Both the position numbers and the translations under genes were made by a program. Below are positions 1 through 64,000 of a stretch of 64,000 nt of DNA, in pieces. The stretch spans positions 186,001-250,000 of the forward strand of contig JACOEK010000002.1 of the NCBI GenBank assembly GCA_024998595.1, given 5' to 3'. Below the pieces are notes generated by a model. That model was not told the DNA's origin and ran no database searches. It saw only the letters and a program-made list of their open reading frames with translations. How positions within the stretch are numbered: position 1 is the first letter of the stretch; each line of letters starts with the position of its first letter. The DNA comes from Nitrospira sp. (lineage in GTDB: Bacteria > Nitrospirota > Nitrospiria > Nitrospirales > Nitrospiraceae).

Positions 1-63
1 AAGGAATGGCAGAAACTTCAGTCGGCAAGAAGACACGAGACGCGTATCAGAAACATCACACGT

Positions 64-1974
64 CTATCGGGAAAAAATCAGGAGGCTGTTCGCGGGCAGG
101 ACGATGTCGGCAGAGTAGCCAAATCCATGCAGAGGCTGCGCGGTTGCAACAACACGGCCGTTGTTGCCTGCCACGCCTGCATTGATCCAGTTTTCATAGA
201 CATCGCTATTGAACACTTCGCGCCACTCTCCGCCGCCTGGCAGGCCGACCCGGTACCCGACGCGGGTGAAGTTGGCCAGATGCACAATGACCATCACGTC
301 ATAACCTTCGCCGTCAACCCAGCGATGGAAGGCCAGCACCCGGTTGTCATTGTGGACGTGGGTGACGCGAAACCCCCGTCCGCGCAACGCAGGTGATCGG
401 CGGCGCAGCGCCAGCAGTTCCCGCGTGAAGCGGAGGTGATCGAGCATCTGTCTGTCGCCCTGATCGAGGCCGGCCCAATACAGCAACAGGTCGCGGTGGG
501 AGACGAAGTCGTCCGACCATTGCTTATCTTCCAGGAACTCCTGCCCCATGAACAACATCGGAATCCCGGGCGCCGTCAGACTGAGACCGGTCGCCACGCG
601 CGCCCGGCTGCGGGCAAACCAGGACCGAGGATGACCGGGATCGCCCAACCGCGCAACACGTGGTTCGCGACCCTTGTACACGATATCGTGGTTCTCCGGC
701 CCCTGGACGAAACGCCACGGTTCAGGAAATCCTTCGGGCCAGAGACTCTGTGCCAACCCGGTCATATTGAGCGGCCGTTCGTCCGGAACACTGGCGCTGC
801 CGATCACGTCCCGAATGGCAATGCGCAGACCGTCGGTCAGTGTCGTATCAAACCCGGCCCCAACCGGAGGAGGCGCGACGATGAACGGATTCACGTCCCA
901 ATATTCTGCATGGTGTAAGGCCGCGGGCCGGTGCGCGTGCAGGGTGGACGTGAGGTCCTGACAAAAACGCCAGCCGTCCGGCGCGCCGTCATGGTCGATT
1001 ACGCTCACCTGGTCATACCGGAATCCATCGATCCGGTATTCACTGAGAAAAAACTTGGCATTCTGAATCAGGAAGTCGCGCACGTCCGGCTTGGAAAAAT
1101 CGAACACCAGCCCGCCCGCATGGCCCTTGTCGGTAAAGTAGAGGGAATTCCGCTGACCGCCTGCCTGATCCTGCCGATCGAAGAAATACAGGCTTTGATC
1201 GCCGAACTCCCCGCCCGCATGGTTGTAAACCACATCGAGCAACACAGCCAGCCCGTGAAGATGGGCCAGGTCCACCAACGCCTTCAGCTGATTCATCTCC
1301 CCGCGCAAGTCAGCTGCCTGATACCGCCGCAAGCCCTTTGCATCCAGCAGCTTGTTCACCTCCGTCAGGTAGGCAGGCAGTTCGGCATCGGCCACGGCGA
1401 AATCCATTTCAGGCGAAAAATAGTCGGTGCCGTTGTAGCCAAGACTGAAGCTGGTCTGAAATTCCTGAATGGGCATGAGCTGCAGAGCGGTCACCCCAAG
1501 TTCGGCCAGATAGGGCAGCTTGCGCGTCACATCGAGAAACGTGCCGCCCTTGTGCGGCAGATTCGGCGTGAAAAAGGTACCGACATGGAGCTGATAGATG
1601 ACGAATTCGTGGAACGGCGGCGTGACATAGCCGCTCTCGTGCCAGGGGAAGTCGGTGCGGCGAATGATGCATTCGGCGGGAAACGGTGATTCCAGCTCGC
1701 GGGCATAGGGATCGCGCTTCAGCCCCTCGCTTCCTTCGCCGACGACGTAAAACATGTAGCGCTGACGATCCCTCACGCGGGGGATGAAGCCACGCCAATG
1801 GCCCTGCTGATCTCGCGTGAGCAGGGCGGCGTCGTTGCGCACGCGATGATTGAAGTCTCCCAGCACATAGACGGACTTGGCATGCGGAGCCCAGCAGCGA
1901 AACGTCGCGCCGCCGGCCACCAGGGTGGCACCCATGGGAGTGTCGGAATGAATGTGGGCAAGCGAGGCGGGCAT
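64..1974 (-). CDS. GH13 alpha-glucan branching-type enzyme with N-terminal CBM48
   Basis: A 636-residue cytoplasmic glycoside hydrolase family 13 protein that probably transfers or cleaves alpha-1,4/1,6-glucan chains in glycogen or trehalose metabolism. Residues about 15-110 form a CBM48-like beta-sandwich (FRCWAPHAKSVYVLGDFN). The four GH13 signatures are present: region I DVVYNHAG from D247, region II GFRYDQV with nucleophile D321, region III acid E357 (HHAEYWD) and region IV ENHD ending at D430. The ATG is preceded by GGAGGG at 5-nt spacing. Length and the SLGYNGTDYFSPE segment favour a branching-enzyme-like protein. Malto-oligosyltrehalose trehalohydrolase or a debranching enzyme cannot be excluded from motifs alone. 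It is the last gene of a minus-strand group, 113 nt after the APS-kinase-like gene. Confidence 0.85.
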   Translation of the reverse strand: MPASLAHIHSDTPMGATLVAGGATFRCWAPHAKSVYVLGDFNHRVRNDAALLTRDQQGHWRGFIPRVRDRQRYMFYVVGEGSEGLKRDPYARELESPFPAECIIRRTDFPWHESGYVTPPFHEFVIYQLHVGTFFTPNLPHKGGTFLDVTRKLPYLAELGVTALQLMPIQEFQTSFSLGYNGTDYFSPEMDFAVADAELPAYLTEVNKLLDAKGLRRYQAADLRGEMNQLKALVDLAHLHGLAVLLDVVYNHAGGEFGDQSLYFFDRQDQAGGQRNSLYFTDKGHAGGLVFDFSKPDVRDFLIQNAKFFLSEYRIDGFRYDQVSVIDHDGAPDGWRFCQDLTSTLHAHRPAALHHAEYWDVNPFIVAPPPVGAGFDTTLTDGLRIAIRDVIGSASVPDERPLNMTGLAQSLWPEGFPEPWRFVQGPENHDIVYKGREPRVARLGDPGHPRSWFARSRARVATGLSLTAPGIPMLFMGQEFLEDKQWSDDFVSHRDLLLYWAGLDQGDRQMLDHLRFTRELLALRRRSPALRGRGFRVTHVHNDNRVLAFHRWVDGEGYDVMVIVHLANFTRVGYRVGLPGGGEWREVFNSDVYENWINAGVAGNNGRVVATAQPLHGFGYSADIVLPANSLLIFSR

Positions 1975-2087
1975 GGCTGCCCTCCAGGAACCGACTACGT
2001 TGACGGGTTCATCCTATAGAAGGGCGTTGAATCGAGCAAGAGGCGACCTGAGAAGGAAGGACCGCGGGGTTGATGAGATCGCAGCCG

Positions 2088-2639
2088 TCATGCGCGCGGC
2101 GGAGATCGTTTTGAATCATGACCACGTGAACGAATCAGCGCGATAATCTGATCGGCTGCGGCCTCGGGCAGCAGCGCCGTCGTATCGATGACCAGGTCCG
2201 GCGAGAGCGGGGCTTCATAGGGCTCCTGTAATCCGGGCACAGTGGTGGACTCACCGTGCAATCCCCGCCGATACGTGCCCTTCTTGTCCCGTTCCATGCA
2301 GATCTGCAACGGGCATTCGACGGACACCTCCAACAGATCAGGCATCAGCGTGCGGGCAAATTCCCGATAGGCGCGGCGACTCGCGGTCGCATCGATGATC
2401 ACATTCACTCCATGCGCCAGCAATCGTGCCCCCATGAAGCCCAATGCGCGGTAAAACAGGTCTCGCTCCTCTTTGGAATAGCTGGCCGCCGGCGTCAGAA
2501 TCCGGCGGACGGCATCCGACTCCAGCACCTCCACGGTCAGACCCAACAATCCGAGCCGCGGCAACACACGGGCGACGATCGAGCTTTTCCCGGAGGCCGG
2601 GAGACCGGTGAGCCAAATGGCGAATGGTGATGAAGCCAT
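2088..2639 (-). CDS. cysC: Adenylylsulfate kinase-like P-loop kinase
   Basis: A 183-residue P-loop kinase. The Walker A GLPASGKS lies at residues 12-19, and VPGLQEPYEAP near residue 135 matches the substrate-lid segment of APS kinases (usually GVDDPYEAP). The family phosphorylates adenylylsulfate to PAPS. No sulfate-activation partner (CysN, CysD, CysH) lies nearby. Instead it follows a phosphotransferase gene by only 8 nt, so the real substrate may differ. The GGGGCG ribosome-binding site overlaps the stop of the upstream gene, which suggests translational coupling. The residues after Walker A (ESDAVRRIL) are shifted from the classical DGDNVRHGL, so it is a divergent member. Confidence 0.8.
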   Translation of the reverse strand: MASSPFAIWLTGLPASGKSSIVARVLPRLGLLGLTVEVLESDAVRRILTPAASYSKEERDLFYRALGFMGARLLAHGVNVIIDATASRRAYREFARTLMPDLLEVSVECPLQICMERDKKGTYRRGLHGESTTVPGLQEPYEAPLSPDLVIDTTALLPEAAADQIIALIRSRGHDSKRSPPRA

Positions 2640-2647
2640 GAACGCCC

Positions 2648-3736
2648 CTACTCGTAGTAGCGGTTCACATCCGCCGGATCAAATCGCTCCGCCGCTAAGA
2701 CATTCTCGATAAACCGGAATATTTTGCGCCGGATAGACAGGGACAGCTTTGGGTACCAGAGCGGACTGGCCAACACCAAGCCCCGAAAGGCAAAGAACGG
2801 CGCTGTCGCGGCGAGAACGTCCTGATCGTGACTCCTGCTGAGGTAGCGATCCCAGAACGAATGAAACAACACCTCCAGCGGGCCCTTCAATGTGCCATGA
2901 CGGCAGAGGGAGAAAAACAGATAGTTGATCGACATCGACGTCACGTCGTCGGCCGGTTCACCCCATTCCCCGCGGGACCGGTCCAGGACAGAAAAGTCTA
3001 TCCCCCGGCGGAACAGCACGTTCCAGGGATGAAAATCTCCATGCACCTGCGAGAGACGGGCATGTTTGCCGCGCAGCCGCCAACGCCAGGCATTGCAGGA
3101 GACTTCGATTCGTTGCAGCAGATCCTCCGTGATGAAGCCAAACCGATTTGGGTAACTGTCGGTGAGTCCCATGATGCATTCGCCATGGCCGAGCAGTTCG
3201 CGCAGGCGGCGGCGGTACAGCGAAGGGTCTTTGCGCTTCACCCGGTGGATAGTCGCCAAATAGTCGGCTAGCGCGACAGTGCGCTTTCGGTCGAGCGCCG
3301 CCGGTCTGGCCGCTTCCGCCAGTCGTTCGAGATCCTTGTGATAGGTGTCCCCTTCCGACCATTGGGTCAGCAGGAAAAACTCTTTGGCCGCAGCCACCGA
3401 CATCAACTCCCCACGCGAGGTGAACGCGCCCACATCCAGCGCCGCGATATGGCCGGGAAGCCGGCCGTAACAGTCATAGTCCCATAACATGGCTTGCGCC
3501 CGATCAGCCGGATGCTCGTGGCCGAACGGACCGGGACTCATCGTCCCCAGCACGACCTGGCGGGGCTTTTCACCCTTCGCGCGGAAGGTCAATCGGACCG
3601 GAGCGCCATATCCATATTGTTTGTACCGGGCGCCCTTCGTTTCCTTCCCGATCGGGCCATAGGCAAGCAATGCTGTGGTCGAACCGAACCGTGCCTTGAC
3701 GTAGGCTTCCAGGGCGGCTTTCTTCAATACCGGCAT
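2648..3736 (-). CDS. Aminoglycoside phosphotransferase-fold kinase
   Basis: A 362-residue protein with the APH/choline-kinase catalytic core. The Brenner motif VHGDFHPWNVL near residue 235 gives the catalytic Asp and Asn. It is followed by VLDRSRGEWGEPADDV, which supplies the metal-binding Asp. The N-lobe has a YGYGAPVRLTFRAKG strand pair but no obvious antibiotic-resistance signature. It is the first gene of a two-gene unit with the APS-kinase-like gene 8 nt downstream; similar kinase pairs and fusions occur elsewhere, and the substrate is unknown. The 279-nt region 3737-4015 separates it divergently from the HPF-like gene and should hold both promoters. Confidence 0.75.
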   Translation of the reverse strand: MPVLKKAALEAYVKARFGSTTALLAYGPIGKETKGARYKQYGYGAPVRLTFRAKGEKPRQVVLGTMSPGPFGHEHPADRAQAMLWDYDCYGRLPGHIAALDVGAFTSRGELMSVAAAKEFFLLTQWSEGDTYHKDLERLAEAARPAALDRKRTVALADYLATIHRVKRKDPSLYRRRLRELLGHGECIMGLTDSYPNRFGFITEDLLQRIEVSCNAWRWRLRGKHARLSQVHGDFHPWNVLFRRGIDFSVLDRSRGEWGEPADDVTSMSINYLFFSLCRHGTLKGPLEVLFHSFWDRYLSRSHDQDVLAATAPFFAFRGLVLASPLWYPKLSLSIRRKIFRFIENVLAAERFDPADVNRYYE

Positions 3737-4015
3737 ACCGCAAACCTACGCAAAACGTGTTCCTGAAAAGCACCGCACAGGAGGCCACATCGAAGCGTGA
3801 CTGGTGCATTGGGCTTCAGCCCGGCTCAAGCTAGTGAGGAATTATGCGCCAGTGGTGTAACGGCCACTTCCGAGGACCGTTGCCCACCGCACGGAAATGC
3901 CTCACTTTCTGGCGATGCATCCCCGGACCGACCGGATCGGGGTCCGATTGACAGGGCATGTGCCTTGCTGAGACAAGAGGTGGAATCCGTTCCATCTGAG
4001 ACGAGAGGAGGACGC

Positions 4016-4561
4016 ATGAATCTGGAAGTGGAAAGCCGCAATATCGAAATGACCCCGCGCTGGAAGACTGAGATCGAAGAACGTATGGCTGCTTTACAGC
4101 GTGGCCATGATGACATTGTTCACGGCCGCGTCACGCTCACCAAAAACCGTCATCATAAGAAACTGGATAACGTCGCGGAGGCGCTCGTGTTGGTCACGGT
4201 GCCGACCCGGCACACCATCACCTCCCGTAAGGAGGATAAGACCTTCGAAGAAGCGATCCGGTCCGCCTTCGATGCCGTGGGGATCGAATTACGGAAATTT
4301 CGCGAGAAACGCGCCGATAAGGTGATTCGCGTGGAGCCTCTGCCGCAGCTCCGCGGCGTCGTGAGCAAGGTCTTTCCAGAACTCGGGTACGGGTTCATTC
4401 TGAACGACGGCGGGGGGGAAGTGTATTTCCACAAGAATTCGCTCAAAGGCATGTCGTTCACCGAGATGGAAGACGGGGTTGAAGTCTTGTTCGAAAGCGA
4501 GCCCGGCGAGAAGGGCTTGCATGCCACCATCGTTCAACCACCGCCTCTCCCGAAGTTGTAG
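4016..4561 (+). CDS. HPF/RaiA ribosome-associated protein fused to a cold-shock domain
   Basis: A 181-residue protein. Residues 1-105 resemble the HPF/RaiA (sigma-54 modulation) fold, which binds the 30S decoding centre of idle ribosomes: basic RVTLTKNRHHKK, then a FEEAIRSAFDAVGIELRKF helix. Residues about 112-172 are a cold-shock domain with RNP1-like GYGFI and RNP2-like EVYFHKNSL. Long HPF proteins normally carry a dimerising HPF-C domain here instead. An upstream in-frame extension to 3797 was rejected: the ATG at 4016 has a GAGGAGG site 5-6 nt upstream, and the family starts here. The Lon-family protease starts 11 nt downstream, so the two are probably co-transcribed and respond to stress or stationary phase. 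Confidence 0.85.
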   Translation: MNLEVESRNIEMTPRWKTEIEERMAALQRGHDDIVHGRVTLTKNRHHKKLDNVAEALVLVTVPTRHTITSRKEDKTFEEAIRSAFDAVGIELRKFREKRADKVIRVEPLPQLRGVVSKVFPELGYGFILNDGGGEVYFHKNSLKGMSFTEMEDGVEVLFESEPGEKGLHATIVQPPPLPKL

Positions 4562-4572
4562 GGACGGAACCC

Positions 4573-6984
4573 ATGCTGGACAACCATAGCCTGCCGGCTT
4601 CTCTCTTGGCTCCTATCGTCGATCCCGCCCGCTTGGGATTCGGCGATACGAGCCAAGTCGAGCCGCTAGAGGAGACGATCGGGCAGGAGCGGGCGGTCGA
4701 GGCCTTGGAATTTGGCCTACAGATCAAGAGTCCCGGCTTCAACATTTTCGTTTCAGGCCCGGTAGGGACCGGCAAGGGTACGCTCGTCCGACAGATGGTC
4801 AAACGATTGGCACAGACGGCACCAGCCCCACCAGACTGGTGTTTTGTCCATAATTTCCAAGACGCGTCGCGACCGACCTGCCTCTCGTTTCCGGCGGGGC
4901 ACGGCGCGTCGTTCAAACGCGACATGAGCACGTTTATCGAGGGCCTCCGCTGTGATATTCCCGCGGCCTTCGAAGGGAAAAAGTACCTTGACGCCAAGGC
5001 GAAAATCATCGAAGAGACGGAAGGGAAAAAGAAGAGCCTGTTCCATGATCTCACCGTCCTATGCGGCCAGCGCGGCTTCGTATTCGAGGAGACGCCGGGG
5101 GGCTTCGGGCTGGTGCCCCTCAAAGACGGCCGACCGATGACGGAGAAGGAAATGGAGGAGCTCCCTGAACCGGTGCAGGAAGAACTGACCGGGCGGCGGC
5201 AATCGCTGGAGAGCGACATCCGCGAATTTCATGTTCGGATGCACAGCCTCGAGCGGGAAGCCGAACATGCGTTGCATCACCTGGACCACCAGATCGTCGC
5301 TAATGTCATGAAAGGCGCCTACGACACGCTTCAGCAAGCCTATCAATCCTCGCGGCCCGTCCTGACCTACTTGCAGCGGATCCATGACGACATCGTCCAT
5401 CAATACAGAGACTTCCTGCCTCACACTGGACCGGTACTGGCGATGCCCGGCCTGGAGCAGTCACGCCGTCCCGACATGACCCGGTTTGCCGTGAACCTAA
5501 TGGTCGCCCGAGATGCCGCGGCCGGCGCCCCCGTCATAGATGAATCACATCCAACCTACGGCAATCTCATCGGCAAAATCGAGCGTCGTGCCCATCTTGG
5601 CGTGATGTATACCGACTTCACCGAGATCCGGCCCGGTGCCATGTTGCAGGCCAACGGCGGATATCTCATCCTGCAGGCGCTAGATTTGCTGCGCCAGCCC
5701 TTCTCCTGGGACGCATTGAAGCGCGTGATTAAAACCGAGGCCGTGACCATTGAGGATCCGACTGAATTTTATGGATTCGCCACGGCTGGCCTGCGCCCGG
5801 AGCCGATTCCCGTCTCGGTGAAGGTGATCCTGGTCGGCACCGGCGGCATCTACCATCTACTACAGGCCTATGAGGAGGATTTCTCCAAGCTCTTCAAGGT
5901 GAAGGCCGACTTCGACGTGGAAGTGCCGCACGACGAGCGGCAGGAACGACAATATGCGCGATTCGTCTCTCGACTATGCCGTGAGGAAGGGTTGCCGCAT
6001 TTCAGCGCGGACGCGGTAGCGGAGGTCATCCGTCAGGGCTTCCGGTTTGCCGACCGGCACGACCGGCTGTCGCTGAGATTCAGTCTGGTGAGCGACTTGA
6101 TTCGCGAAGCCGGATACTGGTCCAAGAAGAGCGGGCACGTATTGGTGACACGCGCGGACGTCGAATCAGCCCTGGCGCATCAACGGCGCCGCGCCGATCT
6201 GCCCGAGCAGTGGCTCCAAGGAGAAATCGCCGAGGGCACATTGATGGTGGATATCCAAGGCGACGTCATCGGGCAAGTGAATGGATTGTCCGTCTATGAG
6301 CTGGGCGATTATTGCTTCGGCCGTCCGACGAGAATCACCGCGCGCACCTACGTCGGCACGAAGGGCGTGATCGACATTCAACGGGAGGTCGATCTGGCGG
6401 GAGAAATTCACAGCAAGGGCGTCATGACGCTGGCGGGGTTTCTGGCTGGAAAATTCGCCGGCATGCAACCATTCGCCTTGAGCGCCACCCTGACCTTTGA
6501 ACAAACCTATTCCGAAGTCGAAGGCGACAGCGCGGCCATGGCCGAACTGGCAGCCGTGCTCTCAAGCCTGGCCGACCTGCCTGTCCGACAATCTCTCGCA
6601 GTCACCGGTTCAGTGAACCAGCTCGGAGAAATTCAGCCCATCGGCGGCGTCAACGAAAAAATCGAAGGCTTTTTCGAGTCGTGCAAGCGGCGGGGTCTCA
6701 CAGGGAAGCAAGGGGTCATCATTCCCGCCCGCAACATCAAACACCTGGCGCTGAATCGAGAGGTGGTCGCGGCAGTGGAAGAAGGACGGTTTGCCGTCTA
6801 CGGCGTCGATACGGCGGACCAAGCCCTGGAGTTGCTCATCGGAGCGCCCGCAGGCGAACGCGGAGCGGAAGGCACCTACCCGCCGGAGAGCATTTATGGC
6901 CGAACCGCTGCTCGTTTTGAAGAGATGGCCAAAATTGTCGCGACGTGGGGTGAGGCCGAAGAAGACAACAGGATCAAGGATTAG
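4573..6984 (+). CDS. Lon-family ATP-dependent protease (AAA_32/Lon_C type)
   Basis: An 803-residue soluble protease. The Walker A SGPVGTGKGT occupies residues 61-70. The C-terminal Lon peptidase domain has the Ser-Lys dyad: S653 in VEGDSAAM and K696 in GGVNEKIEGF. The 43-residue spacing equals that of E. coli Lon (S679/K722). It lacks the N-terminal LAN domain of LonA and the membrane segments of archaeal LonB, so it belongs to the bacterial LonB/YcbZ-like group. A helical insertion (about residues 170-270) separates parts of the ATPase. It probably degrades damaged or regulatory proteins. The gene lies just after the HPF/cold-shock fusion, fitting a protein-quality or ribosome-hibernation unit. 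Confidence 0.9.
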   Translation: MLDNHSLPASLLAPIVDPARLGFGDTSQVEPLEETIGQERAVEALEFGLQIKSPGFNIFVSGPVGTGKGTLVRQMVKRLAQTAPAPPDWCFVHNFQDASRPTCLSFPAGHGASFKRDMSTFIEGLRCDIPAAFEGKKYLDAKAKIIEETEGKKKSLFHDLTVLCGQRGFVFEETPGGFGLVPLKDGRPMTEKEMEELPEPVQEELTGRRQSLESDIREFHVRMHSLEREAEHALHHLDHQIVANVMKGAYDTLQQAYQSSRPVLTYLQRIHDDIVHQYRDFLPHTGPVLAMPGLEQSRRPDMTRFAVNLMVARDAAAGAPVIDESHPTYGNLIGKIERRAHLGVMYTDFTEIRPGAMLQANGGYLILQALDLLRQPFSWDALKRVIKTEAVTIEDPTEFYGFATAGLRPEPIPVSVKVILVGTGGIYHLLQAYEEDFSKLFKVKADFDVEVPHDERQERQYARFVSRLCREEGLPHFSADAVAEVIRQGFRFADRHDRLSLRFSLVSDLIREAGYWSKKSGHVLVTRADVESALAHQRRRADLPEQWLQGEIAEGTLMVDIQGDVIGQVNGLSVYELGDYCFGRPTRITARTYVGTKGVIDIQREVDLAGEIHSKGVMTLAGFLAGKFAGMQPFALSATLTFEQTYSEVEGDSAAMAELAAVLSSLADLPVRQSLAVTGSVNQLGEIQPIGGVNEKIEGFFESCKRRGLTGKQGVIIPARNIKHLALNREVVAAVEEGRFAVYGVDTADQALELLIGAPAGERGAEGTYPPESIYGRTAARFEEMAKIVATWGEAEEDNRIKD

Positions 6985-7018
6985 CAGGAGCCTGTTCCAT
7001 GTGCCAAGCGAGGTGTCC

Positions 7019-7183
7019 ATGCCGATGTATGACTACACCTGTCTGGATTGCGGGAAAGAATCGCTGATCGTCGTGACGCTGAAGCAGCACGAAAAAGGCG
7101 AGGTGCAATGTCCGGCTTGCGGCAGTACCAAGCTCCAGCAGCATTTTTCCTCGTTCATCGCGCATACGACCAAGAAAAGTTGA
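7019..7183 (+). CDS. FmdB-family zinc-ribbon protein
   Basis: A 54-residue protein with two CxxC pairs (C8/C11 and C31/C34), the MPMYDYTCLDCGK start and the CPACGS knuckle typical of FmdB/CxxC_CXXC_SSSS proteins. The C-terminal tail has a short Ser stretch (FSSF). A structural zinc site is expected. The family role is unclear, with a regulatory role suggested by its history near formamidase genes. The start is the ATG at 7019, after a weak GAGGTG. It sits 34 nt after the Lon-type protease and 9 nt before a cytochrome c gene, so the three are probably transcribed together. Confidence 0.85.
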   Translation: MPMYDYTCLDCGKESLIVVTLKQHEKGEVQCPACGSTKLQQHFSSFIAHTTKKS

Positions 7184-7192
7184 GGGTGATCC

Positions 7193-7576
7193 ATGTGGAC
7201 TCTGCGGTTCCTCGGCATGCGTCACATACTTCTCACCGCTACGGTCGGCCTGACAGTCGCGGCGGCCTGTGAGTTTGCGCGGGCCCAGGAATTCCCCCCG
7301 GATGCCGTCAAAGGCAAGGTAGTCTATGAGCGGAATTGCCTTGCCTGCCACGGCCCCGGCGGACGAGGCGACGGACCCGATGCCGCCGCGCTGAGGGTCC
7401 CGCCGGCCAATTTTCACCGTTTCAAATCCTTCCTCAAATCAGACGAAGAACTGCTCCGGACGATAGAGCACGGCATTGTTTTCAGCCCCATGCATTCGTG
7501 GCAGGGACAATTGACCGAAACTGAGCGGCAGGACGCGCTTGCCTACATCCGTCTGCTCGTACAGCGAGGGCAATAG
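7193..7576 (+). CDS. Periplasmic monohaem cytochrome c (class I)
   Basis: A 127-residue exported cytochrome. A hydrophobic N-terminus (about residues 9-31, ending in ARAQ) is a Sec signal peptide. CLACH binds the haem covalently, and the Met in FSPMHSW is the likely sixth ligand. The order CHGPGGRGDGPDAAALRVPPANFHRF is shared with the cytochrome at 55580-55942, so the two are paralogues. A GAGGGTG site precedes the ATG. It probably carries electrons in the periplasm; its partner is not evident here. Starts at M1 and M9 are both compatible with the signal peptide. Confidence 0.9.
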   Translation: MWTLRFLGMRHILLTATVGLTVAAACEFARAQEFPPDAVKGKVVYERNCLACHGPGGRGDGPDAAALRVPPANFHRFKSFLKSDEELLRTIEHGIVFSPMHSWQGQLTETERQDALAYIRLLVQRGQ

Positions 7577-7699
7577 GAGCCAGCGGGCGGTCGCACAGCG
7601 AGCCGTCCCCCGGCAGCATACGCCGTCAGGCGAAGAAGCAATCTCGAAAACGATTCCGAACTCTCCACCACAGTCCCTTAGGTTGAAGGAGGTCCCTTG

Positions 7700-9130
7700 A
7701 TGAATCAGCATCCCTTGTCCGCCACGATGGTTGCCGGTTGGGTGGTGACCGCGCTGCTTTCCATGCCAGCCGGTGCGTATGCCGCGGCGAAACCCGCCCT
7801 CAAAACCTCAACCGCCGGCGCCTGCGAGAGCCAGTATCAACGCACACGACCGGCATCAAAAATAATGGACAAGGTGTTGCTGGCCCATGCCCGTTGGCTG
7901 GAAGATCGGGAATCTTCCGAGGGCCGCCGGGCCAATCTCTGCCGAACGGACCTTCGGCAACTGCGGCTGACGGGGGCCAACCTCGAACGCGTCAATCTCG
8001 AAGGGGCGCTGTTGAAAGGCGCAAATCTGCGCAACGCGAGTCTGGTCCAAGCACACCTCAAAGGCGCAGACCTCTCTCAAGCCATTCTCGACGAGGCCAA
8101 CCTTGAAGGCGCCGACCTGCGCAAAGGCCTGCTGACGAAGGCGCGTCTCAATCGAGTCTCCGCAGACGAAGCGGCCTTTTACGGGGCCAATCTACAGGGT
8201 GCGCTGTTCCGGGAGGCGTTGTTGGGGCGGGCCCATTTTGAGGATGCGGATTTACAGCTCGCGGACCTCAGCGGGGCCAGCCTCCTGGACGGATATTTCT
8301 ATGGCGCGAACCTGTCGAAGGCCAATCTCACGGATGCCGACCTGGCCGGAACCGACCTGCGCAGAACCAATCTCCGGCAAGCCAATTTGCGCCGGGCCAA
8401 TCTGCAGGGCGCGCTGCTGGACAGCGCCGCACTCGACGGCGCCTCGCTGGCTGAAGCCGATATGGACAGCGCGTATCTTGATGACGCATCGCTGACTCAG
8501 GCGGATCTTCGCGAGGCCAGCCTACGGGGCGCAGATTTCCGTTACGCGCGGCTGACCGGCGCCAACCTGCAACGAGCCAATCTCGAAAATGCGAACCTGG
8601 AGGGAGCCAATCTGGCCAAGGCCCGCCTGGATTCCGCCACCATGACTATGACGGTCTTCTACAAGGCCAATCTGTCCGGCGCCAATCTGCATGGGGCCCG
8701 GTTGCATCATGCCGTGCTCATCGACGCACACCTGTCGCGGACCGATCTGCAGAAAGCCGACCTGACGGAGATCTATGCGCCGAAAGCCCATCTGCAGCAA
8801 GCCCGACTCGCCGAGTCGAATCTTGAGCTGGCGAATCTCGTCTCCGCCGACTTGAGCGATGCCGATTTGAATCACACCGTCATGGTTCAAACCAATCTCC
8901 AGGAAGCCAATCTGCGGGGAACAAACTTGAGCGCCGCAGATTTGACCGGAGCCCAACTCAATAACGCCGACCTTCAGCATGCCAACCTGCGCGGGGCGAA
9001 CTTGAGCGGCGCGCTTGGCTTGGTCCAGGCACAACTGGACCAAGCCTGTCTGGATGAGGCGACCCAAATCCCTGCAGACCTCCAGCGACCGAAGGCCTGC
9101 CCATCGCCCCGTCAGCGGCGAAAATCGTAA
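7700..9130 (+). CDS. Exported pentapeptide-repeat protein
   Basis: A 476-residue protein made almost entirely of A(D/N)LxX pentapeptides from about residue 85 to 450, on the order of 70 repeats. These should fold as a right-handed quadrilateral beta-helix. The N-terminus (hydrophobic segment ending AGAYAA) is a Sec signal peptide, so the solenoid should sit in the periplasm, unlike cytoplasmic Qnr/MfpA-type gyrase protectors. The tail is basic (PSPRQRRKS) and one Cys precedes the end. The start is the ATG at 7700, behind AAGGAGG at 7-nt spacing; the adjacent TTG codon at 7697 is not needed. The biochemical role is unknown. A scaffold or ligand-binding surface is plausible. Confidence 0.9.
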   Translation: MNQHPLSATMVAGWVVTALLSMPAGAYAAAKPALKTSTAGACESQYQRTRPASKIMDKVLLAHARWLEDRESSEGRRANLCRTDLRQLRLTGANLERVNLEGALLKGANLRNASLVQAHLKGADLSQAILDEANLEGADLRKGLLTKARLNRVSADEAAFYGANLQGALFREALLGRAHFEDADLQLADLSGASLLDGYFYGANLSKANLTDADLAGTDLRRTNLRQANLRRANLQGALLDSAALDGASLAEADMDSAYLDDASLTQADLREASLRGADFRYARLTGANLQRANLENANLEGANLAKARLDSATMTMTVFYKANLSGANLHGARLHHAVLIDAHLSRTDLQKADLTEIYAPKAHLQQARLAESNLELANLVSADLSDADLNHTVMVQTNLQEANLRGTNLSAADLTGAQLNNADLQHANLRGANLSGALGLVQAQLDQACLDEATQIPADLQRPKACPSPRQRRKS

Positions 9131-9145
9131 GGTGATCTATCGAAC

Positions 9146-9252
9146 GTGGGTGTCGACAGACGTGAGTCAGGGCAAGGCGCAGCCAGACCGACGCAGGCAA
9201 ATGAAATGGTTCTCTGACTCAGGACCTGAAAAGCGTTCCCGTCGATACCCAC
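9146..9252. promoter_or_regulatory. Nested inverted repeats upstream of the gene at 9266
   Basis: GTGGGTGTCGAC at 9146-9157 pairs with GTCGATACCCAC at 9241-9252 (12 positions, one G-U). Inside it TGAGTCAG (9163-9170) pairs with CTGACTCA (9214-9221). The result is a two-tier stem-loop of about 107 nt that ends 2 nt before the GGGAGA ribosome-binding site of the next gene. No T-run follows. It could be a leader controlling translation; function is inferred from position only. Confidence 0.45.
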
Positions 9253-9265
9253 TCGGGAGATCAAC

Positions 9266-9799
9266 GTGAACCGTCACCAGAAGACGATGTTCCTGCTCGC
9301 CGGGTTTGCGGCGCTGGCCGTGACGCTCTTTCTTGTCTGGTGTCCGCCGGCCGCCTGCCGCGCCCTCAATATTCACACCTATGCCTTTTCCTCCTTGAGT
9401 GACTATCGGCAATGGATGGAAAACGAGGAGGCGTTCTATTCGTTGCATCGGTCCCGCGCCGTGCGAATCGATTGCACAACCCTGCGCGACGAGGTCGTGG
9501 CGGCGCTCGAAACCGGGCGTCTGATATTAGGAGCCGGCAGGCCCAACGACCTTCAACACAGCGGAACCGGACAGGATACGGTCGAAGCCTGGCACCAGGG
9601 GCGCCTGTTGCATCTCACGAATAGAACCTTGGCCACAGATGACGAACAACAGGCCTGGGCCGCAAGGGTTCGGGCAACCGTCGCCGTGCAACAAGGGAAA
9701 GATCTGGCTTTCCTTTCCCGATTGTTTGGCGGCGTAGTCCTGCATGTGTCTCGCAAGCAGATTCCCATCGTGCTGTTCTCCGATCAGCCCTGCGTCTAA
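9266..9799 (+). CDS. Hypothetical exported or membrane-anchored protein
   Basis: A 177-residue protein I do not recognise. It begins with GTG, preceded by GGGAGA. Residues 8-28 are strongly hydrophobic (MFLLAGFAALAVTLFLVW) and are followed by CPPAACRA, so it is either a signal peptide or an N-terminal anchor. The remaining 145 residues are soluble and mixed alpha/beta, with no metal-binding or catalytic signature seen. Four cysteines (C26, C31, C70 and C176) could form disulfides in the periplasm. It lies after the pentapeptide-repeat gene and behind the unusual inverted-repeat leader. Confidence 0.7.
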   Translation: MNRHQKTMFLLAGFAALAVTLFLVWCPPAACRALNIHTYAFSSLSDYRQWMENEEAFYSLHRSRAVRIDCTTLRDEVVAALETGRLILGAGRPNDLQHSGTGQDTVEAWHQGRLLHLTNRTLATDDEQQAWAARVRATVAVQQGKDLAFLSRLFGGVVLHVSRKQIPIVLFSDQPCV

Positions 9800-10056
9800 C
9801 AGCTCCCGGATGTTCTTCCTGGCGCATCCGCTGACTCTGCGCCTCTCGCTTCATTGCCACAAACAACTGGCACAATGCCATCGTTCCACTAATCGCGTTG
9901 TGCATCAACGGCATGCGTGCTGAACACCATCCTTCCTCTCTGCTTCCTACTTAGGGCTGCGAACGGTCTGAACTAGGCACATTTCCAGGGTACCGGGAAA
10001 AGAAGGAGCGCAAAGATGAGGGAGGCACACATCCGCAGAGGCGAAGGGAGGATGCC

Positions 10057-10476
10057 ATGAATATGAAACGGACTTGTGGTCTGCTGACGTTGTTGGTTTG
10101 TTGCCTGGGGTGGCCGACCTACTCTCCCGCTGACTCTTCGCTTCCAAGTGAACCGGAAGATGAATTGCTCATTGAACAAACCTTCGATTCAGTTGTCGGA
10201 TTGCTGTTTCGCGACTACTCGCTACGGGGAAACGGCCATGTGGACTATCGCACGGCTCGTCACATCCTGGGAATTGCCTACGACGATCCTGCCTCAGGGG
10301 AACCGGATGTCGCTTCGCACCCCCTCTTTTACTGGTACGATCCCAATCAAGACGGCCAATGGGAATTATGGATCGATCGCGAAGAGGAAGGCCATCTCGT
10401 CGATGTCACGCGGTACGACTGGAGGCAGGGAGACGATTTGCTCACGCTCTACCCGGATCTGCGGAATCCCACATGA
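10057..10476 (+). CDS. Small exported protein with EF-hand-like acidic loop
   Basis: A 139-residue protein with a Sec signal peptide (MKRTCGLLTLLVCCLGWP). The mature part contains DPNQDGQWELWIDREE around residues 95-110, which resembles an EF-hand or dockerin calcium loop (D-x-N-x-D-G), and FRDYSLRGNGHVDYRTARHI, which could be a degenerate partner. Calcium binding is a guess from this pattern. A GGGAGGATGCC ribosome-binding site precedes the ATG at 10057. The family is not recognised. The gene ends 58 nt before the convergent kinase operon; no intrinsic terminator is evident between them. Confidence 0.7.
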   Translation: MNMKRTCGLLTLLVCCLGWPTYSPADSSLPSEPEDELLIEQTFDSVVGLLFRDYSLRGNGHVDYRTARHILGIAYDDPASGEPDVASHPLFYWYDPNQDGQWELWIDREEEGHLVDVTRYDWRQGDDLLTLYPDLRNPT

Positions 10477-10534
10477 CCATTCTGCTTCGGCTTACGTAGT
10501 CCGCTCCGGGATGGAACAGCGCCGAATTGAGTCC

Positions 10535-13474
10535 TTACGCCGGTCGGGCAGTTGAACGAATGGCCACCTGAATGGTTTCATGGAGCTGTTCAATTGCCGC
10601 GTCTTTGGCCAGGAAAGACACCGCCCCCGCTTCTCGCATGGCCGCTTCTATCTGCCAGTCATTGTGTACCGACAGCCCTATCACCAGTGCCTCAGGGCGC
10701 TCCACTTTGAGTCGCTTCGTCGCTTCGATTCCGTCCATGCCCGGCATATTAATATCCATGATGACGATGGTCGGCTGAAGGGACTTGGCAAGCAGCAGTG
10801 CCTGCGCTCCATTATTGGCCTCACCCACCACCTCGATATCGGGATATCCTTCCAGGACCGTTCGTACACCCTGGCGAAGCATGGCATGATCATCCACCAA
10901 CAGCACACGGGTTTTGGACGATTGAGGAGACTCCTGCCGGGACGATGCCGCCCCCCTCTCGGCCATGGCGGTCACCAAAGGGGGCTCAGGATCCCGCGGT
11001 AGCAAACGTGGTTTGTCAGGCTGTGATTGCACATCTGTCTGAATGGTCTCAACGGCGTAGGGAACGACCAGGGTAATCTTCGTCCCACGGCCGGGAGAAG
11101 ACTCGATGACCATGCGCCCGCCCAACGCTTCCATTCGTTCCCGGATACTGAAGAGACCGAACATGGGCGCGGCAACATTCGAGGTGCTCGCCTGATCAAA
11201 GCCGACGCCCTCATCACCGACACACAGATGGAGCATACCTTCCTCGAGCCACACCGAGATCGAGGCCTGTGTCGTCCCCGCATGCTTCGACACGTTGATC
11301 AGCAGTTCGCGGGCCGACTGGAAAATTAACACCGCCTGATCCTCGCGGACCGGCGCAAGATCCGCATCGCAGTGCACCGTGACCGTCATTTCGTGCCGGC
11401 GCATTTGCTCCGCCAGCCATTTGATCGCGACCACCAGTCCGAACTCACGGAGTACGGGTGGACTCAATTGCGCCACCAACGACCTGGTGTAGGTCAGCGC
11501 TTCATCCAGCATGTCATCCAATTCTTTCACCAGAGTGGTCGCCGGCCCGAGGTTCCCCCGTTTGGCTTGACTGAGCTTCATCCGACCAAACACCAGCAGC
11601 TGCGCCAGATAGTCGTGCAACTCACTCGCGAGACGTTGACGTTCACGTTGTTCAGTCAGCGTCAGGTCTGACGCCAATGCCCGTAGCCGAGTACGAGACA
11701 GCAGCAACTCCTGCGTCCGTTCCGACACGCGTTGTTCAAGTTCGGTCGTCCATTGCCGAGTTTGCTCTTGAACCTTTTTCCCCTCCGTGATGTCTCGTAG
11801 CAGCAGCGTGTACGTGACCGCGTCGTCCAGGTGGTTTTCGCTGATCGCCAGCTCCACGGGAAAAGTGGACTGGTCCTGCCGAACTCCCAGCATTTCGCGG
11901 CTGAGCCCCCTGACCCGCGAGTCGTTGAGCAGGTGGCTGATGCCGAGATCGCGTTTCTCCTCGGCGCCATATGGAGTCGGCATCAGCATCGTGATATTGC
12001 GATCGAGCAAGGCGTCGGAAGGATAGCCGAACAACCGCGCGACGGCTGGATTGACGCTATGGATCGTGCCCTGATCATCGATCGTGATGATGCCATCCTG
12101 AACACTTTCAACAATCGCCTTGAGCCGCATTTCGCTTTCACTCAAGGCGGACGCGACGCTGTGGCGTTCCCATGCCAAGGCCACCAAATGACAGAGTGTT
12201 TGAAAAAATCCGAGTTCTTCTTCGGTGAATCGGTCTCTCCGCCTCGTGCCGAATGAAAGGGTTCCCAGAACCTCTCCATTGTTGGCCTTCAAAGGATGGC
12301 AGGCATACGCGCGAGCACCCATCTCCCGGACAAATCTGCCGTGCGGATCCGTGGCAATCCTCTCGGCGTCGGCCACGACGGACGTCCCCGTCTCGACGAC
12401 CGTCCCACAAAAGGCCTGACCGGGATCGGGACTCTGAGCCTTCTCCGCCAACGCGTCGGGCACACCCAATCCGACCAGCAGGTGAAGCCCTCTCGTTTTA
12501 CTATCCACCAAAAAGCTCAGGCAGAGATCCACGTCGAGATGGGGCGCAACTTTCTCGTAAATGGCCTTGGTCCAGGCCGCACGATCGACGGGCATTTCCA
12601 AAATCATGCGGCTGATTTCCAGCAACAACGCCTGTTGATCTTTCCCACGGCGCAGAACGGCGTCCTGTTGTTTGCGGTGCGTGATGTCAAGAGCCGTACC
12701 CAGGATTTGCAACGGCTGGTCCTCCTCATCTCTGGAGAACACGACGTTACGGCAGAGAACCCAGCGCCATTCTTTCGATCGATGCTGAACCCGGCACTCG
12801 AATTCCAGCACCTGGCCATCCGCCTGGTCCGGCAATTGAGCCAGCTGAGCCATCACCAACGACCTGTCGTCCGGATGCACCCATTCCTGCAACGTTGCTC
12901 GTCCGACGAATTGCAATTCATCAGCGGCGTACCCCAGGGTGGCGCCGGAACGGGCATTGGTATAGAGATTGCGTTGTTCGCGCAGGTCGTACAGATACAC
13001 GGTGGAGGGAGCCGCATCGACGAGACTCTTGATGAATCGTTCGCGCTCCGTAAGTTCCTTGAGCAGAACCCGGCTCTCTTGCTCTCGATCGTAGAGCCGC
13101 AAGAGCGCCTTCGCCGTGCCGATCAACTCGGCGGCTTCGACTGGCTCGCTCAGATAGACATCCGCGCCGCCATCCAGTCCCCTGGCCCGTTCCTGGGGTC
13201 GCACGCACGAGGCGGAGACCTGCAGGACCATCATGTGCTCGGTCGCCGGGTTCTTCTTGATCAAGCGGCAGATTTCGAGGCCGCTGATATCCGGCAGTCC
13301 GATGTCGAGCAAGACCAAATGCGGGTGTTGCTCATGAATAAGCCGTAGCGTGTCCGCGCCGGTGGCAGCTTCTATCACTCGATAGCCCGCGCGCTCAAAG
13401 ATCCTGGTTTTGGCGTACCGGGCGCCCTCGTCATCATCGACGTTGAGAACGGTATGTTGGAAGGTGGTGCTCAC
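10535..13474 (-). CDS. Hybrid sensor histidine kinase REC-PAS-GAF-PAS-HisKA_3-HATPase-REC
   Basis: A 979-residue cytoplasmic signalling protein. The order is: receiver (about 5-125, acidic DDD at 13-15, phospho-acceptor D57 in LVLLDIGLPD); PAS/PAC (about 150-280); GAF (about 290-440); FixL-like PAS (HSVNPAVARLFGY, about 455-570); NarX/DegS-type HisKA_3 with the acceptor His in ASELHDYLAQL; HATPase (DEGVGFD); and a C-terminal NarL-like receiver (VIMDINMPGMDG) without a DNA-binding helix-turn-helix. The longer frame to 13600 overlaps the upstream kinase, so the GTG at 13474 is taken as start, 20 nt after that stop. It is the last gene of the stressosome operon and probably receives its signal. 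Confidence 0.85.
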   Translation of the reverse strand: MSTTFQHTVLNVDDDEGARYAKTRIFERAGYRVIEAATGADTLRLIHEQHPHLVLLDIGLPDISGLEICRLIKKNPATEHMMVLQVSASCVRPQERARGLDGGADVYLSEPVEAAELIGTAKALLRLYDREQESRVLLKELTERERFIKSLVDAAPSTVYLYDLREQRNLYTNARSGATLGYAADELQFVGRATLQEWVHPDDRSLVMAQLAQLPDQADGQVLEFECRVQHRSKEWRWVLCRNVVFSRDEEDQPLQILGTALDITHRKQQDAVLRRGKDQQALLLEISRMILEMPVDRAAWTKAIYEKVAPHLDVDLCLSFLVDSKTRGLHLLVGLGVPDALAEKAQSPDPGQAFCGTVVETGTSVVADAERIATDPHGRFVREMGARAYACHPLKANNGEVLGTLSFGTRRRDRFTEEELGFFQTLCHLVALAWERHSVASALSESEMRLKAIVESVQDGIITIDDQGTIHSVNPAVARLFGYPSDALLDRNITMLMPTPYGAEEKRDLGISHLLNDSRVRGLSREMLGVRQDQSTFPVELAISENHLDDAVTYTLLLRDITEGKKVQEQTRQWTTELEQRVSERTQELLLSRTRLRALASDLTLTEQRERQRLASELHDYLAQLLVFGRMKLSQAKRGNLGPATTLVKELDDMLDEALTYTRSLVAQLSPPVLREFGLVVAIKWLAEQMRRHEMTVTVHCDADLAPVREDQAVLIFQSARELLINVSKHAGTTQASISVWLEEGMLHLCVGDEGVGFDQASTSNVAAPMFGLFSIRERMEALGGRMVIESSPGRGTKITLVVPYAVETIQTDVQSQPDKPRLLPRDPEPPLVTAMAERGAASSRQESPQSSKTRVLLVDDHAMLRQGVRTVLEGYPDIEVVGEANNGAQALLLAKSLQPTIVIMDINMPGMDGIEATKRLKVERPEALVIGLSVHNDWQIEAAMREAGAVSFLAKDAAIEQLHETIQVAIRSTARPA

Positions 13475-13494
13475 AGTTGTACTCGACGCAACGA

Positions 13495-15672
13495 TTATCG
13501 CTCGTGATTGCGCGCGAACGTTTCGGGGATGAGCTCGCCGACGACCTGATTGATGGTCTCTTCCGACAACTCGTTTTTCATCACAATGCCCCGTGTACAT
13601 GGCTCCAGCAGCGTTCTGGCCTCGGTCGACAGTGCTTGAGAGGTCACAATGACGACCGGCGTCCCCGCCAACTTTTCAGAGGCAGCCAAATCCTGGAGGA
13701 ACTGCCATCCCGATCGTCCTGGCATATTGAGGTCGAGGAAGATCAGGTCCGGTCGAAGCTCCCGGCACATGCGGATCCCCTCCATCCCGTCGCCGGATTC
13801 GGTGACGTCGCAGTCGATATTCGAAAGGCACTTCCTGAGGATATAGCGAAATGCCTCCTCGTCGTCGATGATCATGATGCGCGGACGCTCAGCGATAGCT
13901 TGTTGAACCGTGGCCGCCCCTTTGGTCAAACGATCCAGTTCTGCCACCAAGACGGAGGCCTCGATCGGTTTGAGTTGATAGGCATCGGCGCCCAGCATGA
14001 ACGCCTTGCCCCGATCCTCGACGGTCGTGACGATGAGGATGGGAATCTCGCGGGTGCTCTCATCCGATTTCAAATGTGCCAGCCACTGCCAACTGTCTTC
14101 ACCGGATAACAGGAGATCCAGGACGATCGCCGCCGGCTTGACTTGCTGCAGGACCCGACGCGCTTCACGAAGTCCGCCGCTGACAAGCGCTTGATACCGG
14201 CTATTCCGCAGAAACTTGTCATAGATCAACCGCGTCTCGGGATGGTCCTCGACGATGAGGACGGGAAGACGCGCCGGGTCCAGCTCACGATCGGCCTCGC
14301 CGGCCGGCTTGAGCATGCTGTCCAGCGCCTTCTCGTGATAGAGCGGGATGGTCAACGTGAATACGGAGCCGCTGCCGACCTGACTCTCGACCGTCACCTG
14401 CCCGCCAAGCAGGACGGCCAGTTTTTTACACAGTGGGAGGCCCAACCCTGTGCCCTTGACCTTTCGTTGAATCGGGCTATCGAGCTGCGTGAATTCCTCG
14501 AAAATCCGGGATTGATCCTCCTGGCGAATGCCGATGCCGGTGTCAGCCACGGCGATGGCGATGTTTCGACGATCGGCATCGACGGACGCCGTGACGCGGA
14601 TCTCTCCCCGCTCCGTGAACTTGAGCGCATTCGAAACGAAGTTTCGCAGGATCTGCGACACCTTTCCCTCATCGGTATACAACGTCGGAAGATCCTCCGC
14701 CTCTTCGAAGTGGAGATTCACGGACGCACCGGACAGTAAAGGTTTCAGCATACCCCTGAGGGCACTGAACATGGTTTTGACTTCGAACTCGACCGGTCGC
14801 ACATCGACCTTGCCGGCTTCAATTTTTGCGAGATCCAACAGGTCGTTGACCAGTTCCAGCAGACTTTCAGCGGCCTTGCGGACAAATCGGACCTGCTTGT
14901 CTTGTTCAGAGGTTAGTTCTCCATCGGATCGATCCAATAGCAATCCGGACAGGGCGAGGATCGAACTCAACGGCGTTCGGAACTCGTGACTCATATTGGA
15001 CAAAAACCGCGTCTTCATGCTGTCCGCCCGCCTGAGGTGGTCGGCCTTTTCGTCCAACTCGGCGTAGAGCGCCACGACGCCACGATTGGTATCCTCAAGT
15101 TCCTGATTCATGCGAACGAGCTCGTCCTGGCGGAGGCGCAGTTCCTCGAGCGCGCGCAAGAGCTCATGGTTTTGCTGCCGCAACTCCTCCTGCGCATTCT
15201 GGGCAGGCGTTTGGATCAATTGATCCACGAGGCTCGACAGGTCTTTTCCAGCGAGCGTTCTGGCCCTGGGCGGGAACACTTTTTTTAAGAGCACCCTGGT
15301 GCCTTTCCCCGGCGCGCTTTCAATTTCGCATTGGTCCATCAAGCGTTTGGCGCCAATGAGACCCAGCCCCATCCCGGTATCAGATTGATACCGGCCCTCC
15401 AGAATTCGTTTGAGATCGGCGATACCCGGCCCGCTGTCCGTCACACGAATCAGCAACACCTGGGGAGCGGTCTGTCCCTCGATGAGGAATTCGACCGAGC
15501 CGTTCTTGGCATACCGAAAGGCATTCCGCGCAATTTCGGATACGGCGGTCGCGATGCGTGTCTGGTCTTGCGCGTCGAAGCCGATCAACCCGGCAATTTG
15601 CCTGGCCCGCTGACGAGCGGCCACGACATCGTCTTCATACTTTAGAGCGACATTGATGATCGCATAGCTCAT
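13495..15672 (-). CDS. RsbT-like ATPase fused to hybrid histidine kinase with two receivers
   Basis: A 725-residue protein. Residues 1-135 are an RsbT-like GHKL ATPase: SEIARN (N-box), DSGPGI at 79-84, TGMGLGL at 99-105 and KRLMDQ..SAPGKGT. A coiled coil follows (about 155-215). HisKA carries H229 in MSHEFRTPLSS, and a second HATPase has DTGIGI and GTGLGL (about 330-445). Two receivers end the protein, with D519 and D647 as acceptors. The N-terminal module resembles RsbT encoded three genes upstream, so the kinase could dock on the stressosome directly. 76 nt separate it from the RsbX-like gene, and the next kinase starts 20 nt later. No membrane segments are seen. Confidence 0.88.
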   Translation of the reverse strand: MSYAIINVALKYEDDVVAARQRARQIAGLIGFDAQDQTRIATAVSEIARNAFRYAKNGSVEFLIEGQTAPQVLLIRVTDSGPGIADLKRILEGRYQSDTGMGLGLIGAKRLMDQCEIESAPGKGTRVLLKKVFPPRARTLAGKDLSSLVDQLIQTPAQNAQEELRQQNHELLRALEELRLRQDELVRMNQELEDTNRGVVALYAELDEKADHLRRADSMKTRFLSNMSHEFRTPLSSILALSGLLLDRSDGELTSEQDKQVRFVRKAAESLLELVNDLLDLAKIEAGKVDVRPVEFEVKTMFSALRGMLKPLLSGASVNLHFEEAEDLPTLYTDEGKVSQILRNFVSNALKFTERGEIRVTASVDADRRNIAIAVADTGIGIRQEDQSRIFEEFTQLDSPIQRKVKGTGLGLPLCKKLAVLLGGQVTVESQVGSGSVFTLTIPLYHEKALDSMLKPAGEADRELDPARLPVLIVEDHPETRLIYDKFLRNSRYQALVSGGLREARRVLQQVKPAAIVLDLLLSGEDSWQWLAHLKSDESTREIPILIVTTVEDRGKAFMLGADAYQLKPIEASVLVAELDRLTKGAATVQQAIAERPRIMIIDDEEAFRYILRKCLSNIDCDVTESGDGMEGIRMCRELRPDLIFLDLNMPGRSGWQFLQDLAASEKLAGTPVVIVTSQALSTEARTLLEPCTRGIVMKNELSEETINQVVGELIPETFARNHER

Positions 15673-15748
15673 TGCGCGAGACCTTTCAGCACCGATCGCA
15701 TCCTGTCGTGCCCCTTCACGCCGGTCAGTTCAGAAATCGCCTGATGCC

Positions 15749-16780
15749 TCACGCATCCGCCGTCGATTTCTTGAGCACGACCACCGTCGTATCGTCCCGC
15801 CCCCGGGAAAAGTCGCGATAGAGCGTCGCGGCGATGAGACTGGGATCGCGAGCGGCCAGCCCGGTGTAGGGAGTGACGTCCCAATGGGTGTTAATCCCAT
15901 CTGAACACATCACCAGCATCGCGGAGTCGGACCAGGGATATTGAAACTCCGTCACGCGCCTGATCTGGTGGCCGAGGATGCCATTCTGCGACACCATGCT
16001 CCTGGAGCCCCCAGCCTGGCAGATGGACGCCATGATGTTTCCAATGCCGACAAATCTGACGATCGCGTGATCGTGGAGAATTTCTGCGATTCCCAGGGCG
16101 GCGCCCCTGGTGGGGCGAAGCGCACGATGCGCGAGATCAACCTGCTCAGTCAGGGAGGCACCCGCATGGGTGCGGATGGTCTCGACCGCGAGCTGCGCCG
16201 CCTGCGCGGCCAACGCTCCATGGCCTAACCCGTCTACCACCGCACACAGCGTGCGGTTTGCCGTGCACGCGGAATACCAGGCATCACCCGAAACCTGCTC
16301 ACCCGGAATGGCCTTCTGAATGACGCCGGTCCGTACGACTGGAACATGGCGGGCTGACGCCTCCCCATTCCAGATGCGGGCCACGAGACTGGTTCCCCGT
16401 CCAGGCAAGGAATGAATGTCGAATTCCGACGCCATCCGCACCATGGCGCCAAGACCGTTGCCGCTACTGCCGGCCGTCGAAGTCCCGTCTTTCAACGCGT
16501 GGCTCACATTCGCCATCCCGGGCCCTCGATCAATCGCCACGAGTTCAATGCCCTGCATCGTCTCCTGCGTCACGCTTCGAACAAATATTTCGCCGTCCAC
16601 GGCGTGTTTGATCAGGTTCGTACCCATCTCCGAGGCAATCACCGCACAGATGCCTGTCTTGGTTTCGTCCAACCCGATCCGCCCCGCGAATTCGACGGCC
16701 TTGCGGCGCGCCTCGGCCACTCGGCTGGATTCGCCGACCGGAATCTGACACTGATCGCCCTCCGCCTGCTCCTTGATCAT
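15749..16780 (-). CDS. RsbX-like PP2C phosphatase fused to RsbT/RsbW-type ATPase
   Basis: A 343-residue fusion. The N-terminal half (about 10-140) is a GHKL ATPase of the anti-sigma/switch-kinase class: SEMGTNL, DRGPGM and GNGLGAM. The C-terminal half (about 150-340) is a PP2C/SpoIIE-like phosphatase with metal-binding Asp residues in VVDGLGHG, CSDGI and RDDTTVVV, like RsbX, which dephosphorylates stressosome RsbR and RsbS. The start is the ATG at 16780, 7 nt after the rsbT stop with GGAAG upstream; the 8-codon extension to 16804 would overlap rsbT. In Bacillus RsbX is a lone phosphatase, so this fusion of antagonistic activities is notable. Confidence 0.85.
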   Translation of the reverse strand: MIKEQAEGDQCQIPVGESSRVAEARRKAVEFAGRIGLDETKTGICAVIASEMGTNLIKHAVDGEIFVRSVTQETMQGIELVAIDRGPGMANVSHALKDGTSTAGSSGNGLGAMVRMASEFDIHSLPGRGTSLVARIWNGEASARHVPVVRTGVIQKAIPGEQVSGDAWYSACTANRTLCAVVDGLGHGALAAQAAQLAVETIRTHAGASLTEQVDLAHRALRPTRGAALGIAEILHDHAIVRFVGIGNIMASICQAGGSRSMVSQNGILGHQIRRVTEFQYPWSDSAMLVMCSDGINTHWDVTPYTGLAARDPSLIAATLYRDFSRGRDDTTVVVLKKSTADA

Positions 16781-16787
16781 CGGCCGC

Positions 16788-17192
16788 TCACTTCCACCGC
16801 GCAATCATGACTGTCGTCCCCTTGCCCACCTCAGATTGGATGTCGAAGTCGTTCACGAGACGCTTTGACCCGCTCAGCCCCAACCCCATGCCGCTGCCGG
16901 TGGTAAATCCGTCCTGTAACGCCTTTGCAAGGTCGGGGATCCCAGGCCCCTGATCGGTGAACGTCAGTCGTACACCTCGGCGGGGACCTTCTTGAACCGC
17001 TTGAATCCGCACTTCTCCGCCACGGCCATACTCCAGCGTATTGCGAGCCAGTTCACTGGCAGCGGTGACGATCTTCGTCTGATCGACGAGGGAGAAGGTT
17101 TGCATGAGCGCCCACTCCCTGGTGACTTGACGGACCTTCACGATGTCATCCGAAGAGCGGATGGGAAAGATCTCATCCCGCAACGTGGCCAT
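16788..17192 (-). CDS. rsbT: RsbT switch kinase
   Basis: A 134-residue GHKL serine/threonine kinase. It has the N-box SELARNT, G1 box DQGPGI and G2 box GSGMGLGLSGSKRL, followed by SEVGKGTTV. RsbT phosphorylates RsbS and RsbR in the stressosome and is then released to activate its target. The ATG at 17192 lies inside the end of rsbS (20-nt overlap). The 50-codon upstream extension of the frame was discarded because it is basic, Trp-rich and runs over rsbS. The length matches Bacillus RsbT (133 residues). Neither rsbU nor a sigma factor is nearby, so the usual downstream partner is missing from this locus. Confidence 0.92.
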   Translation of the reverse strand: MATLRDEIFPIRSSDDIVKVRQVTREWALMQTFSLVDQTKIVTAASELARNTLEYGRGGEVRIQAVQEGPRRGVRLTFTDQGPGIPDLAKALQDGFTTGSGMGLGLSGSKRLVNDFDIQSEVGKGTTVMIARWK

Positions 17193-17568
17193 TCGCTGTA
17201 GCTCTCTGTTCAATACACCCTTTGAGCAGTTCGACTCCCTTATCGACATTGAGCGCCGTGCGCACACCCGGCAACGAGAGCCCCAGTTCCACCAGCGTAA
17301 TAGCCACGGCCGGACGCATCCCAACGACCACCGTCTCCGCATCCAGCACCCGCGCCATGCTGGCGATGTTGCCGATCATGCGACCGATGAACGAGTCCAC
17401 GATCTCGAGGGACGAAATGTCGATGAGGACTCCATGAGCGTGGTCCTTGACGATCCGGCCGGTCAAATCATCTTGCAGCGTCATCGCCAGACGATCGTGC
17501 ATATCGACCTGCACGGTGACCAGGAGGAAATTCCCCATCTTTAAAATCGGGATCCTCTCCATGGTCAT
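17173..17568 (-). CDS. rsbS: RsbS stressosome scaffold (STAS domain)
   Basis: A 131-residue single STAS-domain protein. The phosphorylatable serine is S59 in VDSFIGR, at the same residue number as in Bacillus RsbS. It co-assembles with RsbR into the stressosome and holds RsbT until phosphorylated. LIDISSLEIVDSF and GMRPAVAITLVELGL are the characteristic strands and helix. The start ATG overlaps the rsbR stop by 4 nt (ATGA), and its own end overlaps rsbT, so translation of the three is coupled. Confidence 0.93.
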   Translation of the reverse strand: MTMERIPILKMGNFLLVTVQVDMHDRLAMTLQDDLTGRIVKDHAHGVLIDISSLEIVDSFIGRMIGNIASMARVLDAETVVVGMRPAVAITLVELGLSLPGVRTALNVDKGVELLKGCIEQRATANGHVAG

Positions 17569-18428
17569 CCTTTCGGCTGGGAAACTGCAGACTTCGTCAC
17601 GCTGGCGCCGGTACGCTGCAACGCGATCATAAACGCATCCGCGAGCGTGGCCTTCGTCGTCACCTCACTGAGGTCGACTCCCAGGTGCACGATCGTTTGT
17701 GCGATTTGGGGGCGAATGCCACTAATAATGCAATCGGCTCCCATGAGTCTGGCCGCCGCGACGGTTTTCAACAGATGCTGCGCCACCAGCGTATCGACGG
17801 TCGGGACACCGGTAATGTCGATGATGGCGATCATGGCGCCGGTTTCGACGATCCGTTGCAGCAGATTTTCCATGACGACCTGGGTCCGGGCGCTGTCCAG
17901 GGTGCCGATCAGCGGCAAGGCCAAAATGTTCTCGAACAATTGGACCACGGGGGTCGACAACTCCAGCAGTTCCTCCTGCTGGCGATGAATGACCTCCTCA
18001 CGATTTTGTTGATGCAGCTCCATCACGTATAACCCAAGGTTGTCGAGGAGCGTCGTGGTAGCCCATATATCGGCGACCAATTCTTTCGGGTCTTTGAGGG
18101 TGCTACGGATCACGTCGAAGAGGGGTTGCTTCAGAGAAAAGATAAACGTGGCGGTCTCGGAAGGAGTGAAGCCCAGCAACACACGGGACCGCGTGATCTG
18201 TCCCAGGAAGTCCTTGACCGGTTTCCAGGCGGCATCACCGATACCTTCGCCGCTCTGTACCGATTGCGTATAGAGACTCAAGAATTCGCGCGACTGTTCG
18301 CGCAACTCACTCTCCTTCATCAACTCTCGTCGCAAGGTGGTGGCATTCAATTGGGACTCCACCCAGTCCTTGAGAATGACGTCATGCTGATTTCTGACCA
18401 TTTCAGCCAGTTTCGTTCGCTTCTCCAT
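17565..18428 (-). CDS. rsbR: RsbR-type stressosome sensor with C-terminal STAS domain
   Basis: A 287-residue protein. Residues 1-150 are a helical N-terminal sensor domain (RsbRD-like, all-alpha), without an obvious haem or flavin signature. Residues about 155-275 are a STAS domain with IIDITGVPTVDT; T213 in VDT corresponds to the conserved stressosome phosphothreonine, and GIRPQIAQTIVHLGVDL follows. It is the first gene of a six-gene minus-strand operon (rsbR, rsbS, rsbT, rsbX-like, RsbT-kinase fusion, hybrid kinase). AGGAGG lies 10 nt before the ATG. The imperfect palindrome at 18512-18528, about 84 nt upstream, is a candidate operator. Confidence 0.92.
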   Translation of the reverse strand: MEKRTKLAEMVRNQHDVILKDWVESQLNATTLRRELMKESELREQSREFLSLYTQSVQSGEGIGDAAWKPVKDFLGQITRSRVLLGFTPSETATFIFSLKQPLFDVIRSTLKDPKELVADIWATTTLLDNLGLYVMELHQQNREEVIHRQQEELLELSTPVVQLFENILALPLIGTLDSARTQVVMENLLQRIVETGAMIAIIDITGVPTVDTLVAQHLLKTVAAARLMGADCIISGIRPQIAQTIVHLGVDLSEVTTKATLADAFMIALQRTGASVTKSAVSQPKG

Positions 18429-18827
18429 GCCCTTCTATCCTCCTCTCACGTCAAATCTACACACACGGTTGTTGCGGGACAGTACCCGGAATAGAAGCGG
18501 GCGGATCAGTCTACGTGCGCCGCATGTACATCCCCCACTAGGGAAACCCCTTGAAGCGCGCATAGCTTATCTGGATTGTGGGAGGAGTTTCTAGGGGCTG
18601 GATCGATTTCAGCCCACTTTGGCCAAGCCTCAGAGGGACAGGGCCCGGATGGGCAACCGGCAACCGTGCCTCAGATAGATTGATGCGCCGGTGCAAGGCC
18701 GAATAGCCCGGCACATCATGACGCTGAGAAAAACGCTGAGACCAATCGCTGATCTTCTTGAGGACTGGTTTGCTGCACGGGAAGAGTCGAAGTAATTCTT
18801 GTGATTCTCCTGAAGCTTGGCCTTGCC
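18429..18827. promoter_or_regulatory. Intergenic region with imperfect palindrome upstream of rsbR
   Basis: No convincing gene lies in these 399 nt; a 99-codon frame on the minus strand starts with TTG, overlaps the CBS gene and has no recognisable domain. TACGTGCG (18512-18519) and CGCATGTA (18521-18528) form a 17-bp dyad with one mismatch, a shape typical of dimeric activator or repressor sites. A CCCCCACTAGGG stretch follows immediately at 18532-18543. No clear -35/-10 pair could be fixed. Confidence 0.4.
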
Positions 18828-19199
18828 CTAAGACCAATATTCCGATGCCTTCATGTACCCATGTAACAGATCCCGCCTCGCGACGATGCCCACGAGCTGC
18901 ATACCACGCACGACCGGCAGGCGCGTCACGTAGCGATCTTGAAAGAGATTCGCCACCTCTTCCAGCTTCATCTCCTCACGAGCCGTCAATGGATGGGTGG
19001 TCATAATTTCGGATGCCAACACCTTGCGCAAATCCCGCCCCTCGATCATCGCCTGCAATAGATCGTATTCCGTCACGAGTCCGACCAGGCTGCCGTCCTC
19101 ACCGATCACGGGTAATCCGCCGAAGTTTTGTTTGGTCATCAGACGCCCGACGGTGAGCGCGTCCGTGCGAGCCGTACAGGTAAACAACGCATCCTGCAT
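18828..19199 (-). CDS. CBS-domain pair protein
   Basis: A 123-residue protein made of two CBS domains (a Bateman module). The first ends at GLVTEYDLLQAM, the second at GIVARRDLLHGYMKA. Such modules bind adenine nucleotides and report energy charge; here there is no fused enzyme, so it probably acts by protein interaction. It closely resembles the CBS protein at 34284-34721 (shared EGRDLR/QGRDLR and VARRD segments), so the two are paralogues. The second CBS gene at 19295 lies 95 nt upstream on the same strand. Confidence 0.9.
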   Translation of the reverse strand: MQDALFTCTARTDALTVGRLMTKQNFGGLPVIGEDGSLVGLVTEYDLLQAMIEGRDLRKVLASEIMTTHPLTAREEMKLEEVANLFQDRYVTRLPVVRGMQLVGIVARRDLLHGYMKASEYWS

Positions 19200-19294
19200 G
19201 AGTTACCAACCGTGAGCGTTGCGGGATCACAGGCTTGAGTCAGGAGATCAATTCGACGCATTGCCGCTCCTTTCGACCAGGCAACGGTTCCGTT

Positions 19295-19768
19295 TTACCC
19301 CGCAGAGGATCGTCGTTTCGCGGCGGGACGCAATGCCGCCCGCAACACATCCCGACGGGTGACCATGCCCAGAAGCCGGTTCGCTTCGTTCACCACCGGC
19401 ACCGACAGGAGATCGCTTTCCGTCAGCACATGCACCAGCGTCGGCAAACTGGTCTCCGGCCGCACGGAATAGGGATTGGCACTCATGAGCTCTTCTACCG
19501 TTCGAGCGCCCCACGCCTGCCCCTCGTCGAGAGCCAGCAGCACATCATGCTCACTCACCACACCCACCAGCTGTTTCGACTTGTCGACGACCGGCACAGC
19601 GCCGCCTGCCTTCAGCAGTAACGACGCCACCTGGTCGCCTGTCAGGTCAGGGCGAGCCGACTGGACGCGCTGATTCACAATGTCTTTGACCGTCAACTCC
19701 TCGAACCGCACCGGTTTGCGCCCTACGCTTACGGAGCGTCTCGCCGGGGCCTTGCGTGTCTTCACCAT
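19295..19768 (-). CDS. CBS-domain pair protein
   Basis: A 157-residue protein: a basic N-terminal tail (KTRKAPARRSVSVGRKP), then two CBS domains (about 25-80 and 88-145; GVVSEHDVLLAL and GMVTRRDVLRAAL) and a basic tail. The start at 19768 is supported by TAGGAGGAAGC immediately upstream; the longer frame to 19882 would run into the neighbouring exported-protein gene. It probably binds AMP or ATP and regulates a partner protein. It lies between another CBS gene and an exported protein on the same strand. Confidence 0.88.
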   Translation of the reverse strand: MVKTRKAPARRSVSVGRKPVRFEELTVKDIVNQRVQSARPDLTGDQVASLLLKAGGAVPVVDKSKQLVGVVSEHDVLLALDEGQAWGARTVEELMSANPYSVRPETSLPTLVHVLTESDLLSVPVVNEANRLLGMVTRRDVLRAALRPAAKRRSSAG

Positions 19769-19814
19769 GCTTCCTCCTAGCCATCGACCGATGTGATGGG
19801 CGACATTATCGCCG

Positions 19815-20345
19815 CTATTCGGCCTGCGCAGGTAAGGCAGGACTCCTGTCCTCGGCCCAACGGATGTGTTGGGTCGTGACATGACCTCGCCGCACGTTGA
19901 TGCCTTTGACCTGGTGCGTCACATCCCCCAACGTGGCCGCCATGTCGTATGTCCCGTCAGGCAGATCGACAAAGAGCCAAGGCCCAGTGCTGTGCTCCTT
20001 CGGAATTGTCAGCACCGCTCCGCCTTTGGCCTGACGAACGGTCAGGGCTACCCCGGACACAAACGGTTTCCCGCCCGCAGTAAACACCAGCTTCAACGAA
20101 AACGGAGGATAATTGGCTGTCCGCTCAACCTCACCGATCCCGGCACTGAAGTAGCGAATCGTCCCGCTGTGATACAGCGGAAGCCGTTCCTTCTGCAGGC
20201 CGATCTCGGTCGGAATCTCCAGTTCGACTGCCTCACCGTCGGCAAGCACATGGGCCACCACCGTCGAGGCCCTCACGTCCGCCGCCAGCCCGAGACTCAC
20301 GATCAAACACCCGCCCACCAGTCCCAGCATGTAGCGCTGCAGCAT
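19815..20345 (-). CDS. Exported protein with carboxypeptidase-regulatory-like fold
   Basis: A 176-residue protein with a Sec signal peptide (LGLVGGCLIVSLGLAADVRAS). The mature part is beta-rich, and LFVDLPDGTYDMAATLGDVTHQVKGINVRRG looks like a carboxypeptidase regulatory or transthyretin-like strand pair. It resembles periplasmic proteins of unknown function. The ATG at 20345 follows GGGAGGAACGGAC. It is probably periplasmic; no enzymatic motif is seen. It is transcribed divergently from the universal stress protein gene at 20664. Confidence 0.65.
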   Translation of the reverse strand: MLQRYMLGLVGGCLIVSLGLAADVRASTVVAHVLADGEAVELEIPTEIGLQKERLPLYHSGTIRYFSAGIGEVERTANYPPFSLKLVFTAGGKPFVSGVALTVRQAKGGAVLTIPKEHSTGPWLFVDLPDGTYDMAATLGDVTHQVKGINVRRGHVTTQHIRWAEDRSPALPAQAE

Positions 20346-20663
20346 GTCCGTTCCTCCCGTCCCATTGCCTCGCAATCGTGATGCCTGAGTGCGACCGATT
20401 GTTTCAGCCTATCCAATCGCAGACGCGTTCACGCGCGGCCCGCCGAGCCTATGGCCGTGAACCTCTCCACTGAGGCCAATTACCCCAGAAGAGGCCCCGG
20501 CACTGCTGCAAAACGCCGCAACACCAGAGCTTTCAAGTGCCTGCCGGAGCGGCTCCCCGTCGACATCGTGCAGAATGGCTTCGCCGGCATCCGATCTCGT
20601 CCAGGCACATCCAATGCAGACCCTATTCCAGAATGGAAACCAGGCCATGGAGGAACTGTCGCA
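20346..20663. other. Divergent intergenic region
   Basis: These 318 nt separate the divergent genes at 20345 and 20664. The open frames crossing it lack ribosome-binding sites and recognisable domains. It should hold promoters for both directions, but no consensus pair could be assigned with confidence. Confidence 0.4.
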
Positions 20664-21569
20664 ATGAAGATGTTAATCGCGGTAGACGGATCGGAATTCG
20701 CCGAGTGGAGTGTGCAAATGCTGGAAGCGGTCGCCGGCCGGCCGCCTGATACCGTGACATTGCTGCATGTCGTAGACAGCGCGTCGCTGAAATCCTCGGC
20801 TCGCAAACAAGCCTCTGTCTCGAAGCAGGCCATCGCCGCCATGACGAAAGCCGGCGATCAGGTCCTCCGCCGCTTCGAAGGCCTGGCAAAAACCGCGCTG
20901 AAGCAGGCCACCACGAAGCCCCGCACCACCATCGACACGATACTTGCCCACGGCCGCGTGGCCGACACCATCACGAAAGTCGCCAAGCAAAAGAAGGTCG
21001 ATCTGGTCGTCATGGGCTCGCGAGGGCTCAGTGACGCGGAACATTACCTGCTGGGCAGTGTGTCGCGCAAAGTCAGCGCCTTGGCCCCCTGTCCGGTGCT
21101 GGTGGTGAAGCGGCCACTCACCAGCCTCTCCCACGTACTCTTTGCGGCCGACACGTCGAAACACTCGCAGGGTGCCTGTAGTTTTCTGTGCAAACAATTC
21201 CTCCCCGATTCCTGCCGGGTCACCGTGCTGTCCGTTGTCGAACCGGCCGTCACCGAACTGGCGAGCAAATACCTGTCGAGTGACCAGATAGAACAGATTT
21301 CGGCGCCGAAGCGTCAGGCAGCCGAGCAGCTGGTGGAGAGATTGCGCGCCCGCTTCCTGGCTGAAGGGTATGCGGTGACGCCTGAGGTGCAGTTTGATCA
21401 TGTGACCGACGCGCTCCTCCGGCAAGCCGCCTCACGCACCATCGACCTGCTCGTGGCAGGCTCGCGTGGGTTGACAGGCTCCGAACGGCTGCAGTTGGGA
21501 AGCGTATCGGAAACCCTGCTGAAATACGCGCCCTGCTCGGTGCTTATCGTACGAGGGTGGCGTGCCTGA
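20664..21569 (+). CDS. Tandem universal stress protein (two UspA domains)
   Basis: A 301-residue protein with two UspA folds. Each has the ATP-binding signature G-2x-G-9x-G(S/T): GSRGLSDAEHYLLGSVS in the first domain and GSRGLTGSERLQLGSVS in the second, both followed by a PC(P/S)VLxV strand. The start at 20664 has GGAGGA upstream (9-10 nt) and the MKMLIAVDGSEFAE strand; the longer frame to 20451 was rejected. The stop codon overlaps the P-type ATPase start by 8 nt, so the two are translationally coupled and probably respond to the same stress. A second tandem Usp lies at 54673. Confidence 0.92.
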   Translation: MKMLIAVDGSEFAEWSVQMLEAVAGRPPDTVTLLHVVDSASLKSSARKQASVSKQAIAAMTKAGDQVLRRFEGLAKTALKQATTKPRTTIDTILAHGRVADTITKVAKQKKVDLVVMGSRGLSDAEHYLLGSVSRKVSALAPCPVLVVKRPLTSLSHVLFAADTSKHSQGACSFLCKQFLPDSCRVTVLSVVEPAVTELASKYLSSDQIEQISAPKRQAAEQLVERLRARFLAEGYAVTPEVQFDHVTDALLRQAASRTIDLLVAGSRGLTGSERLQLGSVSETLLKYAPCSVLIVRGWRA

Positions 21570-24342
21570 ACTGACTGCGTTAGAAATATGTCGCCTGGCT
21601 CCGAGTCAGGTGTTTCGTGCGCTCGCCACGTCACCGAAGGGTCTCTCGACGGACGACGTCCGGCGAAGGGCGCTCAAGCACGGCCCGAACAGTTTGCAGG
21701 CCTTACGCGGCACGCCGCTCATCGGCCGGTTTGCCCGTCAGTTCACGCATTTCCTCGCGCTACTGCTGTGGGTAGCCGCAGGCCTCGCCTTCCTCGCCGA
21801 CGCCCTCCATGCCGGTGAAGGGATGGCGACGCTGGGCTGGGCCATTCTCGGCGTGATTCTCATCAACGCCGTCTTCGCATTCTTCCAGGAATATCGAGCC
21901 GAGCGCGCCGTTCAAGCCCTGCGCGGCATGTTGCCCGCCAAGGCCTGGGTGATTCGGGACGGGCAACAGCAACAGATTGCCCGCAGCGAACTTGTGCCCG
22001 GTGACGTGCTCGTCCTGGAAGAAGGCGAGCAGGTGCCCGCCGATGCCCGACTGACCGAGGTCAGCGGGATGCGCGTGGATAATTCGTCCCTCACCGGTGA
22101 ATCGAAACCGCAACGACGAACGGCTGAACCCATCACTGACGGCCATCCGCTCGATATCGCCAACCTGGCGTTTGCCGGAACCACGGTCCTTTCAGGCCAT
22201 GGCCAGGCCGTGGTGTTTGCGACCGGCCTCGGCACCGAATTCGGGAAAATTGCGCATCTGACGACCTCCGTTCAATCCGGGTTGAGCCCGCTCCAGCAGG
22301 AAATCGTGAAGGTGACACACGTCGTGGCCGGCCTGTCCCTCGGCATGGGCTTGCTGTTTTTTGCCATCGGGGTCGGCATGGGTCTGGGATTTTTGAGCAG
22401 CGCGATTTTCGGTATCGGCGTCATCGTCGCCAACGTTCCGGAAGGCCTCCTGCCGACCGTCACCCTCGCCCTGGCGATGGGCAGCCAGCGCATGGCCGCG
22501 CGCAAGGCGCTCATCAAACACCTCGCCTCCGTCGAAACGCTGGGCTGCACCACCGTGATCTGCACCGATAAGACCGGCACGTTGACGGAAAACCGCATGC
22601 GCCTCGACAAGCTCTATGTCGATGATCTCATCGTCGAATGCCGCGAAGGCTGTTTGTTTTCGAGAAACCGCCTCATTAGTGCCGCCGAAGCCGAACGGTG
22701 GCGCCCGCTGTTCGACGCCATGATCCATTGCAACAATGCCAAACGTACGCGCCGTCCGGATGGCCGCAGCCAGGCGACCGGGGATCCTACGGAAACGGCA
22801 CTCCTGAATTTTGCCGCTGATCATGGACTGCTCCACCGCCCCCCGCTGCGGCGCATGGGCGAATGGCCCTTCGATGCCGATCGCAAGCGGATGACCACGC
22901 TGCATTGGAGCGAGGGCCGCCTGCTCGCGTTCACCAAAGGTGCGCCGGAATCGGTCCTCCCTCGATGCACCATGCAGCAGGGATCGTCGGCCGCCACGGA
23001 ACTCACCCTCGACGGACGCAAGAAGGTCTTAGCGCAGAGTCAGGCCTTCGCCCGGCAGGCCTACCGGGTGCTGGCGTTGGCCATGCGTGAAGTGGAACGC
23101 GGCGTGGATGACCTGGAGGCTGACAGCCTCGAGCAGGGGCTGACATTTCTCGGACTCGTGGCCATGATGGACCCACCGCATCGGGAGGTGCCGGACGCCA
23201 TCAATAAATGCCGGAAAGCCGGGATTCGCGTCGTGATGATTACCGGCGATCATCCGATGACGGCCCTGGCCATCGCGAGCAAAATCGGCTTGGCGCCGGA
23301 GTCTGCTGTCGCAGAGCCCGGCCGCTTCGTGCCGGTGATCGAAGGCACACAGGTGGATACCTTCAGCGATGAACAACTCCGCCGCCTCCTCACCCCGACG
23401 GCTCCGGGCGAACCGGACCCGGTCTTCGCCCGTATGGCGCCCCGACATAAAATGCGCATTGTCTCGGTCCTCAAGGAGATGGGCGAGGTGGTGGCGGTCA
23501 CCGGCGACGGAGTGAACGATGCGCCGGCGCTGAAAATGGCGGACATTGGCATTGCCATGGGCGCGGCCGGAACGGACGTCGCAAAGGAAACGGCGTCGAT
23601 GATTCTGCTCGACGACAATTTCGCCACCATCGTCAGCGCCATCGAAGAGGGCCGGGCGGTGTTTCTCAATATCCGCAAATTCATGACTTACGTCTTGGCC
23701 AGCAACGTCCCCGAGGTGGTGCCCTACCTGGCTTACGGACTGTCGTCGATTCCACTGGCCTTGACCGTCCCGCAAATGCTCGCCGTAGACCTGGGAACCG
23801 ACATGGTCCCGGCCCTGGCACTGGCGGCGGAACGGCCTCACAGCGGCGTGATGGATGAACCGCCACGGCCGAGAACGGAACGGCTGCTCAACCGGGACGT
23901 GCTCGTGAGAGCTTATGCATTTCTGGGCATGATCGAAGCGGGCATTGCCATGGGAGGATTTTTCCTCTACTTGCACAGCGAAGGGTGGACCTGGGGCGAT
24001 CAACTGGACTGGAACTCCGCACTCTACAAAGAAGCGACGACCGTGACGCTCGCCGGAATCGTCGCAGCCCAGGTGGCCAACGTCTTCGCGTGCCGCTCCG
24101 ATCGGCTGTCCGCGTTCCGTCTCGGCTGGGGCAGCAATCCGTTACTGTTGGTGGGGATCGCCGTCGAAGTGACCATCCTCCTCATCATGACCTACAGTCC
24201 TCTCGGCCATCTGGTGCTCGGCACGGCCTCCCTCCCCGCTTGGATTTACGGTCCGCTGGCCTTGGGAGCCGTTGGACTCCTGATTGTCGATGCATTCAAG
24301 AAATCTCTGGGCGGGCGCATGCGGATGCGGCAGGCCAGTTAA
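21562..24342 (+). CDS. P-type cation ATPase resembling type IIC (Na,K-ATPase-like)
   Basis: A 926-residue membrane pump. It has TGES in the actuator, DKTGTLT with phospho-acceptor D336, and TGDGVNDAPALK in the hinge. The ion-site helices carry VANVPEGLLPTVTLAL (TM4), LASNVPEVVPYLAYGL (TM5) and VDLGTDMVPALALAAE (TM6). These match animal Na,K/H,K-ATPase signatures (NVPEGLL, SNIPE, DLGTDM) better than SERCA-type pumps, so Na+, H+ or K+ transport is likely. It starts with GTG inside the end of the usp gene. Ten membrane segments are expected. The N-terminal cation-ATPase domain (FRALATSPKGLSTDDVRRRAL) is intact. No beta-subunit gene is seen. Confidence 0.9.
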   Translation: MPELTALEICRLAPSQVFRALATSPKGLSTDDVRRRALKHGPNSLQALRGTPLIGRFARQFTHFLALLLWVAAGLAFLADALHAGEGMATLGWAILGVILINAVFAFFQEYRAERAVQALRGMLPAKAWVIRDGQQQQIARSELVPGDVLVLEEGEQVPADARLTEVSGMRVDNSSLTGESKPQRRTAEPITDGHPLDIANLAFAGTTVLSGHGQAVVFATGLGTEFGKIAHLTTSVQSGLSPLQQEIVKVTHVVAGLSLGMGLLFFAIGVGMGLGFLSSAIFGIGVIVANVPEGLLPTVTLALAMGSQRMAARKALIKHLASVETLGCTTVICTDKTGTLTENRMRLDKLYVDDLIVECREGCLFSRNRLISAAEAERWRPLFDAMIHCNNAKRTRRPDGRSQATGDPTETALLNFAADHGLLHRPPLRRMGEWPFDADRKRMTTLHWSEGRLLAFTKGAPESVLPRCTMQQGSSAATELTLDGRKKVLAQSQAFARQAYRVLALAMREVERGVDDLEADSLEQGLTFLGLVAMMDPPHREVPDAINKCRKAGIRVVMITGDHPMTALAIASKIGLAPESAVAEPGRFVPVIEGTQVDTFSDEQLRRLLTPTAPGEPDPVFARMAPRHKMRIVSVLKEMGEVVAVTGDGVNDAPALKMADIGIAMGAAGTDVAKETASMILLDDNFATIVSAIEEGRAVFLNIRKFMTYVLASNVPEVVPYLAYGLSSIPLALTVPQMLAVDLGTDMVPALALAAERPHSGVMDEPPRPRTERLLNRDVLVRAYAFLGMIEAGIAMGGFFLYLHSEGWTWGDQLDWNSALYKEATTVTLAGIVAAQVANVFACRSDRLSAFRLGWGSNPLLLVGIAVEVTILLIMTYSPLGHLVLGTASLPAWIYGPLALGAVGLLIVDAFKKSLGGRMRMRQAS

Positions 24343-24441
24343 CCAACGGCCCTATGCGTGAGCAATGCCACATTGTGAACGACCCTCGGCACCGGCTGCA
24401 CCGTGCCGCCACACAACGACAGAACGAGAAAAGGAGCTCTT

Positions 24442-25287
24442 ATGACGACCCCATCAGGTTCCCTCGTCAGTGATTACATGCACCGGCAGTTGGAAGTGGT
24501 TCCGCAGGATACGTCCGTCGTGACCGTCGCCACCAGAATGCGGACACGAAGCATCGGCTCGGTGCTGATCGAAGCCTTCGACCGCCCCCACAACGATTGC
24601 CGGATTGCGGGTATCGTGACCGAAACCGATCTGGTCTCGAAGGTCCTGGCGCCGGGACGGGTTCCCTCTCGCACCAGCATGGCAGAAATTATGAGCAGCC
24701 CCCTCATCACGATTGCGCCGGGTCGTCCGATGGTCGATGCCAGCCACCTGATGCAAGGCAAGAATGTGCGTCACCTGGTCGTGACCGAGGGGACGGACGT
24801 GCTCGGCGTCATCTCCATCCGTGATCTCGTCCGACATTTTGTGGATGTCGACGTCGGGCCGGTACAGGCGCTGACGAATGTCTACCGCCCCCTGAGTGTC
24901 CTCATGCAAAAAGCCATTGAAACCATCGGCAGCGAAGAAACCGCGATGGCCGCCGCGCAACGGATGGCCGACAAACACATCGGGGCGCTCTTCGTGATCG
25001 AAGCGGACGAACTGGTGGGAATCATCACTGAAGGCGATCTGGTACGAAAGCTGCTCGCCTACCAGCTCGATCCGGAGGCGATGCGTGTCGGCGCGCTCAT
25101 GAACTCGCCGTTACTGGACATCGACATCAACCGCACCATCCGCGACGCCAGTGAACGGATGGCGGCCAAACGGATTCGCCACCTGGCCGTGACCGAACAT
25201 GAAAAGGTCGTCGGAGTCCTCTCCATCAGAGATCTGGTGAAAATGGTCGCGATCCGGGATCGCCCGGATTTTCTCCGCCGGACATAA
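24442..25287 (+). CDS. Four-CBS-domain protein
   Basis: A 281-residue protein with four CBS motifs in two Bateman modules. The characteristic ends are GIVTETDLVSKVL, GVISIRDLVRHFV, GIITEGDLVRKLL and GVLSIRDLVKMV. No enzymatic domain is attached. It probably senses adenylates. The ATG at 24442 follows AAAAGGAG. It lies 99 nt downstream of the P-type ATPase on the same strand, so it may modulate or be co-regulated with that pump. It is one of four stand-alone CBS genes in the window. Confidence 0.9.
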   Translation: MTTPSGSLVSDYMHRQLEVVPQDTSVVTVATRMRTRSIGSVLIEAFDRPHNDCRIAGIVTETDLVSKVLAPGRVPSRTSMAEIMSSPLITIAPGRPMVDASHLMQGKNVRHLVVTEGTDVLGVISIRDLVRHFVDVDVGPVQALTNVYRPLSVLMQKAIETIGSEETAMAAAQRMADKHIGALFVIEADELVGIITEGDLVRKLLAYQLDPEAMRVGALMNSPLLDIDINRTIRDASERMAAKRIRHLAVTEHEKVVGVLSIRDLVKMVAIRDRPDFLRRT

Positions 25288-25294
25288 CCGGCCT

Positions 25295-25322
25295 GGCGCG
25301 AGAGGCGTCAGCCCCTCGCGCC
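25295..25322 (+). terminator. GC-rich hairpin after the four-CBS gene
   Basis: GGCGCGAG (25295-25302) and CTCGCGCC (25315-25322) form a perfect 8-bp stem with a 12-nt loop, starting 7 nt after the stop codon. No T-run follows, so termination would need another factor; the call is positional. Confidence 0.3.
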
Positions 25323-25454
25323 GCCCCGTCTCAGACCCATGTTTTCATTGCGCCGCCCCGTCCGTAACGGTAGACTTTCCACACACGTGTCGATGCCTCA
25401 CCACCTCGCATGACCCATCGACTCATTCGTGTTTTCTCATGAACGGAGCCGCTA

Positions 25455-26210
25455 ATGTTGGAATGGCTTGCCAATCCGGAAATATGGATCGCGCTTGGAA
25501 CCCTTACCGCACTGGAAATTGTGTTGGGGATCGACAACATCATCTTCCTGTCGGTCCTCGTCAGCCGGCTCCCCGAATCTCAGCGCGCCGTCGCGCGCCG
25601 TGTCGGCCTCGGCCTTGCGATGCTGGCCCGACTGGGGCTCTTGTTTTCGATTTCCTGGGTGATGGGACTGACGTACCCGTGGGTCACCGTCTTCGGCCAC
25701 GGGATTTCCGGTCGCGATCTGATTTTAGTGGGCGGAGGCCTGTTCTTGATGGCCAAGGCCACGCACGAAATTCACAATAGTCTGGAAGGAATCGAAGAAG
25801 GCCACGCGCCGGCCACAGCGGCAAGCCTGGGCATGGTACTGATCCAGATTGCACTGCTGGATATCGTCTTTTCGTTGGATTCCGTCATTACGGCGGTAGG
25901 CCTGGTGGACCATGTCTCGATTATGGCGGTGGCGATTATTCTCGCTGTGGTGGTGATGTTGATGGCAGCCAAGGCCATCGGTGATTTTGTGGAGACGCAT
26001 CCGACGATCAAAATCCTGGCCCTCTCGTTTTTGATTCTGGTCGGCGTCACATTGATGGTCGAAGGATTCGACGTGCATGTGCCGAAGGGCTATATCTACT
26101 TCTCCATGGCCTTTTCCGTGACCGTCGAGATGCTGAATATTCGCATGCGCAAAAAACGAGCGACGCCGGTCAAGCTGCATAGCCGCTACGCGGAAGACCA
26201 GCGGAGGTGA
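25455..26210 (+). CDS. TerC-family integral membrane protein
   Basis: A 251-residue membrane protein with about seven hydrophobic segments. The TerC signatures are GIDNIIFLSVL near residue 25 and DIVFSLDSVITAVGL near residue 137, whose Asp and Asn residues lie in the membrane. The family is linked to tellurite resistance, and some members (Alx, MeeF/MeeY) export manganese or load metals into exported enzymes. Substrate cannot be read from sequence. The ribosome-binding site is weak (CGGAG). It follows the CBS gene and ends 26 nt before the convergent Slp lipoprotein gene. Confidence 0.92.
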   Translation: MLEWLANPEIWIALGTLTALEIVLGIDNIIFLSVLVSRLPESQRAVARRVGLGLAMLARLGLLFSISWVMGLTYPWVTVFGHGISGRDLILVGGGLFLMAKATHEIHNSLEGIEEGHAPATAASLGMVLIQIALLDIVFSLDSVITAVGLVDHVSIMAVAIILAVVVMLMAAKAIGDFVETHPTIKILALSFLILVGVTLMVEGFDVHVPKGYIYFSMAFSVTVEMLNIRMRKKRATPVKLHSRYAEDQRR

Positions 26211-26236
26211 GATGGCACGCGCCTCCTTCCGCAGGG

Positions 26237-26785
26237 TTATTCTCCGTGGAGGCCGTCGGGGACGGAGAGGAGATAACTGGCATCCACCGACTCCTCCCAC
26301 GCGCCTTTGCCCTGCGCATTCCCCATGGCCCATCCGCGCATGAACACTAAGCCGAGCACCGGCTCACTCGCCGGTACCATCGTCGGCCTGGGTTCTTTCT
26401 GATCCGTGACCCGTCCCACCACCGTGATCCGTGCCCACTGCTTCCATTTGGGAGGCAAGAGGGAGGCATCCGGTACGATCATCCAGTAATATCCCGCTTC
26501 CGGGCCTTCGTTGATGGTCGGACGATGAGGCCGGTAATCCTTATCCAGCGGCCGATTTTTCACATGAAGCCAGAGCCGAGGGCCCTGCTGCTGCTGGTCC
26601 ACCACCACCCCTCCGAGAATGACCGTCTTGCCCTGATAGGTCTCCGGCGCGGCGGCAAGGGACGTCAATGTGACGCCCGGCTCCGCCTGCTGGATGTACC
26701 GCGAGGGCAAGGCACCGCATCCCGTCATGAAAGTAAGGAATGTCAGGCCTGTCAGTAGTCGAGTCATCAGAGCTATGAGACCCAT
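26237..26785 (-). CDS. Slp-family outer-membrane lipoprotein
   Basis: A 182-residue lipoprotein. The signal peptide ends in LTFMTGC, a lipobox with the acylated Cys near residue 27. The mature part has the Slp pattern: YQGKTVILGGVVVDQQQQGPRL near the start and ITVVGRVTDQKEPRPTM later. Slp proteins are starvation or acid-stress outer-membrane lipoproteins of OB-like fold. The start at 26785 has CGGAGGTTGATGTG upstream. It is the distal gene of a minus-strand series that includes the Cyc2-like cytochrome-porin. Confidence 0.88.
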   Translation of the reverse strand: MGLIALMTRLLTGLTFLTFMTGCGALPSRYIQQAEPGVTLTSLAAAPETYQGKTVILGGVVVDQQQQGPRLWLHVKNRPLDKDYRPHRPTINEGPEAGYYWMIVPDASLLPPKWKQWARITVVGRVTDQKEPRPTMVPASEPVLGLVFMRGWAMGNAQGKGAWEESVDASYLLSVPDGLHGE

Positions 26786-26826
26786 CACATCAACCTCCGT
26801 GTCGAAACGTCGATGACTCGAAGAGA

Positions 26827-27636
26827 TTACGCCAGACCACGCTTCCAACCACTGAGCGCGCAGCGCCGGGCCGTCAACGGGGTCATGCTCTCAAGGTCCG
26901 CAGCCACGCTGGTCATGACCGTATCGGCGAGCCGGTCGTCCTCGAAACATTCATAGGCATCGTCGAGAAAGCCCCCACGTAACAGCGGATGTTGGAGAAA
27001 CCGCTGCCCGGACCCGCTCGCCACTTCAAGCGGTCGCTCGATCACGTCGATCCGTTCCATCTGCAGCTGTTCAAGCCATCCACGTGCCTCCGCCGCCGAT
27101 GGCCGTTCCGCCACATACGCGGCCAGCCGTTCACGCTCCCTCGTCAGCCCGTGCCGGCTCATTTCGTGATCAATCCGTTGCCAGATGGAATCGAACGTTC
27201 CCAGCGAAGGAAAGGTCAGCACCACTTGGCCTCCCGGCTCAAGATGTTCGATCAAGCCCCGCATCGCCTCGAACCGGTGCGGTCGGAGGAACATCACGGA
27301 GAGATTGCCGGTGATGCGTTGGAAGGTCGGGAGGGATGCGGGCAAGGCGCGCATGTCGACACATTCGTAACGGAGCCAGGGCAACTCACCCCGCTGAATA
27401 GTTCTGGCATTCGCTACCTGGCCGCGACTGGCATCGATCCCGAGGACGGAGCCGGTCGGCCCAACCTGTTCGGCCAGGTAGAAGGCCGGGATGCCGTGGC
27501 CACAGGCGATATCGAGGATGGTCAGCCCGGGACGCAGATCCAGTTGTTCCAACAGCAGTTCCGCAAAGGGGGTCGACCACTCATCGTCTGCGGGAAGGGG
27601 CCATCGCGAGGAGGAAGATGCGGAGGGCCTGTTCAT
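26827..27636 (-). CDS. Class I SAM-dependent methyltransferase
   Basis: A 269-residue Rossmann-fold methyltransferase. Motif I is ILDIACGHGIPAFYLA (about 40-55), followed by VLGIDASRGQVANAR (acidic residue binding the ribose) and YECVDMRALP (motif III). It resembles UbiE/Methyltransf_25 enzymes. The C-terminal 100 residues are helical and may bind the acceptor, which cannot be identified. It lies 123 nt after the SHOCT lipoprotein gene and 41 nt before the Slp gene on the same strand. Confidence 0.85.
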   Translation of the reverse strand: MNRPSASSSSRWPLPADDEWSTPFAELLLEQLDLRPGLTILDIACGHGIPAFYLAEQVGPTGSVLGIDASRGQVANARTIQRGELPWLRYECVDMRALPASLPTFQRITGNLSVMFLRPHRFEAMRGLIEHLEPGGQVVLTFPSLGTFDSIWQRIDHEMSRHGLTRERERLAAYVAERPSAAEARGWLEQLQMERIDVIERPLEVASGSGQRFLQHPLLRGGFLDDAYECFEDDRLADTVMTSVAADLESMTPLTARRCALSGWKRGLA

Positions 27637-27759
27637 GACGTTCCTTTCTCTCGGGCATGGGCTGTCTTGCGCATTTTACCCGAAGGGTCGAGGACAAGTC
27701 AGAACTCTCTTCGGCCACATTTCTATCCCGAATCTGCTCAAAGCGGCGCATGCTCAGAC

Positions 27760-28599
27760 TCACAAGCGGTCCAGGAGCTGCTGCTTCTTCGTGAGATAGT
27801 CTTCCTCTGTGATCAAGCCCTGTTCCCGAAGACGTTTGAGCAGGCTGAGTTGTTCTTCCAGCGAACGCGTCGGGACCGACTGAGCAGGGGGCGGCGAAGA
27901 AACCGGAACCGGGGTTGAACCCATCTCGCCGTGGTACTCGATCACCAGTTCGTCCGGGTCGGCACGAAACGGATTTCCGCCGTCCCGAGTCGCATGCGTG
28001 ATCACCTGCCCTTCACCCGGCACGAATTCATAAAACGCCCCGGCCTGCGCAAACAAGGGATCCTTCCAGATCTGTTTCCTGATCGAGGGCATGGTCACGG
28101 CGATCCGGCAGTTCGCCATACGAAGATGGATTCGACTGTCTTCGACAAACCAGACGCCTGAAGTGACCTGATCCAATCCCGCTTCCGACGGCCTGGCCAA
28201 TGCGAACACCACCTGCTCCTGCGCGGAGGCTTGCTGAAAAGCACGCGGCAACGATTCTCCCAGATACCGGACTTCCTCTTCGGAAAACGCTGGTTCCGTG
28301 TCTCCCCGATAGGATGCGCCGAGGAGGGGGCTGTGAATACTTCGCACCTTCACCGCTCGCAGCAGGGCTTCCCATTCCTGCCGCTGCAGATCGAACGGGT
28401 GATGGAGTAGCCGTTTTTGATCGGGCCCCTGCGTGAGCGGAACAATTCGGACGAGCCGCTGGTCGTCACACGAGAAACAGGGCATCTGACTGGACGGAGC
28501 CAGGCCCGAACAGGCGGGTACGACGAGACAGAAGAGGCACAAGACTGTGACATTCGCCCATCGCACAAACTGTTTGTTCACAAGCCTGTGATCTTCCAT
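27760..28599 (-). CDS. Lipoprotein with C-terminal SHOCT domain
   Basis: A 279-residue predicted lipoprotein. The signal region VTVLCLFCLVVPAC ends in a lipobox-like VPAC. The last 35 residues (LEEQLSLLKRLREQGLITEEDY, then LTKKQQLLDRL) form a SHOCT domain, a short helical oligomerisation module. The central 180 residues are not recognised; they contain a CFSCDDQ pair. The ATG at 28599 is preferred over a TTG at 28623, which would overlap the cytochrome-porin gene; the gap is then 13 nt, indicating one transcript with that gene. Confidence 0.75.
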   Translation of the reverse strand: MEDHRLVNKQFVRWANVTVLCLFCLVVPACSGLAPSSQMPCFSCDDQRLVRIVPLTQGPDQKRLLHHPFDLQRQEWEALLRAVKVRSIHSPLLGASYRGDTEPAFSEEEVRYLGESLPRAFQQASAQEQVVFALARPSEAGLDQVTSGVWFVEDSRIHLRMANCRIAVTMPSIRKQIWKDPLFAQAGAFYEFVPGEGQVITHATRDGGNPFRADPDELVIEYHGEMGSTPVPVSSPPPAQSVPTRSLEEQLSLLKRLREQGLITEEDYLTKKQQLLDRL

Positions 28600-28612
28600 C
28601 TGACGGTCCGGT

Positions 28613-30082
28613 TCAATACGCAAAATCCAATCCGACCAGCATGGTTTGTCCTCTCAGATCACCGCCGGTCGGGCCGACGGCTTGCGTGCGATAGGCATTG
28701 TATTCCGCATGCAACGCCAGGTCGGTGCGCGTGGAGTGATGAATGAAATACCGGGCCAGCACGGTGTGGGAATCGACATCATTATAGTTCCCTTTGAACA
28801 CGTCCGTGTTGCCGTCACCATGCCGGTCGTTTCGAATGACATCATACCGATACGCAAAAAACCAGTCCGGCATGTCGAAGAACAGGGCTGGCGCATAGTC
28901 CAATTCGACGAACGCCCCGTTCCAGGACGCGTTCTGCGCAGTTGGAATCCCTTGCGAGGCAAACAATTGCGCGCTGTCATGTCCATGCATGATCGCGCCG
29001 AAGACATTCCACTCGCCGTTGAAGGTCAAACTCACATCGACGCCGATTCTCGTAAACGGCTTCCCGCTGCCCGCGACGCCCTGACAGGTCGGACAGGTCG
29101 CATTGACCATCGTCGGGGCCTGGCCGTAAGCGCCGAAGATTCCCACTCGATTCCCGGTCACAATCCCATAACCGCCGAACGATTGCGTGATGTGGCCATA
29201 GAAATTCACATTTCGTCCGCCGGTCCCGCACGGGGTATTGGGAGGACAGCCGCCCAGTGGCCCTGAGAACGAGTTGGTGGCCAGCGCGGTCAGCGAATAA
29301 CGGAGGTACCCTTCCGTGGACGGTGTTTTCATAATGCCCGAGAGTTCCCCGCCGGGCTGGTTATCTCCCAACAGAAAGGAATTGGGATTCAAATAGGAGC
29401 TGGTCGAGGTTCCTCCGACGGTCGCCGTGTAGGGCACACCCGGCGTGTAATGGTACATGACGAAGGGCGTATTCAACGTCGGGCTGCGTTTTTCGCTGAA
29501 CGGCAGATCGAGCTCAAATTTTCCCACGCGCAAGTTCAAGAGATAGTTGCCCGGGTCGGATTTGACGCCGAAATATCGCTCCAGTCGCATCAGACGCACG
29601 AAGGCGCTTTCAAGATCCCCGTCCGAGGCGCCGGTACCGAATCCCGCGCTGCCGAGTCCCGGCGTATAGACCACGCCAAAGGCGATATCCCGGTGCAGTG
29701 TACCGAAACTCAACAGGTCCAAGCCGGTGAAGCCGAATCCTCCGGTCGTCACACCGCTGCCTTCCGTCCTCACCTGCGCCGCCTGGTAGCCGACCGTCGC
29801 GCGAATCGAAACCGGCCAGAAACCCATCCCGATCCCCTCATAGACCGGCGAATCCGCTTCGGATCCCAGTTGATAGCCGCGATCCCTGAAGAGATTGCCG
29901 AAGTCGTTGAGCTTGGGGAAACCGGGGACGTGGCACACGTTACACTTGAAATCATACTTACGGGCAAACGCCGGAATCGCCTCGGCCTTTTGAACCAGCC
30001 CGCTCAATTCGTAACTGACGAGCGCCATCAGGACAAGGATGGAGACAATTGCCGCCCTGGCACGCAATGTTGAGCTCTTCAT
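28613..30082 (-). CDS. Cyc2-like outer-membrane fused monohaem cytochrome-porin
   Basis: A 489-residue exported protein. After the signal peptide (ending KAEAIPAFAR) comes a single CNVCH haem site within FARKYDFKCNVCHVPGFPKL followed by NDFGNLFRDRGY. The remaining 400 residues are aromatic and Gly/Asn-rich alternating strands that end in VGLDFAY, with a terminal aromatic residue as in outer-membrane beta-barrels. This architecture (short haem domain plugged into a 14-18-strand barrel) is that of Cyc2/Cyt572, which moves electrons across the outer membrane in iron oxidisers. GGGAGG precedes the ATG at 30082. It lies 41 nt after an exported carboxypeptidase-regulatory-like protein gene. A generic haem-tagged porin is the alternative. 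Confidence 0.75.
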   Translation of the reverse strand: MKSSTLRARAAIVSILVLMALVSYELSGLVQKAEAIPAFARKYDFKCNVCHVPGFPKLNDFGNLFRDRGYQLGSEADSPVYEGIGMGFWPVSIRATVGYQAAQVRTEGSGVTTGGFGFTGLDLLSFGTLHRDIAFGVVYTPGLGSAGFGTGASDGDLESAFVRLMRLERYFGVKSDPGNYLLNLRVGKFELDLPFSEKRSPTLNTPFVMYHYTPGVPYTATVGGTSTSSYLNPNSFLLGDNQPGGELSGIMKTPSTEGYLRYSLTALATNSFSGPLGGCPPNTPCGTGGRNVNFYGHITQSFGGYGIVTGNRVGIFGAYGQAPTMVNATCPTCQGVAGSGKPFTRIGVDVSLTFNGEWNVFGAIMHGHDSAQLFASQGIPTAQNASWNGAFVELDYAPALFFDMPDWFFAYRYDVIRNDRHGDGNTDVFKGNYNDVDSHTVLARYFIHHSTRTDLALHAEYNAYRTQAVGPTGGDLRGQTMLVGLDFAY

Positions 30083-30123
30083 CGGATCAGCCTCCCATTT
30101 CACAGACCGGCTGCATTGGTAGG

Positions 30124-30984
30124 TTATTCAGGCGGAAGTTCGTCGCCGCCGGCAATCTTCCACTCGACTTCTACCGAACGGACGGGAAACTCGAATCGAG
30201 ATTCGACCCGCGCTTTCGGAGCAATCTCTAACGGTTGCCGGATGACATGGGGTTCGTCATACACGGGGCGAGAAGAACTGAACTTGACGATATTGAACCC
30301 GGGATGCCAGGCGACCATTGTGTAAGACCCCGGTGGAATGCCGGTAATTTCAAATCGTCCCTGTTCATCGGTGACGGCGAAATACGGATGGTCGAACGCC
30401 GCCGCCCACGCATTCATATGCACATGCACATCGCACTGGAGCCGTAATCCGACGCCGCGTGCCCGAACCAGTGTGGCTGCAATTTCCCGGTTCGCCGTCG
30501 GCATGGCAATATTGAAGAGGCTTTGTTTATCGCTGAACAGATGCGGATTGTGGAGAATCGGTTCGAAATTGATCAGCGCGACTTCCGCCGTGCGGACAAA
30601 CGGAATCATCTGCTGCTCGAACTGGCAGGCCCGCCCCGTCGGATGAGTCGCGCTTTTTCCCATACGCAGCGGATAAGCAGCCGCAGCGGTCTTGCCCCGT
30701 TCCACCCGCTCGAGATACACGAGGACTTCCTGAAGGCCGTTGGTGGCCGGATCGATGCGTAAGACCGGTGACGGCACCTGAGCGCCGCATCCATCCAGAT
30801 CGGCAAACACTTTGAGCGGGGGCAGCTTCGGGATGCTTTCTTTCCAGACAGCCTGGCCTTTGACCGTGCCTCCGTCGGAGACATCGATGATTTCATACTC
30901 CGCATATCCGCTGGTGACGGTGAGAAGCCATGTCAGACAGCACAGAAGCAGAAGGCGGTGACCGCGATGTCGTCGTGGAGACAT
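30124..30984 (-). CDS. Exported protein with cupredoxin/carboxypeptidase-regulatory-like domain
   Basis: A 286-residue protein with a Sec signal peptide (LLLLCCLTWLLTVTSGYAE). The N-terminal part (GTVKGQAVWKESIPKLPPLKV, then a CGAQ and a CQFEQQMIPFV segment) resembles the methylamine-utilisation or plastocyanin-like family. LQCDVHVHMNAWAAAFDHPYF supplies clustered Cys and His that could bind copper. The end (GRFEITGIPPGSYTMVAWHPG) is a carboxypeptidase-regulatory-like strand pair. The ATG at 30984 has GAGG 6 nt upstream; earlier in-frame ATGs at 30996 and 31002 lack a good site. It is first in the cluster with the cytochrome-porin, so a periplasmic electron-transfer or structural role is plausible. 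Confidence 0.7.
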   Translation of the reverse strand: MSPRRHRGHRLLLLCCLTWLLTVTSGYAEYEIIDVSDGGTVKGQAVWKESIPKLPPLKVFADLDGCGAQVPSPVLRIDPATNGLQEVLVYLERVERGKTAAAAYPLRMGKSATHPTGRACQFEQQMIPFVRTAEVALINFEPILHNPHLFSDKQSLFNIAMPTANREIAATLVRARGVGLRLQCDVHVHMNAWAAAFDHPYFAVTDEQGRFEITGIPPGSYTMVAWHPGFNIVKFSSSRPVYDEPHVIRQPLEIAPKARVESRFEFPVRSVEVEWKIAGGDELPPE

Positions 30985-31030
30985 GCAAGACCTCATCGAC
31001 ATACCGAGGGCCGGATGACCCAGGGCGGTG

Positions 31031-31071
31031 AAAAATAAAAAGCCCGAACCTCCGGTCTGGAGATTCGGGCT
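31031..31071 (-). terminator. Intrinsic terminator downstream of the O-methyltransferase gene
   Basis: On the minus strand AGCCCGAA pairs with TTCGGGCT (31064-31071 with 31041-31048), continued by a 4-bp stem (31059-31062 with 31050-31053) after one mismatch, around a 5-nt loop. It is followed by TTTTATTTTT (31040-31031). This is a textbook Rho-independent terminator for the gene ending at 31181. Confidence 0.9.
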
Positions 31072-31180
31072 CTTGAGCTGATCGCTCTTTGGCCTCAATT
31101 ATGTGCGCACGCGGGGCAGCCTAATCAACCGTGCTCTGACGTGTCAATAGGCTGCGCGCCGGTTTCGAGCGGAATCGAGT

Positions 31181-32194
31181 CTATTTGATACCGATGACCA
31201 TGGAGTCCGGCCCGGCCAGATGTTCAACTTTCGTTCGTTGGAAGCCGGCCTTCTTCATCCATTGCCGGCAATCCGCACCGGTGAAATCAAATCCGCCCTT
31301 GGTCTCAATGAGCATATTGAGGCTCATCAACAAGCCGAACATGTTGGTTTTCCGGGCATCATCGATCAGGGCCTCATGGACGATCAACGCGCCGCCTGGT
31401 GGCAGCGCCGCATGCGCCTTGCGCAACAGCATCATTTTTTCTTTGAGATCCCAGTCGTGCAAGATATGCCCCATGATGAGCACATCGACCTTCGGCAGCG
31501 ATTCCTTGAAAAAGTCTCCGTCGTGAAACGCCACTCGCTTCTGCAGCTTCTTGCTTTTGACATAGGCCTCGAAGACCGGCCGAACCACGGGAAGATCCAT
31601 GCCCTGACCGTTGAGATGCTGGTGTGCCAGCGCAATCTCGACTGCCACGCCACCCTGAGCACAGCCGATGTCGGCAAACGAGCGATAGCGCTTCCACGGA
31701 AACTTCGCAGCCATGGCCCGGGCCGTCCCCTGACTGAGTCCGGTCATCGCCTTGAGAAATCCTTCCAGCCGCCGCGGATCGGCGTAGAGCGTGCCGAAGA
31801 AATCTGTGCCTGTCTTCACCTCGTTCTGCGGCTTGCCCGTCTGCAGCGCTTCCGTCAGTGATCCCCAGAATCCATACAGGCGGGCATTACACATCTCCAG
31901 CATGCCCCCGACATAGGATGGCTTGGCGCGATCGAGAAACAGGGCGGTCTCCGGCGTGTTGGCATAACGTGCCCCGGTCCGTTTCAGCAGGCCAAGCGCC
32001 ACCAAGGCATCGAAGAAGTCCCGCGCGCTGCGCGGATGCAGTTTCAGCCTGGCGGCCAAGGCTTTGCCGTCGAGCCGACGCTTCGCCAACTCCGTGAAGA
32101 GGCCCAGCTCCACCGCCGTCAATAAGGTCTTGGACCCCCAAAACCCGAAACCAATCTGCAAGAGTCGATCAGGAACCAATGCACGACCGGCCAT
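31181..32194 (-). CDS. O-methyltransferase with N-terminal dimerisation domain
   Basis: A 337-residue SAM-dependent methyltransferase of the HIOMT/CrtF/plant-OMT type. Residues 1-90 are a winged-helix dimerisation domain ([23 protein letters not shown]-like pattern). The catalytic domain contains [16 protein letters not shown] (motif I), [18 protein letters not shown] and [17 protein letters not shown], where the His is the usual catalytic base position. The substrate is probably a phenol, polyketide or carotenoid, not determinable here. The start at 32194 follows AAAGGATGGCATC; an upstream ATG at 32212 overlaps that site. It ends at a strong intrinsic terminator. Confidence 0.87.
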
Positions 32195-32366
32195 GATGCC
32201 ATCCTTTCTCATGAAAAATACCGAGAGAGGCTACGCGGGAAACTCGGCGCTGTCAATTTGAATGACTGAGCGGCGGCAGTGGAGCGTATCGTCGACCGTG
32301 TTCAACGAACCTGTCGTAGGGCCGGGGATTCGCCTAGTTACTCGGAACCCCATCCCGGTCTTAAAT

Positions 32367-33035
32367 ATGATTGTGGCAACGATCACGCACAAGGCGCTGC
32401 AAGGATTTCTGCTCGTCCTACTGGTAGGCTGCTCGACGACGTATGAGCCGCATCTGGTTCTGCCTCCAGGCGAGTTCGATCGCTCGATCGATGCCGCCGT
32501 GGAAGTTCATCCCTTTGTCGCGGCCGACGACCTACTTTTCGGACATTCCAACTATGGCGTGGTCGCCGATGACTATGCCAATAAGCCACCCTCGCAGTTG
32601 ACGCAGACGATCACGCAACAGGTGACCGCGGAATTGGCGGCCCATCGTGTGTTCCGCAAAGTAAGCACCTACGATCCGTCGCCGGACCTCATACTCACAG
32701 GGCGTATCGAGCGGTTTTTTGAGCACGACCGTCGGAAACTCTGGACGTTTATTCCTTACTATTCCAACAAGCTTGCCAGTCTCTTCCGGGTGAACAGTTA
32801 TGCGACAAACGGAGAAATCCACCTCACGCTGACTTTGCTCAAACCAACGGGTGAAGTTCTTGGTTCGTATGTCGGGCATTCATCCTTCAACGAAGATTAC
32901 ACGCCCAATAGCGAAGTGCGTCCAGGCGATCGGCTCAATCGCGCGCTGGGACAGGCCGTCGCTCAAATTCGCGATGAAATGTTTGCGGATACGACCCTGG
33001 CCAAAACTCGCAAAACTCCGCTCGCCCTCCAGTGA
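32367..33035 (+). CDS. Predicted lipoprotein of unknown function
   Basis: A 222-residue protein whose N-terminus ALQGFLLVLLVGCS is a lipoprotein signal with lipobox LVGC. The mature part is alpha/beta, including LTQTITQQVTAELAAHRVFRKV followed by strands ILTGRIERFFEHD and INLTLTLL-like segments, an arrangement resembling LptE or ABC-export accessory lipoproteins. No definite family is assigned. The start is uncertain: the ATG at 32367 lacks a clear ribosome-binding site, but the frame upstream to 32262 reads as non-coding. It is divergent from the O-methyltransferase gene and convergent with the flavoprotein gene. Confidence 0.65.
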   Translation: MIVATITHKALQGFLLVLLVGCSTTYEPHLVLPPGEFDRSIDAAVEVHPFVAADDLLFGHSNYGVVADDYANKPPSQLTQTITQQVTAELAAHRVFRKVSTYDPSPDLILTGRIERFFEHDRRKLWTFIPYYSNKLASLFRVNSYATNGEIHLTLTLLKPTGEVLGSYVGHSSFNEDYTPNSEVRPGDRLNRALGQAVAQIRDEMFADTTLAKTRKTPLALQ

Positions 33036-33092
33036 TTTGCAAGGCGATGCGTTTTCCCACGAGCGGGCCCGTAAACAACAGGGCCACCACTC

Positions 33093-33680
33093 CTATCGGC
33101 CCACCTCTCCCAATCCACGCATTTCGTCCAGCCAGCCGGCGCGCTGCTCCTCCGTCATACTTTCGATGCTTCCAATGAGCGTGGTCCTTATCGGTCTGAT
33201 GCCGCAGAACTCAAGAATGTTGCGTTGCAGACTCTTGAGACTGTGAGCACGAAACCACCACCGATACACAAATGCAGGCATCCCCATGGTCACCACGACG
33301 CGCGCTGATTTTCCCGTGAACAACTTTTTGACCATCTGTCCCTGAGCTTGATACTCGAATGCCACCCCGGGGCGGAACACCTGTTCGAAGAAGGCTTTGA
33401 GAAGCGCCGGCATCGATCCCAGCCACAGCGGATAGAGAATCACGAGGTGATCGGCCCAGCGAATTGCCTCTTGTACCTGCCTGATGGAATCCGGTGCTCG
33501 CCCGTTCTCAAACTCCTCTTTCGTCCGCAGGAGAGGAAACTCCAACATCGCGACCTCAACCAGCCTGGCTGCATGGCCGCCGTCTTCACAGCCTTTCGCA
33601 TATTCGTCGGCCAAGGCGTGGCAGAAATGGCGAGCCCGCCCGTCAGGATGTCCCTGAATAATGGCAATGCGCTTACCCAT
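33093..33680 (-). CDS. NQO1/MdaB-type NAD(P)H:quinone oxidoreductase (flavodoxin fold)
   Basis: A 195-residue flavodoxin-like oxidoreductase. IAIIQGHPDG at the N-terminus is the FMN/FAD phosphate loop, and ADHLVILYPLWLGSMPALLKAFFEQVFRPGVAF holds the flavin-contact motif (YPLWxxxxPAxLKxxxD-like). The family reduces quinones or electrophiles by two electrons. Its ATG overlaps the stop of the small lipoprotein gene by 8 nt, so the two are co-translated. The long upstream extension of the frame is an artefact of the overlapping gene. It should be cytoplasmic. Confidence 0.85.
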   Translation of the reverse strand: MGKRIAIIQGHPDGRARHFCHALADEYAKGCEDGGHAARLVEVAMLEFPLLRTKEEFENGRAPDSIRQVQEAIRWADHLVILYPLWLGSMPALLKAFFEQVFRPGVAFEYQAQGQMVKKLFTGKSARVVVTMGMPAFVYRWWFRAHSLKSLQRNILEFCGIRPIRTTLIGSIESMTEEQRAGWLDEMRGLGEVGR

Positions 33681-33885
33681 GGCGAAGCGACGCGGTGCTC
33701 CCCTCTCGTACCATCGGGCGAAATGTCTGCTCCACCTCGCGAACGGGGCCCTGAGGTTTTTGCTCGATACTCTGTGGAACTGCGGCCGGCTGCTGTTGGA
33801 CCTTCGGTGTCGGCGGCGCACATGCCGCCATTGAGAAGACCACTCCCGCAACGAACACCCACACGATACCGGTTGTGATTGGCAT
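33673..33885 (-). CDS. Small predicted lipoprotein
   Basis: A 70-residue protein with the signal peptide MPITTGIVWVFVAGVVFSMAAC, whose lipobox MAAC gives a mature lipoprotein of about 49 residues rich in Pro and Gln (PPTPKVQQQPAAVPQ). GGAGGATAGGTG precedes the ATG at 33885. It overlaps the downstream flavoprotein gene by 8 nt. The function is unknown. The Pro/Gln-rich stretch suggests an extended linker from the membrane. Confidence 0.7.
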   Translation of the reverse strand: MPITTGIVWVFVAGVVFSMAACAPPTPKVQQQPAAVPQSIEQKPQGPVREVEQTFRPMVREGSTASLRHG

Positions 33886-34283
33886 CACCTATCCTCCTCA
33901 TCCCCCTCGGATCCTGCCCGGCTTCACGATTGTTTCTGCAGGCGGGGTGTCCGACCTTTCCTACGCTCATGCGAATAAGCGCAACAGGCATGCCAACATG
34001 CTATGCATGGCGAAGAGGCACGAATCGGACAGAAAGGCTCGATGACGGATCAACGGCGCAGCAGCACTGCGGAAATTTTCCGCAGTGCACATACCGTGAG
34101 CTGGCGCGAATGTCCACAGCCGGGGCATGGATTCCACCGAAAGACCGGCTTGTCCTTTCATTTTGGTGGCGGAGGACGAGGATGAGCAGGGCATCAGGCT
34201 TGCTCCTCTCCCGCTTAAGGAAGGTGCGTGCACATCCTGACGCCCTGGCACCTCACTCCAACACCACCGAAGAAGGAGGATCT
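33886..34283. other. Divergent intergenic region
   Basis: These 398 nt lie between the small lipoprotein gene (minus) and the CBS gene (plus). They hold the 25-bp palindrome at 34064-34088 and a 37-codon frame at 34127-34240 that reads like the first strand of a response-regulator receiver but stops early. No other gene is supported. Confidence 0.4.
34064..34088. repeat. Perfect 25-bp palindrome
   Basis: GCACTGCGGAAA (34064-34075) and TTTCCGCAGTGC (34077-34088) are exact reverse complements around a single T. It is about 200 nt upstream of the CBS gene and 180 nt upstream of the divergent lipoprotein gene. No T-run follows on either strand, which argues for an operator or a relic of a mobile repeat rather than a terminator. 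Confidence 0.6.
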
Positions 34284-34721
34284 ATGAGGGCAACAGAATA
34301 TTTCGCCCGAGGTTGTAACCCCGATACATTGGTCGTGAGACAAATCATGGAGGATGCCGTCGTCACGACCAGTCCGACATCAAGCGCCATGGCCGTTGCG
34401 GAGCTCTTGAGCGAGCATGCCTTCGGAAGTTTACCGGTGGTTGAAAAAGATGGGACGTTGCGCGGGTTAGTCACGGAGTTCGATCTGCTGAAAGCCGTCG
34501 AGCAGGGAAGAGATCTCCGGGAGGTTCCGGTGTCGGACATTATGACCAAAGAGGTCATCACCACCACCGAAGACACACCGCTCATGAGCCTGATTCATTT
34601 GTTGCAGGAGCGGCATCTGATCCGCGTACCGGTCGTGAAGGGGCACACATTGGTCGGCATGGTCGCACGGCGTGATGTCGTGTTCGCCTATGTGAAAGCC
34701 CGGGCGATCTATTGGCCGTAA
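34284..34721 (+). CDS. CBS-domain pair protein
   Basis: A 145-residue protein with two CBS domains (about 15-75 and 80-140), ending in GLVTEFDLLKAV and GMVARRDVVFAYVKA. It closely resembles the CBS protein at 18828-19199 (shared GSLPVV/GGLPVI, QGRDLR/EGRDLR and VARRD). The ATG at 34284 sits 4 nt after AAGGAGGA; the long frame upstream to 33879 is non-coding. It probably senses adenylates and acts through an unknown partner. Confidence 0.9.
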   Translation: MRATEYFARGCNPDTLVVRQIMEDAVVTTSPTSSAMAVAELLSEHAFGSLPVVEKDGTLRGLVTEFDLLKAVEQGRDLREVPVSDIMTKEVITTTEDTPLMSLIHLLQERHLIRVPVVKGHTLVGMVARRDVVFAYVKARAIYWP

Positions 34722-34766
34722 TGGCGCCTTGTGCCAGAGAAGCCTTACACCCCCAGCGTGGAAATG

Positions 34767-35450
34767 CTAGTGGAGCACGCTCGGCGCAGAGCGAGGTGAC
34801 GATTGTGATTTCTGCGAGTGGTGACGCGCGAATATTCCGGCGGCCATGAGCATGGTCAGGATGGCACCACCAAAGGCCGCGGCCATATCCTTCTGAGCAT
34901 CCCATTCGTCGCCTTGGGTCCCGAGGTACATACTGCCCAGTTCCGGACTGACGACCATAGCCACGATCGCCTCGATCACTTCAAAAAAAGCGCTCTGCGC
35001 GAGAATGCTGCTCACCGGCATCACGTAAGACCAGGCCCCTTGCAATCCCGCCAGGCGCACCAGCAATTCCCGCAACGGATAGACCAGCAAGAGACCATAG
35101 GCAAAATGGACGATTCGATCGAACGGGTTCCGACTCAAGCCGCCCATCTCTTTGAGCCAGAAACCGAACGGCACCTCCGCATAGGTGTAGTGGGCGCCGA
35201 TGGCATGAAGCACCATGAATGCGGTAATGAGCGAGTAGGAGGTAAGAGAAAACGAATACCGGCGGTACGTCAGAACAAGGGCTGCCACGAGTCCGACGGC
35301 CAGGAGATTTTCCAGGAACCAATCATGACGATTGACCGGGTTGATCGCCAGCCAGACCCAGATAACGCCATAAGCAAGCAACAGCCCAGCCGCGATCCGC
35401 CGATGGCCCTCTCGCTCACCGCCCCCTTGCTGTATGGTGTCGACAACCAT
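34767..35450 (-). CDS. DUF2238 (YjdF-like) integral membrane protein
   Basis: A 227-residue membrane protein with about six hydrophobic segments. GAHYTYAEVPFGFWL, NPFDRIVHFAYGLLLVYPLREL and LGTQGDEWDAQKDMAAAFGGA are the DUF2238/YjdF signature stretches, with conserved His, Asp and Glu near the membrane. Function is unknown. It follows a paralogous gene by 10 nt (35461-36105). The mature C-terminus is Ser/Lys-rich. The tandem may encode a hetero-oligomer. Confidence 0.85.
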   Translation of the reverse strand: MVVDTIQQGGGEREGHRRIAAGLLLAYGVIWVWLAINPVNRHDWFLENLLAVGLVAALVLTYRRYSFSLTSYSLITAFMVLHAIGAHYTYAEVPFGFWLKEMGGLSRNPFDRIVHFAYGLLLVYPLRELLVRLAGLQGAWSYVMPVSSILAQSAFFEVIEAIVAMVVSPELGSMYLGTQGDEWDAQKDMAAAFGGAILTMLMAAGIFARHHSQKSQSSPRSAPSVLH

Positions 35451-35460
35451 GTCTGTCAGG

Positions 35461-36105
35461 CTATTCTGAAAACGCCGCCTCGGACTCCAGCGCTGTCTCC
35501 GCCCCTCGCAGTGCGCGCACGATCAGGAGCACCGTCATGGAAAGGAGGGCGCCATAGAGCGCGGCGGCCATATCCTTTTGCGCATCCCAGATATCACCCT
35601 GCGAACCTAAATAGGTCACGCCCAATTCCGGATGTACGGCGCGCGCCACCCAGGACTCAATGATTTCCCACAGTCCGCTCAAGCCAAGGACGGTCATGAC
35701 GGGCAGGTAATACACCACCCATCCCCGGATACTGGCACTCAACCGAAACAGCTCTTCCATCGGATAGGCGAGCAAGAACCCGAAACTGAAATGCACGATG
35801 CGATCAAAATGATTGCGCCCGAGATGTAGCACCTTGTCCATCCACACCCCGACCGGCACCTCGGCATAGGTATAGTGGACACCGATCGTATGCAAGGTGA
35901 GGAAAGCCGTGATGAGCGCATAGGAGGTATGAGACAGGGGCAGAAACCGATGCGTGACCACCAAGAGGACGACGAAGAGGGCCGGAAGAATACTCGCCAG
36001 CATCCAGAATTGGGGATCGACCGGAGCCTGTGCCATCCAGACCGACACCGCCAGATACCAAAGGAGCAGCCCGATTGAGACCAGTTTGTTGCGACTCACC
36101 TGCAT
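35461..36105 (-). CDS. DUF2238 (YjdF-like) integral membrane protein, paralogue
   Basis: A 214-residue paralogue of the downstream gene, with the same core: GVHYTYAEVPVGVWM, NHFDRIVHFSFGFLLAYPMEEL and LGSQGDIWDAQKDMAAALYGA. The repeated WDAQKDMAAA and FDRIVHF motifs mark an ancient duplication within the locus. About six membrane spans are predicted. The gap to the next gene is 10 nt, consistent with a bicistronic unit. Confidence 0.85.
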   Translation of the reverse strand: MQVSRNKLVSIGLLLWYLAVSVWMAQAPVDPQFWMLASILPALFVVLLVVTHRFLPLSHTSYALITAFLTLHTIGVHYTYAEVPVGVWMDKVLHLGRNHFDRIVHFSFGFLLAYPMEELFRLSASIRGWVVYYLPVMTVLGLSGLWEIIESWVARAVHPELGVTYLGSQGDIWDAQKDMAAALYGALLSMTVLLIVRALRGAETALESEAAFSE

Positions 36106-36427
36106 GACTCCTTGCTAAGATGGTACAGGGAGAATAGACCCCCATCAGACTGAACGGGTTGATTTACTCTACTGGATGATCCCCCTTCCTGCAACCGCCC
36201 GCGGCCGCTGCATGCAACGTCTCCGACGGATCCGTGCACGTGGCGCAGAGCGGCATCCAGGCCTCACGGCACATCGGTCCAAACGAAACCTTCGCCAGGA
36301 GCTCTCGCGGAAAAGAGGAACGGCATCGCCAAAGCGAGCGTCGGCATGTTGCAGTGCGAGCAGGCAATCGAATGATGATGATCGGAGTTCCGTAGCAGAG
36401 CAGGCGACTGACGGCGACAGCAGTTGG
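36106..36427. other. Intergenic region
   Basis: In these 322 nt several overlapping frames on both strands exist, but none has a ribosome-binding site and recognisable composition together. A minus-strand reading contains HSIACSHCNMPTLALAMPF, which looks zinc-ribbon-like but has no start near it. I make no gene call. Confidence 0.35.
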
Positions 36428-36598
36428 TTATGTGGAAGGCCGGGGCTGAGGTTCCGGGTCTTCAATGACCGCCCCGCATTCGAGACATCGGTAGCGGGGA
36501 GGTTCACCCTCGACCTCGCAACGGATGCGATCGATGAGTCGCATGTGGAGGCAGGTGAGTGTCCGTGTCATGGTCGGATCAAGTTGAGGACTACGCAT
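36428..36598 (-). CDS. Zinc-ribbon microprotein
   Basis: A 56-residue protein. GGGGAGG lies 5 nt before the ATG, an excellent ribosome-binding site. Cysteines C16, C27, C38 and C41 include the knuckle RYRCLECGAVIEDPEP, which resembles the zinc ribbons of FmdB-like or rubredoxin-like proteins. It may bind Zn2+ through the CxxC pair plus C16 and C27. The function is unknown. It lies alone between the DUF2238 pair and the exosortase locus on the minus strand. Confidence 0.65.
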   Translation of the reverse strand: MRSPQLDPTMTRTLTCLHMRLIDRIRCEVEGEPPRYRCLECGAVIEDPEPQPRPST

Positions 36599-36911
36599 AG
36601 AGACCTCCCCGGATCGCGTCGGACTATGTACCCATCAAGGCAAATGCGACCCAACCCTAGCAGATTTCTCAAGACTTGACACTACGAATTTATCTGAGGC
36701 CGATGAAGGAAGAGTTCCGACACAACAACTAGGGCCCAAGTAGTGCTCGCCGCAATATATAGGCATCATCCCCATCTGGATTCTCGAACATCAACGGTCC
36801 ACGTTCACCGTTCATTTGAGAAGGTCACGCCTGACACCCGCGCTCGAAGTGGAGAACTCTCTCTTTGACGGTGGTTTGGGTGGGAACACTGAGGCGAACA
36901 TTCTAGTATGA
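36599..36911. other. Intergenic region after the exosortase operon
   Basis: These 313 nt follow the deacetylase stop on the minus strand and precede the zinc-ribbon gene. No gene is supported. The segment 36680-36820 is visibly richer in A and T than its neighbours, and could hold the promoter of the zinc-ribbon gene. Confidence 0.35.
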
Positions 36912-37955
36912 TTACGTACACGGATGAGCGAGATCAGCCGAACAGCCGGTCACAAGAGAGGAAGAATCCCGCGTGGCCACTGCCTCACCCGCAATTGGAG
37001 AGATGTCTCTGGCAGCTTCTGAAAGGGGCACAAACACAACGCCATCTTTCAATGCGTGATGAAGAAACGTACTCACTCTGCGCATAAATGCCCGTTCGTC
37101 CGATCGAGAGCGAACGAATGGGCCACATCCTTCCAGCAGTGCCGAAGAATGGAACACGAGATTCAGCAGCTCATAGCCTTGAACTCGCATCTGCCTCACC
37201 AGTTGCATCATCCTCGAAGAAGTTTCCATTTCCGGGGAGAGCCACACTTTCCGCAGCAGGTTCACACGTGACAACAGACTGCTGAGTTTGAATCCTCGAA
37301 GAGGGCCCCTGGTGAGCGTCTTGACCCATTCGGCGCAGGCGCCGAATTCACCATGGAGATACCCGATCGTGGCCGGAATTTCAGTCAGCATATCGCTGAA
37401 AGATCCGTCAGGGAGCACGTCCGGCGTGAAGCTATACGGCTGAGGGGAAATGCCGGAAAAGTCGGGACCGGACGCCTGTGCCCAGGATGTGTACGGGGTC
37501 ACGGAGGTGTCGATACGATATCCAAGCCGCATGATGTTGCGGGCGACTTCCGCATCGAATCCCCAACGGCCGCTTCGAAACGCCAGGGGAGCTACTCCAA
37601 CGTTGTCCTGAATCGCCTCATGCAATCGCTGCAATTTTTGGAACTGCAGAGTCGGCGACAGGTTGCACAGCATGCTGTTGTGCTTCGTTAATGGCTCCTC
37701 GTACGGCGGAGTATTCCAAGGGTGACAATGGGCTCCGATCTCGCACTCGCCGGCCTCGAAGATCTCCCGAAGGATCTCGACCGCGCCTGGGTCCCGCATC
37801 ACCGGATAGGACAACAGATAGGTCGGGATGATGCCGAACTCATTGAGCAATTTCTGCAAAATCGGAAGGCGATGCACGTTGCGAGCAGTCGCCCGGCCAT
37901 GCGGAACAATTCCCCATTGATCCTCTTCCACATCAACCGTGACAACCAGCTTCAC
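36912..37955 (-). CDS. Polysaccharide deacetylase, PEP-CTERM locus type
   Basis: A 347-residue NodB-fold deacetylase. VTVDVEEDQWG near the N-terminus gives the catalytic Asp and metal-binding Asp (D8/D10), and EIGAHCHPWNTP gives the metal-binding His pair (H75/H77). FRSGRWGFD is the conserved Arg motif. The family deacetylates N-acetylated envelope or extracellular polysaccharides. A PEP-CTERM-locus subfamily is known beside exosortases, and this gene ends such an operon here. It starts with GTG after ATGGAGTGAAC. The gap to the GNAT gene is 42 nt. Confidence 0.87.
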   Translation of the reverse strand: MKLVVTVDVEEDQWGIVPHGRATARNVHRLPILQKLLNEFGIIPTYLLSYPVMRDPGAVEILREIFEAGECEIGAHCHPWNTPPYEEPLTKHNSMLCNLSPTLQFQKLQRLHEAIQDNVGVAPLAFRSGRWGFDAEVARNIMRLGYRIDTSVTPYTSWAQASGPDFSGISPQPYSFTPDVLPDGSFSDMLTEIPATIGYLHGEFGACAEWVKTLTRGPLRGFKLSSLLSRVNLLRKVWLSPEMETSSRMMQLVRQMRVQGYELLNLVFHSSALLEGCGPFVRSRSDERAFMRRVSTFLHHALKDGVVFVPLSEAARDISPIAGEAVATRDSSSLVTGCSADLAHPCT

Positions 37956-37997
37956 CGTTCACTCCATAACATTCGGCAACGCCTCTAGGCTTGCATC

Positions 37998-39122
37998 TCA
38001 CCGCAGCAGTATCTTCGCGGCCTGCTTCACGCCTTCCAGCAATGTGAGACCTGCAGCGCGGGCATGGCGGTTGTAATACTGGGAGGTGATCGACCGTCGG
38101 ACACCAGTTGACCATTCGAGCTTGTATGGTTGGGCCCCCTGCAATAGATCCACCATTCGCTCGCCGTCACAGACGGCTTGTTGAATACGGTGGGACAACA
38201 GGAGTAGACCCGGGCTGGCCTTCGGAACCATGTCCGGATCGAACCCGGGCAAATAAAAATAGTACACACCCTGATAGACGAATCCATACACGCCTGCAAT
38301 GGGGTGCCCATCCAGCGACAACAGATCGATACTGACTCGACCTCGCTCACTGAACACTCGCACAATGTCCTGGTGAAACCGTTTCGCTGGCTCATTCGCA
38401 AAAACGCCACCGCTCGGCCGAGAACTCCATCGTTGTTGGTGGAGGGTGACGACCGTCTCGAAAGTCGCTTCGACATCGGCAGGGCTCGTGGCCCGAGTAA
38501 AATGCAGCAATCCGGCCTCTTGGAGACACCTTGTCTTTCGTTGCAAGGTGTACCGCCTGCTCCGTCCAAGGCTGGCGCGATACGTGTGGAGAGCTTCTGG
38601 CAGCCGGATGACGGGACAGCAGCTCGTCGTGACCACCCTTCCAACTTTCCCTGCATGGGCGAATAACTCGTTCCACAGATCGAGCGTGGCGGACTCGGCA
38701 GGCACATCAGACAGCGTCAGAAGGTCCCACTCAACCCGCACGTCATCGAAGAGGTAGTGGTAGAGGCTCTGGAGCACGGCGGGCTTGTGCGGCTCGTGCA
38801 CAATGAAATCAAGATACGACGAACAGACGGCTTCGCTACCCAGCCACCTCAATTCCCGAAGAGGGATCACGCCATGCTTTTTGGTGCGACGGAGGTAGAA
38901 CGGCGCAATGCCGACCAGCCTTTCGTGCTCGTCGAAGGCGAGAAGAATCCTCAGCTGACTATCTCCCAAATAGTGTATGGCCCAGTAGTAGAGCCATTCC
39001 CACGTGAGAAAAATGCTGTGTCCCGGCATTGTATTGAGCAACGCTTCCCATTCCCGAGCCAGTCCTTTGAATTCCTCGAGTGAGGTGACGCTACGAATGA
39101 TCAGGGGGCAGCGCAGCTTCAT
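37998..39122 (-). CDS. FemAB-like GNAT protein of the PEP-CTERM locus
   Basis: A 374-residue GNAT-superfamily protein of the FemAB/CelD (BcsL) type. WEWLYYWAIHYLG and LVGIAPFYLRR are the N-terminal fold, and GHPIAGVYGFVYQGVYYFYLPGFDPD followed by SPGLLLLSHRIQQAVCDGERMVDLLQG is the acyl-transfer domain. Such proteins accompany exosortase and EPS genes and probably modify a polysaccharide or peptide. The start ATG overlaps the exosortase stop by 4 nt (ATGA), so the two are coupled. Confidence 0.83.
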   Translation of the reverse strand: MKLRCPLIIRSVTSLEEFKGLAREWEALLNTMPGHSIFLTWEWLYYWAIHYLGDSQLRILLAFDEHERLVGIAPFYLRRTKKHGVIPLRELRWLGSEAVCSSYLDFIVHEPHKPAVLQSLYHYLFDDVRVEWDLLTLSDVPAESATLDLWNELFAHAGKVGRVVTTSCCPVIRLPEALHTYRASLGRSRRYTLQRKTRCLQEAGLLHFTRATSPADVEATFETVVTLHQQRWSSRPSGGVFANEPAKRFHQDIVRVFSERGRVSIDLLSLDGHPIAGVYGFVYQGVYYFYLPGFDPDMVPKASPGLLLLSHRIQQAVCDGERMVDLLQGAQPYKLEWSTGVRRSITSQYYNRHARAAGLTLLEGVKQAAKILLR

Positions 39123-40699
39123 GGGATGTACTCGCGCAGCAGCGGGAAAACAGTGGCGGCAAAATCCTCCTGCATTTTCCAGGTATCTTCCCTGTCATTG
39201 GTTTGCTGGTTGGAGAAGACCATCACCAGCGCGCCGTCCGTCCGACCTCGCGTGAAGGCCTGCTTGATCGTCGCAAGTTTCGTCAAGGAACGATCCGCGT
39301 AACTTTGGCCATCAATGTGATACCAGAATACAGCCGGAATCTGCCGGCGGCCCTGTTCGACGATGGTACGATTTGCCGGCGCCTGATGCCCCACCTGCAG
39401 GACGGTTGGGAGGGCTTTCTCATGAAGCGGAGCCGTGTGCAAGCCCACCAGTTCTTTTCCCTGGCGTTGGGTTTTTGTATAGGCAACCGCAAGCGTCACT
39501 CGACGGCCGTCTGTTGCACGATAGCTCCGGACAATTGATGTATCCGTATCCGGCAAGCCCACGGGCAACTCGTCGTCCCGCTGGTGATCGATGGTCCAGG
39601 TACCGATGACGAACGGAAAGGTTTTCGGATCTTGTAGGAGTCCGGTCGCGCCGCGATCAATGGAATAGAGTGCGCCGGTCGCGGCCGCAAGCATGATTCC
39701 AGCCAACCACCAGGCACGAGTCGAAACCTGATCAAGAGCAACACCTCCGCGGAAGGATTCCTTTTTCAGCGGTCCCATGGCTATCGACGCCGCAGGTTCC
39801 GTCGCACTAAGCAGCCACGCCCCGACGAAGAGACAACCGATGGCAATCCAATCGACGAACAGGCCCTGCAAAATATGGTATGGCCCGTGAAGACTCTTTC
39901 CCCCTGCCTGAGCGTAGACGCCCATCACCGTCAATCGTACCCAGTTCGCCACAATCGCGATGAGCACCGACGACAACACCAAGACAATTCGCCTCCACCA
40001 TGCCTGCAGAGTGAGAAACGCCAGTGGCAACGCGATGGCCAGAACGGCGATGAGCAATCCGGCGCCGCTACATTCCCTCGCCACTTCCAGTGTGACAGTG
40101 GGAAGAACGATAAAGATTCGGTTCTCGAGCAACACAGGTATGCCGAGCGTCTGCAACATGGAGACGGACATGTTCGCGGTGAGAAGCTGAAATGGCCATT
40201 CCAACGGTTCGGTCACGATATCAAGTAGCGGTGTCATGAAGATCAAATAGGCCAAAGGAAGAACCAGCGCCTTGAGATAGGCGTACCCGAAGAGGAGCAC
40301 GATGAGCCCTGCCAGAAGCAGAATGAAGGCCACACTGCCGGTTGTCAGGATGCCGGCCACCTCACTCGCCAGCAACAAGAGTGCAGCAGTCCCGACCCAT
40401 AACGTCCCTATGCCAATGGCCGGTGTCGTTCGAGCGGCTCGCAACATGGGCCATTGCAGCCAGGCAAGATAGAGACTAATCAGAGGAACGAGGAATCCAT
40501 GCGAGAAGCCGTATCGGTTCGACCACAAGTCCCAGAGGTCGCTCCGGATAGGCGCGGAGAGCAACAAGACAAGTATGCCGAGGCCACCGGCTCGCAACAC
40601 AAACGGATAGTCGGCGAGCCAGCTCGTGGTCGTACGCGCGAAGGAGCGCCATGGCCCTGGGGTCACTCTGTCGGAGGTCGTGATGAGCGAATTGTCCAC
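39119..40699 (-). CDS. xrtA: Exosortase fused to an EpsI-type C-terminal domain
   Basis: A 526-residue inner-membrane protein. Residues about 30-300 are the exosortase: eight or more hydrophobic helices, the catalytic Cys C210 in EVARECSGAG, Arg R255 in IVANWVRLTVMG and a His in HGPYHILQG (H275 probable). It should cleave PEP-CTERM proteins and transfer them to the envelope. After a helix at about 330-350, residues 360-526 form an EpsI domain (FPFVIGTWTIDHQRDDELP). It starts with GTG. Exosortase A-type proteins of this fused form go with FemAB-like GNAT, deacetylase and PrsT, all present here. The four PEP-CTERM proteins to the right are the likely substrates. Confidence 0.9.
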   Translation of the reverse strand: MDNSLITTSDRVTPGPWRSFARTTTSWLADYPFVLRAGGLGILVLLLSAPIRSDLWDLWSNRYGFSHGFLVPLISLYLAWLQWPMLRAARTTPAIGIGTLWVGTAALLLLASEVAGILTTGSVAFILLLAGLIVLLFGYAYLKALVLPLAYLIFMTPLLDIVTEPLEWPFQLLTANMSVSMLQTLGIPVLLENRIFIVLPTVTLEVARECSGAGLLIAVLAIALPLAFLTLQAWWRRIVLVLSSVLIAIVANWVRLTVMGVYAQAGGKSLHGPYHILQGLFVDWIAIGCLFVGAWLLSATEPAASIAMGPLKKESFRGGVALDQVSTRAWWLAGIMLAAATGALYSIDRGATGLLQDPKTFPFVIGTWTIDHQRDDELPVGLPDTDTSIVRSYRATDGRRVTLAVAYTKTQRQGKELVGLHTAPLHEKALPTVLQVGHQAPANRTIVEQGRRQIPAVFWYHIDGQSYADRSLTKLATIKQAFTRGRTDGALVMVFSNQQTNDREDTWKMQEDFAATVFPLLREYIP

Positions 40700-40739
40700 G
40701 CGAGGGCCTTTCTACGAACGCTGCCCGGCGACTCCCATT

Positions 40740-42908
40740 CTAGTCCTCGATCTTGTTCGCCGCGACCATCCTCGCCGCGCGATCCGATTGTGGGAAATGG
40801 CCGGGGAGCAGCAAGGCCGTCCTCATCTCGGACAAGGCCTCCTTTTGCCTCCCAATCTTGGCCAGCGCCACGGCGTGGTGGTAACGGACAACTGGATGCT
40901 GCGGGAGAGCCGCCGAGGCCTCAGACAGAAACGGATACCCCTTATCGACCCGACCTTGCTTGAGATAGATCCATCCGAGCGTATCTTTAATCGCGGGGTT
41001 GGAGGGCGCCAGATCAAGGGCATCTCTCGCAAACGCGAACGCATCATTCAGTTCCTGTCGTTCGCTGAGGCTGACCGCTAGATTGTTGGCGGCCACAACG
41101 TTCTTGGGGTTCAGCTGAACCGCACGGCGATAGTGTGCGTCAGCCGCTTCTATCTTCCCCTGCCCCTCCAACAGCGCGCCCAGCGCCGTATGGACGCCGG
41201 AGTTCGTCTCCTCCTTGTCCAGAGCGGCCTGGAACGCGGACTGGGCTGCAGACACCTTGTTCTGCAAAACATACAATTGCCCAAGCTCATAGTGAATCAA
41301 CGCCAGATTCGGCGCCAGGGCCAGCGCTTTACGGAAGGCCTTTTCCGCTTGTTCCGTCTTGTGCTGAGCGGCATACACTCGTCCCGCAAGTCTCCACAGG
41401 CTGGGATCGCGCGGGCCTTTCCTCAAGTACTCGCCCATCACCCGATCCGCCTGTTGCTCCTGCTTCGATTCCACAAGCGCCATGAGATAGTCCTGGAGAA
41501 TCACGAGATCTTCCGGTGCATGAGACAGAGCCTGTGAAAACAGGCTGGCCATCTCAGCCGATTGTCCCTGCACTTTTCGAAGAGCCGCCATCTTTACATA
41601 GCCGACTGGATGGCCGGGAAGTTGTCGAATGATGGCGCCGTAGGCATTTTCAGCCTTGCTCCAGTTCTTTCCTAGAACCAGCGCGTCGCCAAAGATGACT
41701 GCGGCTTCGAGATTGGACGGGTTCAACTGCAGGGCTTGCCAGGCTTCCTTTTCCGCTTCTACCGGTTTCTGTTCGGCGAGGTACGCCCGTGCCAACGCGA
41801 GGTGTGCCGGTTGGTTCGCATTATCTAACCTGACCGCTTCACGCAATGCATCCAGCGCAGAATCCGTCCGTCCCTGCGCCAACCGGGTCAGCCCCAAATA
41901 AAGATGAACGCCGGGAAGGTTCGCATTCCGACCGATGGCTTCGTCGAAGAGACCGGCCGCTTGAAGCAGATCGTTCTCGGCCAGCGCAATTCGGCCCTTG
42001 AGATACAGACCAACCGGGTCATGTGCGTCGGCCGCAAGAATCGCCTGCACGAGGGGTTTCGCTTCTGCGGCCTGGCCTGAGGTCAGCTTTAATTCTGCAA
42101 GCGCCTGGCGTGCACTCATGGAATTCATCTCCGCCATGAGGCCAGCCAATTCTCGCTCGGCATCAGCCCGTCGGCCAAGCACGGCATACCGATCGGCGAG
42201 TATCAGACGGACACGTTCCTGATCAGGGCTCAGCTCGACGGCTTTCCGAAACTCCTGGCGACCCTCTTCTCCACTGCCGGTCGCGAACAGAAAATGCCCC
42301 CGTGCGACGCGGGCATCGACAGAATGAGAATCGGCTTGAACCGCCCGGGCATACCATTCCGCAGCCTGCTTCAGCTCTTGCTGCGCGAAGTAGATGTTGG
42401 CCAGCGCAAGGATTGGCCGAACCATGGTCCGGTCAAGCTCGACCGCAGACTTGAACCTCTCGATCGCCTCGCCAACCCGGCTCGCGCCCAATGCGACGCC
42501 GGCACGTACCAGATGGCCGGCAGGATGATTGGGACGCGCCGCAAGCAGCGCGTCGGCGATCTTGCCGGCTTCATCTAATTTGCCAGCGGCCACATGGAGA
42601 TCGCCGAGAGACCATTGCGCGTCAAAATGAGTCGGATCGAGTTGCAGCACTCGATTGAGGGAGGCAAACGAGGTTGAGGGATCGCCCGCCTGGAACGCGA
42701 CTTTAGCAAGCTTCCACTGCAACGCAGAGTTATCGGGAGTCGCTTGCACCGCATTTTTGTATTCGATCACCGCCTCTCGGAACTTTTCCTGCTGCGCATA
42801 CCCGTCTCCGCGGCTCTCATGTTTGGCAGCCCGATTAGCCGGAGCTTCGGAACATCCTGCGACCGTGAGCGCCATCGCGAGGGCATAGAAGACAGCGAAC
42901 TTTGCCAT
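40740..42908 (-). CDS. prsT: PrsT-type TPR-repeat lipoprotein of the PEP-CTERM system
   Basis: A 722-residue lipoprotein. The signal peptide MAKFAVFYALAMALTVAGC ends in a lipobox. The rest is about 18-20 tetratricopeptide repeats (for example GDGYAQQEKFREAVIEYKNA, LGQLYVLQNKVSAAQSAFQA), a long solenoid for protein interaction in the periplasm. The PEP-CTERM TPR lipoprotein (PrsT) occurs next to exosortase in this arrangement. The start at 42908 has AGGTGG just upstream; the longer frame to 42962 overlaps the substrate gene. It lies 29 nt after a PEP-CTERM gene and 40 nt before the exosortase. Confidence 0.87.
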   Translation of the reverse strand: MAKFAVFYALAMALTVAGCSEAPANRAAKHESRGDGYAQQEKFREAVIEYKNAVQATPDNSALQWKLAKVAFQAGDPSTSFASLNRVLQLDPTHFDAQWSLGDLHVAAGKLDEAGKIADALLAARPNHPAGHLVRAGVALGASRVGEAIERFKSAVELDRTMVRPILALANIYFAQQELKQAAEWYARAVQADSHSVDARVARGHFLFATGSGEEGRQEFRKAVELSPDQERVRLILADRYAVLGRRADAERELAGLMAEMNSMSARQALAELKLTSGQAAEAKPLVQAILAADAHDPVGLYLKGRIALAENDLLQAAGLFDEAIGRNANLPGVHLYLGLTRLAQGRTDSALDALREAVRLDNANQPAHLALARAYLAEQKPVEAEKEAWQALQLNPSNLEAAVIFGDALVLGKNWSKAENAYGAIIRQLPGHPVGYVKMAALRKVQGQSAEMASLFSQALSHAPEDLVILQDYLMALVESKQEQQADRVMGEYLRKGPRDPSLWRLAGRVYAAQHKTEQAEKAFRKALALAPNLALIHYELGQLYVLQNKVSAAQSAFQAALDKEETNSGVHTALGALLEGQGKIEAADAHYRRAVQLNPKNVVAANNLAVSLSERQELNDAFAFARDALDLAPSNPAIKDTLGWIYLKQGRVDKGYPFLSEASAALPQHPVVRYHHAVALAKIGRQKEALSEMRTALLLPGHFPQSDRAARMVAANKIED

Positions 42909-42937
42909 TGACCACCTACACCCTCCACTTAACTCCC

Positions 42938-43750
42938 TCAGACGGAAGCCTTTGTGAACCATCGCGTTCGCCGCCAGGCAAGCAGACCAATGATTCCGGA
43001 CCCAATTACCAATGCGCCATTCGGCTCAGGTGCACTCGTGCTGATCGCGTTCGGGACCGTTGCAAACCCACCGCTGAGGACGCCGGGGGTGGAGGAACCA
43101 AAGCTGGCAAATCCATCCAGAAATCCAGTCGTAAAGGTCGGTCCGACATTCGATTGATAGCCGACGAGTGGTCCCGTCAGACCTGATCCAAGAATATTTT
43201 GAAACGTCCAGTAGGGATGGGTCCGGCTTCCAGAAAATGTGGGGTTGGTTAAAATTCCGATCTGCTCAGGACCTGACACGATCCTGGCCGCAATCCCAAG
43301 GGTAGCGGCGCCCTGTAAACTATTGCCCATCGCGTTCACAATGGCCCCGCCATTTAGAAAGTCGAGTCGGAGATTCCCCGAAGCAAATGCACCGACCGTG
43401 GTGGTGGAAACAGGCCGGCTATTCGTGAATTCCGATTGAAAGCTCGTGACAATACGATTGGGTGGGAATGAACTGGTATTGGCAACTTGATACAGGTAGG
43501 TGTACTTGCTGGAGTCAAAGCCGGAATTGCCCTGGCCCGGGGCATAGGCTCCGGCTAATACTCCGGCAAAGGAGTCGAATGGTGATAGGACGGCATAATT
43601 CACGATGCCCAATCCCGCGATCTCGAAGTTTCCGGTGAACCCGGGAAGCGGCACCGCCTGTAACTTGGATGGTAAACCTGGGACCATCAGCATCCCCATG
43701 ACCAGGCCCACAATCGCGACACAGAACCTTCTGCCCAACAATCGATTCAT
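42938..43750 (-). CDS. PEP-CTERM surface protein
   Basis: A 270-residue exported protein. It has an N-terminal signal peptide (CVAIVGLVMGMLMVPGLPSKLQA) and a C-terminal sorting tail SAPEPNGALVIGSGIIGL followed by LAWRRTRWF: the PEP motif, a hydrophobic helix and a basic end. The body shares PGFTGN, NYAVLSPFDSFAG, SKYTYLYQVAN and LRLDFLNGGAIVN with the genes at 43747 and 48472, so it is one of three paralogues. The tail has the motif PEPN rather than the commoner PEPG. The start overlaps the preceding gene stop by 4 nt (ATGA). Exosortase should process it. Confidence 0.9.
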   Translation of the reverse strand: MNRLLGRRFCVAIVGLVMGMLMVPGLPSKLQAVPLPGFTGNFEIAGLGIVNYAVLSPFDSFAGVLAGAYAPGQGNSGFDSSKYTYLYQVANTSSFPPNRIVTSFQSEFTNSRPVSTTTVGAFASGNLRLDFLNGGAIVNAMGNSLQGAATLGIAARIVSGPEQIGILTNPTFSGSRTHPYWTFQNILGSGLTGPLVGYQSNVGPTFTTGFLDGFASFGSSTPGVLSGGFATVPNAISTSAPEPNGALVIGSGIIGLLAWRRTRWFTKASV

Positions 43751-44571
43751 ACCCCCACCTTTCGGCTTCCAACCTTGTATGTCCGTAACCTCCGCCGCCA
43801 GATCACGAAGCCAACGGCACCGGAGCTTAGAAGCAGCACCGTTCCTGGCTCGGGTGCGCTCGTGGCATAAGCGTTAGGAATGGGCCCACCACTGGATTTT
43901 TCAATCAAGCCATCATAACCCGATGGAGCGAAAATTCCATTGAGCGCAGCACTACCAAAGCTAGGAGCGAAGTTCGATTGATACCCGACTAATGGGCTCG
44001 TGAAGCCTGGTGAAAGTCCACCGAATCCCCAGTTGACCGTACCACGCCCGCAGCAAGTAGGCGCAATCACGGTTATCAGCTCCGCCCCTGACACCGTCCG
44101 CGCCGCGATGCCCAGGCTGCCGGTGCCCTGAAGGTTATTCCCCGTTGTGTTGACGATGGCGCCGCCATTGAGAAAGTCTAATCGAAGGTTTCCTGACGCA
44201 AACCAACCAACGGTGGTCGCGGAAATCGGTAGACTTCTTCTGGTTTCCGGCTCCAAACCCAACCATTGGACCTGACTACCAGAGGCAGTGAGTGCTGGAA
44301 GTGAGGCTACTTGATAGAGATATGTATACTTGCTGGCATCGAAGGCCGCGTCGCCTGGTCTGGGCACATAGGCGCCGGCCAGAATGCCGGCAAAGGAATC
44401 GAATGGAGACAATACAGCATAATTGATGATGCCAAATTGATCGCCGGTGTATCCGGTAAAGCCCGGAATGGCCACAGCCAGGGCCTGTGAGGGCGACGAC
44501 ACAATCGGACATGTCAGCACGATCGCGCAGAGAACAGATCCACGGATCTTCCTCCACAAGAAACGAGTCAT
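43747..44571 (-). CDS. PEP-CTERM surface protein, paralogue
   Basis: A 274-residue paralogue of the 42938 protein. The tail SAPEPGTVLLLSSGAVGF and VIWRRRLRTYK is the PEP-CTERM signal. The body carries PGFTGYTGDQFGIINYAVL, FDSFAGILAGAYVP and SKYTYLYQVAS. A CC pair (APTCCGRG) in the middle is unique to this copy. The ATG at 44571 is preceded by AAGGAGGAAGGT; the frame upstream to 44613 contains this site and was rejected. It is the first gene of the operon running to the deacetylase. Confidence 0.88.
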   Translation of the reverse strand: MTRFLWRKIRGSVLCAIVLTCPIVSSPSQALAVAIPGFTGYTGDQFGIINYAVLSPFDSFAGILAGAYVPRPGDAAFDASKYTYLYQVASLPALTASGSQVQWLGLEPETRRSLPISATTVGWFASGNLRLDFLNGGAIVNTTGNNLQGTGSLGIAARTVSGAELITVIAPTCCGRGTVNWGFGGLSPGFTSPLVGYQSNFAPSFGSAALNGIFAPSGYDGLIEKSSGGPIPNAYATSAPEPGTVLLLSSGAVGFVIWRRRLRTYKVGSRKVGV

Positions 44572-44915
44572 ACCTTCCTCCTTCATCAGGCAACCATACT
44601 GACGGAGCACCATTCGTGAACCGTCGCTGTAGATCTGCGCCCTAAAGCCGCGAGCACGAGTATGGCAGGGACAAGCGGCAACACTCCCCTTTCATGGTAT
44701 GAAGAGGTGGTGCCGACACAGAATTGATTTCTGAGTAGAGTAACCGCTGGGGGGACGATGGTCGATGGAGCACGCATGCTTCCGCCTCACAACCACCTGA
44801 ACAAGCGGCATCGTAAACAATAAAGAGTTGCACAGCAACCAGGACTTTCACCAGGGTGGCAGCTGGTATCTTTCAGTCTCAGCCATCAAGCAGAGCGGAA
44901 AAGCGGATGTGTGAT
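44572..44915. promoter_or_regulatory. Upstream region of the exosortase/PEP-CTERM operon
   Basis: These 344 nt lie between the start of the operon (44571, minus) and the stop of the giant PEP-CTERM gene. No gene is supported. I looked for a sigma-54 promoter (GG-N10-GC), expected because PEP-CTERM loci are often PrsR-controlled, and found no convincing match. Confidence 0.35.
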
Positions 44916-47900
44916 TCACTCCCGGATCGGCTGCGCCGACTTTATCCTCCTCCGCCGCCACTCTATCAGCGCGACGAATCCGGCACCCACCAACAAAATA
45001 GTGCCAGGCTCCGGAGCAGAGCTCGTGGGTCCTGAGACGACGGCTAGCTGTAATGTGCCGAGTGCATCGACAACGCGTACCGACCAGTCTAAGCCCGACG
45101 CCAGAGCCGGCAATGACAAACCAAGTAAATTTCCTCTGATGGTACAGCCAGTGCACGTCAGTACGCCAAACGTGTTGCCTAATGAGGGCGAAAATCCGTT
45201 CAGCAATCCTATCGTGAGGAACCCATTCAAGGTGACAGCGGCTCCTGTCCCTTGCACCGCAAGAAGGCCGTAGTTATTCAAGCCTGCCAAGATGACACCA
45301 AAAGTCCCACCAAATCCCTGCGCGTACTGTCCCTTAATCGTGAGCGTCCCCAGCCCATTGTTTCCGGGCAGGAGGAGCCCTCCGCTGTTCTGGACTATTC
45401 CCTGAATTGTCCCGGTCCCCGTTAATGCCCCCGCCTGAAGACTGACATTGTGCGCAAACATCCCGTTGACGATCGTCTGGGCCGCTGCCGCATTCTGCAC
45501 GTAACTCCCGGTGCCCGACACTCCTCCAACGGCACCGACACCAGCACCGACCTCGAACGTCCCATAATTTGCCACCGTGCCGTGATTGATCAGCGTAGCC
45601 ACGCCATTGACCGCAACCTGAAATGTTCCGGAGTTCACCAGATTGCCATGGTTGGTGAAGGTCCCTGCATCGACTCGCGTGTTGCCCGCATTTGCAAAGG
45701 TGCCGCTGTTGACGATCGCCGGTGTCGCCGGCACTGGTGGGGCAGAGCGCGTCTGAGTGTAGGTGCCCGTTGCCCCAACGGTGATTGTGCCCTCGTTCGT
45801 GACACGGCCCCCGCCGTTAGAGAATGTACCGTCGATTTGCGTCGTACCTCCGGCCTGCTGAATATACTGTCCACCAACTGCGGGCGGAGCGCCATGCTCC
45901 AGCCTCGGGAAGTTGCCGAACGACGTTCCCTCGCCGATACGCACCTGACCCGCGTTGGTGAAGGTGCCGGTATTTAGGGTCGTGCTCGGCACAGGCGTGC
46001 TCGAGCCGGGCAAACGATCTTGGAGGTATTGGCCGGTTGTGCCGATTGTGATTGCACCCGCGTTGGACATTTGGCCACCGAGGTTCACAAACATGCTGGC
46101 GATCTCGGTCTTGCCACTTGCCAATTGGACGTACTGGCCCGTGTTGAAGAAAGACGACTGGCCGGAAAGACTAACCCGGCCTTCGTTCTGAAAGAGCACT
46201 GCATTACGAGTTCCCCCCCCAGCCGATTGGGTATATGTGCCCGTGGTTCCAACCGCGATCGTGCCTTCATTCGAGACGGAACCGCGGTTGTCAAAGCCAC
46301 CGTCGATCCGGGTCCTGCCGCCAACCTCCTGGAGATACAGCGCAGACACTGTACCATCACCCGACGAGATGTCGCGGGTGTTGCTGAACAATGCGCCCTG
46401 CCCGATGTTCACCTGGCCCTTATTGTTCCGGAAGTCCCCATTGTTCTCGAACACCCCGGCGTTGATATTCGTCGTCCCGGCAGCGATAAAGGTGCCGTTG
46501 ATGAACGATGTCCTCTCGCCGATGCGCACCTGGCCCGTACTGGTAAAGGTGCCGGTGTTGACCGTGGTAGGCGGAACGAGTAAACGAGGGCTCGATTCTT
46601 GGTGATAATGTCCCGTTGTCCCGATGCTCACAGTGCCTGAGTTCTCCACCCGGCTACTGTTAGCAAAGCTGCCGTCGATCCACGTCGTACCGCTCGCCTG
46701 TTGCACATACAGTCCCGACGGTGATGGATGGATCTCGACCATGGCATTGCCGAATACTGTACCCTGGCCAATGCGCACCTGGCCTGCATTGGTAAACGTT
46801 CCGGGATTGTTCGTGGCAGAGGGCGACGACACACCTGCCACCTGACTGTACACGCCCGTCGAACTCACAGTTATCACTCCTCCGTTCTGCACCTCACCGA
46901 TGTTCGTGAAATTTCCCTCAATTCTCGTCGTGGCACCGAACGGCTGAGCATAGAACGACGGAACATAGAATCGGCTGTCTGTGTTGGTAAAGGAAGCGCC
47001 TGCTCCGATGCTCACCGTGCCCGTGTTGGAAAAGCCTCTCTTGTTATCGAAGATCCCGGTGTTGATGTTCGTCGTCCCGAAATTCGTAAAGGTGCCGGTG
47101 TTAACTGTGATGGGAGTTATGCCCGCAGAAGTTGAGGTTTGGCTATACGTCCCTGTCGTTCCAATCGTGAACGTGCCGGAGTTCGCCACGCTGCCCTGAT
47201 TGGTGAAGACGCCTGTCGCAATGTTGGTGGTGCCGCCATTGGTGAAAGTGCCGAAATTACTTGTTAGACCACCGGGGTTCGGCCCAGGACCTGGGAAGGC
47301 ATTCTCAGTTTGATGTTCGTAGAGGCCGCTCGTCCCGACGGTAAGGTGGCCGACGTTATACACCTGTCCGCCGTTGTGAAATATTGCATCAATCTGAGTC
47401 ATACCGGTTTGACTATAGATCCCAAAGGGCCTATTTGAGAATTCGCCCGTGGCGATGTGTACCAACCCTGCATTATTAAATACCTGGTCACGGTTAACCG
47501 TGGTTGGTGTCACCGACGAATTAGAGTCCTGACGTTGAATATATTGTCCCGTTTCGAAAATTGTGAAGCCGTAACTGTTGTGCTCCACCGCCCCTTTGTT
47601 GATAAAGGTCCCAGCTATGTGAGTAGTGCCATCGAGATTCCAATAGAAGCCGGATGCCAGGTTGATAAAGCGTGCCCCTTCCAAGATAGAGACGGTCCTA
47701 TTGTTGATAAACTGGCTCGAGTTGATGATGGTCCCCGAATTGATCACCGCGCCGCCAAACGTAAATGGAAGGAGGCTGCCATTGTTGAACTGGCTGGAGT
47801 TATGAAACGACGCCTGGGACTCAATGTTGATGGACCCTTGATTACTGAAAGGAACTGAATTGTCGCCAGGCGTGGACGGAGTGATGGTAATCGTATTCCC

Positions 47901-48020
47901 ATCTGGATTCGGATTGGGTGCGATCTGAATGGCGAGAAGCTCAGCCGGCACCATTGCCAGTAGCGTCAGTATCAAGATGCACACAATTCGAAGACGAATA
48001 ACAGAATGAGGAGGGATCAT
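44916..48020 (-). CDS. Giant repeat-rich PEP-CTERM protein with beta-helix-like passenger
   Basis: A 1034-residue exported protein. After the signal peptide (IVCILILTLLAMVPAELLA), about 850 residues are Asn/Gly/Thr-rich repeats with recurring units NTGTFTNAGQVRIGEGTSF, YIQQAGGTTQIDGTFSN and NEGTITVGTTGTYTQ. These should fold as a beta-helix like autotransporter passengers. GGLLLPGNNGLGTLTIKG resembles a passenger-associated C-terminal repeat, but no beta-barrel follows. Instead the protein ends in SAPEPGTILLVGAGFVAL and IEWRRRRIK, a PEP-CTERM tail. The ATG at 48020 has GGAGGTCGAAC upstream. It is probably a surface fibre anchored via exosortase. The gene looks lower in GC than its neighbours by eye. 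Confidence 0.9.
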   Translation of the reverse strand: MIPPHSVIRLRIVCILILTLLAMVPAELLAIQIAPNPNPDGNTITITPSTPGDNSVPFSNQGSINIESQASFHNSSQFNNGSLLPFTFGGAVINSGTIINSSQFINNRTVSILEGARFINLASGFYWNLDGTTHIAGTFINKGAVEHNSYGFTIFETGQYIQRQDSNSSVTPTTVNRDQVFNNAGLVHIATGEFSNRPFGIYSQTGMTQIDAIFHNGGQVYNVGHLTVGTSGLYEHQTENAFPGPGPNPGGLTSNFGTFTNGGTTNIATGVFTNQGSVANSGTFTIGTTGTYSQTSTSAGITPITVNTGTFTNFGTTNINTGIFDNKRGFSNTGTVSIGAGASFTNTDSRFYVPSFYAQPFGATTRIEGNFTNIGEVQNGGVITVSSTGVYSQVAGVSSPSATNNPGTFTNAGQVRIGQGTVFGNAMVEIHPSPSGLYVQQASGTTWIDGSFANSSRVENSGTVSIGTTGHYHQESSPRLLVPPTTVNTGTFTSTGQVRIGERTSFINGTFIAAGTTNINAGVFENNGDFRNNKGQVNIGQGALFSNTRDISSGDGTVSALYLQEVGGRTRIDGGFDNRGSVSNEGTIAVGTTGTYTQSAGGGTRNAVLFQNEGRVSLSGQSSFFNTGQYVQLASGKTEIASMFVNLGGQMSNAGAITIGTTGQYLQDRLPGSSTPVPSTTLNTGTFTNAGQVRIGEGTSFGNFPRLEHGAPPAVGGQYIQQAGGTTQIDGTFSNGGGRVTNEGTITVGATGTYTQTRSAPPVPATPAIVNSGTFANAGNTRVDAGTFTNHGNLVNSGTFQVAVNGVATLINHGTVANYGTFEVGAGVGAVGGVSGTGSYVQNAAAAQTIVNGMFAHNVSLQAGALTGTGTIQGIVQNSGGLLLPGNNGLGTLTIKGQYAQGFGGTFGVILAGLNNYGLLAVQGTGAAVTLNGFLTIGLLNGFSPSLGNTFGVLTCTGCTIRGNLLGLSLPALASGLDWSVRVVDALGTLQLAVVSGPTSSAPEPGTILLVGAGFVALIEWRRRRIKSAQPIRE

Positions 48021-48471
48021 GTTCGACCTCCTTCCAGATCGGATGTCGGCCTAGCTGTTGTGGCAAGAGGGCGCTTGCCGCAATCCTACGCCTGCCAGCC
48101 AACAGTCTCAAGCGCGAGGTACCACGTATAGGTTCCTCCTGGCCCTTCTGAAATTTCCACTGATTGTCGTATTAGAACTCTGTATCGGACTTTCCATAGC
48201 TCTATCAGTTCGGCTCCTGCCATTTAGCTCGGAGCAGTTCCATGACACGGTGGAATGAGCCCATTCAGTGTGCTCCGGCTCTGACAATTTTTGATGGAGC
48301 TGATTGGAAGGAGCTGGTGCTTTCAGAAGGACCGAGTGGCCAGTGAAAGGCAATCGCAAACCCTGCACAACGGGAACGGATGGGTGAGACACACCTGGTG
48401 GTTAGAAGGACTGACTACCGGAGCATTGTCAGCCGTTATCCCAGTGGAGGGATCGACACCGGAAAGTACTC
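48021..48471. promoter_or_regulatory. Upstream region of the giant PEP-CTERM gene
   Basis: These 451 nt contain no supported gene; a 66-codon plus-strand frame with a hydrophobic centre lacks a ribosome-binding site. GGCAAG (48062-48067) and CTTGCC (48074-48079) form a small hairpin about 40 nt from the start codon, which may lie in the leader. Confidence 0.35.
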
Positions 48472-49287
48472 TCAGCCCCGAACTGAAAGTCCCTGCCTGA
48501 TCTGCTTCCACCGCCAAGCAACAATGCCGAGGGCACCGGATCCGATGAGTAACAGGGTGCCCGGTTCAGGGGCGCTGGCGATAGGAACGGACGCAAACAT
48601 ACTCATTGGACCAACAAATGTACCTCCCGGTCCGAGAACCTCTCCCTGTAGCAATCCGGTCGTAAATGTCGGGCCGTTGCTTGATTGGAAGCCGAATATC
48701 GGCGTTGTAATACCAGCTGTGAGTCCCTGATTGAGGAACGTCGAATAGGGATGAGTCTGGCCCCCGAACGGGTTGGACAGAATTTCCATTCGCTCAGGAC
48801 CGGAGACCGTCCGCGCTCCAATCCCGAAGCTTTGAGTCCCCTGAAGATTGTTGCCGCTCGCGTTGACGATAGATCCCCCATTGAGAAAGTCGAGGCGAAA
48901 GCTCCCCGAAGCGAATGATCCGGTCGAGGTCGTGGAAACAGGAGTTACTACTGAAGCTTGCGGTTGAAAGCTGGTCCATACCACATGCGAAGAAGGGGGA
49001 TTGGCAACTTGATAGAGATAGGTGTACTTGCTGGAATCAAGTCCCGGATTGCCCTGTGCGGGAACATAGGCTTGGGATAACATCGTGCCGAACGGATCGA
49101 ACGGAGGCAGGACAGCATAGTTCACTGTCGCAGCTATCGTGGAAGACACCGAAAACGGCACATCATTGCCTGTAAACCCGTATAGCGGAACGGCATGAGC
49201 CGTGGTGTGCGCGAATGGCGAGAGCAATCCGCAGACCGCCACGCACACTATGGACACGCTTAGCTTCTTCCAATTGAATCGATTCAT
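48472..49287 (-). CDS. PEP-CTERM surface protein, paralogue
   Basis: A 271-residue paralogue of the 42938 and 43747 proteins. It has a signal peptide (VSIVCVAVCGLLSPFAHTTAHA) and the tail SAPEPGTLLLIGSGALGIVA followed by WRWKQIRQG. Shared core segments are YGFTGND, VNYAVLPPFD, SKYTYLYQVAN and RLDFLNGGSIVN. An insertion (PFSVSSTIAATVNYAVL) differs from the others. The start at 49287 is preceded by AAGAGAGTGGGACGC. It stands apart from the main operon, separated by the giant gene, and has its own upstream region (49288-49518). Confidence 0.87.
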   Translation of the reverse strand: MNRFNWKKLSVSIVCVAVCGLLSPFAHTTAHAVPLYGFTGNDVPFSVSSTIAATVNYAVLPPFDPFGTMLSQAYVPAQGNPGLDSSKYTYLYQVANPPSSHVVWTSFQPQASVVTPVSTTSTGSFASGSFRLDFLNGGSIVNASGNNLQGTQSFGIGARTVSGPERMEILSNPFGGQTHPYSTFLNQGLTAGITTPIFGFQSSNGPTFTTGLLQGEVLGPGGTFVGPMSMFASVPIASAPEPGTLLLIGSGALGIVAWRWKQIRQGLSVRG

Positions 49288-49518
49288 GCGTCCCACTCTC
49301 TTGCCGAAAGTCACTTTATTACAGGCCTCCACGACAATGAAAGCCCACTTCAAGAAAACTCTGTACGAGATCCGACAACGTAATTAGGAAAAGCCTTCTC
49401 CTGCTTCCCTACCTGGCCCTCTACTCACTGCACTCTATTCGGAATGCCATCCTTTCGCAACTAGCAAGCGGGGGGCGTATCCTCAAACACATCAGGACAG
49501 AACAACCGTTTCCGCTGT

Positions 49519-49908
49519 TCATGACGCTGACCGGCGTTGTGACTCTTTCAACGCCGCCGTGATAGCTGCTTTCGTGCGCAGACGCTCGTTTGCCGCCACC
49601 GTTCGCTCCAAGGCCTCTGACAGCGATTTGCGCTGGCTATCGACGTCTCGTTGCGACTCTTCCATGGCCGCCGTAATCGAGGCCTTCTTATACTGGCGTT
49701 TCGCTGCCTCGACGGTTCGCACCAACGCGGCTGAAATCTTTGGCGAGCTCTTCATCGCCCCTTTCCGTTGGGATATTTCCATCGCTGTTGTCACACCTTC
49801 CTTCTTCTGTCGCTGTTTGGCCGCCAAGGCTTTGCGGGCCAGCGGACTGGGGGACGTGGTGCGCTTCTTTATCTCGCCGGTCTTGGAGAGACCTTTTGAA
49901 GTATTCAT
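49519..49908 (-). CDS. Small basic protein with three internal repeats
   Basis: A 129-residue Lys/Ala/Ser-rich protein with no signal peptide. Three related segments repeat at roughly 35-residue spacing: ALAAKQRQKKEGVTTAMEIS, TVEAAKRQYKKASITAAMEE and TVAANERLRTKAAITAALKE, each followed by SQR. They look helical and basic, suggesting nucleic acid or membrane binding. I do not recognise the family. The ATG at 49908 has GGAGGGAAGACAAG upstream; the longer frame to 49992 has no comparable site. Confidence 0.7.
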   Translation of the reverse strand: MNTSKGLSKTGEIKKRTTSPSPLARKALAAKQRQKKEGVTTAMEISQRKGAMKSSPKISAALVRTVEAAKRQYKKASITAAMEESQRDVDSQRKSLSEALERTVAANERLRTKAAITAALKESQRRSAS

Positions 49909-50108
49909 CTTGTCTTCCCTCCTCATCGGGACGTGGTTGCGTCCTACGCTGCTAACATTGCATGGAATTACACCAGCATTATACCAAGGCATTCCATGAA
50001 GGATGGCCGCTCATTAGGTGAAACCTCGGGAGACGTCGACAGTGGCATTGTGTTCCCCGAATCATCGCGGCATACTGGGCTTACATTCTATCCCTGAAGG
50101 ACGACGCG

Positions 50109-50543
50109 ATGCTGACACGACTCTGTTGCTCTGGATTGGTCCTGGCTCTATTGTCCATCGCACCAAGCCGGACCTTGGCTGAATCGACAAGTACGGGCAC
50201 TGGCCTGAAGGGTGATGCCACGCGAGGCCAGGTCCTCTTCAATGGTAAGGGCATTTGTCACTACTGTCACGGCGTGGATGGAGTGATCGACAAGAAACCT
50301 GCACTCAAGCCGGAAACTGTGGCAGCCATCGCGAAGCAGGCCGCTTCTGCGCCGGATCTGCGCAATCGCGCGGTGCAAACCCTAAAAGACAACAAGGCCC
50401 GCTTTCGCGCGATCCGGGAGGGACATCCGGGAGGTGGCATGTTTCCAGACTCGACGCTGAGCGATCAAGAGATCACGGACATTCTCGCCTATCTTGCGGC
50501 GCTCAGGCAAAGCGCTTCCACTCCGGGGAAAAGTCCATACTGA
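50109..50543 (+). CDS. Periplasmic monohaem cytochrome c
   Basis: A 144-residue exported cytochrome. The signal peptide ends near APSRTLAES. CHYCH (in GICHYCHG) binds the haem; HPGGGMFPDSTLSD gives the probable axial Met. The class I ending (DQEITDILAYLAALRQ) is present. It has a longer insertion between the haem site and the Met than the paralogous pair at 7193 and 55580, so it is a separate subtype. AAGGACGACGCG precedes the ATG. It stands alone, divergent from the repeat protein. Confidence 0.9.
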   Translation: MLTRLCCSGLVLALLSIAPSRTLAESTSTGTGLKGDATRGQVLFNGKGICHYCHGVDGVIDKKPALKPETVAAIAKQAASAPDLRNRAVQTLKDNKARFRAIREGHPGGGMFPDSTLSDQEITDILAYLAALRQSASTPGKSPY

Positions 50544-50693
50544 CCGCAATCGGCATCTGCCACCGGGACACATTCCACTTCGCAGCGGCGCAAATACATG
50601 CGGCAACGTATTCGCCTGTGGATCAAGATCCTTCGTTTACCGAGCATCACTCACTTCGGCGAACGTCGTCCATGGGGTCATCGCCCTGACTCC

Positions 50694-50912
50694 TTAATTG
50701 AGTCGTGCTTTGTCACGTTTCTCCAAAAGCTGCCTCACGCCTTCGGGGGTCTCCATCTTTCGCCGATGTTCAAGGATGAGCGCGTCGATGTGCTCCCCGC
50801 ACATGACACATCGCCATCCCATCTGATTGACCTCGCGCATCTCTACCGGCACCATGAATCCGCCGCAACGGAGACATCGGTCCCGCGCAATGTGCGCCGC
50901 GTGAGTCGCCAT
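50694..50912 (-). CDS. Small two-knuckle zinc-ribbon protein
   Basis: A 72-residue cytoplasmic protein. RCLRCGG and RCVMCGE are two CxxC knuckles 22-24 residues apart, expected to hold one Zn2+. The C-terminus is a charged helix (EHRRKMETPEGVRQLLEKRDKA). The function is unknown. The start at 50912 (MATHAAHIA) was chosen over 51041 because the upstream extension is Phe-rich and overlaps the divergent region. The nucleotidyltransferase gene starts 183 nt away in the opposite direction. Confidence 0.7.
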   Translation of the reverse strand: MATHAAHIARDRCLRCGGFMVPVEMREVNQMGWRCVMCGEHIDALILEHRRKMETPEGVRQLLEKRDKARLN

Positions 50913-51094
50913 GTATGGTCTCGCCTTTCTGTTGAACGTGGATATCGTCGACAACTGCCCATTGCAGGACGAATGGACAAAAAAGGATTCATCAAACACC
51001 AGTCGGAATCTCAGCTCCACCTCGAACTCGCTGAAACACACTCTTCCCTACTTGACGTGGACGGCTGGCTCGTTCAAGTTGCCACATTGCAACC

Positions 51095-51775
51095 ATGGCA
51101 CACGCTCACCCGCCTCCAACCGACACCTGCATCCTGAAAGTCATTGTCGGCTCACATGCCCATGGCCTGGCCAGACCGGATAGCGACAAAGATTTTCGTA
51201 GCGTCTTCGTGCTGCCCACCGCCGAATTGTTCCGTGTCGGCTTCAAATACCAAGGCACGCGGATGATGAAGGAGGAAGACGATGAGACCGCCTGGGAAAT
51301 CGGGCACTTTCTCCAACTCGCGTTACAGGGCCATCCACTGGTGTTGGAAACATTAGTAGCACCGGTTGTCACAATGGACGACTGGGGAGCGGAACTTCGA
51401 CAACTGTTTCCACGTCTCTGGTCGGCGCAGGCGGCCTATGATGCCTTCCTGAATTACTGCGACAACCAACGCAAAAAGATGCTCGAGAGAAAAGACGGCC
51501 GACCGGAGAAGTACGCCGCAGCCTATGTGCGGGTACTCTTCAATCTTTGTGAATTGTTGGAACGGGGAACCTTCAGCATCAGGATCTCGGAAACGCCAGT
51601 CGGTGAAGCGGTGCTCAGAATCAAGGCCGGGCACTATCGCCCCGGGGAAGTCATCGACATGGGAGAGCACTGGAGAGAAACGGCTGCCCGCCGATTGAAC
51701 GCTTGCTCCCAACAGGCCCACCCAGAAATAGCCGATGCGTTTCTCTTGAGAATTCGCAAGGCCTTTCTCGGATAA
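51095..51775 (+). CDS. Nucleotidyltransferase-fold protein (COG3541-like)
   Basis: A 226-residue protein with a DNA polymerase beta-type nucleotidyltransferase core. GSHAHGLARPDSDKDFRSVFV is the GS-x4-G-x4-SD-x-D motif, with Asp residues that bind Mg2+. The C-terminal half is helical and contains a C-terminal NYCDNQRKKMLERKDGRPEK segment, typical of the YcgL/COG3541 group. It may nucleotidylate proteins or RNA; the target is unknown. The ribosome-binding site is weak, so the exact start is uncertain. Confidence 0.8.
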   Translation: MAHAHPPPTDTCILKVIVGSHAHGLARPDSDKDFRSVFVLPTAELFRVGFKYQGTRMMKEEDDETAWEIGHFLQLALQGHPLVLETLVAPVVTMDDWGAELRQLFPRLWSAQAAYDAFLNYCDNQRKKMLERKDGRPEKYAAAYVRVLFNLCELLERGTFSIRISETPVGEAVLRIKAGHYRPGEVIDMGEHWRETAARRLNACSQQAHPEIADAFLLRIRKAFLG

Positions 51776-51986
51776 CCAGACCCATGCCCCAGACCGCCTT
51801 ACACGGCAAAAATCTGTCCGAACGGCACTTATCCCGTCTCGCTGAAAAAGAACCCGCTTCCGTGTAGAGATCAGGCCTGCCGACCGAGCGAGACCCATCC
51901 GGACACCCCGGCACATTCTCACCGGATGTCCCGCGCCTCCCGTTCATCGGGCTCCCATTGGAGCCGTGCCTCATACTGGCACCGAG

Positions 51987-52253
51987 ATGGAAGCGCGTCC
52001 CTTCGGAACTGATCCCGAAACCGGCACAGGCGCAACCCCTGAACCAACTCTTCGTTGCACGGAAGCGGGATGCCCTGAACTTATCCTGCTTCCACCTCCC
52101 TTCATCTATTATCTGTGTAATCACGCTGAGCCTGAAATCAATGAGGTAATTGGCCCCAATGCCGCACCACCGTGCTGTCCCGTATCGCCCCACTGGGATG
52201 ACGATCCAGCGTGCCTTCTCCCCCAGATAAATCAACTTCGCGGCTCCAGATGA
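51987..52253 (+). CDS. Possible small Cys-rich protein
   Basis: An 88-residue frame beginning MEARPFGTDPETG, with a Pro-rich and acidic composition and cysteines in RCTEAGCPEL, YYLCNHAEP and PCCPV that could bind a metal. There is no clear ribosome-binding site, and the reverse strand also has an open frame here (51651-52256), so coding is uncertain. A GTG at 51966 is an alternative start. I call it only tentatively. Confidence 0.3.
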   Translation: MEARPFGTDPETGTGATPEPTLRCTEAGCPELILLPPPFIYYLCNHAEPEINEVIGPNAAPPCCPVSPHWDDDPACLLPQINQLRGSR

Positions 52254-52445
52254 CAAGACGTTTCACGATGCCCCCTGGCATCGAGCCTGCAATGGCTCAC
52301 GGGTGTACAAGCCGTTGAAGCCGGGCGAAGACACCACCGGGACATTCATAGGATAGACGGCATCCTCAACAGGCATCTGCCGAAATCGAGACGGGTCAGA
52401 CGACGATCGATCGACGCAAAGGTCTCCTCAACGAAAGGAGCGCCC

Positions 52446-52595
52446 ATGTTCAAGCATCCTCGGTATCTGGATATTCCCTGGGAAATGCACTGGCACCGGG
52501 AGGATACGTCCGGTCACCACTGGTGGTTGATGCTGCTCGTGATCGTCGCGGCACTGTTTCTCATCGGCGTCGGAGTGACGAGCGGATTGTGGTAA
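52446..52595 (+). CDS. Small membrane protein
   Basis: A 49-residue protein. GAAAGGAGCGCCC gives a good ribosome-binding site. Residues 1-25 are His/Trp-rich and hydrophilic (HPRYLDIPWEMHWHRED), and residues 26-47 form one transmembrane helix (WWLMLLVIVAALFLIGVGV). It probably sits in the inner membrane with a short soluble N-terminus. The next gene (phosphoribosyltransferase) starts 53 nt downstream, so it may lead the operon 52446-58852. Confidence 0.65.
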   Translation: MFKHPRYLDIPWEMHWHREDTSGHHWWLMLLVIVAALFLIGVGVTSGLW

Positions 52596-52648
52596 TCCGA
52601 TCACGGCTTGGTGTTCCCATTGGGACACGCTCGGAGGAATGGAACGTG

Positions 52649-53302
52649 ATGTTCAAGAACCGTGAAGAAGCCGGCGAACTCCTCGCACAGGAGCTTGTCG
52701 CGTTTCGAAACGATCCCAGCGGTATCCTGCTGGCGCTTCCGCGCGGAGGCGTGACGGTGGGGTATCAATTGAGCCTGGTCTTGCACCTTCCTCTCGACGT
52801 GCTCATCACTCGCAAGATCGGGGCACCAGGGAACCCGGAATATGCGTTGGGCGCAGTGAGTGAAACAGGAGCGGTCTACTGGAATCAAGAGGCCCTGTCC
52901 GGCCTGTCACTGTCGGAGCGTGACCTCGCGGCCGCCATACAGGCGCAACAAACGGAAGTCTCCCGGCGGGTGGCATTGTATCGGCAAGGACGTCCCTTCC
53001 CCAACCTGAAAGACCGGACCGTCATCATTGTGGACGACGGTTTAGCAACCGGCGCCACCTTCTTTGCCTCAGTCGCCAGCGTGCGTCGGGCGCACCCACG
53101 TCGCATCATCGGAGCGGTGCCGGTCGGCCCTCGCAGCACAATCCAGGAGGCGCGCACCTTGGTCGATCAATTGGTGGTGCTTGAGATTCCGGAACCCTTT
53201 TATGCCGTCGGCAATTTCTACCGGGATTTCGAGCAGGTCGAAGACCGAGAGGTGTTGCAGTATCTCAATCTGGCGGAGGAAGCATTCATCTCCAAGTCGT
53301 AA
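52649..53302 (+). CDS. Phosphoribosyltransferase-domain protein
   Basis: A 217-residue protein of the type I PRTase fold. TVIIVDDGLATGAT near residues 130-143 is the PRPP-binding loop, and LLALPRGGVTVGYQL near residue 32 is the N-terminal strand. ITRKIGAPGNPEYALGAV is typical of the COG1926 subgroup found near stress and Usp genes. It probably binds a phosphoribosyl compound; the substrate is unknown. CGGAGGA lies about 11 nt before the ATG at 52649. It is followed 54 nt later by the BCAM0308-like gene. Confidence 0.87.
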   Translation: MFKNREEAGELLAQELVAFRNDPSGILLALPRGGVTVGYQLSLVLHLPLDVLITRKIGAPGNPEYALGAVSETGAVYWNQEALSGLSLSERDLAAAIQAQQTEVSRRVALYRQGRPFPNLKDRTVIIVDDGLATGATFFASVASVRRAHPRRIIGAVPVGPRSTIQEARTLVDQLVVLEIPEPFYAVGNFYRDFEQVEDREVLQYLNLAEEAFISKS

Positions 53303-53356
53303 TTCAAGGATGTATGCCCACGGCCGGCAGACCAGCGAAGAGAGGAATTGTACACG

Positions 53357-53851
53357 ATGAACAACCAACCAGAAGGCGGCCACAGCGCGCGCCGCGATCG
53401 CTTCGTCGAGGAATACAAACACGACTCATACAAAATGCCGGGCAAGTTGAAGGAGCCTACGGTCTGCAAAACCTGCGGTGCGCTGTACCATAAAGGTCGC
53501 TGGACTTGGGACAGCAAGCCGGCAGAGGCCGAACAGATCACCTGTCCAGCATGCCTACGCATCCAGGATAAAAATCCCAAGGGGTTCTTGACTGTGAAAG
53601 GACCGTACAAGGCCCAGCATCGCGATCAAGTGATAGGAATTATCCGCAATACCGAGGCACAGGAGAAGAAGACCTATCCCCTGGCTCGTATCATGACCAT
53701 CGAAGACCGGGCTGAGGGTCTGGTCATCCTCACCACTGATGCCCACTTGCCCCGGCGCATCGGCGAAGCGCTGAAACATTCGCACCATGGCGAGCTGGAC
53801 ATCCAGTACGATCAGGACGAGGATTTTATTCGGATCACGTGGACTGGCTAA
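53357..53851 (+). CDS. BCAM0308-like zinc-binding protein
   Basis: A 164-residue soluble protein with an N-terminal zinc ribbon: C37/C40 (VCKTCG) and C63/C66 (ITCPAC). The C-terminal half (GLVILTTDAHLPRRIGEAL, then HHGELDIQYDQDEDFIRITW) is the conserved part of the BCAM0308 family, an uncharacterised group often encoded with Usp and PRTase genes. An RNA- or ribosome-related role is suggested by the ribbon-plus-RNA-like fold but not shown. A TTG at 53348 is an alternative start. Confidence 0.75.
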   Translation: MNNQPEGGHSARRDRFVEEYKHDSYKMPGKLKEPTVCKTCGALYHKGRWTWDSKPAEAEQITCPACLRIQDKNPKGFLTVKGPYKAQHRDQVIGIIRNTEAQEKKTYPLARIMTIEDRAEGLVILTTDAHLPRRIGEALKHSHHGELDIQYDQDEDFIRITWTG

Positions 53852-53916
53852 GCACCCGAAGTGAACGGGGTGCGCAGGGCAAAACCGGCGATCGACCGAA
53901 TCGAAACGAGGTGGTC

Positions 53917-54468
53917 ATGGGTGTACGGCATCGGAGATGGACTCAATGGACCGGGCTTCTCAGTAGTGGAATCCTGATCATCGCAGCCATGCTGCCGGTA
54001 GCGAGGGCCGAGGTACGACTGCTCCCCGGCGCGGCGGCAGATCTGGATCAAGCGACGACGAACGGCGTGATGCAGACCTTTCAGCAAGCGGATGACGCGC
54101 TTCGTGCGCGCAACGTGGATGGCGTGATGGCGCTGTATGCGGAACAGTACGACTATCACGGACTGAACAAGCGCGACATGCGCAAGGTCTGGGTGAATTT
54201 GCTGGACGAATTCCAGGATCTCGCCGACGTCCATCACTTCTCCCGCATGAGCAAAATCGGCTCAGGCTCCAAAACTATTATTGAAGTGACCTGCACGGGC
54301 AGCCTGACAGGCCTGTCCAAAACCGGCGGATTACGCGTACCGATCGACAGCTGGTATGAGGAAGTGCACTACATGACGTGGGAAGACGGGCAGTGGCGCA
54401 TCCGGGGCAATGTCGGCGATTCACCGCGGTTCATGCCCTTCGGCACGTCACCGCATCCGTTGTTTTAG
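53917..54468 (+). CDS. Exported NTF2-like protein
   Basis: A 183-residue protein with a Sec signal peptide (TGLLSSGILIIAAMLPVARAE). The mature part (VMQTFQQADDALRARNVDGV, then MALYAEQYDYHG and VRIVITW-like strands ending WRIRGNVGDSP) resembles the SnoaL/NTF2-like alpha+beta cone. These domains often bind small ligands or act as enzymes. GAGGTGG precedes the ATG at 53917. It is the third gene of the stress cluster. The longer frame to 53839 runs into the previous gene. Confidence 0.75.
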   Translation: MGVRHRRWTQWTGLLSSGILIIAAMLPVARAEVRLLPGAAADLDQATTNGVMQTFQQADDALRARNVDGVMALYAEQYDYHGLNKRDMRKVWVNLLDEFQDLADVHHFSRMSKIGSGSKTIIEVTCTGSLTGLSKTGGLRVPIDSWYEEVHYMTWEDGQWRIRGNVGDSPRFMPFGTSPHPLF

Positions 54469-54672
54469 CCTGCATGGTCATGACGATTCGTCGTGGAATC
54501 GCCGAGTCACGGTGCGAGGCCGGCGAGCGGAGACGGGAGGGGACGAGGCCTACTCTTGTAGTACGTTGAGGATCCGAGGGGCGAGCCCACCGGCCCAAGG
54601 CGCGTCGCAGCAGTGAATCGGCGATTGCAGCAGAAGTGCTCATGAACCATGCGGGCTAGTGAAAGGAGTTCT

Positions 54673-55530
54673 ATGCGCGTCCTGATCGCACTCGATTGGT
54701 CGGAACAGGCGTTCGCAGCCGTTCGAGAAGTCTCCTACCTGTATGACCTGCAGGAGGTCGTCCTGGTACACGGGATCGATCTGGGCATGTTTCAATATCC
54801 GATCGTCGCGGAAGTCAGCAACATGCAAGGTTACGACGATTTCCGCAAGGCCATGGAACGGGCCGGCCAACAACTGTTGGATCATACCTCCACACTTCTG
54901 CCTTCCCAGGGTTTGGCGATCACGCGAGTCTGCGAATTCGCCAAACCGGCTTCGCTGATTCTGGACAAGGCTCGAGACACGCGGGCGGAGCTGATCGTGA
55001 TCGGGGCGCGCGGAAGAGGCCGCGTCGGCGAATTCGTTCTGGGCAGCGTGTCTCATCGTGTCGCGCTGCATGCGGAGTGCACGACATTGATCGTGAAAGA
55101 ACGGGAGGGACCGGTCAAGCGAGTCACGGTGGCCATCGAAGGCCATGAGGACGCCACGCGCATCAAAGCCTGGTTGCTCGCTCATCCCTTCAAGAATCCT
55201 GTCGATCTCACTATTGTGAGTGTCGTGCGGCCGATCCCGTCCACCGACCCCTTCAGCCTGTTCCCCCTTCAGGATTGGACCGGCATCGCCGTGCGATCGG
55301 CTGAGGATCTCGTGAAGAATCTGGCCGCGTCGGTCATGAATCATCGATATTCGGTCGGCACACAAGTCGCGGTAGGCGACCCGACTGATATCCTGACAGA
55401 GCGTGCCCGTTCAGCAGACCTGTTGATCATCGGATCTCACGGACGGAAGGGACTCGAGCGCTTCCTGCTGGGGAGCATTTCCCATGCGCTCCTGCATCAG
55501 GTCCCTTGTCCGGTGTTATTGGTGCGATAA
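54673..55530 (+). CDS. Tandem universal stress protein (two UspA domains)
   Basis: A 285-residue protein with two UspA domains. GARGRGRVGEFVLGSVS and GSHGRKGLERFLLGSISHALL are the ATP-binding motifs, each followed by a PCPVLLV- or ECTTLIV-type strand. The first domain has an insertion (LGMFQYPIVAEVSNMQGYDD). The ATG at 54673 has GAAAGGAG upstream. It resembles the usp at 20664 but is not paired with a pump here; it lies in the cluster with a cytochrome and an acyl-CoA ligase. Confidence 0.92.
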   Translation: MRVLIALDWSEQAFAAVREVSYLYDLQEVVLVHGIDLGMFQYPIVAEVSNMQGYDDFRKAMERAGQQLLDHTSTLLPSQGLAITRVCEFAKPASLILDKARDTRAELIVIGARGRGRVGEFVLGSVSHRVALHAECTTLIVKEREGPVKRVTVAIEGHEDATRIKAWLLAHPFKNPVDLTIVSVVRPIPSTDPFSLFPLQDWTGIAVRSAEDLVKNLAASVMNHRYSVGTQVAVGDPTDILTERARSADLLIIGSHGRKGLERFLLGSISHALLHQVPCPVLLVR

Positions 55531-55579
55531 ACTGATAGCCGTCCGGAGGCACTACGTTGAACCATAAAGGAGCCAACGC

Positions 55580-55942
55580 ATGAAACTCTTCAGCATTCTC
55601 TGTGCCCTCTGCCTCGTCGTTCTCGCGAGTTCGTGGGCCGCCGGACAAACCAATCGGGGCAATCCGCGCGATGGACAAGCCATCTATGAAAAAAACTGCC
55701 TGCGGTGCCACGGTGACAAATTGGATGGCAACGGGCCGGACGGGCAGTATCTCATCGTACGCCCAGCGAATTTTCAGTCAGTCAACTCGCGCGCCAAGAC
55801 CGATTGGGAACTGTTGATCACCATCGCAAACGGGGCGCTATTCAGTCCCATGCACGGCTATCGCGGGAAACTCACGGACCAGCAAATGCTGGACGTCTTG
55901 TCTTATATCCGATCGGTCGCCACACCTGACTTCGTGAGCTAG
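55580..55942 (+). CDS. Periplasmic monohaem cytochrome c
   Basis: A 120-residue exported cytochrome with signal peptide (LCALCLVVLASSWAAGQ). CLRCH is the haem site, and FSPMHGYRGKLT carries the Met ligand. YLIVRPANFQSVNSRAKTDWELLITIANG is near-identical in pattern to the 7193 protein (LRVPPANFHRF...EELLRTIEHG), so the two are paralogues. AAGGAGCCAACGC precedes the ATG. It is co-directional with the usp and ligase genes, 49 nt after the former. Confidence 0.92.
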   Translation: MKLFSILCALCLVVLASSWAAGQTNRGNPRDGQAIYEKNCLRCHGDKLDGNGPDGQYLIVRPANFQSVNSRAKTDWELLITIANGALFSPMHGYRGKLTDQQMLDVLSYIRSVATPDFVS

Positions 55943-56095
55943 CCGAGCCGCATCCTCGAGGCGAGACACGGGAGACATTCCGCGAAGCTGTGACCGCGGA
56001 ATTCGGCATCGTCGGCTTGCAACGGCGAGGCCGTGCAGTCATGATCAGATTCGGCATTCTGCTGATCGTGAAATGCATCTGCGCTCTGGTAGCCC

Positions 56096-58852
56096 ATGCA
56101 ACGTATTCGTCCCCGCCACATGCCGCCCTTACGGGATGAGGGCCCCGATGCGGCGCACACCATTCTGAGTGATGGAACCACGGCCGTCCTCCGGACTGCC
56201 CAACCGGCCGATACCGATGAACTGCAGCGCTTCTTCGCGCGCCTGACGCCGGCGGCGACGCGGCATCGGTTCTTTTCGGAATCAGCCCCTCCCGCCGAGG
56301 TCATTCGTTCGCTGTGCGATGCATCGCATCCGGAACGCAGCCTCACCGTGATCGTGCTCCGTCGGCATGACGATACCCTACGTATCATCGCATCGGGCTC
56401 TTACCATGCGCGGACCCCACAGGAGGCCGAAGTGGCGATGGCCGTGGACGAACAGCTCCACGGACATGGTCTCGGCACGATACTCCTGGAACGCCTGGCA
56501 CTGTTGGCGATCCGACAGGGCTTCACAAAACTCTGGGCCATCACCCATGCCGACAATCTGGCCATGCGCGAAGTGTTTGCTACCTCGGGCTTTACCATGG
56601 AAGAACATGTCGAGGGTGGCGACATGGAAGTCGAGTTGTCTCTGACACCGACGGATCAGAGCGTGCGACAATCCGAATGGCGTGAACGTGTCGCCACCAT
56701 CGCCTCTCTGCATCCTCTGTTTCATCCACGCGCCGTGGCCGTGATCGGCGCCTCACGCGAGCCCAAGAGTATCGGATACCGGTTACTCGAAGCGCTCCAT
56801 GCCAACCGGTTTGAAGGCCCCTGTTATGCCGTCAATCCCCATGTCCCTCTCATCGCGGGGGTCGCCGCGTATCCCTCTGTGCGCCACCTGCCGGAGCCGG
56901 TCGATCTCGCGGTTATCGCCGTCCCCAAAGAAGCCGTGCTGTCGGTGGTGGACGATTGCGCCGCCATCGGAGTTCGCGCGCTGGTAGTCATCACGGCGGG
57001 GTTTGCGGAAGTTGGGGAGGAAGGGCGGCGGTTACAGGACCAGTTGCTCGAGGAAGTCCGGCAACATGGCATGCGGATGGTGGGCCCCAACTGCTTCGGC
57101 ATTCTGAATACCGATCCGGCCGTGCGTTTGAACGCAACGTTCACGTCCACTTTTCCGCGCACCGGATCGATCGCCATGTCATCGCAAAGCGGCGCCCTGG
57201 GCCTCGCTCTGGTGGCGGCCTCCAATCGATTGCACCTGGGGCTTTCCACCTTCGTCAGCGTCGGCAACAAGGCCGATGTCTCCGTCAATGATCTTCTGCA
57301 GTACTGGGAAAGCGACTCCGCCACGAACGTGATCCTGCTCTATGTCGAATCGTTCGGTAACCCCAGGCGATTTGCACAGATCGCCCGGCGGGTCAGCCGT
57401 AACAAACCGATCGTCGTCCTCAAAGCAGGTCGAACCTCATCAGGCAAACGAGCCGCAGGGTCCCACACTGCCGCGCTGGCCGCCAATGATGTGGCGGTGG
57501 AGGCCCTCTTTCAACAGACCGGCATCCTGCGCGCCGACACGCTGGAAGAAATGTTTGCCCTGGCCACCGGCCTCTCCGAACAACCGTTGCCGAAGGGGCG
57601 ACGCGTCGGCATCCTCACCAACGCGGGCGGACCCGCCATCCTCTGCGCGGATGCCTGTGAAGCGGCCGGCCTCGAGGTGCCGGAATTGTCACAGGCCACG
57701 GTCACCCGACTCTCGCCGTTTCTTCCCGCCTCCGCTTCGCTGCACAACCCGGTTGACTTGATCGCCTCGGCCACCCCGGAGCAATACGAACAGGCGATCG
57801 TCACACTGCTCACGTCCGATGACATCGATGCCCTTATCATTTTATACATCGCCGTGACAGCGACCGACGTCCATCCTATCGCCGAAGGCATTACGCGAGG
57901 TATTGAGGCGGCACGGACGCAGCAGCTGACCAGCAAACCCGTCTCGATCGGGTGGATGGTGGAAACGGATCGTGATCGCACATTTTCGCTCCCTCATGAA
58001 ACCATTCCCACCTATAGCCTGCCCGAGCTCCCCGCGCGCGTCTTGGGCAAAATCGCCGGATACGTTCAGTGGCGCGATCGCCCGCTCGGCATGGTACCGG
58101 ACTTCGATGATCTGGACATACCCGCCGTCACAACCGTCTGTCGTAACGCCCTCGCCACACGTGGAAGCGGATGGTTAACGGTCGCGGAGACACGCGCGGT
58201 GCTGTCCGCTCTGGCGATGACGTTGCCGCCCGGCGGCCTGGCGACCACCTCCGAGGAAGCTGCCACGCTTGCCGCACAAATCGGATTTCCAGTCGCCGTC
58301 AAACTGGCCTCCCATACCCTGGTGCATAAAAGCGAGATCGGCGGCGTGCATTTGAACCTTTCCAGCAAAGCCGAAGTCCGTCGCGCCTACGACGACATCG
58401 CCGCGCGAATCGCTCATGATCACACCCTTGACGCCATGGAAGGGGTGCTGGTTCAGTCGATGGTCGCAGGCGGGGTCGAAGTAATGGCCGGCATGGTCCA
58501 GGATCCCTCGTTCGGCCCCTTGATCGGATTCGGGCTCGGCGGAATACACGTCGAAATTCTCGGCGACGTGCGCTTCAGAATCACGCCGTTGACGGAGCTG
58601 GACGCCGCCGATCTGATTCGCAGCATCAAGGGCTATCGCCTGCTGCAGGGGTATCGCGGCCATCCGCCGGGCGACGTCGATGCCATTCAAGAACTTCTTC
58701 TAAGGCTCTCGCGGTTGGTCGAAGAGGTGCCGGAAATTGTCGAGCTTGATCTGAACCCGATCTTTGCCCTGCCGCCAGGCCAAGGCTGTCGCATCGTGGA
58801 TGCACGGATGCGGGTCGACAAGCCCTTCGTTCGCCCCGCGCCGTGGCAATAA
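56096..58852 (+). CDS. GNAT fused to ADP-forming acyl-CoA ligase (Pat/AcdAB type)
   Basis: A 918-residue protein. Residues about 30-190 are a GNAT acetyltransferase (acetyl-CoA motif HGHGLGTILLERLALLA). Then come a CoA-binding Rossmann domain (AVIGASREPKSIGYRLLEAL), a ligase domain with KAAGSHTAALA-like AGRTSSGKRAAGSHTAAL, whose His is the phosphorylatable residue of NDP-forming ligases, and a C-terminal ATP-grasp (PVAVKLASHTLVHKSEIGG). It resembles protein acetyltransferase Pat, but with the GNAT at the N-terminus rather than the C-terminus as in enteric PatZ. It probably makes acyl-CoA or acetylates proteins. Starts at 56096 and 56120 are both possible. Confidence 0.85.
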   Translation: MQRIRPRHMPPLRDEGPDAAHTILSDGTTAVLRTAQPADTDELQRFFARLTPAATRHRFFSESAPPAEVIRSLCDASHPERSLTVIVLRRHDDTLRIIASGSYHARTPQEAEVAMAVDEQLHGHGLGTILLERLALLAIRQGFTKLWAITHADNLAMREVFATSGFTMEEHVEGGDMEVELSLTPTDQSVRQSEWRERVATIASLHPLFHPRAVAVIGASREPKSIGYRLLEALHANRFEGPCYAVNPHVPLIAGVAAYPSVRHLPEPVDLAVIAVPKEAVLSVVDDCAAIGVRALVVITAGFAEVGEEGRRLQDQLLEEVRQHGMRMVGPNCFGILNTDPAVRLNATFTSTFPRTGSIAMSSQSGALGLALVAASNRLHLGLSTFVSVGNKADVSVNDLLQYWESDSATNVILLYVESFGNPRRFAQIARRVSRNKPIVVLKAGRTSSGKRAAGSHTAALAANDVAVEALFQQTGILRADTLEEMFALATGLSEQPLPKGRRVGILTNAGGPAILCADACEAAGLEVPELSQATVTRLSPFLPASASLHNPVDLIASATPEQYEQAIVTLLTSDDIDALIILYIAVTATDVHPIAEGITRGIEAARTQQLTSKPVSIGWMVETDRDRTFSLPHETIPTYSLPELPARVLGKIAGYVQWRDRPLGMVPDFDDLDIPAVTTVCRNALATRGSGWLTVAETRAVLSALAMTLPPGGLATTSEEAATLAAQIGFPVAVKLASHTLVHKSEIGGVHLNLSSKAEVRRAYDDIAARIAHDHTLDAMEGVLVQSMVAGGVEVMAGMVQDPSFGPLIGFGLGGIHVEILGDVRFRITPLTELDAADLIRSIKGYRLLQGYRGHPPGDVDAIQELLLRLSRLVEEVPEIVELDLNPIFALPPGQGCRIVDARMRVDKPFVRPAPWQ

Positions 58853-58950
58853 AGGCTGGTGGCCGAGACGAGAGGCTATTCCTTCAGCGGTTTCGCGCTG
58901 CGTAATATTGGCGTCACCAGGGAATCTCAGGAGGCTTCTATAAGTCTCCC

Positions 58951-58972
58951 GCCGGGGGTCCCGGGCCCCGGC
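58951..58972 (+). terminator. GC-rich hairpin after the ligase gene
   Basis: GCCGGGG (58951-58957) pairs perfectly with CCCCGGC (58966-58972) around an 8-nt loop, about 100 nt after the stop. No T-run follows, so a terminator role is uncertain. Confidence 0.3.
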
Positions 58973-59101
58973 AGGCCGTTGGCATTCCAGCACATGTGCG
59001 GTTCTGCCCCCCTATCCTCATCGACTAAGCTGAACGCTTTAGCTGCAGAAAGTCCTACGTCGACAGGTAAAGTTTTACTACACATCGTCCGATAAAAGTC
59101 T

Positions 59102-59127
59102 GACCGGAGAGTAGACGGTCGTTTTTT
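59102..59127 (+). terminator. Possible intrinsic terminator or attenuator before the response regulator
   Basis: GACCG (59102-59106) and CGGTC (59116-59120) form a 5-bp stem with a 9-nt loop followed by a G and six T residues. It lies 30 nt upstream of the response regulator ATG, so it may end the ligase transcript or attenuate the next gene. The stem is short. Confidence 0.4.
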
Positions 59128-59157
59128 CTCTGTGCAATCGCCACCGGACCAGTGATC

Positions 59158-59883
59158 ATGCCCATCCTGATCGTTGAAGACAATGCTGTGAGTGCAAAAC
59201 TGGCCGAGTGCCTGCTCCAAAAGGCCGGGTACAAGACCGTCGTCGCCCAGAATGGGAAAGAAGCTCTGGCGAATCTCCCCACCATCAGGAACCTACAACT
59301 CATCATCACGGATTTCATGATGCCGGAGATGGATGGGCTGGAATTCATCGCGAAGACCAAGGCACTTCCTGCCTACAAAGACATTCCAATCATCATTATT
59401 TCCACACACCACGAGGTCACCACCGTTCGCAAAGCGAGGAGCTTAGGCTGCGACTGTTTCCTGGTGAAGCCTGTCGACAAACATCAGCTTCTCGAAAGGG
59501 TCCAACACGTCCTGCGAGACCAACCCGTCGTCCTCCGTGAAAAAGCCCACATCATGAACATCTTGAAAATTGCAGAAGAGGAATATTACGACTTGGTCGG
59601 CATGTTGACAGTTCAAGTGAGTGCCGCCCTGCCGATCGTCATCTTGGAACAAGCGGAATCGGCAGAGCCGGTTTCCGGACAGCTGAATCACCTGCTTGCT
59701 GAACTAGCGGAGAGCGCCTCTCTTCTTGGAGCCGACAAATTTTCCATGCTGCATTCGAGGCTGGTTGAGAAGACGTCGCTGACACGCGCACAACTTCCTG
59801 CCATCACCGCGGTGCTTCATGACTTGGAAGCGGAATTGGCGACAAACGCGAGTCCCTACCTGGATGAAAGTCGTTCACTCTGA
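59158..59883 (+). CDS. Response regulator with helical C-terminal domain
   Basis: A 241-residue protein. Residues 1-120 are a receiver (ILIVEDNAVSAKLAE; phospho-acceptor Asp in LIITDFMMPEMDG; LVKPVDKHQLLERV). The C-terminal 120 residues are helical with Ala/Glu/Leu-rich stretches (ALPIVILEQAESAEPVSGQL, SASLLGADKFSMLHSRLVEK) and may be a phosphotransfer-like or dimerisation bundle; no helix-turn-helix is seen. The ATG at 59158 was preferred to a GTG at 59152. No histidine kinase is adjacent. Confidence 0.83.
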   Translation: MPILIVEDNAVSAKLAECLLQKAGYKTVVAQNGKEALANLPTIRNLQLIITDFMMPEMDGLEFIAKTKALPAYKDIPIIIISTHHEVTTVRKARSLGCDCFLVKPVDKHQLLERVQHVLRDQPVVLREKAHIMNILKIAEEEYYDLVGMLTVQVSAALPIVILEQAESAEPVSGQLNHLLAELAESASLLGADKFSMLHSRLVEKTSLTRAQLPAITAVLHDLEAELATNASPYLDESRSL

Positions 59884-59997
59884 CGATCCTGCTCACCATC
59901 CCCACATTCGAAGGCTGCACGATCTTCCCGTGTATCATCTCGTCATCTCTCTTCGTGGGTGGCGGCTCCCTCGTTCACGTAACATTCCCTTTCCCTT

Positions 59998-60549
59998 TCA
60001 GTGTCCTGTCCTATGACAGGCTAGGCATTCCGCCATGCTGCCCCGCTGGTGTGCGCCTCGCCCTTGTTCATACAGCCGCCGCACGATCGACACATCTCTC
60101 AGAGTGAAATTGGTCACGACCCTCGCCCCGATCTCGTGACAGGCGGTGCAGGAACTGGCCCCCGTGGCGCGAAACACCAGGTCGCCGTGAGGATTCATTT
60201 TTGTCTCCTCGGTAATACGCGCAGAGGCCCCACGATGTTCCGTATGGCACCCGGTACAAGCTGTCTGTTGTGTGACCAGATCGCGGTGCCAAGTCGCACT
60301 TGCAGGCGTCGCACGATTCTCGAAAGACTCTTCTGAATGGCATCCTATGCAGCGGGCGGCGGTCGGTCCTTGAAACGGCTCGTGGCAAGACGTACAGCCG
60401 GCTTTATCGACATGGTAGCGACTCAGATCGCCCGGCGCCCAAAACGAAGCGGGACTTCTCACTGACCCCCAGCCGATCCACATCACCAGTACCAGCGTCG
60501 CCAACGCAACCACCGGCACCGAAGTTTTTGGCAGCGGGTGGTAGCGCAT
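59998..60549 (-). CDS. Membrane-anchored pentahaem cytochrome c
   Basis: A 183-residue protein with an N-terminal anchor (VALATLVLVMWIGWG) and five CxxCH sites: C52-H56, C67-H71, C98-H102, C134-H138 and C175-H179. NPHGDLVFRATGA before the fourth haem matches the dihaem cytochrome at 61244 (NPHSDLIFRATGA), so the C-terminal dihaem part is shared. It starts 3 nt after the stop of the membrane cytochrome b gene, indicating tight coupling. It may accept electrons from that membrane protein in the periplasm. Confidence 0.92.
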   Translation of the reverse strand: MRYHPLPKTSVPVVALATLVLVMWIGWGSVRSPASFWAPGDLSRYHVDKAGCTSCHEPFQGPTAARCIGCHSEESFENRATPASATWHRDLVTQQTACTGCHTEHRGASARITEETKMNPHGDLVFRATGASSCTACHEIGARVVTNFTLRDVSIVRRLYEQGRGAHQRGSMAECLACHRTGH

Positions 60550-60552
60550 GAC

Positions 60553-61140
60553 TCACGACATTCCCGCAAAGAACAACGCCCCCACCACATGCAGTACGGT
60601 GAAGACAAGGAACATCAGCGTCATCGGCGCATGAATCGCCTGCCACACACGGAACCCTTCTTCCTGAGAGGCCACCCCGTGTAACTGCGCTTCGATGTCG
60701 TCATCGGACAGGCCTTGGTGCTGGAGCTGCCGGCGCTGATCATTGAGTGCTCGCAGACTGAACGCATGCACCAATTGTCCGACGATTCCACTGAGGACCA
60801 CGATGACCATGGACACCATCGCCATGATCGGCACCAGGGCATGATAATGAGCACCGGAGTGGAGAAAGATCAGCAGCGGTCCCAGCACCCCAGCGATCAT
60901 GTGGACACGGAACCAACCGCGCGGCCATCGGTGTGATGGACGAAGGCGTTTGAGAAGGGGATACACACACACCAAGAGGGTCATCAACAGACCCGCCCAG
61001 CCCACGCCATGCCCGTGCTGCGTATGGCCGAAGGGCGTGACCTTGTCGAGACTGAGCAGCGCCTCGAACATCAAAGCGCCCGCCACCGCCGCCACCACGA
61101 CGGCACTGACGACAACCACGCGCTGCCGCACCGATGTCAT
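60553..61140 (-). CDS. Predicted dihaem b-type membrane cytochrome
   Basis: A 195-residue integral membrane protein with about five helices. H80 and H94 in one helix (RVHMIAGVLGPLLIFLHSG) and H170 and H184 in another (WQAIHAPMTLMFLVFTVLH) are each 14 residues apart, the spacing that brackets two b haems in four-helix cytochromes b. A soluble loop with HQGLSDDDIEAQL separates the fourth and fifth helices. It is translationally close to the pentahaem cytochrome (gap 3 nt). A quinone-linked electron exit to the periplasm is the likely role. I do not assign a named family. Confidence 0.75.
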   Translation of the reverse strand: MTSVRQRVVVVSAVVVAAVAGALMFEALLSLDKVTPFGHTQHGHGVGWAGLLMTLLVCVYPLLKRLRPSHRWPRGWFRVHMIAGVLGPLLIFLHSGAHYHALVPIMAMVSMVIVVLSGIVGQLVHAFSLRALNDQRRQLQHQGLSDDDIEAQLHGVASQEEGFRVWQAIHAPMTLMFLVFTVLHVVGALFFAGMS

Positions 61141-61243
61141 ACGTGACCCTCGGTCCTCAGAAGCAGAAGGGCTGATAGCACAGGGCTTCGCGCACCTGAC
61201 TCAGAGCATGACATCATCGGTCATCGGCTATTCGCTCCCTGAC

Positions 61244-61630
61244 TTACTTCCTGTACTTCTCGACTCCCTTGTTGCCCCCGGCATGGCACCGTAAACAATC
61301 CGCGAATCGACCGGGTCCGTGAATGCCCTTCGCCTTGCCCTTGAGTTCTTGGACCAGTGCATTGTCCTGTACCTGCGCTGTGATCTGGCCCTCCTTGCCG
61401 GTGCGATGACAATCCAGGCACTTCGTGGCGCCGGTCGCCCGAAAGATCAAATCACTGTGAGGATTGGGCACCGACCCTCCGCTATCGGCAACCATGAGCA
61501 CGGACAGCGACCATTCTCCCCCCGGTGCCCGGACCCCACGATCAGCCAACGCAGTTGCTCCCTGTAGCACACTCGCAATGACGATTGCGGCCAGCAGACA
61601 ACAGAGCGTCAGCACCCACCGGTGGTTCAT
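61244..61630 (-). CDS. Dihaem cytochrome c
   Basis: A 128-residue exported protein with signal peptide (VLTLCCLLAAIVIASVLQGATALA) and two haem sites, CLDCH and CLRCH. The stretch NPHSDLIFRATGATKCLDCH and the second site near KGIHGPGRFADCLRCH mirror the last two haems of the pentahaem protein. The start ATG overlaps the hemerythrin gene stop by 4 nt (ATGA). It likely exchanges electrons with the b/pentahaem pair 103 nt downstream. Confidence 0.92.
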   Translation of the reverse strand: MNHRWVLTLCCLLAAIVIASVLQGATALADRGVRAPGGEWSLSVLMVADSGGSVPNPHSDLIFRATGATKCLDCHRTGKEGQITAQVQDNALVQELKGKAKGIHGPGRFADCLRCHAGGNKGVEKYRK

Positions 61631-62109
61631 GCGTGCCCGCTCCCGCAACAGGTTCGATACCGTTCTTCAGGAATGTCCTTCATGGCTTGGTACAACTCCG
61701 CCCGTTCACCATCGCTGATCACCTGATCGATCGAGGGGTAGAGAATCCGCTCTTCCTTCATGTTGTGCGACTTCAGCACGTCTAGCAGCCGCTGTTCTTC
61801 CAGATCGCTCTCGGGATTCTTCGCCTGCACCTTTTGATGAATCGCCTCCAGGCAATCGCCGATGATCCGATGTTCGGTCCGCATGACCTGGGTCGGCCCT
61901 CCCTCCGCCATGCCGGAGTTTTCCTCCCACTTGGGAAACAATACGTCCTCCTCCCACACGATGTGGCGCTGGAGTCCGAATTTAAATTCCACGAACGCCG
62001 CGGCAGCTTTCGTAAAGTCTGCTCGCTTCTGCTGTTGGAACGAGGTGAACAGCGCATCGAGCCGGTCGTGATCCTGCTCGAACGTGACACTGATCTTCGC
62101 ATCGGACAT
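61627..62109 (-). CDS. Hemerythrin-like HHE-domain protein
   Basis: A 160-residue four-helix protein. H14 (QDHDRL), H49 (QRHIVWEEDVLFP), H80 (RTEHRIIG) and H115 (SHNMKEERILYP), with E53 and E119/E120, fit a di-iron hemerythrin site. There is no signal peptide, so it is cytoplasmic; O2 or NO sensing or iron handling is possible. Two Cys near the C-terminus (CCGSGHA) could add a metal or redox site. It is embedded between cytochrome genes in one operon, overlapping the dihaem gene. Confidence 0.88.
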   Translation of the reverse strand: MSDAKISVTFEQDHDRLDALFTSFQQQKRADFTKAAAAFVEFKFGLQRHIVWEEDVLFPKWEENSGMAEGGPTQVMRTEHRIIGDCLEAIHQKVQAKNPESDLEEQRLLDVLKSHNMKEERILYPSIDQVISDGERAELYQAMKDIPEERYRTCCGSGHA

Positions 62110-62123
62110 GCCGTTCTCCTTGA

Positions 62124-62585
62124 TTAAGACCTGTCGAGCCTATATTCCAAATGACAGGCGACACAAGCTCTCAGCACATTGTTGAACTCGGGCAGAATCC
62201 GCTTCAGATCTTTTGTGGGCATGACATCGGCCAACTTCTGGGCAGCCGCATGATGCGCCATCGCGAGATCGTGATAGGCCGGCGGAAAATCGGCCGGTTC
62301 CTGCCGCGCCATGGCGTACCGATGCATAAAGAATCCCACATGTGACTCCGTCAGCCCCTGCGCCAATCGATAATCTTCCTCGGCCAACGCCGCGACAATC
62401 GACTGAATCGTTTCCAGATGCTGGAACATCACGGCGCGATGTTCCTGACGGGCCTCGCTTCCCAACGAAATGGGCGTACGCACATCTGGCAGATGCACCG
62501 GCCTGCCCCCGCTGCCGGGTGCGGACGTCTGTTCCGCGCAGCCGTTCGCAACGAGGACCGCGAACAAGAGTAGCGGAATGATCAT
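62124..62585 (-). CDS. Cytochrome c-prime-like lipoprotein
   Basis: A 153-residue predicted lipoprotein with lipobox LVANGC (Cys 16). The body is helical (a four-helix bundle pattern with HRAVMFQHLETIQSIVAALA), and the haem motif CVACH lies at residues 141-145, near the C-terminus as in cytochrome c-prime. Such proteins bind NO or CO and can lack a sixth ligand. The ATG at 62585 was chosen for its signal peptide; an upstream ATG at 62621 sits directly on the AGGAGG and is too close. It precedes the hemerythrin gene by 14 nt. Confidence 0.78.
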   Translation of the reverse strand: MIIPLLLFAVLVANGCAEQTSAPGSGGRPVHLPDVRTPISLGSEARQEHRAVMFQHLETIQSIVAALAEEDYRLAQGLTESHVGFFMHRYAMARQEPADFPPAYHDLAMAHHAAAQKLADVMPTKDLKRILPEFNNVLRACVACHLEYRLDRS

Positions 62586-62626
62586 GTGTCTACCCGCGTT
62601 GCCCGTGACATCGCAGGGCATACCTC

Positions 62627-62935
62627 CTAGGCTCGATCCGCCTTTTCCTTCTTGAAGGCTTCTTTTCCTGCCGCCAACGCAGCGGCGATCGTCGCTTCGG
62701 TTTCCTTCAGGTACCGTTTGGCCTCCTCCATGGTTTGCGAAATGTCCGCGCGGATTTCTTTGGCTTTTTCCAACACATCCTCTTCCGTCCGCCGCGCATA
62801 CCCTTTAATCGCTCGACGGGTTTCCTCGCCGGAACTGGGGGCATAGAGGATGGCGGCCATCGCGCCCAGCATCGCCCCGCTGACAAACGCGATCGACACG
62901 CCCAGTCCCGAACAATTGTGATCGTGATCCGCCAT
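62627..62935 (-). CDS. YtxH-domain protein
   Basis: A 102-residue protein with the N-terminal glycine-zipper helix GVSIAFVSGAMLGAMAAILYAP, followed by SSGEETRRAI and a long charged helix (EEDVLEKAKEIRADISQTMEEAKR). This is the YtxH pattern, a small stress-associated membrane protein. A His/Asp-rich start (ADHDHNCSG) may bind metal. GGAAGGAGACGGC precedes the ATG at 62935. Its role in the cytochrome operon is unclear. Confidence 0.83.
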   Translation of the reverse strand: MADHDHNCSGLGVSIAFVSGAMLGAMAAILYAPSSGEETRRAIKGYARRTEEDVLEKAKEIRADISQTMEEAKRYLKETEATIAAALAAGKEAFKKEKADRA

Positions 62936-63143
62936 GATGCCGTCTCCTTCCGACTGTATGTGTGATGGTCCTTGGCCTGCCTCAGAAACAATCTGGCCCC
63001 TGAGAAAGCAGAGGGCGTGCCAGGAGACCGTGGCGAGGGAGCGACGAAGCCACAATTTTGACTAGGGTTTTACGGTATCGACCAGATAGGCTGCTGAGCA
63101 GCATTTCCATTTGGGGAATTACAGAACCGGGCGAAGGCCGATA

Positions 63144-63162
63144 CTGGCGCAAAACGCGCCAG
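63144..63162. terminator. Perfect hairpin between the thioredoxin and YtxH genes
   Basis: CTGGCGC (63144-63150) pairs with GCGCCAG (63156-63162) around a 5-nt loop, 46 nt beyond the thioredoxin stop. No T-run follows on the minus strand, so termination there is only possible. Confidence 0.35.
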
Positions 63163-63207
63163 CTGCCATAATCTTCGGAATGTGAAGGATTTGAGAATGC
63201 CGGGTTG

Positions 63208-63642
63208 TCAGATCTTGCTGCGAACCCACCGCACAATATCTTGAAGACCGAGCGCCCGTGGCTGGCGAGCCAGTTCACGCCCTCCTCTCAACAGCACCAG
63301 CGTGGGGATGCTGGAGATACCGAACCTGGCGGCCAGCGACTGTTCCTCTTCCGTATTCACTTTCGCCAGGCGAACGGAAGGCTCCAGCACCTTCGCGGCT
63401 TCCTCATAGGCCGGGGCCATCATTTGGCAAGGACCACACCAGGAGGTCCAGAAATCGACTAATAATGGAATTTCCGCTCGCTGTGCATGAAGATCGAAAT
63501 CCGCCGCCGTGAGGGCAATCGGATGACCGGTGAACATGGGCGCGTGGCACTGGCCGCAGCGAGGGGACTGCACCAGGCGAGCCGCCGGCACGCGATTGAT
63601 ACTCCGGCAATGTGGACACACGAGGTGAAGCGTCTCCGTCAC
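63208..63642 (-). CDS. trxC: Thioredoxin 2-type protein with N-terminal zinc ribbon
   Basis: A 144-residue protein. Two CxxC pairs (C9/C12 and C29/C32) form the N-terminal zinc ribbon typical of thioredoxin 2. The active site WCGPC is at about 68-72, and SSIPTLVLLRGG has the cis-Pro. E. coli Trx2 is 139 residues, a close match. It reduces disulfides in the cytoplasm, often under oxidative stress. The GTG at 63642 has a modest site (CAGGTCTC); a TTG at 63663 is the alternative. It lies 33 nt after the partial cytochrome gene on the same strand. Confidence 0.88.
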   Translation of the reverse strand: MTETLHLVCPHCRSINRVPAARLVQSPRCGQCHAPMFTGHPIALTAADFDLHAQRAEIPLLVDFWTSWCGPCQMMAPAYEEAAKVLEPSVRLAKVNTEEEQSLAARFGISSIPTLVLLRGGRELARQPRALGLQDIVRWVRSKI

Positions 63643-63675
63643 GGCGAGACCTGCCCCCCGCAAGACGCCACTCCA

Positions 63676-64000
63676 TCACCGATCGCACTGTTCGCCTGCA
63701 CAACCTCCACCTCCGCTTCCCATTCCACGATGTCCCATGCCTCCCATCTCTTCTCGCGGCCCCCTATGGCCCATTCCCTCCGGAGGCCCCATTTCTGGAC
63801 CATGTCCATGCTCCTTCGCAAAGGTGCGTTCATACTGGAGCAACGCCCATATCTCCTCGTCCGTCAATTGGTCTGCAAATCCAATCATGCTGGTACCGGC
63901 CGATCCGTGCTTGATGACCCAGAAGATTTCTCCTTCCGTGCGATGGCGCCAGAACCCATGATGCTGGAAGTTACGGGGAGACGGGTTCAATTGCGCCGCC
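63676..64000 (-). CDS. Cytochrome c, C-terminal part, cut by the window end
   Basis: The frame remains open to the window edge, so the start and haem site lie beyond position 64000. What is seen (about 107 residues) has AAQLNPSPRNF, TEGEIFWVIKHGSAGTSMIGF with the likely axial Met, and LTDEEIWALLQYERTFA, which is the class I cytochrome end. The tail is remarkable: GHGHGPEMGPPEGMGHRGPR and further Met/Gly/His repeats ending GGGGCAGEQCDR, possibly a metal-binding extension. It is similar to the 7193 and 55580 cytochromes in its PxNF and SMIGF/SPMH segments. Confidence 0.8.
   Translation of the reverse strand, partial: AAQLNPSPRNFQHHGFWRHRTEGEIFWVIKHGSAGTSMIGFADQLTDEEIWALLQYERTFAKEHGHGPEMGPPEGMGHRGPREEMGGMGHRGMGSGGGGCAGEQCDR

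Follow-up and report, generated by a model that had tools for sequence, protein, structure and literature searches.

Does a nitrite-oxidising Nitrospira carry a Cyc2-type protein that moves electrons across its outer membrane, and what might feed it? The question is raised by one gene within the window, the whole stretch of 64,000 nucleotides of DNA that was analysed. This gene encodes P0001, a Cyc2-like fused cytochrome-porin. P0001 is read here as an outer-membrane electron conduit of Cyc2 type, with a probability of roughly 0.6. A reductant that is small and soluble would enter the lumen of the predicted 16-strand porin, and a single c-type haem, probably attached at the periplasmic mouth, would accept one electron. 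A periplasmic carrier would then pass this electron inward to the respiratory chain. The carrier in this genus may be the neighbouring cupredoxin, and in related lineages a class I monohaem cytochrome c.

The presence of Cyc2 in such a host, which the first-pass annotation placed outside a known iron-oxidiser context, is already on record. Cyc2 homologues are described in nitrite- or ammonia-oxidising Nitrospirales (PMC9040806), are cited in Nitrospira MAGs (PMC12070406), and cyc2-like genes are reported in UBA8639 and Nitrospinaceae (PMC11995701). The accessible text of the FeGenie paper assigns iron-oxidation potential to ‘Candidatus Nitrospira defluvii’ via “either cyc2 or sulfocyanin”, leaving the choice unstated (PMC7005843). 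Nitrospira can dominate rapid sand filters that remove iron and manganese along with ammonium, where it has been suggested to take part in manganese oxidation (PMC12070406). The accessible text of PMC9040806 and PMC12070406 gives no operon anatomy for Nitrospira Cyc2. For the carrier context, that is, the pairing of porin and cupredoxin or the exchange of carriers, no earlier report was found in a limited search from which subscription papers were missing.

The host is a Nitrospira, and the first-pass annotation's view of it as a nitrite oxidiser is supported, because nxrA fragments lie on contig C10 of its assembly. Two nxrA 5′-ends, 91–93% identical to N. defluvii NxrA, sit at both edges of this contig. 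N. defluvii itself (FP929003, locus L144; G023) belongs to the same genus set, and its NxrA finds matches in 26 of the 29 genus genomes. NxrB was not found in the host genome with either TIGR03478 or an N. defluvii NxrB query; across the genus TIGR03478 matched 7/12 members, strongly in 5, and the NxrB query matched 20/29 genomes, many through contig-edge fragments only. A loss of nitrite oxidoreductase in the clade was considered and rejected on the strength of the NxrA matches and the C10 ends. The best reading of its seeming absence is that nxr, being present in several copies, interrupts the assemblies, a problem also noted by others (PMC12342949). Searches of the host genome for AmoA (PF02461) and MtrB/PioB (TIGR03509) gave no match, which shows little, as no control matched either.

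The features of the locus are as follows.

28613..30082, minus strand: Cyc2-like fused cytochrome-porin gene (protein P0001), ATG at 30082, stop at 28613, 489 aa
29978..30082, minus strand: signal peptide of P0001, residues 1–35, ending AEA, assigned by eye
29849..29980, minus strand: cytochrome domain of P0001, residues 35–78, with the Cyc2 signature AIPAFARKY...CNVCH...PKL
29930..29944, minus strand: CNVCH haem-attachment motif, residues 47–51 (C47-N-V-C-H51)
28616..29809, minus strand: predicted 16-strand porin barrel, residues 92–489, from the AlphaFold2 model and OprP/OprO matches
30124..31002, minus strand: cupredoxin-like domain followed by a CarboxypepD_reg-like domain, a putative periplasmic electron carrier, directly upstream of the porin gene
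27760..28599, minus strand: lipoprotein with a C-terminal SHOCT domain (8.1e-7), overlapping or abutting the porin gene
31181..32212, minus strand: O-methyltransferase gene, a conserved flanking neighbour
26827..27636, minus strand: class I methyltransferase gene, a conserved flanking neighbour

Elsewhere in the window, an exosortase/EpsH-DUF3485 gene stands beside a large TPR-repeat gene (39119–42962), probably serving exopolysaccharide or protein sorting. Two further stretches resemble class I cytochrome c (7271–7555, plus strand; 63808–64000, minus strand), and 12 such matches occur genome-wide.

The boundaries given by the first-pass annotation for the porin gene are exact. The plus strand of the same interval contains two in-frame stops, and GTG at 30103 is an alternative start. 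Full-length orthologues occur in 22 genomes of the genus, and a contig-edge fragment brings the count to 23 of 29, the host included; the other orthologues are 79–98% identical to P0001. The gene is accessory within the genus, and six genomes lack it (G011, G012, G016, G019, G024 and G028). Across the 22 orthologues, 42 of 44 residues are invariant in the haem domain (35–78) versus 273 of 398 in the barrel. Ten computed orthologue pairs give dN/dS values of 0.02–0.11, pointing to strong purifying selection. The recurrence of orthologues, the invariant haem domain and these ratios together argue that the gene is not a chance reading frame. Searches of plasmids and viral contigs found no relatives.

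P0001 combines one CxxCH, as the first-pass annotation had noted, with a large predicted beta-barrel. This motif is the only CxxCH in the 489 residues and follows the by-eye signal peptide. The haem domain runs AIPAFARKY-DFK-CNVCH-VPGF-PKLNDFG and is followed by about 400 residues, with three residues between AIPAFARKY and CNVCH and four between CNVCH and PKL. The supposed ligand-rich stretch after CxxCH did not hold up: the family alignment contains no invariant His or Met in the following ~100 residues. Beyond the haem motif, the invariant His and Met residues are H211, M365, H439 and H458, and H297 is conserved in 95% of 21 rows.

Membership of Cyc2 was judged by the criteria of Keffer 2021 and FeGenie. 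The published signature is AXPXFAR[Q/K][T/Y] before CXXCH and PXL four residues after it, within a haem domain described as the most conserved part of Cyc2 (PMC8406198). P0001 has every element at the correct spacing. Its single CXXCH, its length (489 aa against a minimum of 365) and its C-terminal porin, OprO/OprP-like with 16 strands in a low-confidence model, also agree. Three residues separate CXXCH and PXL in 12 of the 17 rows of alignment A2, those outside the P0001 family. Sequence similarity to the RQT Cyc2 proteins is more limited. Blastp E-values range from 0.002 to 8e-13, most near 1e-7, for a nominal database of 1e6 residues; scaled to nr, most would exceed the criterion of 1e-5. 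The similarity is confined to residues 1–148 of P0001, mostly the cytochrome domain. Pfam and NCBIfam searches assigned P0001 to no family, and in a wider haem-porin set Porin_4 matched 5/17 members and Porin_O_P 1/17.

Phylogeny places P0001 apart from the proteins of neutrophilic iron oxidisers. A motif scan of named genomes returned at least 119 stretches; among the matches listed, Gallionella, Sideroxydans, Mariprofundaceae, Chlorobium and Ferrigenium contribute heavily, and Bacteroidota and Nitrospira also appear. Of 345 Nitrospirota genomes, 130 contain a match to the P0001-family profile at E 1e-5, and several of these matches are different subfamilies. Trees of 110 rows and, more carefully, 68 rows were built from the motif-scan matches listed (L082–L161) and Nitrospirota sequences, and they agree. 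The 30 RQT-type rows (Gallionella/Gallionellaceae, Zetaproteobacteria, Chlorobium) stand on one side of a branch with support 100/100, and P0001 stands on the other. The P0001 family forms its own Nitrospirota clade (15 rows, 100/99), joined on its side by RKY types of Nitrospirota and Bacteroidota and separated from the RQT Cyc2 proteins by about 1.6 changes per column. Because of this split and the restriction of blastp similarity mostly to the cytochrome domain, P0001 is best described as Cyc2-like in architecture and motif, outside the Cluster 1 clade. The Cyc2/Cyt572 architecture claimed by the first-pass annotation stands as a fused cytochrome-porin with an exact Cyc2 signature. The outcome that it named as counting against its claim, a greater resemblance to generic haem-tagged outer-membrane proteins, is partly borne out by the grouping with RKY porins. 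The Cyc2 motif alone marks a far wider haem-porin group than the proven iron oxidases.

This position bears on whether P0001 acts as a genuine Cyc2 in function, an oxidase for Fe(II) (or Mn(II)) in particular, and so provides the nitrite oxidiser with a second lithotrophic donor. Such a specific role is conceivable, if doubtful. The RKY branch that includes P0001 also includes the Bacteroidota Marinilabilia and Tangfeifania, which to our knowledge are not known as iron oxidisers. The separate clade and the accessory distribution of the gene speak in the same direction. On the other side stand the Cyc2 signature and fold, carrier genes like those of some iron-oxidiser loci, and earlier suggestions that Cyc2 of Nitrospira and Manganitrophus serves Mn or Fe oxidation (PMC9040806, PMC12070406, PMC7005843). 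Fe(II) and Mn(II) are, by analogy alone, our guess at the leading candidate substrates; sequence cannot tell Fe(II), Mn(II) and other substrates apart.

The genes around the porin include likely electron carriers. The upstream protein (30124–31002) has H149, C188, H191 and M194 invariant in 8 rows (..LHN..CDVHVHM), the His-Cys-His-Met ligand set of type 1 copper. Pfam gives it no cupredoxin match, and an amicyanin profile matches weakly over the right region (E 0.026–0.52); it is likely a cupredoxin. Its gene lies 6–101 bp upstream of the porin gene in all 23 genus members that carry the latter, and the SHOCT lipoprotein gene lies downstream in all 21 members with enough flank. Other Nitrospirota loci present a different carrier: in 15 of 24, the porin gene has within 200 bp a gene for a monohaem cytochrome c of class I, which matched Pfam Cytochrom_C in the single example searched. 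Both carriers occur in G275 and GL140_6, in the latter with the cytochrome 1.7 kb away. Neither occurs in seven of the 24 (G051, G036, G117, G351, G204, G229 and NC1035), and G046 has a weak candidate as its only one, 779 bp away. These counts are not independent, because near relatives are among the loci. That cupredoxin and cytochrome c stand in for each other at one position is the strongest hint that the conserved role is one-electron transfer, and it suggests an electron conduit in the outer membrane. The metal or extracellular electron exchange proposed by the first-pass annotation stays plausible; the carrier genes favour a conduit and do not point to its substrate. For comparison, a crude motif test of RQ-type (iron-oxidiser) loci with flanks of 600 bp on both sides found a haem or CxxHxxM neighbour in 17/59 of the matches listed.

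A more ambitious extension is that Nitrospira of the N. defluvii genus possess a metal-fed second electron entry. The pore of a Nitrospirota-specific Cyc2 lineage would be the site at which dissolved Fe(II) or Mn(II) is oxidised. The electrons would go to the cupredoxin, which would have taken the place of a class I cytochrome c used ancestrally, much as plastocyanin replaces cytochrome c6. The loci with both carriers would then be relics of the switch. As a whole, this scenario is speculative and rather unlikely.

A second haem-porin family of Nitrospira, family B, is also found in carrier company. In L201, L205 and L206 (G024, G018 and G022) the haem-porin gene is followed closely, on the same strand, by genes for a dihaem cytochrome c, then a cupredoxin-like protein, then a sensor kinase; L204 and L203 deviate from this order, and L202 lacks it.

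The host genome contains a family B remnant (G000:C6, ~610.1–610.7 kb; L220:8124–8726; L079), a 201-aa frame without CxxCH. Next to it stands a sensor kinase gene, with neither the dihaem cytochrome c nor the cupredoxin that relatives have. G009 (L219) has a similarly shortened gene without CxxCH.

The direction of transfer deserves separate consideration. Electrons might instead pass outward at low oxygen, from the carrier through the haem to an acceptor outside the cell, or the protein might serve redox sensing or poise. A haem-porin with a periplasmic carrier would be neutral as to direction, and in family B the gene immediately after that of the cupredoxin-like protein encodes the kinase. 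The cluster in the window has no adjacent kinase gene, and by the argument made for Cyc2 a solid acceptor is unlikely, since a single haem on the periplasmic side fails to bridge the membrane (PMC8406198). Outward flow or sensing is accordingly improbable, and inward transfer to the cupredoxin is the direction preferred here.

Structure prediction is consistent with a porin and imprecise around the haem. The AlphaFold2 model of P0001, made from a 25-sequence alignment, has a mean pLDDT of 57 (low confidence) and a pTM of 0.61. It is weakest at residues 28–88 and 188–241, with pLDDT ~38 around the haem domain. DSSP counts 16 strands over residues 92–488 of this low-confidence model, above the limit of fewer than 12 at which the first-pass annotation would have given up its claim. 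Foldseek returned OprP and OprO as the top solved matches, and VIA-align 2 scored OprO at Z 21.7 (320 residues, rmsd 4.1) and OprP at Z 21.2, with alignments spanning residues 79/83–489; many other 16-strand porins score close behind. PDB sequence searches with P0001 and its profile found nothing significant. Keffer et al. name the same two porins for Mariprofundus Cyc2-PV-1 (PMC8406198). A model of Ferrigenium straubiae Cyc2 (pLDDT 77) also matched general porins, with OprP fourth.

A nutrient porin, selective for phosphate or another anion in the manner of OprO/OprP and bearing a vestigial or structural haem tag, would explain the best fold matches and the conserved charged barrel residues (K188, E190, D192, E197, R199), and is quite improbable given that the haem domain is more conserved than the barrel and that the conserved neighbours are electron-carrier genes, not transporters.

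The conduit reading weighs the signature with its four-residue spacing, the OprO/OprP fold, the invariant haem domain, the carriers and family B against the position outside the RQT clade, blastp similarity mostly to the cytochrome domain, the lack of a Pfam or NCBIfam family, the low pLDDT at the haem, the lack of a conserved distal His or Met near CxxCH and the carrierless loci. Other roles are compatible with a fold like that of phosphate porins and with the accessory distribution of the gene. The haem-porin/cupredoxin cassette, conserved across many genomes and present on the finished N. defluvii chromosome, offers a concrete protein pair to test.

Among the known systems close to P0001 is Cluster 1 Cyc2 (Mariprofundus ferrooxydans PV-1, Gallionellaceae, Chlorobium). 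P0001 shares with it the signal peptide, the one CxxCH, the AXPXFAR motif, PXL at spacing four, and a predicted 16-strand porin of OprO/OprP-like fold. Unlike Cluster 1, which has RQT, P0001 carries RKY and falls in a separate clade. Blastp leaves the two barrels unaligned, and the 489 aa of P0001 compare with mostly 400–480 among the Cluster 1 matches listed. The architecture is also alike in Acidithiobacillus ferrooxidans Cyc2 and Leptospirillum Cyt572 (Clusters 2 and 3), as compared through published descriptions. The cytochrome c and copper-protein genes that accompany haem-porin genes recall the rus operon, ordered cyc2-cyc1-cup, and the gene company of family B is similar to this cyc2-cyc1-cup arrangement, as far as the operon is described in the accessible text (PMC10654088). 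Several RKY haem-tagged porins of Bacteroidota align with P0001 by blastp over nearly full length (22–25% identity, E ~1e-11 to 1e-13). Among the matches listed, 15 of their loci contain the gene at full length, and in 12 of these its neighbour encodes a five-haem cytochrome, mostly of ~455 aa. The Cyc2 homologues of Nitrospirales, Manganitrophaceae and Nitrospira MAGs belong to the same phylum as P0001 and presumably to the same or sister families (PMC9040806, PMC12070406).

Follow-up and report, generated by a model that had tools for sequence, protein, structure and literature searches.

A probably sigma-54-driven operon of Nitrospira encoding a predicted dihaem b protein, a pentahaem cytochrome c and a RIC-like hemerythrin

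A short run of genes in a Nitrospira genome raises the question of what a small membrane haem protein, its multihaem partner and a hemerythrin have to do with one another. No other nitrite oxidisers are as widespread as Nitrospira (PMC8115632). The window analysed here is the whole 64,000-nucleotide stretch taken from contig JACOEK010000002.1 of a Nitrospira sp.; in its interval 59998-62935 lie six minus-strand genes, transcribed in the order ytxH, c'-type lipoprotein, hemerythrin, c2 (dihaem c), b and c5 (pentahaem c) (Table 1). A preliminary description of this DNA had placed six such features on one strand, a layout that is confirmed, and had suggested that they form a quinol-linked route that senses or detoxifies O2 or NO.

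Only 3 nt separate b from c5, as in almost all loci of the genus. The c2 gene probably starts at the ATG at 61630, where it shares 4 nt (ATGA) with the hemerythrin stop; most same-genus loci show this overlap too. A scan of the operon strand found no terminator-like site between c2 and b. The c' frame is open from 62621, with the ATG at 62585 as its likely start, and the ATG of ytxH at 62935 is preceded by a conserved Shine-Dalgarno-like stretch. Convergent with the operon, an ADP-forming acyl-CoA synthetase with a GNAT domain is encoded at 56096-58852 and is often nearby in relatives. Beyond the window, at 67211-72899 in window numbering (G000:C9; L062:13212-18900), reading of the sequences indicates a sulphite-oxidase-like molybdoenzyme, several cytochromes c and a Rieske/cytochrome b pair.

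Table 1. Genes and predicted upstream elements of the operon, in window coordinates
Feature	Coordinates	Strand	Description
c5	59998..60549	-	pentahaem c cytochrome, membrane-anchored N-terminally; class III-like trihaem part plus C-terminal dihaem domain
b	60553..61140	-	five-helix dihaem b protein (predicted), His80/94/170/184
c2	61244..61630	-	exported dihaem c protein; paralogue of the c5 C-terminal domain
hemerythrin	61627..62109	-	cytoplasmic hemerythrin-domain protein; RIC-like ligand set, conserved C-terminal CC
c'	62124..62585	-	class II cytochrome lipoprotein; single CxxCH near the C-terminus
ytxH	62627..62935	-	YtxH-like small membrane protein, first gene of the operon; PF12732 3.4e-13
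predicted sigma-54 promoter	63007..63022	-	TGGCACG-N4-CTGCT (GG-N10-GC), ~73 nt before ytxH
conserved block AGTCAAAATTGTGGCTT	63047..63063	-	island in alignment of 21 upstream regions; possible activator site, upstream of the promoter
conserved block CCGGTTCTGTAATTCCCCA	63112..63130	-	near-invariant in 21 upstream regions; possible activator site, upstream of the promoter

Alignment of the regions before ytxH gives conserved islands amid variable surroundings, and it was by this alignment that the predicted sigma-54 site was found. Its sequence, TGGCACG-CCCT-CTGCT, agrees almost perfectly with the TGGCACG-N4-TTGC consensus and with GG-N10-GC, and TGGCACGNNNTNTGCT has a single exact match in the genome, which is this site. 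Same-genus loci with ytxH score 12/12; loci of other genera mostly score 11/12, at 42-47 nt. Among random 250-nt windows, 0.5% reach 12/12 and 1.3% at least 11. No site was found in the ytxH upstream regions of two loci, L156 (whose region may be cut short) and L189, and that of L182 scores only 10/12. A sigma-70 scan gave nothing on the operon strand. An FNR/NNR-type palindrome was rejected, its three one-mismatch matches in the whole window being at chance level and none of them near the operon. The pattern suggests that the operon is probably driven by sigma-54. In distant lineages a gene for a sigma-54 activator lies beside or near b-c5, and the sensor part of its product keeps a CxxC and a third Cys; in Nitrospira the distance to the operon is 50-60 kb. 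A full-length relative of this activator lies ~50 kb from the operon in the window genome, and it is our guess that it controls the operon. Sensing, if there is any, would more likely sit in a sigma-54 activator. Activators with a PAS-like sensor part that carries CxxC and a further Cys are found at G000:C9:298183-299538 (L196), L090:9913-11328 and L056:14850-16262.

The b protein has 195 residues and five hydrophobic segments, with His80 and His94 in one segment and His170 and His184 in another, 14 residues apart in both pairs. Because 17% of shuffles of the protein yield at least two His pairs at +14, the spacing by itself is not beyond chance, and conservation is what counts. Among homologues with identities as low as 20%, H80, H94 and H170 are present in 40 of 40, and H184 in all 39 that cover its position. 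The preliminary description had staked its dihaem b protein, with 14-residue His spacing in two helices and a pentahaem c partner, on the conservation of these residues; the conservation, together with the gene pairing described below, supports it. In the topology predicted from positive-inside charge the H80 and H170 ends are cytoplasmic and the H94 and H184 ends periplasmic. Both His-bearing helices would then run the same way, so that H80/H170 could bind a haem on one side of the membrane and H94/H184 another on the opposite side. The four His would thus fit two haems b, one near each membrane side.

No Pfam or NCBIfam family takes the b protein above its cut-off. Against PF01292 (prokaryotic cytochrome b561 and Ni-hydrogenase cytochrome b), which likewise describes small membrane dihaem b proteins, it shows weak similarity, 20.0 bits, below the gathering cut-off of 30.1, and it differs from them in pairing its His within single helices, on two helices. 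Within-helix pairs 14 apart on two helices are the pattern of b6 and NOX proteins. The b protein shares with the ferric reductase/NOX proteins two helices that each carry a His pair 13-14 apart (H80/H94 and H170/H184) but, at 195 residues and by Pfam, lacks their fused FAD/NAD(P)H dehydrogenase domain. A PDB sequence search with b returned no match and a PDB search with a 40-row b profile only one, at chance level; Foldseek gave no E-value below 0.001 with either b model. The AlphaFold (AF2) model (pLDDT 84, pTM 0.75) is a helical b-type bundle. Its predicted four-helix fold resembles E. coli CybB, b6 and SpNOX with Z from 9.4 to 8.7, which is not discriminating; the nearest haem proteins, these three and b561, are all tied, and since the matches are tied helical bundles the fold match is not used for family assignment.

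The c5 protein has five CxxCH motifs and scores above cut-off for PF02085 and PF14537. Its candidate distal ligands, His46, 88, 105, 121 and 167, are conserved at 0.90-1.00 in 49 relatives, and in c2 both CxxCH motifs and the candidate distal H64 and H110 are invariant in 26 relatives. Residues 62-126 of c2 share 41.5% identity with the C-terminal part of c5; judged by this comparison, c2 repeats the C-terminal dihaem domain of c5 as a separate protein, a duplication from which one would expect it to serve as the soluble partner. Since each of the five haems of c5 and of the two of c2 has a conserved candidate distal His, no catalytic site is obviously left open, and a role in electron transfer is favoured over one in catalysis. 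Alternative complex III was considered as an identity for the pair and rejected: its pentahaem subunit is absent from the PDB matches of c5, and no ActB- or ActC-like genes were seen beside c5.

Of the 28 other same-genus genomes, 25 have the b gene, and among named public records the closest that have it come from Nitrospira, one of them being the N. defluvii chromosome FP929003.1, in which the genes lie at ~3.840-3.846 Mb. Where a b locus extends past the gene, b is almost always followed by a multihaem c gene (5 to ~30 haems), so that b and c make a true unit, and the synteny in Nitrospirota that had been proposed as a check is upheld. Most Nitrospiraceae have a five-haem partner, other Nitrospirota one with 7-12 haems and a branch with long b proteins one with 21-30; in one proteobacterial locus (L102) crude gene calls put no multihaem c directly beside b. 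Homologues of b with a multihaem c also occur on proteobacterial contigs with large multihaem clusters. The b protein with its multihaem c partner marks a family that neither Pfam nor NCBIfam names above cut-off, and that is repeatedly found next to very large multihaem cytochromes. At L104:7671-13163, L101, L133 and L134, on proteobacterial and Nitrospirota contigs, long b homologues have cytochromes with 21 to 34 haems as neighbours, and these loci are possibly electron-export clusters. At L135:4378-8045, L140 and L141 the b gene follows that of a membrane-anchored FAD/NAD/2Fe-2S protein (recognised by profile in L135 and by sequence similarity in the others) and is accompanied by a heptahaem c, a possible NADH -> b -> c chain; such relatives may therefore draw electrons from NADH and not from quinol.

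The nearest functional analogues are CbcBA and CbcL of Geobacter sulfurreducens, inner-membrane bc-type cytochromes that pass electrons from menaquinol to periplasmic c cytochromes (PMC12307469). The likeness of b-c5 to these is one of presumed function and of gene pairing, a b gene lying together with that of a multihaem c protein, not of sequence comparison; in contrast to them, b-c5 has a pentahaem c partner, and its operon contains a hemerythrin, c', a dihaem c and, in relatives, a pyruvate-type ferredoxin oxidoreductase (POR). By analogy with CbcL and CbcBA (PMC12307469) the direction of flow would most likely be quinol -> b -> c5 -> c2.

The b/c pair might be a general conduit for periplasmic or extracellular electron export, with hemerythrin, c' and YtxH as linked neighbours in separate stress roles. 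Single parts of the operon are missing in different lineages. For such a conduit speak the distant lineages L090, L093 and L097, in which b-c5 stands without a recognised hemerythrin or c' alongside, the hemerythrin without b in G007, G011, G014 and G030, and the b homologues in loci with 21-34-haem proteins. Among 118 genomes of the family hemerythrin occurs in 89, POR in 42 and b in only 41, so the b-hemerythrin link is not obligatory. Against mere neighbourhood, b and hemerythrin lie within 5 kb of each other in 35 of the 37 family genomes (7 genera) that hold both, a count that, like others within one family, is not made of independent cases and is inflated by shared ancestry. The order of the genes is reshuffled across relatives and the set retained, the hemerythrin and c2 genes overlap, and the conserved promoter is shared. 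We regard the export conduit with incidental neighbours as rather unlikely; the cluster shared with dihaem c, hemerythrin and c', as it had been described beforehand, holds.

The hemerythrin matches PF01814 (3.4e-18), the only Pfam domain found in the protein, and has no signal peptide. H14, H49, E53, H80, H115 and E119 are invariant in 30 relatives, in which the C-terminal C154/C155 is also conserved at 97%. The ligands follow the pattern H, H-x3-E, H, H-x3-E of RIC proteins (YtfE/DnrN/ScdA) as H14, H49/E53, H80 and H115/E119. RIC proteins have a diiron ligand set of this kind and a conserved DfCCgG motif in the N-terminal domain (PMC9268430), and two reports describe them as donors of iron to Fe-S clusters (PMC3989283, PMC8117158). 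The best NCBIfam matches of the operon protein are RICs, at 44 bits against an equivalog cut-off of 204.7. Because its CCG motif is at the C-terminus, whereas that of RICs is N-terminal, because Pfam finds no ScdA_N domain in it and because its score is far below the cut-off, we call it RIC-like in its ligands and not a RIC by score. The C-terminal CCG (window 61627-61660) is similar to the CC motif that RICs have in their N-terminal domain, but lies at the opposite end of the protein. The c' protein, at 27.9 bits just above the PF01322 gathering cut-off of 26.5, has the C-terminal CxxCH of class II; its lipobox Cys and its CxxCH are each 96% conserved. It differs from cytochrome c' in being a lipoprotein, in a match limited to the last helix region and in extra invariant His. 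Six or more His outside the CxxCH (62124-62585; H61, H68, H94, H100, H123, H124) are nearly invariant and are possibly a second metal site.

Both c' and hemerythrin domains are NO/O2-binding folds, and both genes are near b in several genera, which might suggest a direct detoxification chain in which quinol feeds b-c5 and NO or O2 is reduced at c'. Such a chain is decidedly improbable. No catalytic site is seen, every c5 and c2 haem having its candidate distal His, and the hemerythrin, with no signal peptide, would lie across the membrane from the c cytochromes; in addition, no NO reductase or oxidase catalytic subunit is recognisable and c' is missing from several b-c5 loci. The same distal His, and the three distant lineages in which b-c5 lacks hemerythrin and c', leave the earlier suggestion of direct O2/NO sensing or detoxification by the b/c pair unsupported. 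The link to O2 or NO comes instead from the hemerythrin, c' and the POR that relatives carry in the same operon.

In many relatives the operon includes a three-gene POR, the common order being ytxH, POR gamma-delta fusion, POR alpha, POR beta, c', hemerythrin, c2, b, c5. This enzyme class is usually O2-labile. N. marina strongly raises a POR, at most a candidate counterpart of the operon POR, at ~5.6 uM O2, and the authors of that study discuss POR protection by superoxide dismutase (PMC8115632). Equating the operon POR with the third N. marina POR, which is reported to be absent from most other Nitrospira (PMC8115632), is not adopted: PORs of ~37% identity coexist with the operon type in G207 and G242. 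At L038:9777-13017 (N. defluvii) and in L180-L186 the genes encode a three-gene 2-oxoacid:ferredoxin oxidoreductase with a fused gamma-delta subunit, widespread in Nitrospira, and the fused subunit layout of the operon POR also resembles oxalate oxidoreductase. Hemerythrin and POR are within 5 kb of each other in 26 of 39 genomes (6 genera), a count subject to the same shared ancestry, and six of those genomes are without b. The window genome joins ytxH directly to c' and has no POR of the operon type, at the locus or elsewhere (E 1e-60). Reverse flow, in which nitrite-reduced periplasmic c cytochromes would feed quinone through b-c5 for CO2 fixation next to the ferredoxin enzyme, would suit the uphill electron flow that nitrite oxidisers need and the POR genes in the operon of relatives, but it is very improbable, with bis-His multihaem c of the c5 type usually low-potential, flow from periplasm to cytoplasmic side opposed by the membrane potential and POR absent from the window genome.

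The reading that we prefer, tentatively and with a confidence that stops a little short of calling it probable, is that b and c5 form a quinol-to-periplasm conduit in a sigma-54 operon for low O2, whose hemerythrin protects or repairs iron-sulphur enzymes. The b protein would place a haem b close to either face of the inner membrane, as its conserved His and predicted topology indicate; electrons, most likely from quinol, would pass through b to the membrane-anchored c5 and from there to soluble c2 and further c cytochromes of the periplasm. Taken together, the operon would most likely serve at low or fluctuating O2, with b-c5-c2 as an outlet for an over-reduced quinone pool, the hemerythrin binding O2 or NO or mending iron-sulphur centres, and c' providing a periplasmic NO/redox haem. 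Membership of one operon need not mean one pathway, since the cytoplasmic hemerythrin and the periplasmic c2, c5 and c' cannot meet. From the same promoter, the wider Nitrospira group would also make a ferredoxin-dependent 2-oxoacid oxidoreductase along with the RIC-like hemerythrin; the window organism retains the protective and electron-transfer part without the POR genes. By comparison with N. marina, a sigma-54 operon with POR, RIC-like hemerythrin and electron outlet fits the need for POR protection at low O2 discussed there. A more specific version is unlikely but worth stating: a sigma-54 operon with a Cys-based redox activator would couple, at low O2, an O2-labile ferredoxin-dependent carboxylating enzyme to a RIC-like hemerythrin and a dihaem b/pentahaem c outlet.

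The gene set is not described in the literature on Nitrospira with hemerythrin, pentaheme or b-type cytochrome that was searched, a scope with subscription papers mostly outside it, and it looks real and new in its combination. Nitrospira also live where O2 is scarce. For work on how their O2-sensitive ferredoxin enzymes of carbon fixation are guarded, and on where surplus quinol electrons go, the locus provides a defined set of genes together with a predicted promoter and a candidate activator.
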